Assembly: GCA_020249865.1 (NCBI GenBank)
Contig: JADCEV010000079.1
Span: forward strand, 1-35,209
DNA length: 35,209 bases
Origin: Roseomonas sp.
GTDB lineage: Bacteria > Pseudomonadota > Alphaproteobacteria > Acetobacterales > Acetobacteraceae
Direction of reading: 5' to 3'
The notes under the pieces were generated by a model. It had not been told where the DNA came from, searched no databases, and saw nothing but the letters and a program-made list of their open reading frames with translations. Both the position numbers and the translations under genes were made by a program. Positions 1 through 35,209 of this stretch are shown piece by piece (positions within the stretch are counted from its first letter, which is position 1; each line of letters starts with the position of its first letter).

Positions 1-2600
1 CCGGGGATAGTGGCATGCGGGTGCTGGCCATTGCGGTCCATCGCCCAGGCTGCCGCCCAATCATGCCCGCCAATGATCACCGGGCTCACACTGTCATTGG
101 CGCGGTCCTGATCGCGCGCTACCCAAACTTGCCCACCGGCAAACCGCCCCGGCAATTCATTCAGCAGATAAAAGGCGCGGTTCAGCACATGGTCTTCCGG
201 CACCGGGATCAGCGGCGGTATCGCCAAATCCCGCGTCACGCGCCGAAGTGCGACGCGCGCACTTGGCGACATAGCCTCGCCCGAGCCCTGATCACGCGTA
301 TCCATCAGGATAATGCCGCCCTGGCGCATGAAATCATTCAGCGCTGCCGCCGCGGTTGCGCTGGGCGCAGGCGCATCGGGTAGGATCGGCCAATAGAGCA
401 GCGGATAGAAGGAAAGATCATCCTGCCCCGGCGTCACGCCATTGGGTTCGGCCAGCGCTGCCGCCGTGCGCCGATTGACGAAATCAGAAAGCCCCGCAAG
501 CCCGCTGCGCGAGGTTTCATCCACCGCCGCATCGCCGGTTTGGATATAAGCCAAACGGGTCGCGAGTGCGGCACCGCCATCAGCGCCCTGCGCGTTTACC
601 TGCCACGGCACCAGCGCCAGCAGCACAAGCGTGGGCAGCGCGAAACGCCTCGGCCGCCAAAGCCCGCGCAGGCCAAGGGCGGCAATCAACTCCACCAAAA
701 ACAGCGCAAAGGCAGCAGCCAAAAGCCATGGCCCCAAATCACGTTCCGCCGCTTCCCCGCCCAGCGTTTGCACGCGTGCCGAGGCAGGGGGTGCCGCCAT
801 CAATTGCGGTGCGGGCAAATGGGATGAAAGGTTCAAGGCGCGGCGATAGGCGGCCTCACCTGCTGCGCCGGCCGGGCCATACCAGCCGGGCGGGTGGCGC
901 GGCGATGCGCGGGTTTCTTCCAAAGCGCGCGCAGAAACCGGCGCGGCACCCGAAGGCGGCGCGCCAAGCCGGCCAAAACCATCAAGCGTTTCAAGTGGTG
1001 CCAAAGGCTGATCCGCCTCCCCAGCCGCAACGCCGGCCGAAAGTGCCACAAGCCGGCGCAGCATATCCACGAAAAGCCCAGAAAGCGGCAGGTTCGACCA
1101 TTCCGCCTGAGCGGTCACATGAAACAACACAATCCGCCCGGCGCCGCGTGCCTCCGCCGTGACCAAGGGCGTACCATCCGCGAGCCTTGCCCAGCTCCGT
1201 TCCGCCAAACGGGGCGATGGCTCGGCCAGCACTTGCCGTTCCACCGTGACCTCTGCGGGTGGGATCAGCCCGGCAAAGGGCGAATGATCGGGGAAGGGGG
1301 CGAGCGTCTGCGGCTTTTCCCAGGTCAGCATGCCGCCCAATTGGCGTTCCCCGGCGCGCAAGGGCACGGGCAGCAGCGTATCCGGCTTGGCCGCCAAACG
1401 CGGCCCGGCAAAGCGGATCAGCGTACCGCCCTGGCGCACCCAGGCATCGAGCGCTTCGCGTTCCTTCGGGTCCGCCAATTCGCGATCTGCCAGGATCAGC
1501 ACGGAAAGCCGGCGCGCGAGCAGCGCTTCGGGCGTGCCGCGCCTGAGTTCCGCAAAGGGATCAAGTGCCCGCAGCAGATAGAAAAGTGGGCCGATCAGCG
1601 GTGCATCCGCCCCGGTATCCTCAGCGGCGGCAAGACCCACCGGGCGGCGGCGGAAGCTTTCATCCAGCAGGAAAACGCCTGCCGCGCCGGCTTCCGGTTC
1701 CAATTCCAGCCGCACCACCTGGTTGCGGATTTCGCTGGGGAGTTGCAGCACGGCCTCGGCACTGCTTGCCCCCGGCGCCAGCGCCAAATCCACCCGCGCG
1801 AGGCTCGCCCCATCCCCGCCGCGCGCCAGGATCGCGACCTGTCCCGGCAGCGCCACCGGGGCCTGCAAAAGTTTTAGGCGTAGCCGATCCCCTTCCAGCA
1901 CGGGCGGCGCGATCACGCGCCGGGGTTCGGCCGGCGCCTGCATCAGCGTGAGCGGCCCGGCGGCGGCGAGCGTATTCAGCAAGGCTTGCGCATCCTGACC
2001 CGCGCCATGATCCAGCCCATCGGTCAGGAAGATGCTTTCAAACCCGGCGGGATTGGCGGCGCGTAGCGCATTCAGCGCAGCCAAAGCTGCGGCGCGATCG
2101 GGCGTCCAGGGCTTGGGGCGCACCACAGCCAAGCGTGCGGCGGCTTCCTCGGCGGGCAGGAAGCTCAGTGGGTCGGCCTCACCCTGCAACGGCGCGGTGG
2201 TGAGCAGCGCGACGGGCCGGGCTTCGCGCTTGGCGGCTTCAAGAATACGCTGGGCATGTGTCATGCGTCGCGCCCAATCCGGCGCGGCGGCCCAGCCATC
2301 ATCCAGCACCAGCAACAGCGGGCCGGATTGGCCGGTGCCGGCTGTTGGCTGCCAGATGGGCCGCGCCAAGCCCAGAATGATCAGCCCCGCCACGATCAGG
2401 CGCAGCATTAACAGCCACCAGGGTGTGCGCGCTGGCGTGGCCTCGGCCGGCTGCAATTCGCGCAAAATGCGCGTGGGTGGAAAGATTTGGCGCTTGGGTG
2501 CGGGTGGCGTGACGCGTAGCAACCACCACAGCACCGGCAGCGCCGGCAATGCCAACAAAAGCCAAGGGGCGGCGAAGCCGATGGGGCCAAGCGTCAGCAT
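1..2600 (-). CDS. BatA/DUF4159 domain membrane protein, C-terminus cut by window edge
   Basis: The reading frame is open from ATG at 2600 to position 1 (866 codons visible, no stop), so the C-terminus lies outside the window. The N-terminus has two membrane helices (about residues 10-28 and 60-80) around the BatA-type motif LARPIW. A von Willebrand-like section follows (LLLVLDDGW near 95). The middle resembles a GATase1-like fold, with a further helix near residue 640. The visible end is a DUF4159 domain, recognised by MRQGGIILMDTRDQG and SPVIIGGHDWAAAW. Family members are roughly 900-940 residues, so about 60 are missing. The start overlaps the DUF58 stop by one base (TGATG), which implies translational coupling. 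Known: the family sits with MoxR and DUF58 in alphaproteobacteria and is thought to act in envelope-linked assembly or quality control. The exact function is unknown. Confidence 0.9.
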   Translation of the reverse strand, partial: MLTLGPIGFAAPWLLLALPALPVLWWLLRVTPPAPKRQIFPPTRILRELQPAEATPARTPWWLLMLRLIVAGLIILGLARPIWQPTAGTGQSGPLLLVLDDGWAAAPDWARRMTHAQRILEAAKREARPVALLTTAPLQGEADPLSFLPAEEAAARLAVVRPKPWTPDRAAALAALNALRAANPAGFESIFLTDGLDHGAGQDAQALLNTLAAAGPLTLMQAPAEPRRVIAPPVLEGDRLRLKLLQAPVALPGQVAILARGGDGASLARVDLALAPGASSAEAVLQLPSEIRNQVVRLELEPEAGAAGVFLLDESFRRRPVGLAAAEDTGADAPLIGPLFYLLRALDPFAELRRGTPEALLARRLSVLILADRELADPKEREALDAWVRQGGTLIRFAGPRLAAKPDTLLPVPLRAGERQLGGMLTWEKPQTLAPFPDHSPFAGLIPPAEVTVERQVLAEPSPRLAERSWARLADGTPLVTAEARGAGRIVLFHVTAQAEWSNLPLSGLFVDMLRRLVALSAGVAAGEADQPLAPLETLDGFGRLGAPPSGAAPVSARALEETRASPRHPPGWYGPAGAAGEAAYRRALNLSSHLPAPQLMAAPPASARVQTLGGEAAERDLGPWLLAAAFALFLVELIAALGLRGLWRPRRFALPTLVLLALVPWQVNAQGADGGAALATRLAYIQTGDAAVDETSRSGLAGLSDFVNRRTAAALAEPNGVTPGQDDLSFYPLLYWPILPDAPAPSATAAAALNDFMRQGGIILMDTRDQGSGEAMSPSARVALRRVTRDLAIPPLIPVPEDHVLNRAFYLLNELPGRFAGGQVWVARDQDRANDSVSPVIIGGHDWAAAWAMDRNGQHPHATIP

Positions 2601-3460
2601 CAGCTGGCCTCCAGCCGCTGAAATAGCGCGAGCAAGGCAAGCTCTGGCGGCTGATCCGTGCGATGAGTGGCGAAGCTGAAGCCGAGCGACAGCGCCATGG
2701 CCGCGAGACCCTCCCGATGCCGGGCGAGTGCGGCCTGATAGGCGCCGCGCAAAGCCTCGGTCCGCGGGATGGGGGCGGGGGCGCCGCCGGAGGGGTCTTC
2801 AAAGCGGATATGCCCGGCGAAGGGCAGGGTTTCCTCAGCGGGATCAAGAATTTGCAGCAGATGCCCACGCAGGCCCTGCGATGCCAAACCCGCCAGTGCG
2901 GCGCGGGTTTCTTCAAGCGGCGCCAGGAAATCACTGAACAGCACCAGGCGCGCATGGCGCGGCAGGCGGGGATCGGCGGGAATTGGCGGCTGTTCCGGCA
3001 GAAAGCCCGCCAAGGGCGCCAGCGCGGCACGGCCGATAAAGGCGCGCGGGGCGCCGAAGCCGCGCACCCTTTCCCCTCCCCGTAGCAGTAGCGCTGCCAG
3101 TGCAAGGAAAAGCATCTCGGCGCGTTCCTGCTTAAGCGGCAGCGTATCGCGGCTGCGCCAGCCCATGCCGGGGCCTCGGGCGGCCCATAAGGCGACTGTT
3201 TGCGCCGCTTCCCATTCGGTTTCACGGATAAACACGCGATCAGACCGCGCGGATTGCCGCCAATCCACCCGCGCTGCCGCATCGCCCGGCAGATAGGGGC
3301 GGAATTGCCAAAACGCGTCACCCTGGCCGGACCGGCGCCTGCCATGCACGCCTTGCATCACGGTGGCCGCAATGCGTTCGGCCTTCACCACCAAGGGCGG
3401 CAGGCGGGCGCCGAGAGCCTCGGCCCGCGCGGTTACACGGTTATGCGCGGCCTCAGCCAA
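2600..3460 (-). CDS. DUF58 domain-containing protein (vWA-like, MoxR partner)
   Basis: This 286-residue soluble protein carries the DUF58 signature (HGRRRSGQGD, FWQFRPYLPGD and VDWRQSARSD, residues 40-75), followed by a vWA-like half (LVLFSDFL near 190). DUF58 proteins partner MoxR AAA+ ATPases and are proposed to act in metal-cofactor insertion or complex assembly. The start is TTG at 3460, inside the last codons of moxR (8-base overlap). The next in-frame ATG would remove conserved N-terminal residues (ARLPPLVVKAER), so TTG is preferred. It is the middle gene of moxR-DUF58-DUF4159. The cellular substrate is unknown. Confidence 0.88.
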   Translation of the reverse strand: MAEAAHNRVTARAEALGARLPPLVVKAERIAATVMQGVHGRRRSGQGDAFWQFRPYLPGDAAARVDWRQSARSDRVFIRETEWEAAQTVALWAARGPGMGWRSRDTLPLKQERAEMLFLALAALLLRGGERVRGFGAPRAFIGRAALAPLAGFLPEQPPIPADPRLPRHARLVLFSDFLAPLEETRAALAGLASQGLRGHLLQILDPAEETLPFAGHIRFEDPSGGAPAPIPRTEALRGAYQAALARHREGLAAMALSLGFSFATHRTDQPPELALLALFQRLEAS

Positions 3461-4457
3461 GATCGGCCTTCAGCGCGGCGATCACATCGGCAAGCTTCGC
3501 ACCTTCCGCCCGCGCGGCGAAATTGAGCGCCATGCGGTGGCGTAGCACGGGTTCGGCCAAAGCCAGCACATCATCCAGCGATGGTGAAAGCCGCCCATCC
3601 AGAACAGCGCGGGCGCGGCTGGCCAGCATGAGCGCCTGGGCAGCGCGCGGGCCGGGACCCCAGGCCAGGCTTTCGCGCACAATCGGCAGGCTCGCGGTCT
3701 CAGGCCGGGCGCCGCGTACCAGGCGCAGGATCGCTTCCAGCACCTTTTCACCCACCGGCATGCGGCGGATCAGCGCTTGCGCGGCCATCAAATCATCGGC
3801 GGTCAGCGCCTGGGGCGGGGGTGCCTCTGGAGCACCAGTGGTCGCCAGCAGCATGGCGCGTTCCGCGGCCTCATCAGGGTAGCTGATGGCGATTTCCAGC
3901 AGAAACCGGTCGAGCTGCGCTTCCGGCAGGGGGTAGGTGCCTTCCTGTTCGATCGGGTTTTGCGTTGCCAGCACATGGAAGGGCCGCGGCAAAGGGTGGA
4001 TTTCCCCAGCAATCGCCACGCGCTGTTCCTGCATGGCCTGCAAAAGTGCCGATTGCGTGCGGGGGGAGGCGCGGTTGATCTCGTCCGCCATCAGCAATTG
4101 GCAGAAGATCGGCCCCTTCAGGAAGCGAAAGCCCCGCCGGCCATCGGCCTGGTCTTCCAGCACCTCACTGCCCAGGATATCGGCCGGCATCAGATCGGGC
4201 GTGAATTGCACACGCCTGGCATCCAGCCCCATCACCTGACCGAGCGTTTCCACCAGCCGGGTCTTGCCGAGGCCCGGCACCCCCACCAGCAGCACATGCC
4301 CGCCAGAGAGCAGCCCGATCAGGCTTTGTTCGACCACATCGGCCTGGCCATAGATGGCCGCGCCGATGGCGGCCCTGACTCCGGCCAGCTTCTGGCCCAG
4401 TTTTTCAACTTCCTGCACCAGGAATGTCGCTTCCTGAGCTTCAGCACCTTCACGCAT
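3453..4457 (-). CDS. MoxR family AAA+ ATPase
   Basis: This is a 334-residue ATPase of normal MoxR length. Walker A is GVPGLGKT (59-66), Walker B is LLMADE (121-126), sensor 1 is ATQNP (164-168), and DRFLLEI (183-189) carries the arginine-finger region. The C-terminal lid ends in a LADVIAALKADLG-type helix. MoxR ATPases act as chaperones with DUF58/vWA partners to mature enzymes or membrane complexes. It is the first gene of the three-gene minus-strand set and diverges from the DUF1285 gene across 105 bp, so the promoter must lie in 4458-4562. The ATG at 4457 is the first good start. The client protein cannot be told from sequence. Confidence 0.93.
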   Translation of the reverse strand: MREGAEAQEATFLVQEVEKLGQKLAGVRAAIGAAIYGQADVVEQSLIGLLSGGHVLLVGVPGLGKTRLVETLGQVMGLDARRVQFTPDLMPADILGSEVLEDQADGRRGFRFLKGPIFCQLLMADEINRASPRTQSALLQAMQEQRVAIAGEIHPLPRPFHVLATQNPIEQEGTYPLPEAQLDRFLLEIAISYPDEAAERAMLLATTGAPEAPPPQALTADDLMAAQALIRRMPVGEKVLEAILRLVRGARPETASLPIVRESLAWGPGPRAAQALMLASRARAVLDGRLSPSLDDVLALAEPVLRHRMALNFAARAEGAKLADVIAALKADLG

Positions 4458-4562
4458 GCGGGATAGGCTCCCTATATTGCTGGCATCGGGTTTCGGGACT
4501 CGTCCCCGCCTTTGGTGAGGTTGGGTGGCTTGGGGTCATACGGCAAGGGTCGAGCATAGATT

Positions 4563-5156
4563 ATGGCGTTTCAGGATGCGGCGAAAGGACGAAATCACGC
4601 GCATGCCGATGTGATGGAAGGGCGCGCGCCCCGCCAGCCGCATGATGTGGGTGACCTTGCCATCCGTATCGCCCGCGACGGCACCTGGTATTATCGCGGC
4701 AGTCCGATTGCCCGGAAGGAAATGGTCTGCCTGTTCGGTTCGGTGCTGAAACGTGGCGCCGACGGTTCCTATATCCTGGAAACACCGGTGGAGCGCGGGC
4801 GGATTGAAGTTGAAGACGCGCCCTTCATCGCCGTTGAACTGTTCTGGCGCGATTGCGATTGCGGTGATGGCGCGCCGCGCCAATGCCTGAGCTTCCGCAC
4901 CAATCTGGATGAAATGGTGACCGCCGATGCGGAACACCCGATCCGCGTGCATCTTGACCCCGTGAGCCGCGAACCGCGCCCCTATATCACCGTGCGTCCC
5001 GGGCTGGAGGCGCGGATCAATCGCGCGGTATTCTACGAATTGGTGGCGCTCGCCCAGCCTGAGGTTTTGAACGGCCGCCAGGTGCTTGGCGTTTGGAGTG
5101 AGGGGATCTTCTTCCCCATAGACGAAGCGCCCATCCTGGATCTGCCGGAAGCGTGA
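4563..5156 (+). CDS. DUF1285 domain-containing protein
   Basis: This 197-residue soluble protein matches the DUF1285 family: DLAIRIARDGTWYYRGSPI near residues 31-49, then EVEDAPFIAVEL near 80 and LEARINRAVFYELV near 149. Members are typically 180-200 residues and have no proven biochemical role. It opens a compact plus-strand cluster, and its TGA overlaps the GTG of the Nudix gene by four bases (GTGA at 5153-5156). In alphaproteobacteria this family regularly precedes a Nudix hydrolase and a CCA-adding enzyme, which suggests a housekeeping role linked to RNA or nucleotide metabolism; that link is inference. The start is ATG 4563. Confidence 0.85.
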   Translation: MAFQDAAKGRNHAHADVMEGRAPRQPHDVGDLAIRIARDGTWYYRGSPIARKEMVCLFGSVLKRGADGSYILETPVERGRIEVEDAPFIAVELFWRDCDCGDGAPRQCLSFRTNLDEMVTADAEHPIRVHLDPVSREPRPYITVRPGLEARINRAVFYELVALAQPEVLNGRQVLGVWSEGIFFPIDEAPILDLPEA

Positions 5157-5773
5157 GCGGGGCGCTGGCTTTTCCGCTGACAGTTGAAGCGCTGCAGGCG
5201 CGCATTGCTGATCCCTTACGGTTACGCGCGGATCGGCCCGCACCTCGGGAAGATGTGGAACGCGCCGCGCGCGCGGGTGGGCGCATGACGCCGGCGGCAG
5301 TGCTGGTGCCGCTGGTGCTGCACCCGGAACCGACCGTGCTGCTGACCTTACGTTCCGCTGATCTGAAGGCGCATGCGGGGCAGGTTTCCTTTCCCGGTGG
5401 CCGGCTTGAAGCAGGCGAAGACCCGGTGACGGCGGCCTTGCGAGAGGCTGAGGAAGAAATCGGCCTGCATACCAGCCTGCCCGAGATTGTCGGCGAATTG
5501 CCGCCCTTGCTGACCGGGACGGGATTTATCATCACGCCGGTGGTGGCGCTGCTGCGCCCGCCTTTTGCGTTGAAGCCTGATCCGGGGGAGGTGGCGGAGA
5601 CGTTTGAATATCCTCTGGCCCATGTGACAGATCCCGCCAAGCCGGAACGCCGGTCACGTGAATTTCGTGGTGAGACGCGGGAATTCTGGGTCTGGCCGCA
5701 TGAACGCCACTATATCTGGGGCGCGACCGCTTCCGTGCTGGTGACGCTTGCTTCCGTGCTGCGCGAAGATTGA
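5153..5773 (+). CDS. Nudix hydrolase, CoA pyrophosphatase type
   Basis: This 206-residue protein has a complete Nudix box, GGRLEAGEDP...REAEEEIGL, at residues 82-105, with the catalytic glutamates present. The upstream HAGQVSFPGG (74-83) is typical of the CoA-pyrophosphatase (NudL-like) subgroup, which cleaves CoA to phosphopantetheine and 3',5'-ADP. It begins with GTG at 5153, overlapping the DUF1285 stop by four bases, so the two are probably translationally coupled. Substrate assignment rests on family membership; other nucleotide diphosphates are possible. Confidence 0.88.
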   Translation: MSGALAFPLTVEALQARIADPLRLRADRPAPREDVERAARAGGRMTPAAVLVPLVLHPEPTVLLTLRSADLKAHAGQVSFPGGRLEAGEDPVTAALREAEEEIGLHTSLPEIVGELPPLLTGTGFIITPVVALLRPPFALKPDPGEVAETFEYPLAHVTDPAKPERRSREFRGETREFWVWPHERHYIWGATASVLVTLASVLRED

Positions 5774-5803
5774 ATGCTCGGTACCGGGGGATAGAATAAG
5801 CCC

Positions 5804-6052
5804 GTGCCCTATCTAATCGAAGCCCTGCTGTTCCTTTTGCCCTTCGCGGCGTTTTTCATTTGGCGCCGGCTTAATCCGGGACGCGAGCCAGGTACTGTGC
5901 TGCTGGTGCTGGCCGGTTGCGGTGCGGCTTTGATGCTGGCCGGCGCCCTTTGGTATGGGCTGTCACGCGCCAGCGCGCCGGGATCGAAATATGTCCCCGC
6001 GCGGATTGACGGCACCGAAATCACGCCAGGCCATATGGAGCCGCGGCGATGA
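5804..6052 (+). CDS. DUF6111 family small membrane protein
   Basis: This 82-residue protein has two predicted membrane helices (about 3-20, ALLFLLPFAAFFIW; and 31-52, TVLLVLAGCGAALMLAGAL), separated by a short basic loop. A conserved polar tail follows, with SKYVPARIDGTEITPG near 62-77. Size, helix pattern and the YVPA...G tail fit DUF6111, which commonly sits between a Nudix gene and a CCA-adding enzyme in alphaproteobacteria. The start is GTG 5804. The stop overlaps the next ATG by four bases (ATGA at 6049-6052). The function is unknown. Confidence 0.75.
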   Translation: MPYLIEALLFLLPFAAFFIWRRLNPGREPGTVLLVLAGCGAALMLAGALWYGLSRASAPGSKYVPARIDGTEITPGHMEPRR

Positions 6053-7263
6053 GCGAAACCGAACAGCGCCTGGTGGAACTGCCTGCTTTTCTGACCGCGC
6101 CTGCCACGGCCAAGGTGCTGGCCGCACTGCCCGGCAGCCGCGCGGTAGGCGGCGCGGTGCGTGATGCGCTGGCGGGCCTGCCGGTCGCGGATGTGGATGT
6201 CGCAGCACCGCTGCCGCCTGACGACATCATCGCGCGCTTGAGCGCTGCTGGCTGCAAAGTGTTTGAGACCGGGTTGGCGCATGGCACCGTGACCGCGGTG
6301 TGGGATCATCAGCCGATTGAAGTGACGGCGCTGAGGCGCGATGTGCTGACCGATGGCCGCCATGCCGAAGTGGCCTGGACGACGGATTGGCAGGAAGATG
6401 CGGCGCGGCGCGATTTCACCATCAATGCCATGTCGCTTGGCGCCGACGGCGTGCTGCATGATTATTTCGGTGGGCGCGAGGATTTGGCGCGCGGCGTGGT
6501 GCGCTTTGTTGGTGATCCAGAGACGCGTTTGGCTGAGGATTATCTCAGGCTACTGCGGTTTTTTCGCTTTCAGGCACGCTACGGCAAGGGCGCGCCGGAT
6601 GCGGCGGCGCTGCGCGCTATGCGCGCCGCGATACCGGGCCTTGAACGGCTTTCGGTTGAACGCATCTGGATGGAAATCAAGCGCATCCTGATGGTGGCGG
6701 AACCTGTGCCAGCGCTGCGGCTGATGGCAGAGCTTGGCGTGCTGCCCGCGATCCTGCCGGAAATCGCCGAACCCGATATTGAGTGTGTCGCGCGGTTGGT
6801 GGCACTTGGCGCGCCGGCGGAACCCTTGCTGCGCCTGGCGGCTTTGGGCGGTGCAGCGCCTGGGCTTGCGGCGCGCTTGAAGTTTTCGATAGCCGAGACA
6901 CGCGCGCTGCGTTTCTTGCAGGAAACTGATGCCCCCGATGCGGCGGTTGATGCGGCAGAATTTCGCCGCTGGCGCGCGCGCCATGCGGCGGTGGCGTTGG
7001 AAATACAGGAAGCCGCGTTGTGGTTGGCGGATGCGCGGGATGGTGCCGCGCCGCTGCGCACTGGGCTGCGCGCCACATTGCACGCCGAAGCCGCGCCGGT
7101 TTTTCCCTTGCAGGGGCGGGACCTTTTGGCAGCAGGTGCTACCCCCGGCCCGGCACTCGGTGCGCTACTGGCAAAGGTTGAGGCGTTTTGGATCGCAGGC
7201 GGCTGCGCTGCCGATCACTCCGCCTGCCTGGCCGAGGCAAAGCGGCTGATGGCGCGCCCCTGA
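6049..7263 (+). CDS. CCA tRNA nucleotidyltransferase / poly(A) polymerase family
   Basis: This 404-residue class II nucleotidyltransferase adds or repairs the 3'-CCA end of tRNAs. The N-terminal catalytic head shows GGAVRD near 33 and the metal-binding DVDVA near 45. ARRDFTINAM (near 119) and GGREDL follow, then the nucleotide-template region EDYLRLLRFFRF near 165. The alanine-rich C-terminal half is the tRNA-binding body and has diverged, as is usual. It is the last gene of the 4563-7263 set and ends six bases before the convergent oxidoreductase stop. Poly(A) polymerases share the motifs, but neighbours and length fit the alphaproteobacterial CCA-adding enzyme. Confidence 0.9.
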   Translation: MSETEQRLVELPAFLTAPATAKVLAALPGSRAVGGAVRDALAGLPVADVDVAAPLPPDDIIARLSAAGCKVFETGLAHGTVTAVWDHQPIEVTALRRDVLTDGRHAEVAWTTDWQEDAARRDFTINAMSLGADGVLHDYFGGREDLARGVVRFVGDPETRLAEDYLRLLRFFRFQARYGKGAPDAAALRAMRAAIPGLERLSVERIWMEIKRILMVAEPVPALRLMAELGVLPAILPEIAEPDIECVARLVALGAPAEPLLRLAALGGAAPGLAARLKFSIAETRALRFLQETDAPDAAVDAAEFRRWRARHAAVALEIQEAALWLADARDGAAPLRTGLRATLHAEAAPVFPLQGRDLLAAGATPGPALGALLAKVEAFWIAGGCAADHSACLAEAKRLMARP

Positions 7264-7269
7264 CGCGCG

Positions 7270-8679
7270 CTACCCCGGCAGCATCTTGCCGGGGTTCATC
7301 AGGCTATCGGGGTCAATCGCGCCCTTGATGGCGCGCATGACATCCAGCGCCACCGGGTCCTTCAGTGATGCCATGGCGTGGCGCTTGGATTGGCCAATGC
7401 CGTGTTCGGCGCTGAAGCTGCCGCCCATCTCGACCGCGATGGCATTGACCAGAGATTCCAGCCCCGCCGCACGAGAAGCCCAATCCTTGTAGTCCATGCC
7501 CTTGGGCGCGCCCATGCCAAGATGGATATTCCCATCCCCGGCATGGCCGATCATGAACAACTCGCCTTCCGGCCAGCGCGCCACCAATTCCTGTTCAACC
7601 CGCGCGAGGAAGCGCGGCACGGAGGAGACCGGCACGGCGGTATCAGTGCCGACATAAGGCCCGTTGCGGCGCTGGCAATCCGGATAATCTTCCCGAATGC
7701 GCCAAAAGCCGGCGCGCTGATCCTCATTCGCAGCCAGCACGGCATCGGTGCAATCACCGGCTTCCGCCGCTTCCGCCAGCGTGTCTTCCAGCATTTCCTT
7801 GAGCGGCACGGCAGGATGTGCGGCGGCGATTTCCACCATGACATACCAGGGGCTTTCAAGCGCCATCGGCATGCGTGTGCGCAGCCCAAAGCGTTCCACC
7901 ACCTGCATGCATTCCTTGCGGATCAGTTCAAAGGCAATCACATCGGCGCCCGATTCCAACATGCGTGACAACAAGGACAGCGCCGCATCGGGCGATGGCA
8001 CGGCAACAAAGGCGGTCTCCACGCGCTTCAAGGCCGGCACCAGCCGCAAAGCGGCCGCCGTGATGATGCCAAGCGTGCCTTCCCCACCCAGGAACAAATG
8101 GCGCAGCGCATAGCCGCTATTGTCCTTGCGCACGCGCCTGAGATCATTCAGCACGCGCCCATCGGGCAGCACCACTTCAAGCCCGAGCACCAAATCGCGC
8201 GCATTGCCCCAGCGAATGGTGCGAATGCCGCCCGCATTGGTGGAAAGCGCGCCCCCAACCATGGCCGAGCCCTGCGCGCCCCAGGAAAGCGGGAAAAGCC
8301 GCCCTGCTGCTGCTGCGGCTTCCTGCACATTCTGGATGATGCAGCCCGCTTCCGCGACGAGCGAAAAATCCTTCGCATCCACATCGCGGATGCGGTTCAG
8401 CCGTTCCAGGCTCATGACCACCGCAGGCGGGCCGTTATCCTGCACCACCGCCCCGCCACAAAGCCCGGTGCGCCCGCCGGCTGGCACAATGGCCAGCCCG
8501 GCGGCGGCGCAGGCGCGGACAGAGGCCGAAACCTCCTCCACCGAGCCCGGGCGCAGCACGGCGCGCGGTGTCCCGCGATAGGTTCCGCGCCAATCCACCG
8601 CATAGGGGGCGATATCGGCATCCTCAATGAGGCAATTCTTCGGCCCCACGATAGGGGCGAGCAATTCGGCTGCGTTCAT
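7270..8679 (-). CDS. FAD-binding oxidoreductase (D-2-hydroxyacid dehydrogenase, GlcD/D2HGDH-like)
   Basis: This 469-residue flavoprotein has an N-terminal FAD_binding_4 (PCMH) domain with the pyrophosphate loop AGGRTGLCGGA (67-77) and GGALSTNAGG (142-151). The C-terminal FAD-oxidase domain has the metal-site motif HAGDGNIH and the signature SAEHGIGQSKR. This subgroup oxidises D-2-hydroxyacids such as D-lactate or D-2-hydroxyglutarate, passing electrons to an acceptor other than oxygen. No GlcE/GlcF subunits are adjacent, so it probably acts alone. The start is ATG 8679. It diverges from the HisD-family gene across a 158-bp spacer rich in repeats, so the two may be co-regulated. The exact substrate is not determinable. 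Confidence 0.88.
   Translation of the reverse strand: MNAAELLAPIVGPKNCLIEDADIAPYAVDWRGTYRGTPRAVLRPGSVEEVSASVRACAAAGLAIVPAGGRTGLCGGAVVQDNGPPAVVMSLERLNRIRDVDAKDFSLVAEAGCIIQNVQEAAAAAGRLFPLSWGAQGSAMVGGALSTNAGGIRTIRWGNARDLVLGLEVVLPDGRVLNDLRRVRKDNSGYALRHLFLGGEGTLGIITAAALRLVPALKRVETAFVAVPSPDAALSLLSRMLESGADVIAFELIRKECMQVVERFGLRTRMPMALESPWYVMVEIAAAHPAVPLKEMLEDTLAEAAEAGDCTDAVLAANEDQRAGFWRIREDYPDCQRRNGPYVGTDTAVPVSSVPRFLARVEQELVARWPEGELFMIGHAGDGNIHLGMGAPKGMDYKDWASRAAGLESLVNAIAVEMGGSFSAEHGIGQSKRHAMASLKDPVALDVMRAIKGAIDPDSLMNPGKMLPG
7272..7295. other. Inverted repeat at convergent gene ends
   Basis: A perfect 9-bp inverted repeat, ACCCCGGCA and TGCCGGGGT with a 6-base loop, overlaps the last codons of the oxidoreductase just beyond the CCA-enzyme stop. 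It could help end transcription from either side, but neither side has a T-run. It also coincides with conserved coding (NPGKMLPG), so it may be incidental. Confidence 0.3.
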
Positions 8680-8731
8680 GGGGGAATACTTCCCCCGATG
8701 GACGCCGGGGTCAAACGGACTTTTGTTGGTC

Positions 8732-8783
8732 GCATTTTCCGAGTCGCTAAGCGGTTCCGCTTGGCTTGAAAATGCTCCGCTTG
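8732..8783. promoter_or_regulatory. Nested inverted repeats and direct repeats in a divergent promoter spacer
   Basis: The 158-bp spacer between the oxidoreductase (minus) and the HisD-family gene (plus) holds an outer inverted repeat GCATTTTC (8732-8739) / GAAAATGC (8768-8775). Inside it lies AAGCGG (8749-8754) / CCGCTT (8757-8762). The heptamer CCGCTTG recurs at 8757 and 8777, exactly 20 bp apart (two helical turns). This looks like an operator for a dimeric regulator acting on both genes. No regulator gene is adjacent, so that role is inferred. Confidence 0.4.
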
Positions 8784-8790
8784 ACTGCCC

Positions 8791-8815
8791 GCCCTGGGCG
8801 CTTCAAGCACAGGGC
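8791..8815 (+). promoter_or_regulatory. Hairpin in the leader of the HisD-family gene
   Basis: GCCCTG (8791-8796) and CAGGGC (8810-8815) can pair. An overlapping alternative uses CTGCCC (8785-8790) with GGGCAG (8812-8817). The structure ends about 20 bases before the ATG at 8838, next to a GGGGTAGGA ribosome-binding stretch, so it could affect translation. In GC-rich DNA short hairpins are common, so this is tentative. Confidence 0.3.
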
Positions 8816-8837
8816 AGAAGCCGGAAAGGGGTAGGAC

Positions 8838-10145
8838 ATGGCGCGTTTTCTGAAGCGGGGTCGGGATGCGGATGCGGTGGCGGAAGATGACGCCAAGGTG
8901 CGCGCCACGGTCGAAAACATCCTGGCCGATATCAAGGCGCGCGGCGATGCCGCGGTGCGCGAACTCTCCATCCGCTTCGACAAATGGGACCGGCAGAATT
9001 TCCGCCTGAGTGAGGGCGAAATCCAAGCCTGCCTGGATCAACTCACGCCGCGCGATCTGGAAGATATTCGCTTTGCGCAGACCCAGGTGCGCAATTTCGC
9101 CGAGCATCAAAAGGCGGCCTTGCGCGATATTGAAGTGGAAACCCTGCCTGGCGTGGTGCTGGGGCACCGCAATATCCCGGTTAATTCGGTTGGCTGCTAT
9201 GTGCCGGGCGGCAAGTATCCGCTGCTGGCATCGGCCCATCTGTCGGTGGTGACGGCGAAGGTCGCGGGCTGCAAGCGCATCATCACCTGCGCGCCGCCAT
9301 TTGAAGGCCGGCCAGCGCCAGCCATTGTGGCGGCGCAGCACCTGGCCGGTGCGGATGAGATCTATTGCCTGGGCGGCATTCAGGCGGTGGGCGCCATGGC
9401 GCTGGGTACGGAAAGCATCGCGCCCGTGGATATGCTGGTTGGTCCCGGCAATGCCTTTGTCGCCGAAGCCAAGCGCCAGCTTTACGGGCGCGTCGGCATT
9501 GATCTTTTCGCCGGCCCCACGGAAACCCTGATTATCGCCGATGAAACCGTGGATGGCGAGATTTGCGCGACCGACCTGCTGGGTCAGGCGGAACACGGCC
9601 CGAATTCACCGGCGGTACTGCTGACCACTTCCGAAAAACTGGCGCGCGAGACAATGGCCGAGGTTGAACGCCTGCTTGGTATTCTGCCGACGGCCGCCAT
9701 CGCGCGTAAGGCCTGGGAAGATTATGGCGAGGTCATCATCTGCGACAGCGAAGATGAAATGGTGGCGGAAGCTGATCGCATTGCATCCGAACATGTGCAG
9801 GTGATGACGCGCGATCCGGATTACTTCCTGCAACACATGACAAATTACGGCGCCTTGTTCCTGGGCCCGCGCACCAATGTTTCCTATGGCGATAAGGTGA
9901 TCGGCACCAATCATACTTTGCCCACGAAAAAATCCGCGCGTTATACGGGTGGGCTTTGGGTCGGCAAATTCATGAAGACCTGCACCTATCAGCGCGTACT
10001 GACGGATGAGGCTTCGGCCATGATCGGCGAATATTGTTCGCGCCTTTGCATGCTGGAAGGTTTTGCGGGCCATGCGGAACAGGCGAATATCCGCGTGCGC
10101 CGCTATGGCGGGCGCAATATTCCCTATGCGACGGCAGCCGATTGA
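8838..10145 (+). CDS. Histidinol dehydrogenase family protein (HisD fold, possibly an HpsN-like paralogue)
   Basis: This 435-residue NAD- and zinc-dependent dehydrogenase has all catalytic positions of HisD: zinc ligands Q250, H253 (GQAEHGP), D352 (GDKVIGTNH) and H412 (GFAGHAEQ), and catalytic pair E318-H319 (ASEHVQ). HisD oxidises histidinol to histidine in two steps. No other his genes are nearby; it is followed by a formyltransferase and an SDR. The segment [18 protein letters not shown] after the zinc Asp differs from the GGTARFSSGL-type sequence of biosynthetic HisD. It resembles paralogues such as HpsN (sulfopropanediol 3-dehydrogenase). A catabolic polyol or sulfonate-alcohol substrate is therefore plausible (inference). 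The ATG at 8838 follows GGGGTAGGA. Confidence 0.85.
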
Positions 10146-10163
10146 AGGCGGGCGGCGCTGCGG

Positions 10164-10973
10164 GTGAGTGACGCGTCGCCGCTCCGCATCGCGCTTTTTA
10201 CGCTGGAAAGCCTCGCGAGCCATGCTGCGGTGCGTACCTTTGTTGAGGCGCATGCGGCAGAGCTGGTGCTGATTGGGCGATCCAAGCCTTATCGCGCTGC
10301 GGCGGGTGGCGCTTTCGGGCAATTCTGGCGGCATCTTCGTCGTTCTGGCTTGCGTTTTTTGCCCTATCTCTTCGTCAATTTCGTGCTGCCTCCCCTGGTG
10401 GCGCGATTTCGCTGGCGGCAGGGCTTGGCGGAGATCGCGCGCGCGCACGGCATTGCGCTGCTGGAGGTTGAGGATGTGAATGCCGCCGCCTGTCACGCGG
10501 CATTGCAGGCGGCGCGGCCTGATGTGATCCTGTCCTTTCATTTCGATCAGATTTTCACGCGGGAAACGCTCGCTCTGGCGCCGCTCGGGGGCGTGAATAT
10601 CCACCCATCATTACTGCCGCGCCATCGCGGCCCCATCCCAGCCTTTTGGGCCTTGCAGGAAGGGCCGGGGGCGATGGGTGTCAGCATCCACCGCATCGCC
10701 GCGCGCATTGATACCGGAGAAGTGCTGGCGCAGCGCGCCCATGCCTTGCCTTCGGGCGTTTCCGCTTCCACTGCCGCGCGGCTGCTGCATGACGCGGCCT
10801 TGCCGATGATCAGCGATGTGTTGCGCGCGCTGGCGGCAGGCAAGGCTGAAGGTGCGGTCGCGCCGCCACTGCCCTATTGCGGCTTTCCAAGCGCCGCCGA
10901 GATTCACGCCGCGCGCCGGCAGGGTGTGCGGCTGGTCCGCTTCGCGGATTGGCGCGCAGCACTTGGCTTGTGA
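10164..10973 (+). CDS. Formyltransferase family protein
   Basis: This 269-residue protein has a Formyl_trans_N domain. The catalytic triad of 10-formyltetrahydrofolate-dependent transferases is intact: N145 and H147 in GGVNIHPSLLPRHRG, and D183 in ARIDTGEVL. It lacks the C-terminal domain of methionyl-tRNA formyltransferase. It also has an unusual basic and hydrophobic insert (about 54-85, RRSGLRFLPYLFVNFVLPP) in place of the usual early loop, perhaps a membrane-touching segment. It starts with GTG 10164, 18 bases after the HisD-family gene, so the two are probably co-transcribed. The acceptor is unknown; sugar-amine or amino-acid formylation are family precedents. Confidence 0.8.
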   Translation: MSDASPLRIALFTLESLASHAAVRTFVEAHAAELVLIGRSKPYRAAAGGAFGQFWRHLRRSGLRFLPYLFVNFVLPPLVARFRWRQGLAEIARAHGIALLEVEDVNAAACHAALQAARPDVILSFHFDQIFTRETLALAPLGGVNIHPSLLPRHRGPIPAFWALQEGPGAMGVSIHRIAARIDTGEVLAQRAHALPSGVSASTAARLLHDAALPMISDVLRALAAGKAEGAVAPPLPYCGFPSAAEIHAARRQGVRLVRFADWRAALGL

Positions 10974-11006
10974 TAGCAACGCCAAAGTTTTTCAGGATTG
11001 AACACC

Positions 11007-11771
11007 ATGGATTTGCCCCGCACCCCTTCCTTTCGCCTTGATGGCCGCCGCGCCTTGGTGAGCGGCGCCGGCCGCGGCATTGGCCTTGCTGCCGCTGCCG
11101 CGCTCGCGGATCAAGGCGCGCATGTCACGCTGCTGGCCCGCAGCGCCAATGAGATTGAGGCCGCCGCCGCCGCCATTCGCGCCAAGGGCGGTGCGGCAGA
11201 GGCTCTGTCCTTGGATGTGAATGATCTGGCGGCGACAGAAGCGGCGATCACGGCAGCCGTGCCCTTCGATATTGTGGTCAACAATGCGGGCACCAATCGC
11301 CCCAAACCCTTCACCGATGTGACGGTGGATGATTTTGACGTCGTGATGGGCCTCAATGTCCGCGCGGCGTTTTTCCTGGCGCAACAGGTCACCAAGCGGC
11401 TGCTGGCGGAAAAGCGCCCCGGTTCGATCATCAATGTCTCATCCCAGATGGGCCATGTCGGCGCGCCCAATCGGACGATCTATTGCGCTTCCAAATGGGC
11501 GATTGAGGGGCTGACCAAGGCCATGGCGGTGGAATTGGCGCCGCATGGCATTCGCGTGAATACGCTTTGCCCCACCTTCATCGAAACGCCACTCACAAAA
11601 CCCTTCCTGGCCGCGCCTGGCTTTCGGGAACAGGTCGAAGCCAAGATCAAGCTTGGCCGAGTGGGCCAGGTGGAAGATCTGATGGGCGCCATTCTGCTGC
11701 TCGCCAGCGATGCCGGCGCGCTGATGACGGGATCGGCCCTGCTGGTGGATGGCGGTTGGACGGCGGATTAG
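11007..11771 (+). CDS. SDR family NAD(P)-dependent oxidoreductase
   Basis: This 254-residue classical short-chain dehydrogenase has the cofactor loop SGAGRGIG (19-26), NNAG (92-95), N117, catalytic S146, Y159 and K163 (YCASK), and a C-terminal GSALLVDGGWTAD. D70 after the fourth strand (SLDVND) is typical. I chose ATG 11007, nine bases after AGGA, over the in-frame TTG at 10998, which abuts the AGGA directly. It resembles gluconate 5-dehydrogenase and other sugar or polyol dehydrogenases. It lies 33 bases after the formyltransferase, so HisD-like, formyltransferase and SDR may form one transcript with two alcohol dehydrogenases. The substrate is unknown. Confidence 0.9.
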   Translation: MDLPRTPSFRLDGRRALVSGAGRGIGLAAAAALADQGAHVTLLARSANEIEAAAAAIRAKGGAAEALSLDVNDLAATEAAITAAVPFDIVVNNAGTNRPKPFTDVTVDDFDVVMGLNVRAAFFLAQQVTKRLLAEKRPGSIINVSSQMGHVGAPNRTIYCASKWAIEGLTKAMAVELAPHGIRVNTLCPTFIETPLTKPFLAAPGFREQVEAKIKLGRVGQVEDLMGAILLLASDAGALMTGSALLVDGGWTAD

Positions 11772-11774
11772 GTT

Positions 11775-12194
11775 TTACATGGCCCGCCGTTCCGGCGGCA
11801 GGCGCGACAGCCGGCGAAACACGGAATAGGCCGCAGCCGCACTCGCTTCCTGCATCGCGCCTTCGCGCACCTCCGCCTGGTTCCACATCCAGCTTTGCGG
11901 CGGGTCATCGCGCATGGTCCAATCGGGGAAGAGGCGCTCCGGCGTATCGCCCACATGCAGCAGCGCCACCTCCACATGCCGATCATCGGCCAGGATGCGC
12001 CCGAAGGTTTCTGTGACCGCCGCGCGCGGGCCTTCCAGCATTTGCATGAACATATCGGCGCGGCAGATCAGGGCGCCGGTAATCGCGTTTTCAGCATTGC
12101 GCGCCCGCGCCAGGGTCAGAATATCATCCAGCATTGGCGCATTGAAGCCGAAGGGGCGAGAGGTATAGATAAGCTGACAAAGACGCATCGGCAT
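11775..12194 (-). CDS. Single-domain BLUF blue-light photoreceptor
   Basis: This 139-residue protein is a BLUF domain binding FAD for blue-light sensing. The photocycle residues are all present: Y10 (QLIYTSR), N33 (ARNAENAITG), Q51 (FMQMLEGP), and W92/M94 (FPDWTM). This spacing matches short BLUF proteins such as BlrB. A helical tail of about 40 residues follows, with no output domain, so the protein likely signals by binding a partner. Start ATG 12194 has GGGAG six bases upstream. It is convergent with the SDR (3-base gap) and divergent from the FkbM methyltransferase (67-bp spacer). The output partner is unknown. Confidence 0.92.
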   Translation of the reverse strand: MPMRLCQLIYTSRPFGFNAPMLDDILTLARARNAENAITGALICRADMFMQMLEGPRAAVTETFGRILADDRHVEVALLHVGDTPERLFPDWTMRDDPPQSWMWNQAEVREGAMQEASAAAAYSVFRRLSRLPPERRAM

Positions 12195-12261
12195 GTTTCG
12201 CTCCCGGAGCCTGTTTCGGGAAGCTTAGGCGAAGCCAAGGGCCAAAGGGGAAAAATTCGTC

Positions 12262-12996
12262 ATGAATGAGGAAAATTTCCATCGCCTGCTGCATCGCCCG
12301 GGCACGCTGGTGGATATCGGCGCGCATGATGGGCTGCTGACCATCCCGCTTGCGCGCCTGCCTGGCAGCCGGGTGCTGGCCTTTGAACCCCTGCCCAGCG
12401 CCTTTGCCCGGCTGCAAGCCGCGCTGCGGGCGGCTTTTGGCGAAGCACCCGCCCATGTCGCATGCCACCATCTCGCTTTGGGTGATCACCAGGGCAGCAT
12501 CACCCTTGCCATGCCCGTGCTGGATGGGGTGGCGCAGGAACAATGGGCGAGTACCGCCAAGGATTACGCGGCGCATGTCTCGGCCCGTGTGACGGTGGAG
12601 CGCTTCACCGTGCCGATGCGTACCCTGGATGATTTCGCGCTGTCGGATGTGACCGCCATCAAGCTGGATGCCGAGGGCGCCGAATATGAAATCCTGCGCG
12701 GCGCACGCGAAACCTTACTGCGCTGCCGCCCCGTGTTGACGCTGGAGGTGGAAGAACGCCACCGCCCTGGCAGCACCTATGCCGTGCCGGCCTATCTGGA
12801 TGCGCTGGGCTATGATGTGTTCTTCGAATTGAACGGCGCCTGGCACCCGATGGCCGATCTGGATCGCGCGACCATGCAGCGCGCGTCATCCGATCCATCA
12901 GTGTTTGAAGCCTCAGACCCTTATGTTTTTGTGTTTTACGCGCTGCCGCGGGAAGACAGCGCCGCGATGCTGGAAACGCTGCGCCGCGCGGGTTAG
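12262..12996 (+). CDS. FkbM family methyltransferase
   Basis: This 244-residue SAM-dependent methyltransferase of the FkbM type has motif I LVDIGAHDGLLTIPLA (residues 16-31), FEPLPSAF at the second strand, and IKLDAEGAEYEILRGA near 133-148, which is the most diagnostic stretch. LTLEVEERH follows. FkbM-type enzymes usually O-methylate sugars, polyketides or glycans. The gene stands alone on its strand, between the divergent BLUF gene and convergent epmA (4-base overlap of the two 3' ends), so the substrate cannot be guessed from context. Confidence 0.88.
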   Translation: MNEENFHRLLHRPGTLVDIGAHDGLLTIPLARLPGSRVLAFEPLPSAFARLQAALRAAFGEAPAHVACHHLALGDHQGSITLAMPVLDGVAQEQWASTAKDYAAHVSARVTVERFTVPMRTLDDFALSDVTAIKLDAEGAEYEILRGARETLLRCRPVLTLEVEERHRPGSTYAVPAYLDALGYDVFFELNGAWHPMADLDRATMQRASSDPSVFEASDPYVFVFYALPREDSAAMLETLRRAG

Positions 12997-14006
12997 AGCC
13001 ACATCACATCCGCAATCTCGCGCGCGCCGGAAACGAGCATCGCCAGCCGATCAAAGCCAAGGGCAATGCCGCTGGTGGCTGGCATGCCGTGTTCCAGGGC
13101 GGCCAGGAAATCCTCATCAACCTCCCAGCCATGTTCGCCGCTGATGCGGCGGCGCTCCGCAGTATCGGCGATGAAGCGCGCGCGCTGTTCGGTGGGATCG
13201 GTCAACTCATCAAAGGCATTGGCCAGTTCAAGCCCGGCGACGAACAGCTCAAAGCGCAGTGCCGCGCGTGGATCCTTCGGGTCGCGCCGCGCCAGGGCCG
13301 CTTGCGGCGCCGGCCAATGCGTCAGGAAACTCGCGCGCCCGCGGCCAATATTTGGTTCGACATGTTCGAGTAGCAGGCGGAAGAACAAATCCTCCCAGCC
13401 CTCATCAGCGCGCGTCGCGAAGCCGGCAGCCTTCGCGGCGGCATGCAGCCGCGCCGCATCGCCCTCGGTGCCCAAGATATCCAGCCCATTGCACCAGCGG
13501 TCAAAAGCCTCCGCCATGGTGATGCGTTCAAAAGGCAAACTGAGATCGGTGGTCACCGCGCCATGGGCGACGATCTGTGGCGCGACGGCGCGGACATAAT
13601 CCTCGGTCTCGGCCATCAGCCCCTCAAAGCCAAGGCCCGGACGATACCATTCCAGCATGGTGAATTCCGGCGCATGGCGCGGCGAGGTTTCGCCATTCCG
13701 CCAGACGCGTGCCAATTCAAACAGCGGCCCGGCGCCCGCTACCAACAGCCGCTTGATCGCCAATTCTGGGGAAGTGCGCAGCCACAGATTGCGTGACGCC
13801 CCCTGGCCCAAATGCGCCTCATACCTGGTCGCGAAGGCGCGCAAATGCACCTCGGCCCCCGGGGCGGGCACTAGCGCGGGGGTTTCCACTTCGCGGTAGC
13901 CGCGCGCCAAGAAAAAGGCGCGGGTTTCGGCGGTAAGCTGCGCGCGGCGTTCCAGGAAGGGCAGCCGCGCGGCGAAGGCTTCCGGGTGCCAGGGGGGCAG
14001 GGGCAT
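12993..14006 (-). CDS. epmA: EF-P--lysine ligase EpmA (GenX/PoxA, truncated lysyl-tRNA synthetase paralogue)
   Basis: This 337-residue class II aaRS-like protein corresponds to the catalytic core of lysyl-tRNA synthetase without the anticodon-binding domain. It shows motif 1 (EVETPALVPAPG), motif 2 (ELARVWRNGETSPRHAPEFTM) and motif 3 (GIALGFDRLAML). EpmA attaches (R)-beta-lysine to a lysine of elongation factor P, which relieves stalling at polyproline. Start ATG 14006 (MPLPPWHPEA) fits the family. An in-frame extension to 14078 would overlap epmB and adds non-conserved residues. Only 37 bases separate it from divergent epmB. efp itself is not in the window. Confidence 0.92.
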   Translation of the reverse strand: MPLPPWHPEAFAARLPFLERRAQLTAETRAFFLARGYREVETPALVPAPGAEVHLRAFATRYEAHLGQGASRNLWLRTSPELAIKRLLVAGAGPLFELARVWRNGETSPRHAPEFTMLEWYRPGLGFEGLMAETEDYVRAVAPQIVAHGAVTTDLSLPFERITMAEAFDRWCNGLDILGTEGDAARLHAAAKAAGFATRADEGWEDLFFRLLLEHVEPNIGRGRASFLTHWPAPQAALARRDPKDPRAALRFELFVAGLELANAFDELTDPTEQRARFIADTAERRRISGEHGWEVDEDFLAALEHGMPATSGIALGFDRLAMLVSGAREIADVMWL

Positions 14007-14043
14007 TGCTGCGCTTTCAGGGCTGGTATAGTCGCTCGATCCT

Positions 14044-15024
14044 ATGCCCCAGCCCATCGCCCAGGACCAGAGCCGCACGCTGCGCAGCCCGCAGGATTTG
14101 GCGCGCGCTGGGCTGGTGGCGGTGGATGCGGTGCCGGGCTTGGAGGCTGTCGCCGCGCGCTACGCCACCGCCATCACGCCAGCCATGGCCGCGCTAATCA
14201 CCCCGGATGACCCCGCTGATCCAATCGCGCTGCAATATATCCCCAATGCGGCAGAACTGATCACCGCGCCGCATGAATTGGAAGACCCGACCGCGGATGC
14301 GCCCTTCACGCCAGTGAAGGGTGTTGTGCATCGCTACCCGGATCGCGCGCTGCTGAAACCCTTGCTCGCCTGCCCGGTCTATTGCCGGTTTTGTTTTCGC
14401 CGCGAAAAGGTCGGCCCCGATGGGGGCTTGCTGACCGAAGCGGAATTGCAGGAAGCGCTGGCGTGGTTTGAAGCCAATACGGCGATTAGAGAGGTGATCC
14501 TGACCGGCGGCGATCCGCTGATGCTCTCGGCGCGGCGCTTGGATGAAATCCTCAGGCGGCTTGCTGGCATGGCGCATATCGAAAGCTTACGCATCCACAC
14601 CCGCGTGCCAGTGGCCGATCCCGCGCGGGTGACGGCTGCGCTGGTGGGCGCGATGCGCCAGGCCAAGCCGGTTTTCATCGCGGTGCACGCCAATCACGCG
14701 CGCGAATTCACGCCTGATGCTGCCGCAGCGCTGGCGCGATTGGCCGATGCTGGTGTACCGCTGCTTGGGCAATCCGTCCTGCTGCGCGGGGTGAATGATG
14801 ATGCGCCGGCGCTGGAAGCGCTGCTGCGCGCCATGATCCGCAACCGCATAAAACCCTATTACCTGCATAGCCTGGACCCCGCCCCCGGCACGGCGCGGTT
14901 TCAGGTGCCGGAAGAAGATGGCCTGGCGCTGATGGCGGCATTGCGCGGGCGGCTGCCGGGCCATGCGCTGCCACTTTTTGTGCGCGAAACGCCAATGGGT
15001 GGTGGGAAGAAGCCGGTGGCATAG
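14044..15024 (+). CDS. epmB: EF-P beta-lysylation protein EpmB (lysine 2,3-aminomutase family radical SAM)
   Basis: This 326-residue radical SAM protein has the 4Fe-4S motif CPVYCRFC (C110, C114, C117), followed by FRREKVG. TGGDPL near 156 binds SAM, and MAHIESLRIHTRVPV is characteristic of KamA-type enzymes. EpmB converts (S)-alpha-lysine to (R)-beta-lysine for EpmA. It is shorter than catabolic lysine 2,3-aminomutases (over 400 residues), and its neighbour is epmA, so the EF-P modification role is well supported. A T-rich stretch after the stop (CTTTCTTTTTT near 15050) may aid termination, but I see no convincing stem. Confidence 0.92.
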   Translation: MPQPIAQDQSRTLRSPQDLARAGLVAVDAVPGLEAVAARYATAITPAMAALITPDDPADPIALQYIPNAAELITAPHELEDPTADAPFTPVKGVVHRYPDRALLKPLLACPVYCRFCFRREKVGPDGGLLTEAELQEALAWFEANTAIREVILTGGDPLMLSARRLDEILRRLAGMAHIESLRIHTRVPVADPARVTAALVGAMRQAKPVFIAVHANHAREFTPDAAAALARLADAGVPLLGQSVLLRGVNDDAPALEALLRAMIRNRIKPYYLHSLDPAPGTARFQVPEEDGLALMAALRGRLPGHALPLFVRETPMGGGKKPVA

Positions 15025-15134
15025 GCTGGATCCTATCTTGCCCGGGCCTTTCTTTTTTACTTCTCGACAAAGGTTGCTTTCTCAGACCAAGCTTTCCCGG
15101 TGGCGACAGCAGATCGCCCTTTAGGGAGAAGACA

Positions 15135-16367
15135 ATGGCTCTGAACAGAAGAGATATCCTGAAGGCCGGCGCAGCCGCGCCTTTGGGCGGGCTGCCCTGG
15201 CGCAGTGCCAAGGCGCAGGCCGCCAATACCATCAAGCTCGGTGTGCCCGTGGATATGTCCGGCATGTATCGTGATGTCACCGGCAGCACCTCGGTCGCTG
15301 CCGCACGGCAAGCGGTGCAGGATTTCGGCCAGCGCGGCTTCAATGTGGAAGTCGTCTTTGCGGATCATCAAAATCGCCCGGATGTCGGCGTGAATATCGC
15401 GCGCCAATGGTTTGATCGTGATGGTGTGGATGCGCTGGTGGATGTCGCCACATCTTCGGTCGCACTCGCGGCTAATGATATCTGCCGCGAAAAGAACAAG
15501 GTGCATATCAACAGCTCAGCCGCAACATCGGATCTGACGGGTGCGCGCTGCTCACCCAATATGGTCCATTGGACTTATGACACCTGGATGCTCGCCAATT
15601 CGGTGGGCGGTGCGACCGTGCGCGCTGGTGGCGATTCCTGGTTCTTCATCACGGCTGATTACGCCTTTGGCCATGCGCTGGAACGCGACACCGCGGGCTT
15701 TGTGCGTGCCGCTGGTGGCCGTATTCTCGGTGCAGTGCGCACACCTTTTCCCGGTACCTCGGATTTTTCCTCCTTCCTTGTGCAAGCGCAAGCAAGCCGC
15801 GCCAAGGTGATCGGCCTTGCCAATGCGGGGACGGATACGATCAATTGCGTGAAGCAGGCCGCTGAATTCGGGCTCAATCGGCGCGGTGTGCGGCTTGCGT
15901 CGTTGTTGCTTTTCATCACGGAAGTGCATTCGCTGTCCCTGAATACGGCGCAAGGGCTGATTGTGACGGAAAGTTTCTATTGGGATTTGAATGACCGCAC
16001 CCGCGCCCTTACGCAGCGCATGCGCCCGCATATCGGCAATGCCGGCTTCGCCAGCACCCATGCCGGTACCTATGCCGGTGCATTGCATTACCTGAAGGCG
16101 GTGGCCGATATGGGCGTTGCGGCCGCCAAGGCCGATGGCGCGGCGGCGGTTGCGCGCATGAAGGCGATGCCAACGGATGATGACGCCTTCGGCCGCGGCA
16201 GCATTCGCGCCGATGGGCGGAAGATCCACCCGTCTTTCCTGTTTGAGGTGAAAAAGCCCGAGGAAAGCCGCGGCCCCTGGGATTACTACAAGCTTTTGCA
16301 AACCACCGAAGCCGACAAGGCTTTCCGCCCGCTCAATGAGGGCAACTGCAACCTGGTCAGAAGCTGA
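15135..16367 (+). CDS. ABC transporter substrate-binding protein (branched-chain amino acid / LIV type)
   Basis: This 410-residue periplasmic binding protein has a twin-arginine-like leader (NRRDILKAGAAAPLGG, residues 4-19), with likely cleavage near AKAQA. The mature protein is a type I periplasmic fold of the LivJ/Peripla_BP_6 family (KLGVPVDMSGMYRDV at its start, WFFITADYAFGHALERD near 175). Such proteins capture amino acids, amides or aromatic acids for an ABC importer. No permease or ATPase gene is adjacent, so it is an orphan receptor. The start ATG is preceded by AGGGAGAAGACA. A 5-bp hairpin (15102-15118) precedes the ribosome-binding site. Confidence 0.9.
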   Translation: MALNRRDILKAGAAAPLGGLPWRSAKAQAANTIKLGVPVDMSGMYRDVTGSTSVAAARQAVQDFGQRGFNVEVVFADHQNRPDVGVNIARQWFDRDGVDALVDVATSSVALAANDICREKNKVHINSSAATSDLTGARCSPNMVHWTYDTWMLANSVGGATVRAGGDSWFFITADYAFGHALERDTAGFVRAAGGRILGAVRTPFPGTSDFSSFLVQAQASRAKVIGLANAGTDTINCVKQAAEFGLNRRGVRLASLLLFITEVHSLSLNTAQGLIVTESFYWDLNDRTRALTQRMRPHIGNAGFASTHAGTYAGALHYLKAVADMGVAAAKADGAAAVARMKAMPTDDDAFGRGSIRADGRKIHPSFLFEVKKPEESRGPWDYYKLLQTTEADKAFRPLNEGNCNLVRS

Positions 16368-16417
16368 ACATCACGTTGCGCCGCGACATTGGGTGCATGC
16401 GCCCGATGTCGCGGGCC

Positions 16418-16921
16418 TTACGCCATAACCTCAATGGCCGTCAGCCCCGCGGCCAAAACGCGCAGAAGATCGCGCTGTTCCAACGCAATGCAGCCCTCGG
16501 TCGGGCTGAAGCCAGGGCGCGCCAAATGCAGGAAAATCACACTGCCGCGCCCACGCAGCACCGGCGCATCATTCCAGCCAAGAACACCGATCACATCGTA
16601 AATCGCATCCGCGCGCCAAAGCTCCTCATGGCGCGCGGGATGCGGCAGGCGGATTTGCGAATTGTAATCGGCATGGGCGGGATCATCGCACCACCCATCA
16701 TCGGGCGCGATGGGTGCCACCGGCACTGCGGCGCGCGGCGGCGCGAGACGATCGGCGCGATACAAAATGCGTCGCAGCGGCAAAAGACCTATCGGCGTTG
16801 TACCATCGCCTTCGCGCTTATCGGCGCGCCGGCCGCCCTTGCCAATGGCGCAACGAAAAACGCCACCTTGGAAACGTAGCAGCCCATCCGGACCAAGCTG
16901 CGCCACACCCTTTGGGCCCAT
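16418..16921 (-). CDS. L,D-transpeptidase (YkuD) family protein, no signal peptide
   Basis: This 167-residue protein has a YkuD catalytic motif: H132 in VIFLHLARPGF and C144 in SPTEGCIAL, with GDGTTPIGLLPL near 38-49. L,D-transpeptidases make 3-3 peptidoglycan cross-links or attach proteins in the periplasm. I see no signal peptide or membrane helix at the N-terminus (MGPKGVAQLGPDG), unusual for a periplasmic enzyme but common in this short COG3786-like subgroup. Start ATG 16921 lies three bases after the ribA stop, so it is probably co-transcribed with ribA. Confidence 0.85.
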   Translation of the reverse strand: MGPKGVAQLGPDGLLRFQGGVFRCAIGKGGRRADKREGDGTTPIGLLPLRRILYRADRLAPPRAAVPVAPIAPDDGWCDDPAHADYNSQIRLPHPARHEELWRADAIYDVIGVLGWNDAPVLRGRGSVIFLHLARPGFSPTEGCIALEQRDLLRVLAAGLTAIEVMA

Positions 16922-16924
16922 CGC

Positions 16925-18082
16925 CTACCCCAGCATATGCCCGAAGCGCCGTGCCTTGGTGTCCAGATAGGCGTCATTCACGCCATTGGGGTCGAACTGA
17001 TGCGCCTCGCGGCCCACCACATCAATGCCACAGGCAGCCAAGCCCGAAATCTTATCGGGATTATTGGTCAGCAGCCGCACCCGCGTCAGCCCCACCTCAC
17101 GCAGCATGGTGGCGCCCACCAGGAAGTTGCGTTCATCCGCGCCATAGCCAAGCGCGCGATTGGCATCGAGCGTATCAAGCCCGCGATCCTGCAGCGTATA
17201 GGCGCGCAGCTTGTTCACAAGGCCAATGCCACGCCCTTCCTGCGCCAAATACAGCAGCACCCCGCCTGCCGGGTCTTCCGCCATGCGCTTGATGGCGCCG
17301 CGCAGCTGCGGCCCGCAATCGCAGCGGAGCGAGCCTAAAAGATCACCGGTGAAACATTCGGAATGCGCCCGCGCCAAGGGGGCTTGGCCGGCTGCTGCGC
17401 TTGCTTCCGGATCGCCCACCAGAATGGCCAAATGCTCAATCCCGCCATCGGCGGCGCGGAAGGCGATGATGCGCGCCTCCGGCGCATCTTCCAGCGGCAC
17501 GCGGGCTTCGGCCACGCGCTTCAGGCTGGAAGCGGCGCTGATCGGGTAGCTCAGAATATCCTCGGCCGGGACGGTCAGCAGTGAAAGCCGTTCGGCCACA
17601 CCGGGGGCGACGGGGGCCACCACCAGCGCGGGCAGCAAGCGCCCAAGCTTGGCCAGCGCCAGGGCAGCACCGGCCAGCGGGGGTGGGGCCACCTGCTCGG
17701 CCTCGGCCGGCAGCAGGCTTTCGGTGGTGGGGTCGGCGAAGCTGCGCAGCCTGGCGGGGTCCAAAGCGGCCGGGGGCAGGCGCAGCGCCACAACGGGCTG
17801 ATCCTCGGCCTGGGTTACGGGGCGGCGCAGCAACGCCGCGGCACGCACCGGCGCCAGCAGCAAAACCGGCACGGCCAGCCCGGCGCCAGCGATATCTGTC
17901 AGGCCCGCCGCGCCCAGCGTTTCCGCTGCGCCCACCAGCAAGGCGGTTTCCTGCTGGACAATCAGCACAGGCGTACCGCGGCGCAAATCGGAAATGGCGC
18001 GATGCACTCCACGCATGGCCAAGCGGCGCGGATCAAGACAGGGTTCAGGGTGCTGCGGCAAAAGGCCACCTTGTGGGGACAT
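16925..18082 (-). CDS. ribA: GTP cyclohydrolase II RibA with a degenerate RibB-like N-terminal domain
   Basis: The C-terminal half (about 195-385) is a full GTP cyclohydrolase II, the first step of riboflavin synthesis. It has zinc cysteines C243, C254 and C256 (HSECFTGDLLGSLRCDCG), the catalytic loop EGRGIGL and LLTNNPDKISGL. The first ~190 residues align loosely with 3,4-dihydroxybutanone-phosphate synthase (RGVHRAISDLRRGTPVLIV), but the acidic DDEDREN-type active site is replaced by QQETALL. That domain is therefore probably inactive, as known in other alphaproteobacterial RibA proteins. Three starts are possible (GTG 18130, ATG 18097, ATG 18082). I chose 18082 because GGAA lies nine bases upstream. 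No FMN riboswitch is seen upstream. Confidence 0.9.
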   Translation of the reverse strand: MSPQGGLLPQHPEPCLDPRRLAMRGVHRAISDLRRGTPVLIVQQETALLVGAAETLGAAGLTDIAGAGLAVPVLLLAPVRAAALLRRPVTQAEDQPVVALRLPPAALDPARLRSFADPTTESLLPAEAEQVAPPPLAGAALALAKLGRLLPALVVAPVAPGVAERLSLLTVPAEDILSYPISAASSLKRVAEARVPLEDAPEARIIAFRAADGGIEHLAILVGDPEASAAAGQAPLARAHSECFTGDLLGSLRCDCGPQLRGAIKRMAEDPAGGVLLYLAQEGRGIGLVNKLRAYTLQDRGLDTLDANRALGYGADERNFLVGATMLREVGLTRVRLLTNNPDKISGLAACGIDVVGREAHQFDPNGVNDAYLDTKARRFGHMLG

Positions 18083-18167
18083 GTGACGGGTTTCCATTAG
18101 GCCGATATTCAACCATTGGGAATGTGGCACTGATACGGCGCTTTACGACCCCAAGGCCAGAAAGAAG

Positions 18168-18261
18168 CCCGGCCTTGCCCAGACTGTCTTGCGGCCGGGG
18201 CGGGGCGGGTGGCATCCTCTCCCGTGAAAGACGGGCCGCTGCTCCCATCGCGGCAGCGCCC
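18168..18261 (+). promoter_or_regulatory. Structured leader before the response regulator gene
   Basis: Three stem-loops can form in the spacer before 18289. They are CCCGGCC/GGCCGGG (18168-18174 with 18193-18199), CCCGT/ACGGG (18221-18225 with 18231-18235), and a 9-bp stem with one bulge (18233-18242 with 18253-18261). The second and third share bases 18233-18235, so they compete. It may be a leader RNA or simply GC-rich sequence. Confidence 0.25.
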
Positions 18262-18288
18262 CATGACGAAGAATGAGGCCTATCGCCG

Positions 18289-18987
18289 ATGACCCCGCCG
18301 CATCCCGTGCTGATCGTGGATGGCAATGACCGGCTGAGGACAAGCCTTGCGGAGCAATTGGCCTTCGGGGGTGAATTCACTGCCACGGGCGCCGCCAGTA
18401 TTGCCGCCGCTGATGCGCTGATCCGCGCCGATGGCAACCGCTTTGCCGCCATGCTGCTTGATCTTGGGCTGCCTGATGGCTCTGCGCGGGAGTTTTGCGC
18501 AAAACTCCGCCGTTCAGGGCTGCGCATGCCCATTATCGTCCTGGCCGGGGCAGCCGGAGAGGCAGAGGTGCTGCGCTGCCTGGATGCCGGGGCGAATGAC
18601 GCCATTACCAAGCCGCTCCGCATGCAGGATCTGATCGGCAAGCTCCGCGCCCAGATTGCCCGTGCCGCGGATGGGGAAGGTGGGGTTTGCACCATCGGGC
18701 CCTATGAATTTCGCCCCGCCGCCAAGCTGTTGCAGGAAGGGCGGCGCGGGCGGAAAATTCGCCTGACGGAAAAGGAAACGGCGATCCTGACCTTCCTGCT
18801 TGGTGCTGGCGGGCAGCCGGTTTCACGTGAAATCCTGCTGAGCGAGGTTTGGGGCTATAACAGCAAGGTCACCACGCATACGCTGGAGACGCATATTTAT
18901 CGCCTGCGCCAGAAGATCGAACCCAACCCGGCAGAGGCGCGCATTCTGCTGACCGATGCAGGCGGCTATCGGTTGGAGGCTGGGTAG
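18289..18987 (+). CDS. OmpR-type response regulator with a degenerate receiver
   Basis: This 232-residue protein has an N-terminal receiver domain and a C-terminal winged-helix DNA-binding domain (LTEKETAILTFLL, then TTHTLETHIYRLRQKIE). The phosphoacceptor D58 (LLDLGLPDG) and K108 (TKPL) are present. However, the second acidic metal ligand is glycine (VDGND, G12) and the conserved Thr/Ser is alanine (A86, VLAGAAG). Close alphaproteobacterial relatives have intact DDD and T residues, so this receiver may work without phosphorylation. No histidine kinase is adjacent. Start ATG 18289 follows GAGG by ten bases. Its targets are unknown. Confidence 0.9.
   Translation: MTPPHPVLIVDGNDRLRTSLAEQLAFGGEFTATGAASIAAADALIRADGNRFAAMLLDLGLPDGSAREFCAKLRRSGLRMPIIVLAGAAGEAEVLRCLDAGANDAITKPLRMQDLIGKLRAQIARAADGEGGVCTIGPYEFRPAAKLLQEGRRGRKIRLTEKETAILTFLLGAGGQPVSREILLSEVWGYNSKVTTHTLETHIYRLRQKIEPNPAEARILLTDAGGYRLEAG
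18819..18834. other. parS-like palindrome inside the response regulator gene
   Basis: GGTTTCACGTGAAATC contains the perfect 12-bp palindrome TTTCACGTGAAA (18821-18832). It matches 13 of 16 positions, 13 of them consecutive, of the ParB-binding parS consensus TGTTTCACGTGAAACA. parS sites can lie inside coding sequence and cluster near the replication origin. It encodes V-S-R-E-I here. Function is inferred from sequence alone. Confidence 0.5.
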
Positions 18988-19005
18988 GGCCGCGAAGCTC
19001 CCCGT

Positions 19006-19560
19006 TCAATGCTTCCAAATGATCTCGGCGGGGGGCGCTTCGGTCGGGTCCACGCGCAGCATTTGGCCATTCATCACGCTTTTGCCGGTGAAGGCCAGGA
19101 TGAAGCCCCAATGGGACACCACAAGTGTATGGGACCAATCCTGCAGCGCGGCCATTTCGTCGCGGAATAGCTGCGCGCGGTCAATCACCTGTTCGGCCGG
19201 TTCTTCCACGGGCGGCCACCAGACCTCGTCTATATGGTCCAGCACCACATGCGGGAAATCGAGCCGCAATTCAGTCACCGGCCGGCCGATATCGCAGGTG
19301 AAGGCATAGCGTTCGCGCACGGTTGGCGTCACGGTCAGCGGCACATTCAAGCGGCGCGCCACCGGCAGGGCAGTTTGCAAGGCGCGGGTATAGGGGGAGA
19401 CGATGATGCGCCTGATCCCCTCATGCGCCAGCGCTTCGGCCGCTTCTTCGGCCTGGGTTTGGCCGAGCGGTGTCAATTTCGGGTCTATGATGCCGGGGTC
19501 TTTGCGGGTTTGCGTGAAAAGCAGGTTGAATTCGCTTTGCCCGTGCCGAAGCAGAATCAC
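19006..19560 (-). CDS. Histidine phosphatase family protein (phosphoglycerate mutase-like)
   Basis: This 184-residue protein has the RHG motif (LLRHGQSEFN, R5-H6-G7), the second arginine in SPYTRA (R59), an acidic residue in RERYAF (E83) and the second catalytic histidine in VVSHWGF (H150). The pocket is therefore complete. The family includes phosphatases for small phosphoesters and phosphoproteins as well as mutases; the substrate here is unknown. The start is GTG 19560, with AAGGGTGA upstream. It is convergent with the response regulator (18-base gap) and divergent from the Tim44-like gene. Confidence 0.88.
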   Translation of the reverse strand: MILLRHGQSEFNLLFTQTRKDPGIIDPKLTPLGQTQAEEAAEALAHEGIRRIIVSPYTRALQTALPVARRLNVPLTVTPTVRERYAFTCDIGRPVTELRLDFPHVVLDHIDEVWWPPVEEPAEQVIDRAQLFRDEMAALQDWSHTLVVSHWGFILAFTGKSVMNGQMLRVDPTEAPPAEIIWKH

Positions 19561-19686
19561 GTTGAGTCACCCTTGTTTGAACCCGGTTTGTCTAGCGAGG
19601 CTCCCGCATACTCGCAACCGGCCTGGTTTTTGGCCAATCGGCGCCGCGCGCGCGTAATTCCTTCGTTGCTTCGCGCGATCCAAACG

Positions 19687-19715
19687 TTGCCCTTGGGCGC
19701 CCGAGACCCTAGATT
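19687..19715 (+). promoter_or_regulatory. Candidate sigma-70 promoter of the Tim44-like gene
   Basis: TTGCCC (19687-19692) and TAGATT (19710-19715) are separated by 17 bp, close to TTGACA-N17-TATAAT. Predicted transcription would begin near 19722, directly at the AAGGAG ribosome-binding site (19723-19728), giving a short leader before ATG 19736. Confidence 0.45.
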
Positions 19716-19735
19716 AGCGGCTAAGGAGCAAAAGC

Positions 19736-20401
19736 ATGGGTGGCTTGCCGATAGATCTGATCCTCTTTGCGATGGTGGCGGCATTTTTGGTGCTGCGCCT
19801 GAGGAGCGTGCTTGGCCGCCGGACGGGGTTTGAGCGTCCGCCGCAGACCGAAGCCGCGCCGGTGCCCGCCGGGCGAGGCCCCGCGACCGAGGTTGAGATT
19901 GCCGCCAAACCGTCCCAGGGCGGTGCACGGCGTGTCATTCCCGATCCGCGCAGCCCGGTGGGTGAGGCGCTGATGCAAATCCAGAAGCGCGACCGCAGCT
20001 TTGATCCCAACCGCTTTCTGGATGGCGCCGAAACCGCCTTTGGCATGATTGTGGAAGCCTTTGCCCGCGGTGACCGCGCCACCTTGAAGCCGCTTTTGTC
20101 TGAGGAGGCCTTTGCCGGCTTTGACCAGGCGATTTCGGCGCGTGAGGCCGCCGGGGAGACTCAGCGCACGGAACTCCGCAGTGTTGAGGAAAGCGGAATT
20201 GAAGCGGCGGAACTCCGCGGCTCTGTGGCCGAGGTTACGGTGCGGCTGGTGACGGATCAGATCAATCTGGTGCAGGCACGCGATGGCTCCATTGTGTCGG
20301 GCGCCGAGGCGGTGACGGAGCTGACCGATGTCTGGACCTTCCAGCGTGACCTCAATAGCGCCGACCCGACCTGGCGCCTGGTGGGCAGCACTGCCGCCTA
20401 G
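19736..20401 (+). CDS. Tim44-like (TimA family) membrane adaptor protein
   Basis: This 221-residue protein has one N-terminal membrane helix (about 5-24, IDLILFAMVAAFLVLRLRSV), a proline-rich linker, and a C-terminal Tim44-like domain (FLDGAETAFGMIVEAFARGD near 93-112, ending DPTWRLVGS). It is the bacterial relative of mitochondrial Tim44 and is typical of alphaproteobacteria. There it is proposed to act as an inner-membrane adaptor in protein assembly. Start ATG 19736 has a strong AAGGAG. It is followed after 57 bases by the large vWA/GATase-like membrane protein on the same strand. Confidence 0.88.
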   Translation: MGGLPIDLILFAMVAAFLVLRLRSVLGRRTGFERPPQTEAAPVPAGRGPATEVEIAAKPSQGGARRVIPDPRSPVGEALMQIQKRDRSFDPNRFLDGAETAFGMIVEAFARGDRATLKPLLSEEAFAGFDQAISAREAAGETQRTELRSVEESGIEAAELRGSVAEVTVRLVTDQINLVQARDGSIVSGAEAVTELTDVWTFQRDLNSADPTWRLVGSTAA

Positions 20402-20458
20402 TGCGGTGTTCGTTATGGCGGGGTCCGGGGTGAGATTATCGCTCCGGACTAAGCGTCC

Positions 20459-22537
20459 ATGACTCAGCATCTTGCCTATATAGATTTCCTTCCCCGCCTG
20501 CCGCTTTGGCTGCTGGCGCTTTTTGCGGCCCTTTCCCTGATATTTCTTGCCTATGGGCTTTATCAGCGCGCGCGCGGGATTTGGTGGCGGGCGCTGGCGG
20601 TGGTGATCCTGCTGGGCGCTCTCGGCAATCCGCGCCTGTTGCGGGAAGAACGCGAAACACGGCCGGATATCGCGATCCTGGCTGTTGACCGTAGTGACAG
20701 CACTGGGATTGCCGATCGGGCTGAACGCATCGCCGCCGCGCGTGCTGCCCTGGAAGCGCGCGCCGCGCGCCTGCCCGCGCTTGATTTGCGGGTGGTTGAA
20801 GTGCCCGAAGCCGGCCAGCGCGGCACGGCGTTGTTTTCGGCTTTGGGTGCGGCCTTGGCGGATGTGCCTCGGGCGCGGCTTGCGGGCGTGATCGCGCTGA
20901 CCGATGGCCAGGTGCATGACGCGCCGGCGCTGCTGCCTTTCGACGCGCCGTTTCATGTGTTGCTGCCGGGCCGCGCCGGCGAAATTGATCGGCGCCTCCG
21001 CCTGGTTTCAGCCCCTGGCTTTGGCATTGTCGGCCAGCAGGTGGAATTGCGCGTGGTGATCGAGGATTTGGGCGCGTCGGCTGGCGGCAATGCCGGGCTG
21101 ATCATCCGCCGCGATGGCGGTGCGCCGCGGCGTGAGGAAATCCTGATCGGGCGCGAGCACGCGATTTCTGTGCCCGTCGCGCGCGGCGGTCCGATGGTGA
21201 TTGAACTTGAAGCCGAACCCCGCGCGGGCGAGGTAAGCTCGCTCAATAACCGTCAGGTGGTCACCGTGAATGGTGTTCGGGATCGGCTGCGCGTGCTGCT
21301 GGTTTCCGGTGAACCCCATGCCGGCGAACGCGCCTGGCGGCGCTTGCTGAAGGCTGACCCCAATGTGGATTTGGTGCATTTCACCATCCTCCGCCCGCCG
21401 GAGAAGGATGATCTGACGCCGCTCAATGAATTGGCGCTGATCGCCTTTCCGGTGCGGGAGCTGTTTCAGGTCAAGCTGCGCGAGTTTGATTTGATTGTGT
21501 TTGACCGCTTCACCAATCGCGGCCTGCTGCCGCCCACTTATATGCGCAATATCGCCGATCACGTGCGCGCGGGTGGCGCGTTGTTGATGAGTGTCGGGCC
21601 GGAATTCGCGGGGCCGGCCTCTCTCGCTTTCACGCCGCTGTCGCAAGTATTGCCCGCGCGCCCAATCGGTCGCGGTGCGGGGGTGGAGGAAGGGCCGTTT
21701 CGTCCGCGCATCAGCACGCTCGGTGCGCGGCATCCGGTGACGGAGGCGCTCGCGGGCGCCAATAGTGCCGCGACAGAAGCAAGCTGGGGTCGCTGGTATC
21801 GCTGGCTGCGCGGTGAGGCGCGCGGCGGCATGGCGGTGATGGAAAGCCCGGAAGGCACACCCTTGCTGGTGCTGGATCGGGTCGGTGAGGGGCGCGTGGC
21901 GCTGCTGATGTCGGATCATATCTGGCTTTGGGGGCGCGGGCATGATGGCGGCGGCCCGCAGGAAGAATTGCTGCGCCGCATCGCCCATTGGCTGATGCGC
22001 GAAACCACGCTGGAAGAAGAGGATCTGACGGCGCGGATTGACGGCGGGCGCATGGCGATTGCGCGTCGCAGCCTGGAAGTGGCACCAGCGCCTGAAGTGA
22101 CCATCACCGCGCCTGATGGCTCACGCAGTACGGTCCGGTTGGAAGATGCCGGCGGCGGGCGCGCGATTGCCGATGTTGCGGCGCGTATGCCCGGTGTGTG
22201 GCAGGTGGGTGACGGCAAGCGCGTGGCTTTCGCTGCTGCTGCGGTCGCAAATCCTTTGGAAATCGCTGATCTGCGCGCCGATGGCGAAAAGCTGCGCCCC
22301 TTGGTGCAGGGCCGCGGCGCGATCCGCTGGCTGGGTCAGGAAGCCGCGCCGGCGCTGCCGGAATTGCGCATGGTGACGGCAGGGCGAGAGGTTGCCGGTG
22401 CGGGCTGGATTGGCCTCAGGCGCAATGCCGATCACAGCGTGATCAGCATTTCCGCCTTGCCACTGCTGCCGCCTTGGTTGGCACTCTTACTGTTGCTCGG
22501 CACCGTGGTGCTGGCCTGGCGGCAGGAGGGGCGCTGA
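20459..22537 (+). CDS. Large membrane protein with vWA-like and GATase-like regions (usual DUF4159 partner)
   Basis: This 692-residue protein has two N-terminal membrane helices (about 14-36 and 42-58) and one C-terminal helix (about 668-686, PWLALLLLLGTVVLAWR). A vWA-like region (DIAILAVDRSDSTG near 70) follows the first helices. A class I glutamine-amidotransferase-like region (VRAGGALLMSVGPEFAG near 368) lies in the middle, without an obvious catalytic Cys. The family normally sits directly after the DUF4159 gene in a moxR-DUF58-DUF4159 set. Here it is about 18 kb away and on the other strand. Its role is presumably in the same envelope-associated complex. The start is ATG 20459. Confidence 0.8.
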   Translation: MTQHLAYIDFLPRLPLWLLALFAALSLIFLAYGLYQRARGIWWRALAVVILLGALGNPRLLREERETRPDIAILAVDRSDSTGIADRAERIAAARAALEARAARLPALDLRVVEVPEAGQRGTALFSALGAALADVPRARLAGVIALTDGQVHDAPALLPFDAPFHVLLPGRAGEIDRRLRLVSAPGFGIVGQQVELRVVIEDLGASAGGNAGLIIRRDGGAPRREEILIGREHAISVPVARGGPMVIELEAEPRAGEVSSLNNRQVVTVNGVRDRLRVLLVSGEPHAGERAWRRLLKADPNVDLVHFTILRPPEKDDLTPLNELALIAFPVRELFQVKLREFDLIVFDRFTNRGLLPPTYMRNIADHVRAGGALLMSVGPEFAGPASLAFTPLSQVLPARPIGRGAGVEEGPFRPRISTLGARHPVTEALAGANSAATEASWGRWYRWLRGEARGGMAVMESPEGTPLLVLDRVGEGRVALLMSDHIWLWGRGHDGGGPQEELLRRIAHWLMRETTLEEEDLTARIDGGRMAIARRSLEVAPAPEVTITAPDGSRSTVRLEDAGGGRAIADVAARMPGVWQVGDGKRVAFAAAAVANPLEIADLRADGEKLRPLVQGRGAIRWLGQEAAPALPELRMVTAGREVAGAGWIGLRRNADHSVISISALPLLPPWLALLLLLGTVVLAWRQEGR

Positions 22538-22562
22538 AAGAACGCGCCACTTCGGATCGGCG

Positions 22563-22844
22563 TCAGCGCGCCGAGGCAAGCCGCATCGCGGAAGGTGCGG
22601 GCAATTCAATCTCGATCTCGAGCGTGGACATATCCCCGCCACGATCCAGATTGACATTCACCTTGCTCGGGTCAATCGCGACATAGCGTGCGACCACCGC
22701 GACCAATTCCTGTTGCAGCTTGGGCAGGAAATCCTCCCGATTGCGGCCAATGCGCTCATGCGCCAGCACAATCTGAAGCCTTTCCTTGGCGGCTGCGGCG
22801 CTATCATCCTTGCGCCGACCACGGAAGAAATCGAGCCAGGACAT
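22563..22844 (-). CDS. minE: Cell division topological specificity factor MinE
   Basis: This 93-residue protein has the N-terminal membrane-targeting and anti-MinCD segment (MSWLDFFRGRRK, then AKERLQIVLAHER at about 18-30) and the dimerising C-terminal domain (YVAIDPSKVNVNLD). MinE stimulates MinD ATPase and drives pole-to-pole oscillation. The start is ATG 22844, whose A is the last base of the minD TGA (TGATG). A GTG three bases earlier is less likely, because GGGAGG is better placed for the ATG. It is the last gene of minCDE. Confidence 0.95.
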   Translation of the reverse strand: MSWLDFFRGRRKDDSAAAAKERLQIVLAHERIGRNREDFLPKLQQELVAVVARYVAIDPSKVNVNLDRGGDMSTLEIEIELPAPSAMRLASAR

Positions 22845-23662
22845 CACGCGGCCCTCCCACCAAACAAGCGCCGGAACAGCCCCTTGCGCTCCGCTTCCAG
22901 GAAGCGATGCGGCACATCCTCACCCAGGAAGCGGGAAACCGCATCAGCATAAGCCTGGCCCGCGATGCTTTCATTATCCATGATCACCGGCGTGCCGGTA
23001 TTGGAAGCGCGCAGCACGCTTTCGCTTTCCGGGATCACGCCGAGCAGCGGGATGGCGAGGATTTCGCGAATATCCTCCAGCTTCAGCATTTCGCCCTTTT
23101 CCACGCGGTTCGGGTCAAAACGCGTCACCAGCAGATGTTCCTTCACCGGGTCTCGCTTTTCCTCCGCGCGCTTCGATTTGGATTGCAGCACGCCAAGAAT
23201 GCGGTCTGAATCCCGTACCGAGGAAACCTCCGGGTTCGTCACCACAATCGCCTGATCGGCGAAATAGAGTGCCAGCAGCGCGCCCTTTTCAATGCCGGCG
23301 GGGCTATCGCACAGGATGTAATCGAATTCCTTGGACAATTCCTCGATGATCTTGGCAACCCCTTCCTTGGTCAGCGTATCCTTATCCTTGGTCTGCGACG
23401 CTGGCAGGATGGAAAGGGTTTCCACGCGCTTGTCGCGGATCAGCGCCTGGCTCAGCCGTGCTTCGCCTTGGATGACATTGATGATGTCAAACACCACGCG
23501 CCTTTCGACACCCATAATGAGGTCGAGGTTGCGCAAGCCCACATCGAAATCAATCACCACCGTTTTCTTGCCGCGCTGGGCAAGGCCAGTTGCGAAGGCG
23601 GCGCTGGATGTCGTCTTGCCGACGCCGCCCTTGCCGGATGTCACCACAATAACCTGAGCCAT
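22844..23662 (-). CDS. minD: Septum site-determining protein MinD
   Basis: This 272-residue ParA/MinD ATPase has the deviant Walker A motif KGGVGKTT (11-18), a DFDVGLRNLDL switch region, and a C-terminal amphipathic membrane-targeting helix (RKGLFRRLFGG). MinD recruits MinC to the membrane to block FtsZ rings at the poles. I chose ATG 23662 because AGGGAGG lies eight bases upstream; the in-frame TTG at 23668 is only two bases from it. It is the middle gene of minCDE and overlaps minE by one base. Confidence 0.96.
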   Translation of the reverse strand: MAQVIVVTSGKGGVGKTTSSAAFATGLAQRGKKTVVIDFDVGLRNLDLIMGVERRVVFDIINVIQGEARLSQALIRDKRVETLSILPASQTKDKDTLTKEGVAKIIEELSKEFDYILCDSPAGIEKGALLALYFADQAIVVTNPEVSSVRDSDRILGVLQSKSKRAEEKRDPVKEHLLVTRFDPNRVEKGEMLKLEDIREILAIPLLGVIPESESVLRASNTGTPVIMDNESIAGQAYADAVSRFLGEDVPHRFLEAERKGLFRRLFGGRAA

Positions 23663-23697
23663 AGCCAATGCCTCCCTGAAACTTCGTCGCGCCGCGA

Positions 23698-24474
23698 TCA
23701 GGTGATGGGGTCGAAGCGCATGCGCTCACCCACCAGCCGCACCTGCATCGCCTTGCCGATTTGTGCTGCCGGAAAGCCTTCCCGCACGGCGTAGAAGCCG
23801 GCGATGGAAACCAGTTCCGGATCGAAATTCAGCGCAAAAACCCGCGCTTCCATATTGCTGGCACCACCCGCAATGGCGCGGCCACGCAAAGCGCCATAGA
23901 CATGGATATTGCCATCCGCAATCACCTCGGCTCCCGCATTGACGGTGGAGGTGACAATCAGATCAGCCCCTTCCGCCCAAATGCGCTGCCCGGCGCGTAC
24001 GGGCTGTTCCACCACCATGGTGCTGCGCGCAGCAGCCGGCTTGGCGGCGGGCGGCGGCGGCGCAGCGGCCGCTTGCGGTGCGCCTTCAGTCGGCGCGGCG
24101 GGCGCCACGATATCATCCGTTTCCTTGCCGCCGACACTGCGCACCGGTGGCAGCCCATAGGACAGCGCGGCGTTGCGCATTTCTGTCGTGCCGCCGGTGG
24201 TGCCGATCGGCATGATCTCAAGCTCACGCAGGCCCTTGATCAGCCCGGGGAAATCCACCTCATTCGGCGGGACCTGAATATCGCTCAGGCCAAGCACGAT
24301 GGGCGCGAAGCGCAGAAACCCCGGCGCGCGGCGGAATTGATCGCCAATGGCGGGCACCACCGCTTCGGGCTGATGATCCAGCAGGCGCAGCACGAGCAGA
24401 TTGAAATTCGCCCCGCGCAGGCGAAAGGGTTCAATACGGGTGGCGGTATCGGGCCTGGGCGCGGCGCTGGACAT
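23698..24474 (-). CDS. minC: Septum site-determining protein MinC
   Basis: This 258-residue division inhibitor has an N-terminal FtsZ-interacting domain (about 15-110) and a C-terminal beta-helix domain (about 152-258; VRAGQRIWAEGADLIVTSTV, IHVYGALRGRAIAGG). They are joined by an alanine/proline linker (about 122-148) longer than in E. coli MinC. It acts with MinD to stop polar Z-rings. Start ATG 24474 has AGGAG four to five bases upstream. It is first in the minCDE operon, with minD 35 bases downstream. The 253-bp spacer upstream contains a perfect DnaA box. Confidence 0.94.
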   Translation of the reverse strand: MSSAAPRPDTATRIEPFRLRGANFNLLVLRLLDHQPEAVVPAIGDQFRRAPGFLRFAPIVLGLSDIQVPPNEVDFPGLIKGLRELEIMPIGTTGGTTEMRNAALSYGLPPVRSVGGKETDDIVAPAAPTEGAPQAAAAPPPPAAKPAAARSTMVVEQPVRAGQRIWAEGADLIVTSTVNAGAEVIADGNIHVYGALRGRAIAGGASNMEARVFALNFDPELVSIAGFYAVREGFPAAQIGKAMQVRLVGERMRFDPIT

Positions 24475-24512
24475 GAAACTCCTGAGGGGCTCGGACTCGA
24501 TGCGCCTTCGAG

Positions 24513-24521
24513 TTATCCACA
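24513..24521 (+). promoter_or_regulatory. Consensus DnaA box upstream of minC
   Basis: TTATCCACA is an exact match to the high-affinity DnaA box. It lies 39 bp upstream of the minC start in the 24475-24727 spacer between divergent minC and the NMT1-type protein. I noticed only this copy, so it is not an origin by itself, but it could couple min expression to DnaA. Nothing else convincing is seen in this spacer apart from AT-rich GATATAGCG near 24555. Confidence 0.45.
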
Positions 24522-24727
24522 GCTTCTAGTGGGTGTCCCCGGCGGCACGCACAAGATATAGCGTCTTCCTATGGGCGGGCGAAGGGGTTGGATGCTTCCT
24601 GCTGATCTGGCAGGGCCTTAGCGGGCGAAGTTCAGAAATGCCTCAAACCGCGACTCGGGGCGCGTCTGGCGGGGCTGACCGGGGCGCCAAGCTCAGGCAG
24701 AATGAGGGCGCCAAAGGAGCGAAGATT

Positions 24728-25633
24728 GTGAAGCCCATCCGCCTTGCCGAACCCTTCCGCGCCGTCTTTTACGCGCCCTTTTATGTCGCCGAACAGCGTG
24801 GCTTTTACGCGCGCCATGGCGTGACCGTCACGCGCGCCACCGCCGGCGACCCGACGCGGGCGGCGGAGGCGCTGCTTGCCGATCAGGCCGATGTTGCCTG
24901 GTCCGGCCCGATGCGCATGATCATGATGCGCGCCGCCGATCCTACCTGCCCCTTGCGGTCCTTTTGCGCGGTGGTGATGCGCGATCCCTTCATGCTGCTC
25001 GGCCGCGGGCCCAATCCCGGCTTCAGCCTGCAGGATTTGCCCAAGCTCCGCTTCGGCAGCGTCAAGGAAGTGCCGACCCCCTGGTGGTGCTTGCAGGATG
25101 ATCTGCGCCAGGCGGGTATGGACCCGGATGCCCTGGCGCGCGTGACGGACAAGACCATGGCGGAAAACGCCGATGCGGTGGCCGAGGGCCGTTTGGATGT
25201 CGCGCAGATGTTCGAACCCTTCGCAACACGGCTGGAAGCCAAGGGTGGTGCGGTGTGGCATCGCGCTTCCGATCGGGGGCCGAGTGCCTATACCGCGCTT
25301 TACGCAACGGCTTCGAATATCCAGCGCTTCAGCGCGGAGTTTGAAGCCATGATTCGCGCCTTGGCCGATGCCTTGGCCTTTGTTTACGCAGCACCTGCCG
25401 CCGAAATCGCCGCCAGTGTCGCGCCACTTTTCCCCGATGTGACCTTGGCTGAATTGACCCATGGCCTGGCCCGCTATCAGGCCGCGCGGCTGTGGCCGGA
25501 GACGCCGCATTTCCCCGAAGCTGCCTTCACGCAGCTGCGCGGTGCGATGAAAAGCGCGGGCGTGATTGCGCGTGAGCCAAGCTTCGCCGATTGCGTTGAT
25601 AATGCGATTGTCACGCGCGCCTTGGGCCGTTAG
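24728..25633 (+). CDS. NMT1/THI5-like ABC-type substrate-binding protein without an obvious signal peptide
   Basis: This 301-residue protein of the SsuA/THI5/NMT1 type has KPIRLAEPFRAVFYAPFYVA at its start, ADVAWSGPMRMIMMR near 57-71 and a C-terminal CVDNAIVTRALG. Start GTG 24728 has AAGGAG eight bases upstream, but gives a protein with no secretion signal. The frame is open upstream to GTG 24533, adding a hydrophobic stretch (YSVFLWAGEGVGCFLLIW) and a low-complexity linker that might act as a signal anchor. The short form looks better supported. No transporter genes are adjacent; it heads a set with a thioesterase, a dehydrogenase and a hydrolase. The ligand is unknown. Confidence 0.82.
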   Translation: MKPIRLAEPFRAVFYAPFYVAEQRGFYARHGVTVTRATAGDPTRAAEALLADQADVAWSGPMRMIMMRAADPTCPLRSFCAVVMRDPFMLLGRGPNPGFSLQDLPKLRFGSVKEVPTPWWCLQDDLRQAGMDPDALARVTDKTMAENADAVAEGRLDVAQMFEPFATRLEAKGGAVWHRASDRGPSAYTALYATASNIQRFSAEFEAMIRALADALAFVYAAPAAEIAASVAPLFPDVTLAELTHGLARYQAARLWPETPHFPEAAFTQLRGAMKSAGVIAREPSFADCVDNAIVTRALGR

Positions 25634-25642
25634 GGGCAGCGC

Positions 25643-26086
25643 ATGAGCAAGCAACGCGGCCGACGCGCCGATTACGCCTTCTTCGTCCCCATAGCGACAC
25701 GCTGGATGGACAATGATGTCTATGGCCATATCAACAACGTCATCTATTATTCCTGGATAGATAGCGCGGTGGCGCGCTTCCTGACTTCCTCTGGCTTTTT
25801 GCATATCCCGACCGCACCGGTGATTGGTCTGGTCGTGGAAACGCAATGCCGCTATTTCGCGCCCATCGCTTTTCCGGATGACATCACCTGCGGTGTGCGC
25901 TGCGCGCGCGCCGGCAACACCTCCGTTCGTTATGAGGTCGGCATTTTCCGCAATGATGAGGATGAGGCGAGTGCCGAGGGCTATCTGGTGCATGTTTATG
26001 TGGATCGCGCCACGCAGAAAACGCCGACCCCCTTGCCCGATACGCTGCGCGCTGCGCTTCAGCGCATCACCCTGAACCCTTCGTAA
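25643..26086 (+). CDS. Acyl-CoA thioesterase (4HBT/YbgC hotdog family)
   Basis: This 147-residue single hotdog-fold protein has the 4HBT motif RWMDNDVYGHINNVIYYSWID (positions 20-40), in which the aspartate near D25 and H29 line the active site. ETQCRYFAPIAFPDDI follows as the second conserved strand pair. Such enzymes hydrolyse short acyl-CoA or 4-hydroxybenzoyl-CoA-like thioesters. It lies nine bases after the binding-protein gene and 16 before the dehydrogenase, so it is in the same operon. The substrate is unproven. Confidence 0.87.
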   Translation: MSKQRGRRADYAFFVPIATRWMDNDVYGHINNVIYYSWIDSAVARFLTSSGFLHIPTAPVIGLVVETQCRYFAPIAFPDDITCGVRCARAGNTSVRYEVGIFRNDEDEASAEGYLVHVYVDRATQKTPTPLPDTLRAALQRITLNPS

Positions 26087-26102
26087 TTCCAAGGAACACC
26101 TA

Positions 26103-27071
26103 ATGTCCGTTGCACCGCTCAAGCGCCTTGCCATTCTGGATGATTATCAGGGTGTCGCGCTTTCCCTTGGCCCCTGGGAGAAGCTGCCGAAGGGCCTGGA
26201 GATCACGGTTTTTCGCGATACCATCACCGATCACGCGGCGCTGGTGGAAAGGCTGAAACCCTTTGATGCCATTCTGGCGATGCGCGAAAGAACGCCCTTT
26301 CCGCGCAAGCTGATCGAAGCACTGCCCAATCTGCGCCTGATCATCACAACCGGCGGGCGCAATCGTTCCATTGATGCCGCTGCCTGCGCTGAACGTGGCG
26401 TGGTGTTTTGCGGCACGGGTACTTCGGGCGATCCCACCGCGGACCTCACCTGGGGGCTGATCCTTTCCCTGGTGCGCGATATTCCCCGCCAGCAGGAAGC
26501 GCTGCGCGCCGGGCGCTGGCAGACGCATGTCGGGCTCGGCCTGGAAGGCAAAACGCTTGGCGTGATCGGGCTTGGCAAGCTTGGCGGGCGTGTTGCCAAA
26601 ATCGGCCAGGCCTTCGGCATGAAGGTGCTCGCCTGGTCGAGCAACCTGACGGAGGAACGCGCCGCCGAGATTGGCGCAACGCGCGTGGACAAGGCGACAT
26701 TGCTGCGTGAAGCCGATGTGGTGACCTTGCACCTGGTTCTATCGGATCGGTCGCGCAATACCATCACCGCGCCTGATCTCGCCTTGATGAAGCCAACAGC
26801 CTTCATCGTGAACACCAGCCGCGGGCCGCTGATTGAACAGGCCGCGCTGATTGCGGCGCTGAAGGAAGGCCGCATCGCCGGTGCTGGCCTGGACGTTTTT
26901 GATATTGAACCCCTGCCCGCCGATCACCCGATCCTTGGTGCGCCCAATACCGTGCTGACACCGCATCTTGGTTACGTGACGGAACAGAATTACCGCACCT
27001 ATTACGAAGTGACCGTTGCCGCCATCAATGCCTTCATGGAAGGCGCCCCGATTGGCGTGATCAAGCCATGA
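26103..27071 (+). CDS. D-2-hydroxyacid dehydrogenase family protein
   Basis: This 322-residue NAD(P)-dependent dehydrogenase reduces 2-ketoacids or oxidises D-2-hydroxyacids. The nucleotide-binding loop is GLGKLG (156-161). The catalytic residues are R240 (NTSRGPL), E269 (DIEPLP) and H288 (TPHLGY). Family members of this branch resemble phosphoglycerate/hydroxypyruvate-type enzymes, but the specificity is not evident. Its TGA overlaps the hydrolase ATG by four bases (27068-27071), a strong sign of coupling. Confidence 0.9.
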   Translation: MSVAPLKRLAILDDYQGVALSLGPWEKLPKGLEITVFRDTITDHAALVERLKPFDAILAMRERTPFPRKLIEALPNLRLIITTGGRNRSIDAAACAERGVVFCGTGTSGDPTADLTWGLILSLVRDIPRQQEALRAGRWQTHVGLGLEGKTLGVIGLGKLGGRVAKIGQAFGMKVLAWSSNLTEERAAEIGATRVDKATLLREADVVTLHLVLSDRSRNTITAPDLALMKPTAFIVNTSRGPLIEQAALIAALKEGRIAGAGLDVFDIEPLPADHPILGAPNTVLTPHLGYVTEQNYRTYYEVTVAAINAFMEGAPIGVIKP

Positions 27072-27916
27072 CAAGCCCCTACACCATGCCCGAAGGCTGG
27101 GCCGGCTGGCCCCAGGCCGCGCGCGATGCGGCGTACGACAACCTCAATGGCGTGGCGGATAGCGCGGCGCAGGTCGCGAACCGCAATGCGTTGTCTGAGG
27201 CGTTTCGTGCTGCCCATACCGGGCATCTTGATCTGCCCTTCGGCAATGGCGAGCGCGAAAAATGGGATCTCTACCCCGCCGCGCGGGCTGATGCGCCGTG
27301 CCTGGTGTTCATCCATGGCGGCTATTGGCAGCGCAACCGGCGGGAGGATTTCGCCATCATGGCCGAAGGCGCCTTGGCCGCCGGATGGTCGGTTGGGATT
27401 TGCGGCTATACGCTGGCGCCTGAGGCTTCCATGACGCGCATCGTGGGTGAAATCCATGCCGCGCTGGATTGGCTTGGCGCGCATGGCGCGGCACATGGCG
27501 TGGCCGGCAAGGTGGTGGCTTCCGGCTGGTCCGCGGGTGGGCATTTGGCGGCGTTGGCGGCGGAGCATCCCTTGGTGGTGGGCGCGCTTGCCATGTCCGG
27601 CATTTATGAATTGGCGCCCATCGCTGAGACCAATCTGAACGACAAGCTGCGCCTGACGCCGGAGGAAATCGCGGCGCATTCACCGATCCGCCGGCCAGTG
27701 GTGCAAAAACCCATCGCCATTGCCTATGGCGCGCGGGAATTGCCGGAATTGCGGCGGCAAAGCAGGGTGTTCCATCGCCACCGGGCAGAGGCGCAGGCCC
27801 CCGGCGCGCTAATCCCGGTGCCGGAAGCGGATCATTTCCGCGTGCTGGAAGCGCTCTGGCGCCGCGATGGGCTGCTTCTGCGCGCAGCGGCGGAGGTTTT
27901 GGCGGCGGCGGGGTAA
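27068..27916 (+). CDS. Alpha/beta hydrolase, kynurenine-formamidase/esterase-like
   Basis: This 282-residue alpha/beta hydrolase has an HGGYW oxyanion motif (83-87), nucleophile elbow GWSAGG with S155, and a likely catalytic histidine in EADHFRVLE. The HGGYW...GWSAGGHL pattern is shared with arylformamidases (kynurenine formamidase) and related esterases. Its neighbours contain no tryptophan-degradation genes, so formamidase activity is only a possibility. It is the last gene of the 24728-27916 operon and is followed by a strong terminator. Confidence 0.87.
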   Translation: MTSPYTMPEGWAGWPQAARDAAYDNLNGVADSAAQVANRNALSEAFRAAHTGHLDLPFGNGEREKWDLYPAARADAPCLVFIHGGYWQRNRREDFAIMAEGALAAGWSVGICGYTLAPEASMTRIVGEIHAALDWLGAHGAAHGVAGKVVASGWSAGGHLAALAAEHPLVVGALAMSGIYELAPIAETNLNDKLRLTPEEIAAHSPIRRPVVQKPIAIAYGARELPELRRQSRVFHRHRAEAQAPGALIPVPEADHFRVLEALWRRDGLLLRAAAEVLAAAG

Positions 27917-27937
27917 CCTGACGCCCCCCCCCAAACA

Positions 27938-27968
27938 AAAACGGCGCGGGAAGGCCCCGCGCCGTTTT
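27938..27968. terminator. Bidirectional rho-independent terminator
   Basis: AAAACGGCGCGGG (27938-27950) and CCCGCGCCGTTTT (27956-27968) form a perfect 13-bp stem with loop AAGGC. A T-run flanks each side in the transcript sense, so it serves both the hydrolase operon (plus) and fusA (minus), which converge here. A nine-C run (27924-27932) precedes it. Confidence 0.9.
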
Positions 27969-27991
27969 GCTATTCAAAGGCTAATTCAGGA

Positions 27992-30073
27992 TCAAGCCGA
28001 CTTCGCCATGATCTCATCCGCGATATTGCGCGGCACCGGATCGTAGTGGTGGAACTGCATGGAGAAGGAAGCACGCCCCTTCGTCATGCCGCGCAGGTTG
28101 GAAATATAGCCGAACATTTCCTTCAGCGGCACATGCGCGCGTACGATAACGCTGGTGCCCGCCATATCCTGGCTTTGGATCACGCCGCGGCGGCGGTTCA
28201 AATCGCCCACCACATCGCCCACATGGTCGGATGGCGTGGTCACTTCCACATCCATGATCGGTTCCAGGATCACCGGGCCGGCCTTCTTCATGCCTTCGCG
28301 GAAGCAGGCCTTGGCAGCGATTTCAAACGCCAGCGCGCTGGAGTCAACGTCGTGATACTTGCCATCCACCAGGCTGTACTTGAAGTCCACGGTGGGGAAG
28401 CCGGCCAGCACGCCGGTATCGGCCTGCACCTTGATGCCCTTTTCGACCGCCGGGATGTATTCCTTCGGCACCGCACCGCCCACAACACCATTGTGGAATT
28501 CGATGCCTTCATTGCGTTCCTTCGGCTCAAAGATGATCTTCACTTCGGCGTATTGGCCCGAACCGCCCGACTGCTTCTTGTGGGTATAGGTTTCGGTATG
28601 CGCCCGCGTGATGGTCTCACGATAGGCCACCTGCGGCGCGCCGATATTCGCATCCACGCCATATTCGCGCTTCAGGCGGTCAATGATGATTTCCAGATGC
28701 AATTCGCCCATGCCGGAAAGGATGGTCTGGCCGCTTTCCTGATCGGTGCGCAGACGAAGTGACGGGTCTTCGCCCGCCAGCTTCTGCAAGCCAAGGGTCA
28801 TCTTTTCGACGCCTTCCTTGGTTTTGGGTTCGACCGAGATGTCAATCACCGGCACCGGGAAGGCCATGCGTTCCAGCACAACGGCATCTTCCTGCGCGGC
28901 CAGCGTGTCACCCGTGCCGGTATCCTTCAGGCCCACGAAAGCCGCGATATCGCCCGCGAAGACTTCCTTGATTTCCTCGCGCTTGTCGGCATGCATCTGG
29001 AACATGCGGCCAACGCGTTCCTTATGACCCTTGGTGGTGTTCAGGACCTGGTCACCCGAACGCAGCACGCCGCGATAGACGCGGACAAAGGTCAGGTTGC
29101 CGTATTTGTCGTTGATGATCTTGAAGGCGAGGCCCGCGAAAGGCGCGTTTTCGTCAGCCGGGATCACGCGGCGATCAGCCGTTTCATCCTGGCCTTCTTC
29201 CGGCGCCACCTTGATGCCTTCGATATCCACCGGGGATGGCAGGTAATCAATCACCGCATCGAGCAGCGGCTGCACGCCCTTGTTCTTGAAGGAAGAACCG
29301 CAGACCACCGGGCGGAATTCGCCGGTAATCGTGCCCTTCTTGATGCACTTCTTGAGCGTTTCGACCGAAACATCGCCCTTGTCGAAATATTCTTCCATGG
29401 CGGATTCATCAACGCCGACAACCGTATCAAGCAGCTTCTGGCGATATTCCGCGGCCTTGTCGGCCAAATCAGCGGGGATCGGCGCTTCATGATACTTCGC
29501 ACCCAGATCGTCGCCTTCCCAGATCAGCGCCTTCATCTCCACCAGATCAACCACGCCCTTCAGCGTGTCTTCAATGCCGATCGGCAATTGCAGCGTGACC
29601 CAGTTGATGCCGAGCTTTTCCGTCAGCGTTTCGGCAGCACGGAAGAAATCGGCGCCGGTGCGGTCAAGCTTGTTGATGTAGATAATGCGCGGCACGTTGT
29701 AGCGGTCAGCCAGGCGCCAATTGGTCTCGGACTGCGGCTGCACACCGGCCACACCTTCAATAACGAACACCGCGCCATCCAGCACGCGCAAGGACCGATT
29801 CACTTCAATATTGAAGTCAATATGGCCTGGCGTGTCGATAACGTTGATGCGGTGGCCCTTCCATTCCGCGGTCACGGCGGCGGAGGTGATGGTGATGCCG
29901 CGCTCACGCTCCTGCTCCATGTAATCGGTGGTGGTGCTGCCATCATGCACTTCACCGATCTTGTGGGACTTGCCGGTGTAGTACAGGATGCGTTCCGTCG
30001 TGGTGGTCTTGCCCGCGTCAATATGCGCGGTGATGCCGATATTGCGGATATGGGTAAGCGGGGTACGCGCCAC
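27992..30073 (-). CDS. fusA: Elongation factor G (fusA-type translational GTPase)
   Basis: This 693-residue protein has all EF-G domains. The GTPase motifs are [12 protein letters not shown] (P-loop), GITITSAAV (switch I), DTPGHIDF (G3) and NKLD (G4). Domain IV and V markers are [12 protein letters not shown] and [13 protein letters not shown]. It drives ribosomal translocation and recycling. Start GTG 30073 ([13 protein letters not shown]) matches the family start and has GGAGG six bases upstream; an in-frame ATG at 30136 would add 21 unconserved residues. It stands alone, outside an rpsL-rpsG-fusA-tuf cluster. It also carries unusual residues such as [12 protein letters not shown] where HVDFTIEVERSL is usual, so it may be a second EF-G. 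Confidence 0.93.
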
Positions 30074-30091
30074 GGTGGGCCTCCATAAGCA

Positions 30092-30127
30092 AAAGCCGGA
30101 CGCCCGTCCCGGCTTTCGCCGGACGCC
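30092..30127 (-). promoter_or_regulatory. Competing hairpins in the EF-G leader (candidate attenuator)
   Basis: In the minus-strand transcript, CCGGC-GAAA-GCCGG (30122 to 30109) forms a stem capped by a GAAA tetraloop. The downstream alternative AAAGCCGG/CCGGCTTT (30116-30109 with 30099-30092, 9-base loop) runs into TTTT and resembles a terminator. Both use 30109-30113, so they exclude each other. The decamer GGCGTCCGGC occurs twice, 23 bp apart. The GTG start is 18 bases beyond. Confidence 0.4.
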
Positions 30128-30270
30128 GCCCGCCATAAGGGTTCAGGGTTTAGTCTCCGATGGGCGCTATCTGCGATGTTCGGGCGCGGTTTGCAAGCGC
30201 AAAGGGGCGCGGGCGCGGGGTTTAATTGCCCAGAAGCATGGTTTTGCGAGGCTTGGTGGCGCGCTGACCA

Positions 30271-30293
30271 GCCCCGAATCGCGAAAGCGGGGC
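30271..30293 (-). terminator. Possible weak terminator after the Bug-family gene
   Basis: GCCCCG (30271-30276) and CGGGGC (30288-30293) pair five bases after the Bug-family stop. No T-run follows on the minus strand, so termination, if any, would need Rho. Confidence 0.3.
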
Positions 30294-30298
30294 GCCCA

Positions 30299-31246
30299 TC
30301 AATCGAGCCTGATGCCCTCGGCCGCGATCAGATCGCGCATCTCAGTGCGTTCGGCGGCCAGGAAACGGGCGAAGGCTTCGGGGCCTTCGGCGGCTGGCGT
30401 CAGGCCCAGCGTTTCCAGCCGCGGCGCCAGGGCGGGCTGTTCCACGGCATCTTTTGCGGCGGCGGCAAGGCGGGCGATCACGGGCGCCGGGGTGGCGGCG
30501 GGGGCCAAAAGCCCAAGCCAATCGCCCATCTGAAACCCTGCAAGACCCTGTTCGCTGATGGTCGGCAGCGCCGGGAAGGCTGCGCTGCGGAAAGGCGCGG
30601 AAAGGCCGATGGCGCGGGCCTTGCCGTCCCGGATCAATGGCCCGGCGAGCGCCAGAGAGGTAAAGCCGAATGGCACATCCCCCCGGAGCAACCCCGCCAT
30701 CTGATCCGCCCCGCCGCGATAGGGGACATGCTCGCCGGTCAGGCCCGCCCGCCGCAACAGGCTTGCGGCGGCAAGATGCGTGCGGGACCCGACGCCAACA
30801 CTGCCATAGCGTGCCTCGGCTGGGTTGGCGCGAAGCCGTGCGATCAGCGCGGTCAAATCCGCCGCGCCATATTCGGCCCGCGTGATCAGAATGAGCGGCA
30901 GGGTGGCGAGCAGCGTGATGGGCGTGAGGTCCCGCACATAATCAAAGCCAAGCCCGCGCATCAGAAATGGATTGACCGATTGCCCCCCGGAATCGAGCAG
31001 GATCGTCCCGCCATCCGGTGCCGCCTGGGCGACAAACCCGGCCCCCACCGCGCCCGAGGCGCCGCTGCGGTTTTCCGGCGTCACCAGCGCCCCCAACACC
31101 TCCGCCATGCGGGGCGCGATCAGCCGACCCAGGATATCGGTGCTGCCGCCGGGCGGGAAAGCGATGATCAGGCGAAGCGCGCGTTCGGGCGTTTGCGCCA
31201 AGGCCGGCGCGGCCAAAAGCCCGCCCAGGATCGCGCGGCGCTGCAT
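30299..31246 (-). CDS. Bug family (tripartite tricarboxylate transporter) substrate-binding protein
   Basis: This 315-residue periplasmic protein has a short signal peptide (MQRRAILGGLLAAPALAQ) and the Bug hallmark IIAFPPGGSTDILGRLIAPRM near residues 27-47. The ligand-loop signature VGVGSRTHLAAASL is near 150. Bug proteins bind carboxylated compounds (citrate, amino acids, aromatic acids, nicotinate) for TctAB permeases, or act as sensors. No tctA/tctB lies in the window. Its ATG is only two bases after the stop of the radical SAM gene amrS, so the two are probably translated from one mRNA, which is unusual for an orphan Bug gene. Confidence 0.9.
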   Translation of the reverse strand: MQRRAILGGLLAAPALAQTPERALRLIIAFPPGGSTDILGRLIAPRMAEVLGALVTPENRSGASGAVGAGFVAQAAPDGGTILLDSGGQSVNPFLMRGLGFDYVRDLTPITLLATLPLILITRAEYGAADLTALIARLRANPAEARYGSVGVGSRTHLAAASLLRRAGLTGEHVPYRGGADQMAGLLRGDVPFGFTSLALAGPLIRDGKARAIGLSAPFRSAAFPALPTISEQGLAGFQMGDWLGLLAPAATPAPVIARLAAAAKDAVEQPALAPRLETLGLTPAAEGPEAFARFLAAERTEMRDLIAAEGIRLD

Positions 31247-31248
31247 GG

Positions 31249-32355
31249 CTATGGCGCCAAGCGCACGCTTTGGCGCTTGCGGCCCCAGGTGCCGGGCTTT
31301 TCCTCAAACACGCCGGGCAGGGGGGTGCCGCAATCCGGGCAGCCGCCATCCGGGGTCAGGCGCCATTCCAGCAGCTCATACCAATCGCGCTTGATCAGCG
31401 ACCCGCCACAGGCATGGCACCAGGTGCCGGCGCGCGATGGCGCATGGATATTGCCGACATAGACATGCCGCACGCCGGCGGCACGGGCCAAGCGCCGCGC
31501 GCGGAACAGGGTTTCCGGTGGCGTGCCGGGCCGGTCCTTCATGCGGAAATCCGGCTTGAAGGCGCTGAAATGCAGCGGCACATCGGGGCCGAGGGCATCC
31601 ACAATCCATTCTGAAAGAGACACGATCTCGGCATCCGAATCATTCAGCCCAGGAATCAGCAGGGTGGTGATTTCAAACCACACCTTTGTTTCGCGCTTCA
31701 GGTAGATCAGCGTTTCCTTGACGGGTTCCAATTGGCCCTTGGTGATGTCGCAATAAAACCCCTCGGTAAAGGCTTTCAGGTCAATATTGGCGGCGTCAAT
31801 GTGGCGGTAGAATTCCTCACGCGGGCCGGCATTCATATAGCCGGCGGTGACGGCGACGGTCTTGATGCCCTCCGCGCGGCATACCTTCGCGATATCCATG
31901 GCATATTCAAGGAAAACCACCGGATCATTATAGGTAAAGGCAATGGATCGGCAGCCGAGTTGCTTCGCCGCGCGCATGATCACTTCCGGCCGGCCGGTGG
32001 ACGCGACGCTATCCATCTCTCGGCTTTTGGAGATGCCCCAATTCTGGCAGAAATCGCAGGCGAGGTTGCAGCCCGCCGTGCCGAAGGACAACACCGGCGT
32101 GCCGGGCAGGAAGTGATTGAGCGGCTTTTTCTCGATCGGGTCCACGCAAAAGCCGGAGGACCGGCCATAGGTGGTCAGCACCACACCATCCTCATTGGCG
32201 CCGCGCACGAAACAAAGCCCGCGCTGGCCGTCACGCATCTTGCATTCGCGCGGGCAGACATCGCAGCGAAACCGGCCATCAGACAGCTTCGTCCACCAGC
32301 GCGTCGGCACGCCGGTCAGTTTCTGGGCTTCGGGAATCATGGTTTCGGCAGGCAT
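31249..32355 (-). CDS. amrS: AmmeMemoRadiSam system radical SAM enzyme AmrS
   Basis: This 368-residue radical SAM protein has the 4Fe-4S motif CNLACDFC (C96, C100, C103), preceded by an N-terminal cysteine set (CDVCPRECKMRDGQRGLC, C31-C48). It ends with a rubredoxin-like pair of knuckles (CHACGG ... CPDCG) that probably binds another metal. These are the AmrS features. The enzyme occurs with MEMO and AMMECR1 proteins in a conserved system whose bacterial reaction is not established, to my knowledge. Starts at ATG 32355 or ATG 32340 are both possible; longer frames run into the divergent gene. It diverges from the MEMO-AMMECR1 gene by 18 bp and is followed at once by a Bug-family gene. Confidence 0.93.
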   Translation of the reverse strand: MPAETMIPEAQKLTGVPTRWWTKLSDGRFRCDVCPRECKMRDGQRGLCFVRGANEDGVVLTTYGRSSGFCVDPIEKKPLNHFLPGTPVLSFGTAGCNLACDFCQNWGISKSREMDSVASTGRPEVIMRAAKQLGCRSIAFTYNDPVVFLEYAMDIAKVCRAEGIKTVAVTAGYMNAGPREEFYRHIDAANIDLKAFTEGFYCDITKGQLEPVKETLIYLKRETKVWFEITTLLIPGLNDSDAEIVSLSEWIVDALGPDVPLHFSAFKPDFRMKDRPGTPPETLFRARRLARAAGVRHVYVGNIHAPSRAGTWCHACGGSLIKRDWYELLEWRLTPDGGCPDCGTPLPGVFEEKPGTWGRKRQSVRLAP

Positions 32356-32361
32356 TTCATC

Positions 32362-32367
32362 TATAAT
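32362..32367 (+). promoter_or_regulatory. TATAAT -10 element giving a predicted leaderless MEMO-AMMECR1 mRNA
   Basis: A perfect TATAAT ends six bases before the ATG at 32374, so transcription would start at or next to the A of the start codon. No good -35 is visible 17 bp upstream (ATGGTT region). There is no proper ribosome-binding site, only GGGG three bases from the ATG. Together this suggests a leaderless message. Confidence 0.4.
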
Positions 32368-32373
32368 GGGGCG

Positions 32374-33744
32374 ATGGATGCCGCGACAAAAGCCCCGGAA
32401 GTGCTGGGCGCCTTTTATCCCGCCGATGCGCCGAGCCTGGCTGCCGGGGTGGATCGCCATATCGCCGCGGCGCGGCCCTGGGCGCTGCGCCCGAAAGCTG
32501 TGGTGGCGCCGCATGCCGGGCATGTGTTTTCCGGCCCCATCGCGGGCAGCGCCTATCGCCTGCTGGCCGCCCAGCGCGGCACCATCCGCCGCGTGGCGAT
32601 CCTGAGCCCACCGCATCGCATGGCGGTGCAGGGCTTGGCCGTGCATCCCGCCCATGCCTGGGCAACGCCGCTTGGCCTGCTGCCGGTGGACCGCGCAGCG
32701 ATCACAAAGCTGCTGGCGCTGCCCTTTGTGGCGGAAAACCCAGCGCCTTTCACGCGGGAACACGGCATTGAAGTGCATCTGCCCTTCATCCAGCGCGCCT
32801 TGGGCCAGGTTGCCATTATTCCCGTGCTGGTCGGGCAGGCCACACCGCAACAGGTGGCAAGCGCGCTTGAAGCGGTCTGGGGCGGGCCGGAGACCGCGAT
32901 CATCATCTCCTCAGACCTGTCGCATTACCTGGGCTATGAGGAAGCGCGCGCCAAGGATATCGGCACTGTCGCGGCGATTGAGCAATTGCGCGGGGACCGC
33001 ATTGGCGGCGCGGAGGCCTGCGGGCGGCATGCGCTTCATGGCATGCTGGAACGCGCGCGCGCCTTGGATATGCGCGCGACAACGCTGGATTATCGCAATT
33101 CCGGCGATACCCATGGCGATAAGGCGCGCGTGGTTGGGTATGCGTCAGTCGCGTTTGAATATGCGCAGGAAGCGCGGCTGACGGATTCAGACCGCAAGCT
33201 GGTGTTCGATCTGGCGCAATTCATGGTGCGCTTTGGGGTGGAGCATGGTCGCCGGCCCAAGATTGGCTGGGGTGAGCTTTCACCTTCCATGAAGGCGCAG
33301 CGCGCAAGCTTTGTGACACTCACGCTGAATGGTGCTTTGCGCGGTTGCATCGGCAGCGTGACCGCGCATCGCGCCTTGCATGAGGATATTGCCGATAGCG
33401 CCTGGAAAGCCGCCTTTGGCGACCCGCGCTTCAAGCCGCTGAATGCTGAGGAATTGGCCGGGGTGAAGGTGGATGTTTCCATCCTGAGCCAGCCGCGCCC
33501 GATTGCCGTGAATAGCGAGGCCGAGCTGATCAATGCGCTTGATCCTGATCGGGATGGCTTGATCTTGCGCGACGGGCAGCACCAGGCGCTGTTTTTGCCC
33601 CATGTCTGGGGCGGTATTCCTGATCCGCGCGTTTTCATTCGCGCGCTGAAACGCAAGGCGGGTTTGGCGCCGGATCATTGGTCGCCTGAAACGCGTGCCT
33701 TTCGCTTCAGCGTGGAATCTTTTGGGCAGAGTGACCAGCACTGA
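32374..33744 (+). CDS. amrB: AmmeMemoRadiSam system MEMO-AMMECR1 fusion protein (AmrB + AmrA)
   Basis: This is a 456-residue two-domain protein. Residues 1-265 form a MEMO-like domain related to class III extradiol dioxygenases. H47 (VAPHAGH), H81 (LSPPHRM) and C216 (EACGRHALHG) match the metal triad of human MEMO1, and SSDLSHY (179-185) adds conserved polar residues. Residues 270-456 form an AMMECR1 domain with the invariant LRGCIGS (322-328). In many genomes A and B are separate genes, so the fusion supports direct cooperation. The substrate is unknown. The frame is open upstream to 31732, but that part is antisense to amrS. It ends six bases before the convergent HIU hydrolase gene. Confidence 0.92.
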   Translation: MDAATKAPEVLGAFYPADAPSLAAGVDRHIAAARPWALRPKAVVAPHAGHVFSGPIAGSAYRLLAAQRGTIRRVAILSPPHRMAVQGLAVHPAHAWATPLGLLPVDRAAITKLLALPFVAENPAPFTREHGIEVHLPFIQRALGQVAIIPVLVGQATPQQVASALEAVWGGPETAIIISSDLSHYLGYEEARAKDIGTVAAIEQLRGDRIGGAEACGRHALHGMLERARALDMRATTLDYRNSGDTHGDKARVVGYASVAFEYAQEARLTDSDRKLVFDLAQFMVRFGVEHGRRPKIGWGELSPSMKAQRASFVTLTLNGALRGCIGSVTAHRALHEDIADSAWKAAFGDPRFKPLNAEELAGVKVDVSILSQPRPIAVNSEAELINALDPDRDGLILRDGQHQALFLPHVWGGIPDPRVFIRALKRKAGLAPDHWSPETRAFRFSVESFGQSDQH

Positions 33745-33750
33745 GCAGTT

Positions 33751-34113
33751 TCAAGACCCGCGATAAGTCGCGTAACTCCAGGGCGAACAAAGCAGCGGCA
33801 CATGGTAATGCCCCTGATCCGGCATAAGCCCAACCGCAAGGGTCACCACATCCAAAAATGGCACCTCCGCCCCCTGGCCACGGGCGCGGAAATACTCCGC
33901 CACCGCAAAGCGCAATTCATAACGCCCAGGGACGAAATCCGCCTGCGCCACCAAGGGGCCATCGGTGCGGCCATCGGCATTGGTGCGCCGCGTGGCGACC
34001 AAAACCGGCGTGGGGTCCATGCGCCAAAGCTCCACCGCCATGCCCTCGGCCGGGATGCCCTCGGCCGTGTTCAGCACATGTGTTGAAAGGGAACCGGGTC
34101 CGCTGCGGGCCAT
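33751..34113 (-). CDS. uraH: 5-hydroxyisourate hydrolase (transthyretin-like, HIUase)
   Basis: This 120-residue transthyretin-related protein has the N-terminal LSTHVLNTAEGIPAEGM motif and the C-terminal signature SPWSYATYRGS, whose YRGS end is diagnostic. H11 (STHVLN) and H102/H104 (GHYHVPLL) lie in the expected active-site positions. It hydrolyses 5-hydroxyisourate to OHCU after urate oxidation. Start ATG 34113 has AAGGAG eight bases upstream. It lies 13 bases after puuD on the same strand, giving consecutive steps of urate degradation. Confidence 0.95.
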   Translation of the reverse strand: MARSGPGSLSTHVLNTAEGIPAEGMAVELWRMDPTPVLVATRRTNADGRTDGPLVAQADFVPGRYELRFAVAEYFRARGQGAEVPFLDVVTLAVGLMPDQGHYHVPLLCSPWSYATYRGS

Positions 34114-34126
34114 GGGGGAATCTCCT

Positions 34127-35209
34127 TCAATCCAGGGGCGCGCCGGCGGCGACCCAGGCGATCAGCTTGGCGCGTTGCTCCGCCGTCATCTCGGTCATAT
34201 TGCCGGGGGGCATGGCTTCCGTCTGCACCTGCTGGCGCATCGCAGCCGCCCAGCGGCGGATTTGCGCTGGGGTTTCCATGATCACGCCCTTGGGCGCCAC
34301 CGCGATCCCCTCAAAACTCGGCCGGGCGGCATGGCAGCTTGCGCAATGGGCGGCGACGATGGCCTGAACTTCCGTGAAGGGTGGCACCTCGGCACTCGCG
34401 TAATCCCGCTTGCCGGATTGCACGATGAAAAACGCCGCGACCATGGCCGCCACCGCGCCGGCGGGCAGCCACAGCGCATTCCGCCCCTGTTGGCGCAGCA
34501 CGAAGAATTGCCGCACCAGCGCGCCGGCCAGGCCAATCACCAGCAGGATCAGCCAATTCAGCGGGTGCTGCCAGGTCATGGGGTAATGCGGTGAGATCAT
34601 GATGAACAGCACCGGCAGCGTCAGATAGGTGTTGTGCACACTGCGCTGCTTGCCCCAGCGGCCATATTTCGGGTCGGGCGTGGCGCCGGCACTCATGGCC
34701 GCGACCATTTTGCGCTGGCCAGGGATGATCACCATGGCGACATTGGCGACCATGATGGTGCCGGTCATGGCCCCCACCTGCAAAAACGCCCCGCGGCCCG
34801 AGAAGACCTGGCAGGATATATAAGCCACCACCGCCAGCGCCACAGCGCCGATGGCGCCCAACAGCGCCTCATTCTCGCCAAGCTTGGATCGGCAGACCAG
34901 ATCATAGGCGACCCAGCCGCCCACCAGCATGGCGGCGCTGATGCCAATGGCCTGCCAGGGCGAAAGGGGCATCACGGCGGGGTCAATCAAATAGCTGGAT
35001 GCCTGACCCCAATAGATCAGCACGAAAAGCGAAAAGCCGCTGATCCAGGTCCAATAGGCTTCCCATTTGAACCAATGGAGTTTTTCCGGCAGCTTCTCCG
35101 GCGCCAGCAGATATTTGCGCTTGTAATAGAAGCCCCCGCCATGCACCGCCCATTGCTCACCGCGGACCAGCGGGTTCTTGTCCGCCGGCGGGTCAAGCTG
35201 ATTGTCCAA
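34127..35209 (-). CDS. puuD: Urate hydroxylase PuuD (membrane-bound, cytochrome c domain), 5' end cut by window
   Basis: 360 residues are visible. The first visible codon, TTG, encodes the Leu of a WLDNQLDPPADKNP-type sequence found well inside PuuD, so it is not the start; an N-terminal helix lies beyond the window. The part in view has about six membrane helices (near 54-68, 87-106, 115-133, 142-163, 194-208, 216-236 and 246-264). A C-terminal cytochrome c domain has the haem motif CASCH (C289, C292, H293) and a possible axial Met in MPPGNM (333-338). PuuD oxidises urate to 5-hydroxyisourate and passes electrons to the respiratory chain, making no H2O2, unlike soluble uricase. It is co-transcribed with uraH. 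Confidence 0.94.
   Translation of the reverse strand: MDNQLDPPADKNPLVRGEQWAVHGGGFYYKRKYLLAPEKLPEKLHWFKWEAYWTWISGFSLFVLIYWGQASSYLIDPAVMPLSPWQAIGISAAMLVGGWVAYDLVCRSKLGENEALLGAIGAVALAVVAYISCQVFSGRGAFLQVGAMTGTIMVANVAMVIIPGQRKMVAAMSAGATPDPKYGRWGKQRSVHNTYLTLPVLFIMISPHYPMTWQHPLNWLILLVIGLAGALVRQFFVLRQQGRNALWLPAGAVAAMVAAFFIVQSGKRDYASAEVPPFTEVQAIVAAHCASCHAARPSFEGIAVAPKGVIMETPAQIRRWAAAMRQQVQTEAMPPGNMTEMTAEQRAKLIAWVAAGAPLD

Follow-up and report, generated by a model that had tools for sequence, protein, structure and literature searches.

A compact two-gene AmmeMemoRadiSam module with a fused MEMO-AMMECR1 protein in a Roseomonas-like bacterium

Identification of the module

The AmmeMemoRadiSam trio of a Roseomonas-like bacterium is encoded by two back-to-back genes occupying 2.5 kb at the right end of the window (the whole stretch of DNA that was analysed, 35,209 nucleotides of contig JADCEV010000079.1). 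An earlier note, made from the sequence alone, had claimed that these genes form such a system.

The gene amrS (31249–32355, minus strand; ATG at 32355, stop at 31249) codes for the AmmeMemoRadiSam system radical SAM enzyme of 368 amino acids. The amrB-amrA fusion (32374–33744, plus strand; ATG at 32374, stop at 33744) codes for a MEMO-AMMECR1 protein of 456 amino acids. AmrS matched TIGR04337 with 602 bits (cut-off 220, E 2e-181), its residues 18–366 covering all 349 profile positions, and PF04055 with 63 bits. The fusion matched TIGR04336 (MEMO) with 223 bits (cut-off 26) and, in the same frame, TIGR04335 (AMMECR1) with 186 bits (cut-off 99); the matches to PF01875 (149 bits, residues 8–259) and PF01871 (147 bits, residues 285–450) agreed with this. 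All three curated families thus scored over cut-off and were encoded together, and the divergent arrangement with an 18-base gap (32356–32373) was as the note had described it.

The host genome (G000) of 3.65 Mb, assembled in 154 contigs with completeness 100, contained a single copy of the module. A near relative, the Roseomonas MAG of locus L075, had an AmrS 99% identical to that of the window. Compared with a relative at 94–96% DNA identity, AmrS had a dN/dS of 0.028 and the fusion one of 0.087, next to 0.090 for TctC and 0.100 for EF-G, which indicates that purifying selection maintains both as it does ordinary genes; the value for the hydroxyisourate hydrolase gene was set aside because its alignment was gapped. 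The module is real and intact, far beyond what chance would give, and ordinary for a fused version of a known system. The AmmeMemoRadiSam system (TIGR04335/04336/04337) was already named in print (eLife 2020, in the accessible part of that paper). The window likewise has all three families, adjacent and with intact motifs; it has AmrB and AmrA as one protein and AmrS in divergent orientation, both features also being present in other members. What the window adds is a compact fused copy, and the finding does not reveal the function.

Conserved residues and predicted structures

The extra cysteine sets that had been ascribed to the radical SAM enzyme were present. In an alignment of 41 AmrS rows (the window plus 40 loci from the set of 80 described below) all 11 cysteines were invariant. 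They comprised the CX3CX2C radical SAM cluster motif (C96/C100/C103; 32047–32070, minus strand), an N-terminal set (C31/C34/C38/C48; 32212–32265, minus strand), which may form an auxiliary metal or Fe-S site, and two C-terminal pairs (C313/C316 and C339/C342; 31330–31419, minus strand), probably zinc-ribbon- or rubredoxin-like. For the AF2 model of AmrS (pLDDT 85.7, pTM 0.88), the best PDB match in Foldseek was the PFL activating enzyme 3c8f, followed by many radical SAM enzymes. The two proteins share the radical SAM core fold (TMt 0.77) and CX3CX2C; AmrS differs by its two extra cysteine sets and by the lack of a detected glycyl radical enzyme in its genome. A role as a defence system was considered and rejected: in PADLOC, AmrS gave only a weak viperin match (19 bits) and the fusion gave none.

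The MEMO domain (PF01875) spans residues 8–259 of the fusion (32395–33150, plus strand), with H47 at 32512, H81 at 32614 and C216 at 33019. When a MEMO profile of 32 rows (10 fused, 22 not) was aligned with the human MEMO1 chains, H47, H81, C216, D181 and H184 fell on human H49, H81, C244, D189 and H192 (residue names as in the accessible parts of PMC9477392 and PMC11081632). The first three human residues are described as iron ligands in the available text of PMC11081632, and by this alignment the 2His-1Cys metal ligands of the family are present, as the note had stated for the triad. The AMMECR1 domain (TIGR04335, PF01871) spans residues 277–450 (33202–33723, plus strand). Its LRGCIGS sequence (residues 322–328) was likewise intact, with the LRGCIG motif at residues 322–327 (33337–33354), and C325 was invariant in ten aligned fused proteins. 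In human AMMECR1, a Gly-to-Asp change in the LRGCIG motif segregates with a developmental disorder, according to the accessible part of PMC5502304.

The AF2 model of the fusion, built from window and locus sequences, had a pLDDT of 94.8 and a pTM of 0.88; this high predicted score suggests a settled relative placement of the two domains. Foldseek matched the model to MEMO1 (TMt 0.80), archaeal AMMECR1 proteins and PCAD-type extradiol dioxygenases. Human MEMO1 (7KQ8, 3BCZ) has the MEMO fold and the 2His-1Cys site in common with the window fusion, but its crystallised chain is without an AMMECR1 half and is 24% identical to the window protein. The archaeal AMMECR1 proteins 1ZQ7, 1VAJ and 1WSC resemble the AMMECR1 half in sequence and fold, but are short chains (201–230 residues) without a MEMO half.

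Distribution, fusion and gene order

In the family, sampled as 60 genomes with one per genus, AmrS, MEMO and AMMECR1 were over cut-off in the same 3 genomes and none of them in the other 57. All 3 carriers had MEMO and AMMECR1 in one open frame and AmrS divergent from it. Below cut-off, the family yielded another two matches for AmrS and one for AMMECR1. Among 219 genomes of the phylum, all three families were over cut-off in 62, part of them in 6 and none in 151 (AmrS in 67, MEMO in 64, AMMECR1 in 63); these rows are not independent, with many species per genus and fragmented assemblies, and Fisher values overstate the evidence for co-occurrence. Four genomes (G232, G081, G243 and G185) had AmrS over cut-off without partners: G081 carried a main-type AmrS (610 bits) plus a divergent-type one, with no partner over cut-off, and G185 carried the divergent type only. 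MEMO and AMMECR1 without AmrS were found in G167, whose assembly (730 contigs, 96% complete, 6% contamination) may have missed AmrS, and G217 had no AMMECR1 over cut-off. In the control genomes, Haloferax had AMMECR1 alone of the three, and Thermus had MEMO without AMMECR1. Some absences may be assembly gaps. The trio is nearly always present or absent together, but the association is not obligate. The module is patchy across genomes, a point that the note lacks, as it does the frequency of fusion and the empty site in close relatives.

The conserved pairing in relatives bears on a possibility that the earlier note itself had named, namely that AmrS is part of some other known pathway, for example as an activase of a glycyl radical enzyme. 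Its place beside the fusion would then be accidental. AmrS did match the activase family TIGR02493, but weakly (51 bits, cut-off 232), the other 17 NCBIfam families among its matches were far under their cut-offs, and the conserved pairing speaks against accidental placement. A search of the 3.65-Mb host genome with PF01228 (Gly_radical) gave 0 matches, the same search being positive in 3 of 14 control genomes; the partner that an activase should have was not found, and the activase form is therefore refuted for this host. The probability of this explanation as a whole is close to negligible.

The near-strict co-occurrence would also fit an enzyme and its protein substrate. AmrS might then be activase-like and modify the MEMO-AMMECR1 protein itself, with the LRGCIG loop and the MEMO site as examples of where this could happen. 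The PFL activating enzyme, its closest solved relative in both sequence and fold, modifies its target in this way. However, AMMECR1 occurs alone in the Haloferax control, G167 has both partners without a detected AmrS (with the reservation given above), and the Foldseek matches of AmrS also include many radical SAM enzymes acting on small molecules or RNA. To our knowledge, human MEMO1 and AMMECR1 work without any AmrS, which we also counted against modification of the fusion. We consider such a modification unlikely.

Gene order was examined in AmrS loci from GTDB genomes, taken as the best 80 of 586 relatives, a choice that favours near kin. In 54 of these 80 loci MEMO lay within the stretch, in 44 divergently, in 8 in the same direction and in 2 convergently. 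The open frames were less than 200 bases apart or overlapped in 41 of the 44 divergent loci; in the remaining loci (L150, L124 and L129) the gap between AmrS and MEMO was 0.6–2.2 kb, 2.2 kb in L129, the nearest kin of the window in the MEMO tree. The pairing thus held in relatives at the level of loci as well as of genomes. The flanks of the other 26 loci were often short, and for all but L076 the search was extended to the whole genome: of these 25, MEMO was over cut-off in 21 (in one with only 30 bits) and AMMECR1 in 19. MEMO was lacking in four genomes, three of them MAGs of 1.2–2.1 Mb and the fourth that of a Halomonas strain (L137, 4.1 Mb). This strain has an intact-looking AmrS (L137, 9833–11074), and its genome gave no match to either MEMO or AMMECR1.

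The fused form was found in 27 of the 64 MEMO genomes of the phylum (same contig and same open-frame length) and in 10 of the 54 loci with MEMO in the stretch (window subtracted, L075 counted). Loci L134 and L150 also carry it. Where MEMO and AMMECR1 were separate genes (26 loci), MEMO came first on the same strand in 25, at distances of -21 to 98 bases, an order that is thus retained in the fusion. On the MEMO tree the fused or split state needs 6 changes (6–7 in 5–95% of bootstraps), and on the AmrS tree 8 changes, of which 3 are forced. The best MEMO tree favours fusion or splitting more than once; its well supported branches force only 1 change, so one fusion origin with later splits may also explain the pattern.

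At least three types of AmrS were seen, the main one among them. The second type (L063–L070) is shorter, its end lying close to GVW; of the 8 loci read, 6 have a fused MEMO-AMMECR1 no more than 0.5 kb away. The third type (L071, L072) has an SPR[RN]C N-terminus and was read in G185 and G081, both without MEMO over cut-off; G127 has an AmrS match scoring like this type, and its genome has MEMO. Selenocysteine was considered for several AmrS matches with a single internal TGA and was rejected: in the eight read, the TGA follows the last residues of the domain (GVW or like) and is an ordinary stop. Broken copies also occurred, possibly through assembly error: AmrS is in pieces in G243 and in two pieces in G202, and the fusion is in two pieces in G331.

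Proposed function

We know of no biochemical activity or reaction established for the AmmeMemoRadiSam system, and no report of the reaction of the bacterial trio was found among the open-licence PMC papers listed. Memo-Ammecr1 systems were reportedly described by Burroughs et al. in 2019, with isoprenoids and nucleotide bases as the proposed contexts.

The module is a complete, compact AmmeMemoRadiSam system in which AmrS and the fusion likely serve one pathway, with the fused domains acting as one enzyme. That one pathway and one substrate are involved is, in our judgement, highly probable. A common substrate of MEMO and AMMECR1, as the note had suggested, is favoured by the MEMO-first gene order, the apparently repeated fusion or splitting and the pTM of the fusion model. 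The [4Fe-4S] cluster bound by CX3CX2C of AmrS would cleave S-adenosylmethionine to give a 5'-deoxyadenosyl radical, and the two extra cysteine sets may hold an auxiliary cluster and a metal site with a structural role. The radical would functionalise an otherwise unreactive site in a small molecule, a base or a lipid, and the product would then be worked on by the fusion, with the 2His-1Cys iron site of MEMO and the LRGCIG loop of AMMECR1 presumably acting as one fixed two-domain enzyme. We give about even chances to this order of events, with AmrS acting before the fusion.

The MEMO family gave matches in Methanocaldococcus jannaschii, Methanosarcina acetivorans and Thermotoga maritima, all strict anaerobes. 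Since the family occurs in such organisms, the MEMO step would be somewhat more likely O2-independent, of a lyase, hydrolase or isomerase type, than a dioxygenation. The note had suggested C-C or C-O bond chemistry from the dioxygenase fold, and this part of its proposal was not supported. In the accessible portion of PMC11081632, no dioxygenase activity is reported for human MEMO1 with several standard substrates, which makes an O2-dependent step less likely; in that of PMC3857490, the MEMO gene of most archaea lies inside the mevalonate operon and the archaeal MEMO protein MJ0403 showed no turnover of mevalonate phosphate. A true extradiol-type dioxygenase, opening a ring or chain prepared by AmrS, would agree with the fold match of the fusion model to 2-aminophenol dioxygenase and DesB and with the iron at the equivalent site of MEMO1 (available text of PMC11081632). 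Yet Cys216 stands where LigB and DesB have Glu, so the 2His-1Glu metal site of the PCAD type is missing, and the MEMO1 data and the anaerobic hosts likewise speak against it. We regard this dioxygenase reading as rather doubtful.

Spacer between the genes

The 18-base divergent spacer (32356–32373, no strand assigned) contains TATAAT and may hold a promoter shared by the two genes. Spacer length and both start codons were kept in 10 of 11 genus loci, the window included; the eleventh locus (G329) lies at a contig edge and was left out of the comparison. In the same 10 of 11 loci TATA[AT]TGG stood at the same place, as TATAAT in the window and TATATT in some relatives, and all other spacer positions varied; L075 and G328, both among the 10, may be one organism, having an identical spacer and urate oxidase gene. 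TATAAT ends 6 bases before the ATG of the fusion, and no clear ribosome site was seen by eye at amrS or at the fusion. From this comparison, a shared symmetrical promoter with leaderless messages is possible. A more far-reaching idea is that both leaderless transcripts start from one symmetrical 18-base promoter and that AmrS places a radical-made modification or cross-link on the fusion, close to the LRGCIG loop or to the iron site of MEMO, giving a self-maturing enzyme; we hold it to be quite improbable.

Genomic site and history

In 35 genomes of the genus the fusion was found in 10; that of G331 was in two pieces and that of G323 had one TAA inside the match. G322 had a C-terminal stretch at 70% identity, and 3 genomes gave only weak matches (about 20 bits). 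In the window and in G324 the order is EF-G, tctC, amrS, fusion, hydroxyisourate hydrolase and urate oxidase. Among seven closer relatives without the module, four (G305, G319, G321 and G333; loci L167, L169, L171 and L172) had an empty site corresponding to window 31246–33751, with tctC followed directly by the hydrolase gene and the protein matches 67–71 bases apart; the contig of G305 ends within tctC. The remaining three (G304, G318 and G320; loci L166, L168 and L170) had no close tctC there and did not show the empty site, G320 being near a contig end. Two farther relatives (G303, G311) gave no tctC match, and their EF-G gene was some 3.7 kb away from the hydrolase gene. The module of G325 and G326 is next to tctC and EF-G, with the hydrolase and oxidase genes on another contig, and in G323 and G331 the two parts are likewise on different contigs.

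Close relatives in which this site is empty are natural knock-outs, and the whole system consists of two genes in 2.5 kb, a compact experimental handle. A comparison of metabolites, lipids and RNA is therefore practical. Two of the three parts have human relatives, MEMO1 and AMMECR1, tied to cancer and to a developmental disorder in the accessible parts of PMC11081632 and PMC5502304, respectively.

In the EF-G tree, carriers surround a clade made up of G319, G321 and G333, a pattern that speaks for loss of the complete module there rather than for two gains. On the urate oxidase tree 4 changes are needed, and the carrier G331 falls among non-carriers. In the MEMO tree the window groups with L129 (97/91), and G014 and G051 from its own family group with L134 (99/94); because the window stands apart from these two, the copies in the family probably have at least two histories. 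The AmrS tree placed the window and L129 with L140 with weak support (71). In the stretches compared (19.0 and 14.9 kb), the module was the only gene content that G014 and G051 had in common with the window.

Beyond the trio, no ORF cluster occurred in more than 8 loci when window 20001–35209 was compared with the best 80 of 586 relatives, and none of the neighbours pointed to a particular pathway. Several of the top clusters belong to one Rhodospirillales gene block (L090, L101, L120, L124, L134 and L150), and the window locus is outside this block. Next to the module, at 33751–35209, the window has a hydroxyisourate hydrolase gene and an adjoining gene for a membrane urate oxidase with a C-terminal cytochrome c domain, whose reading frame runs up to the window end (35209).
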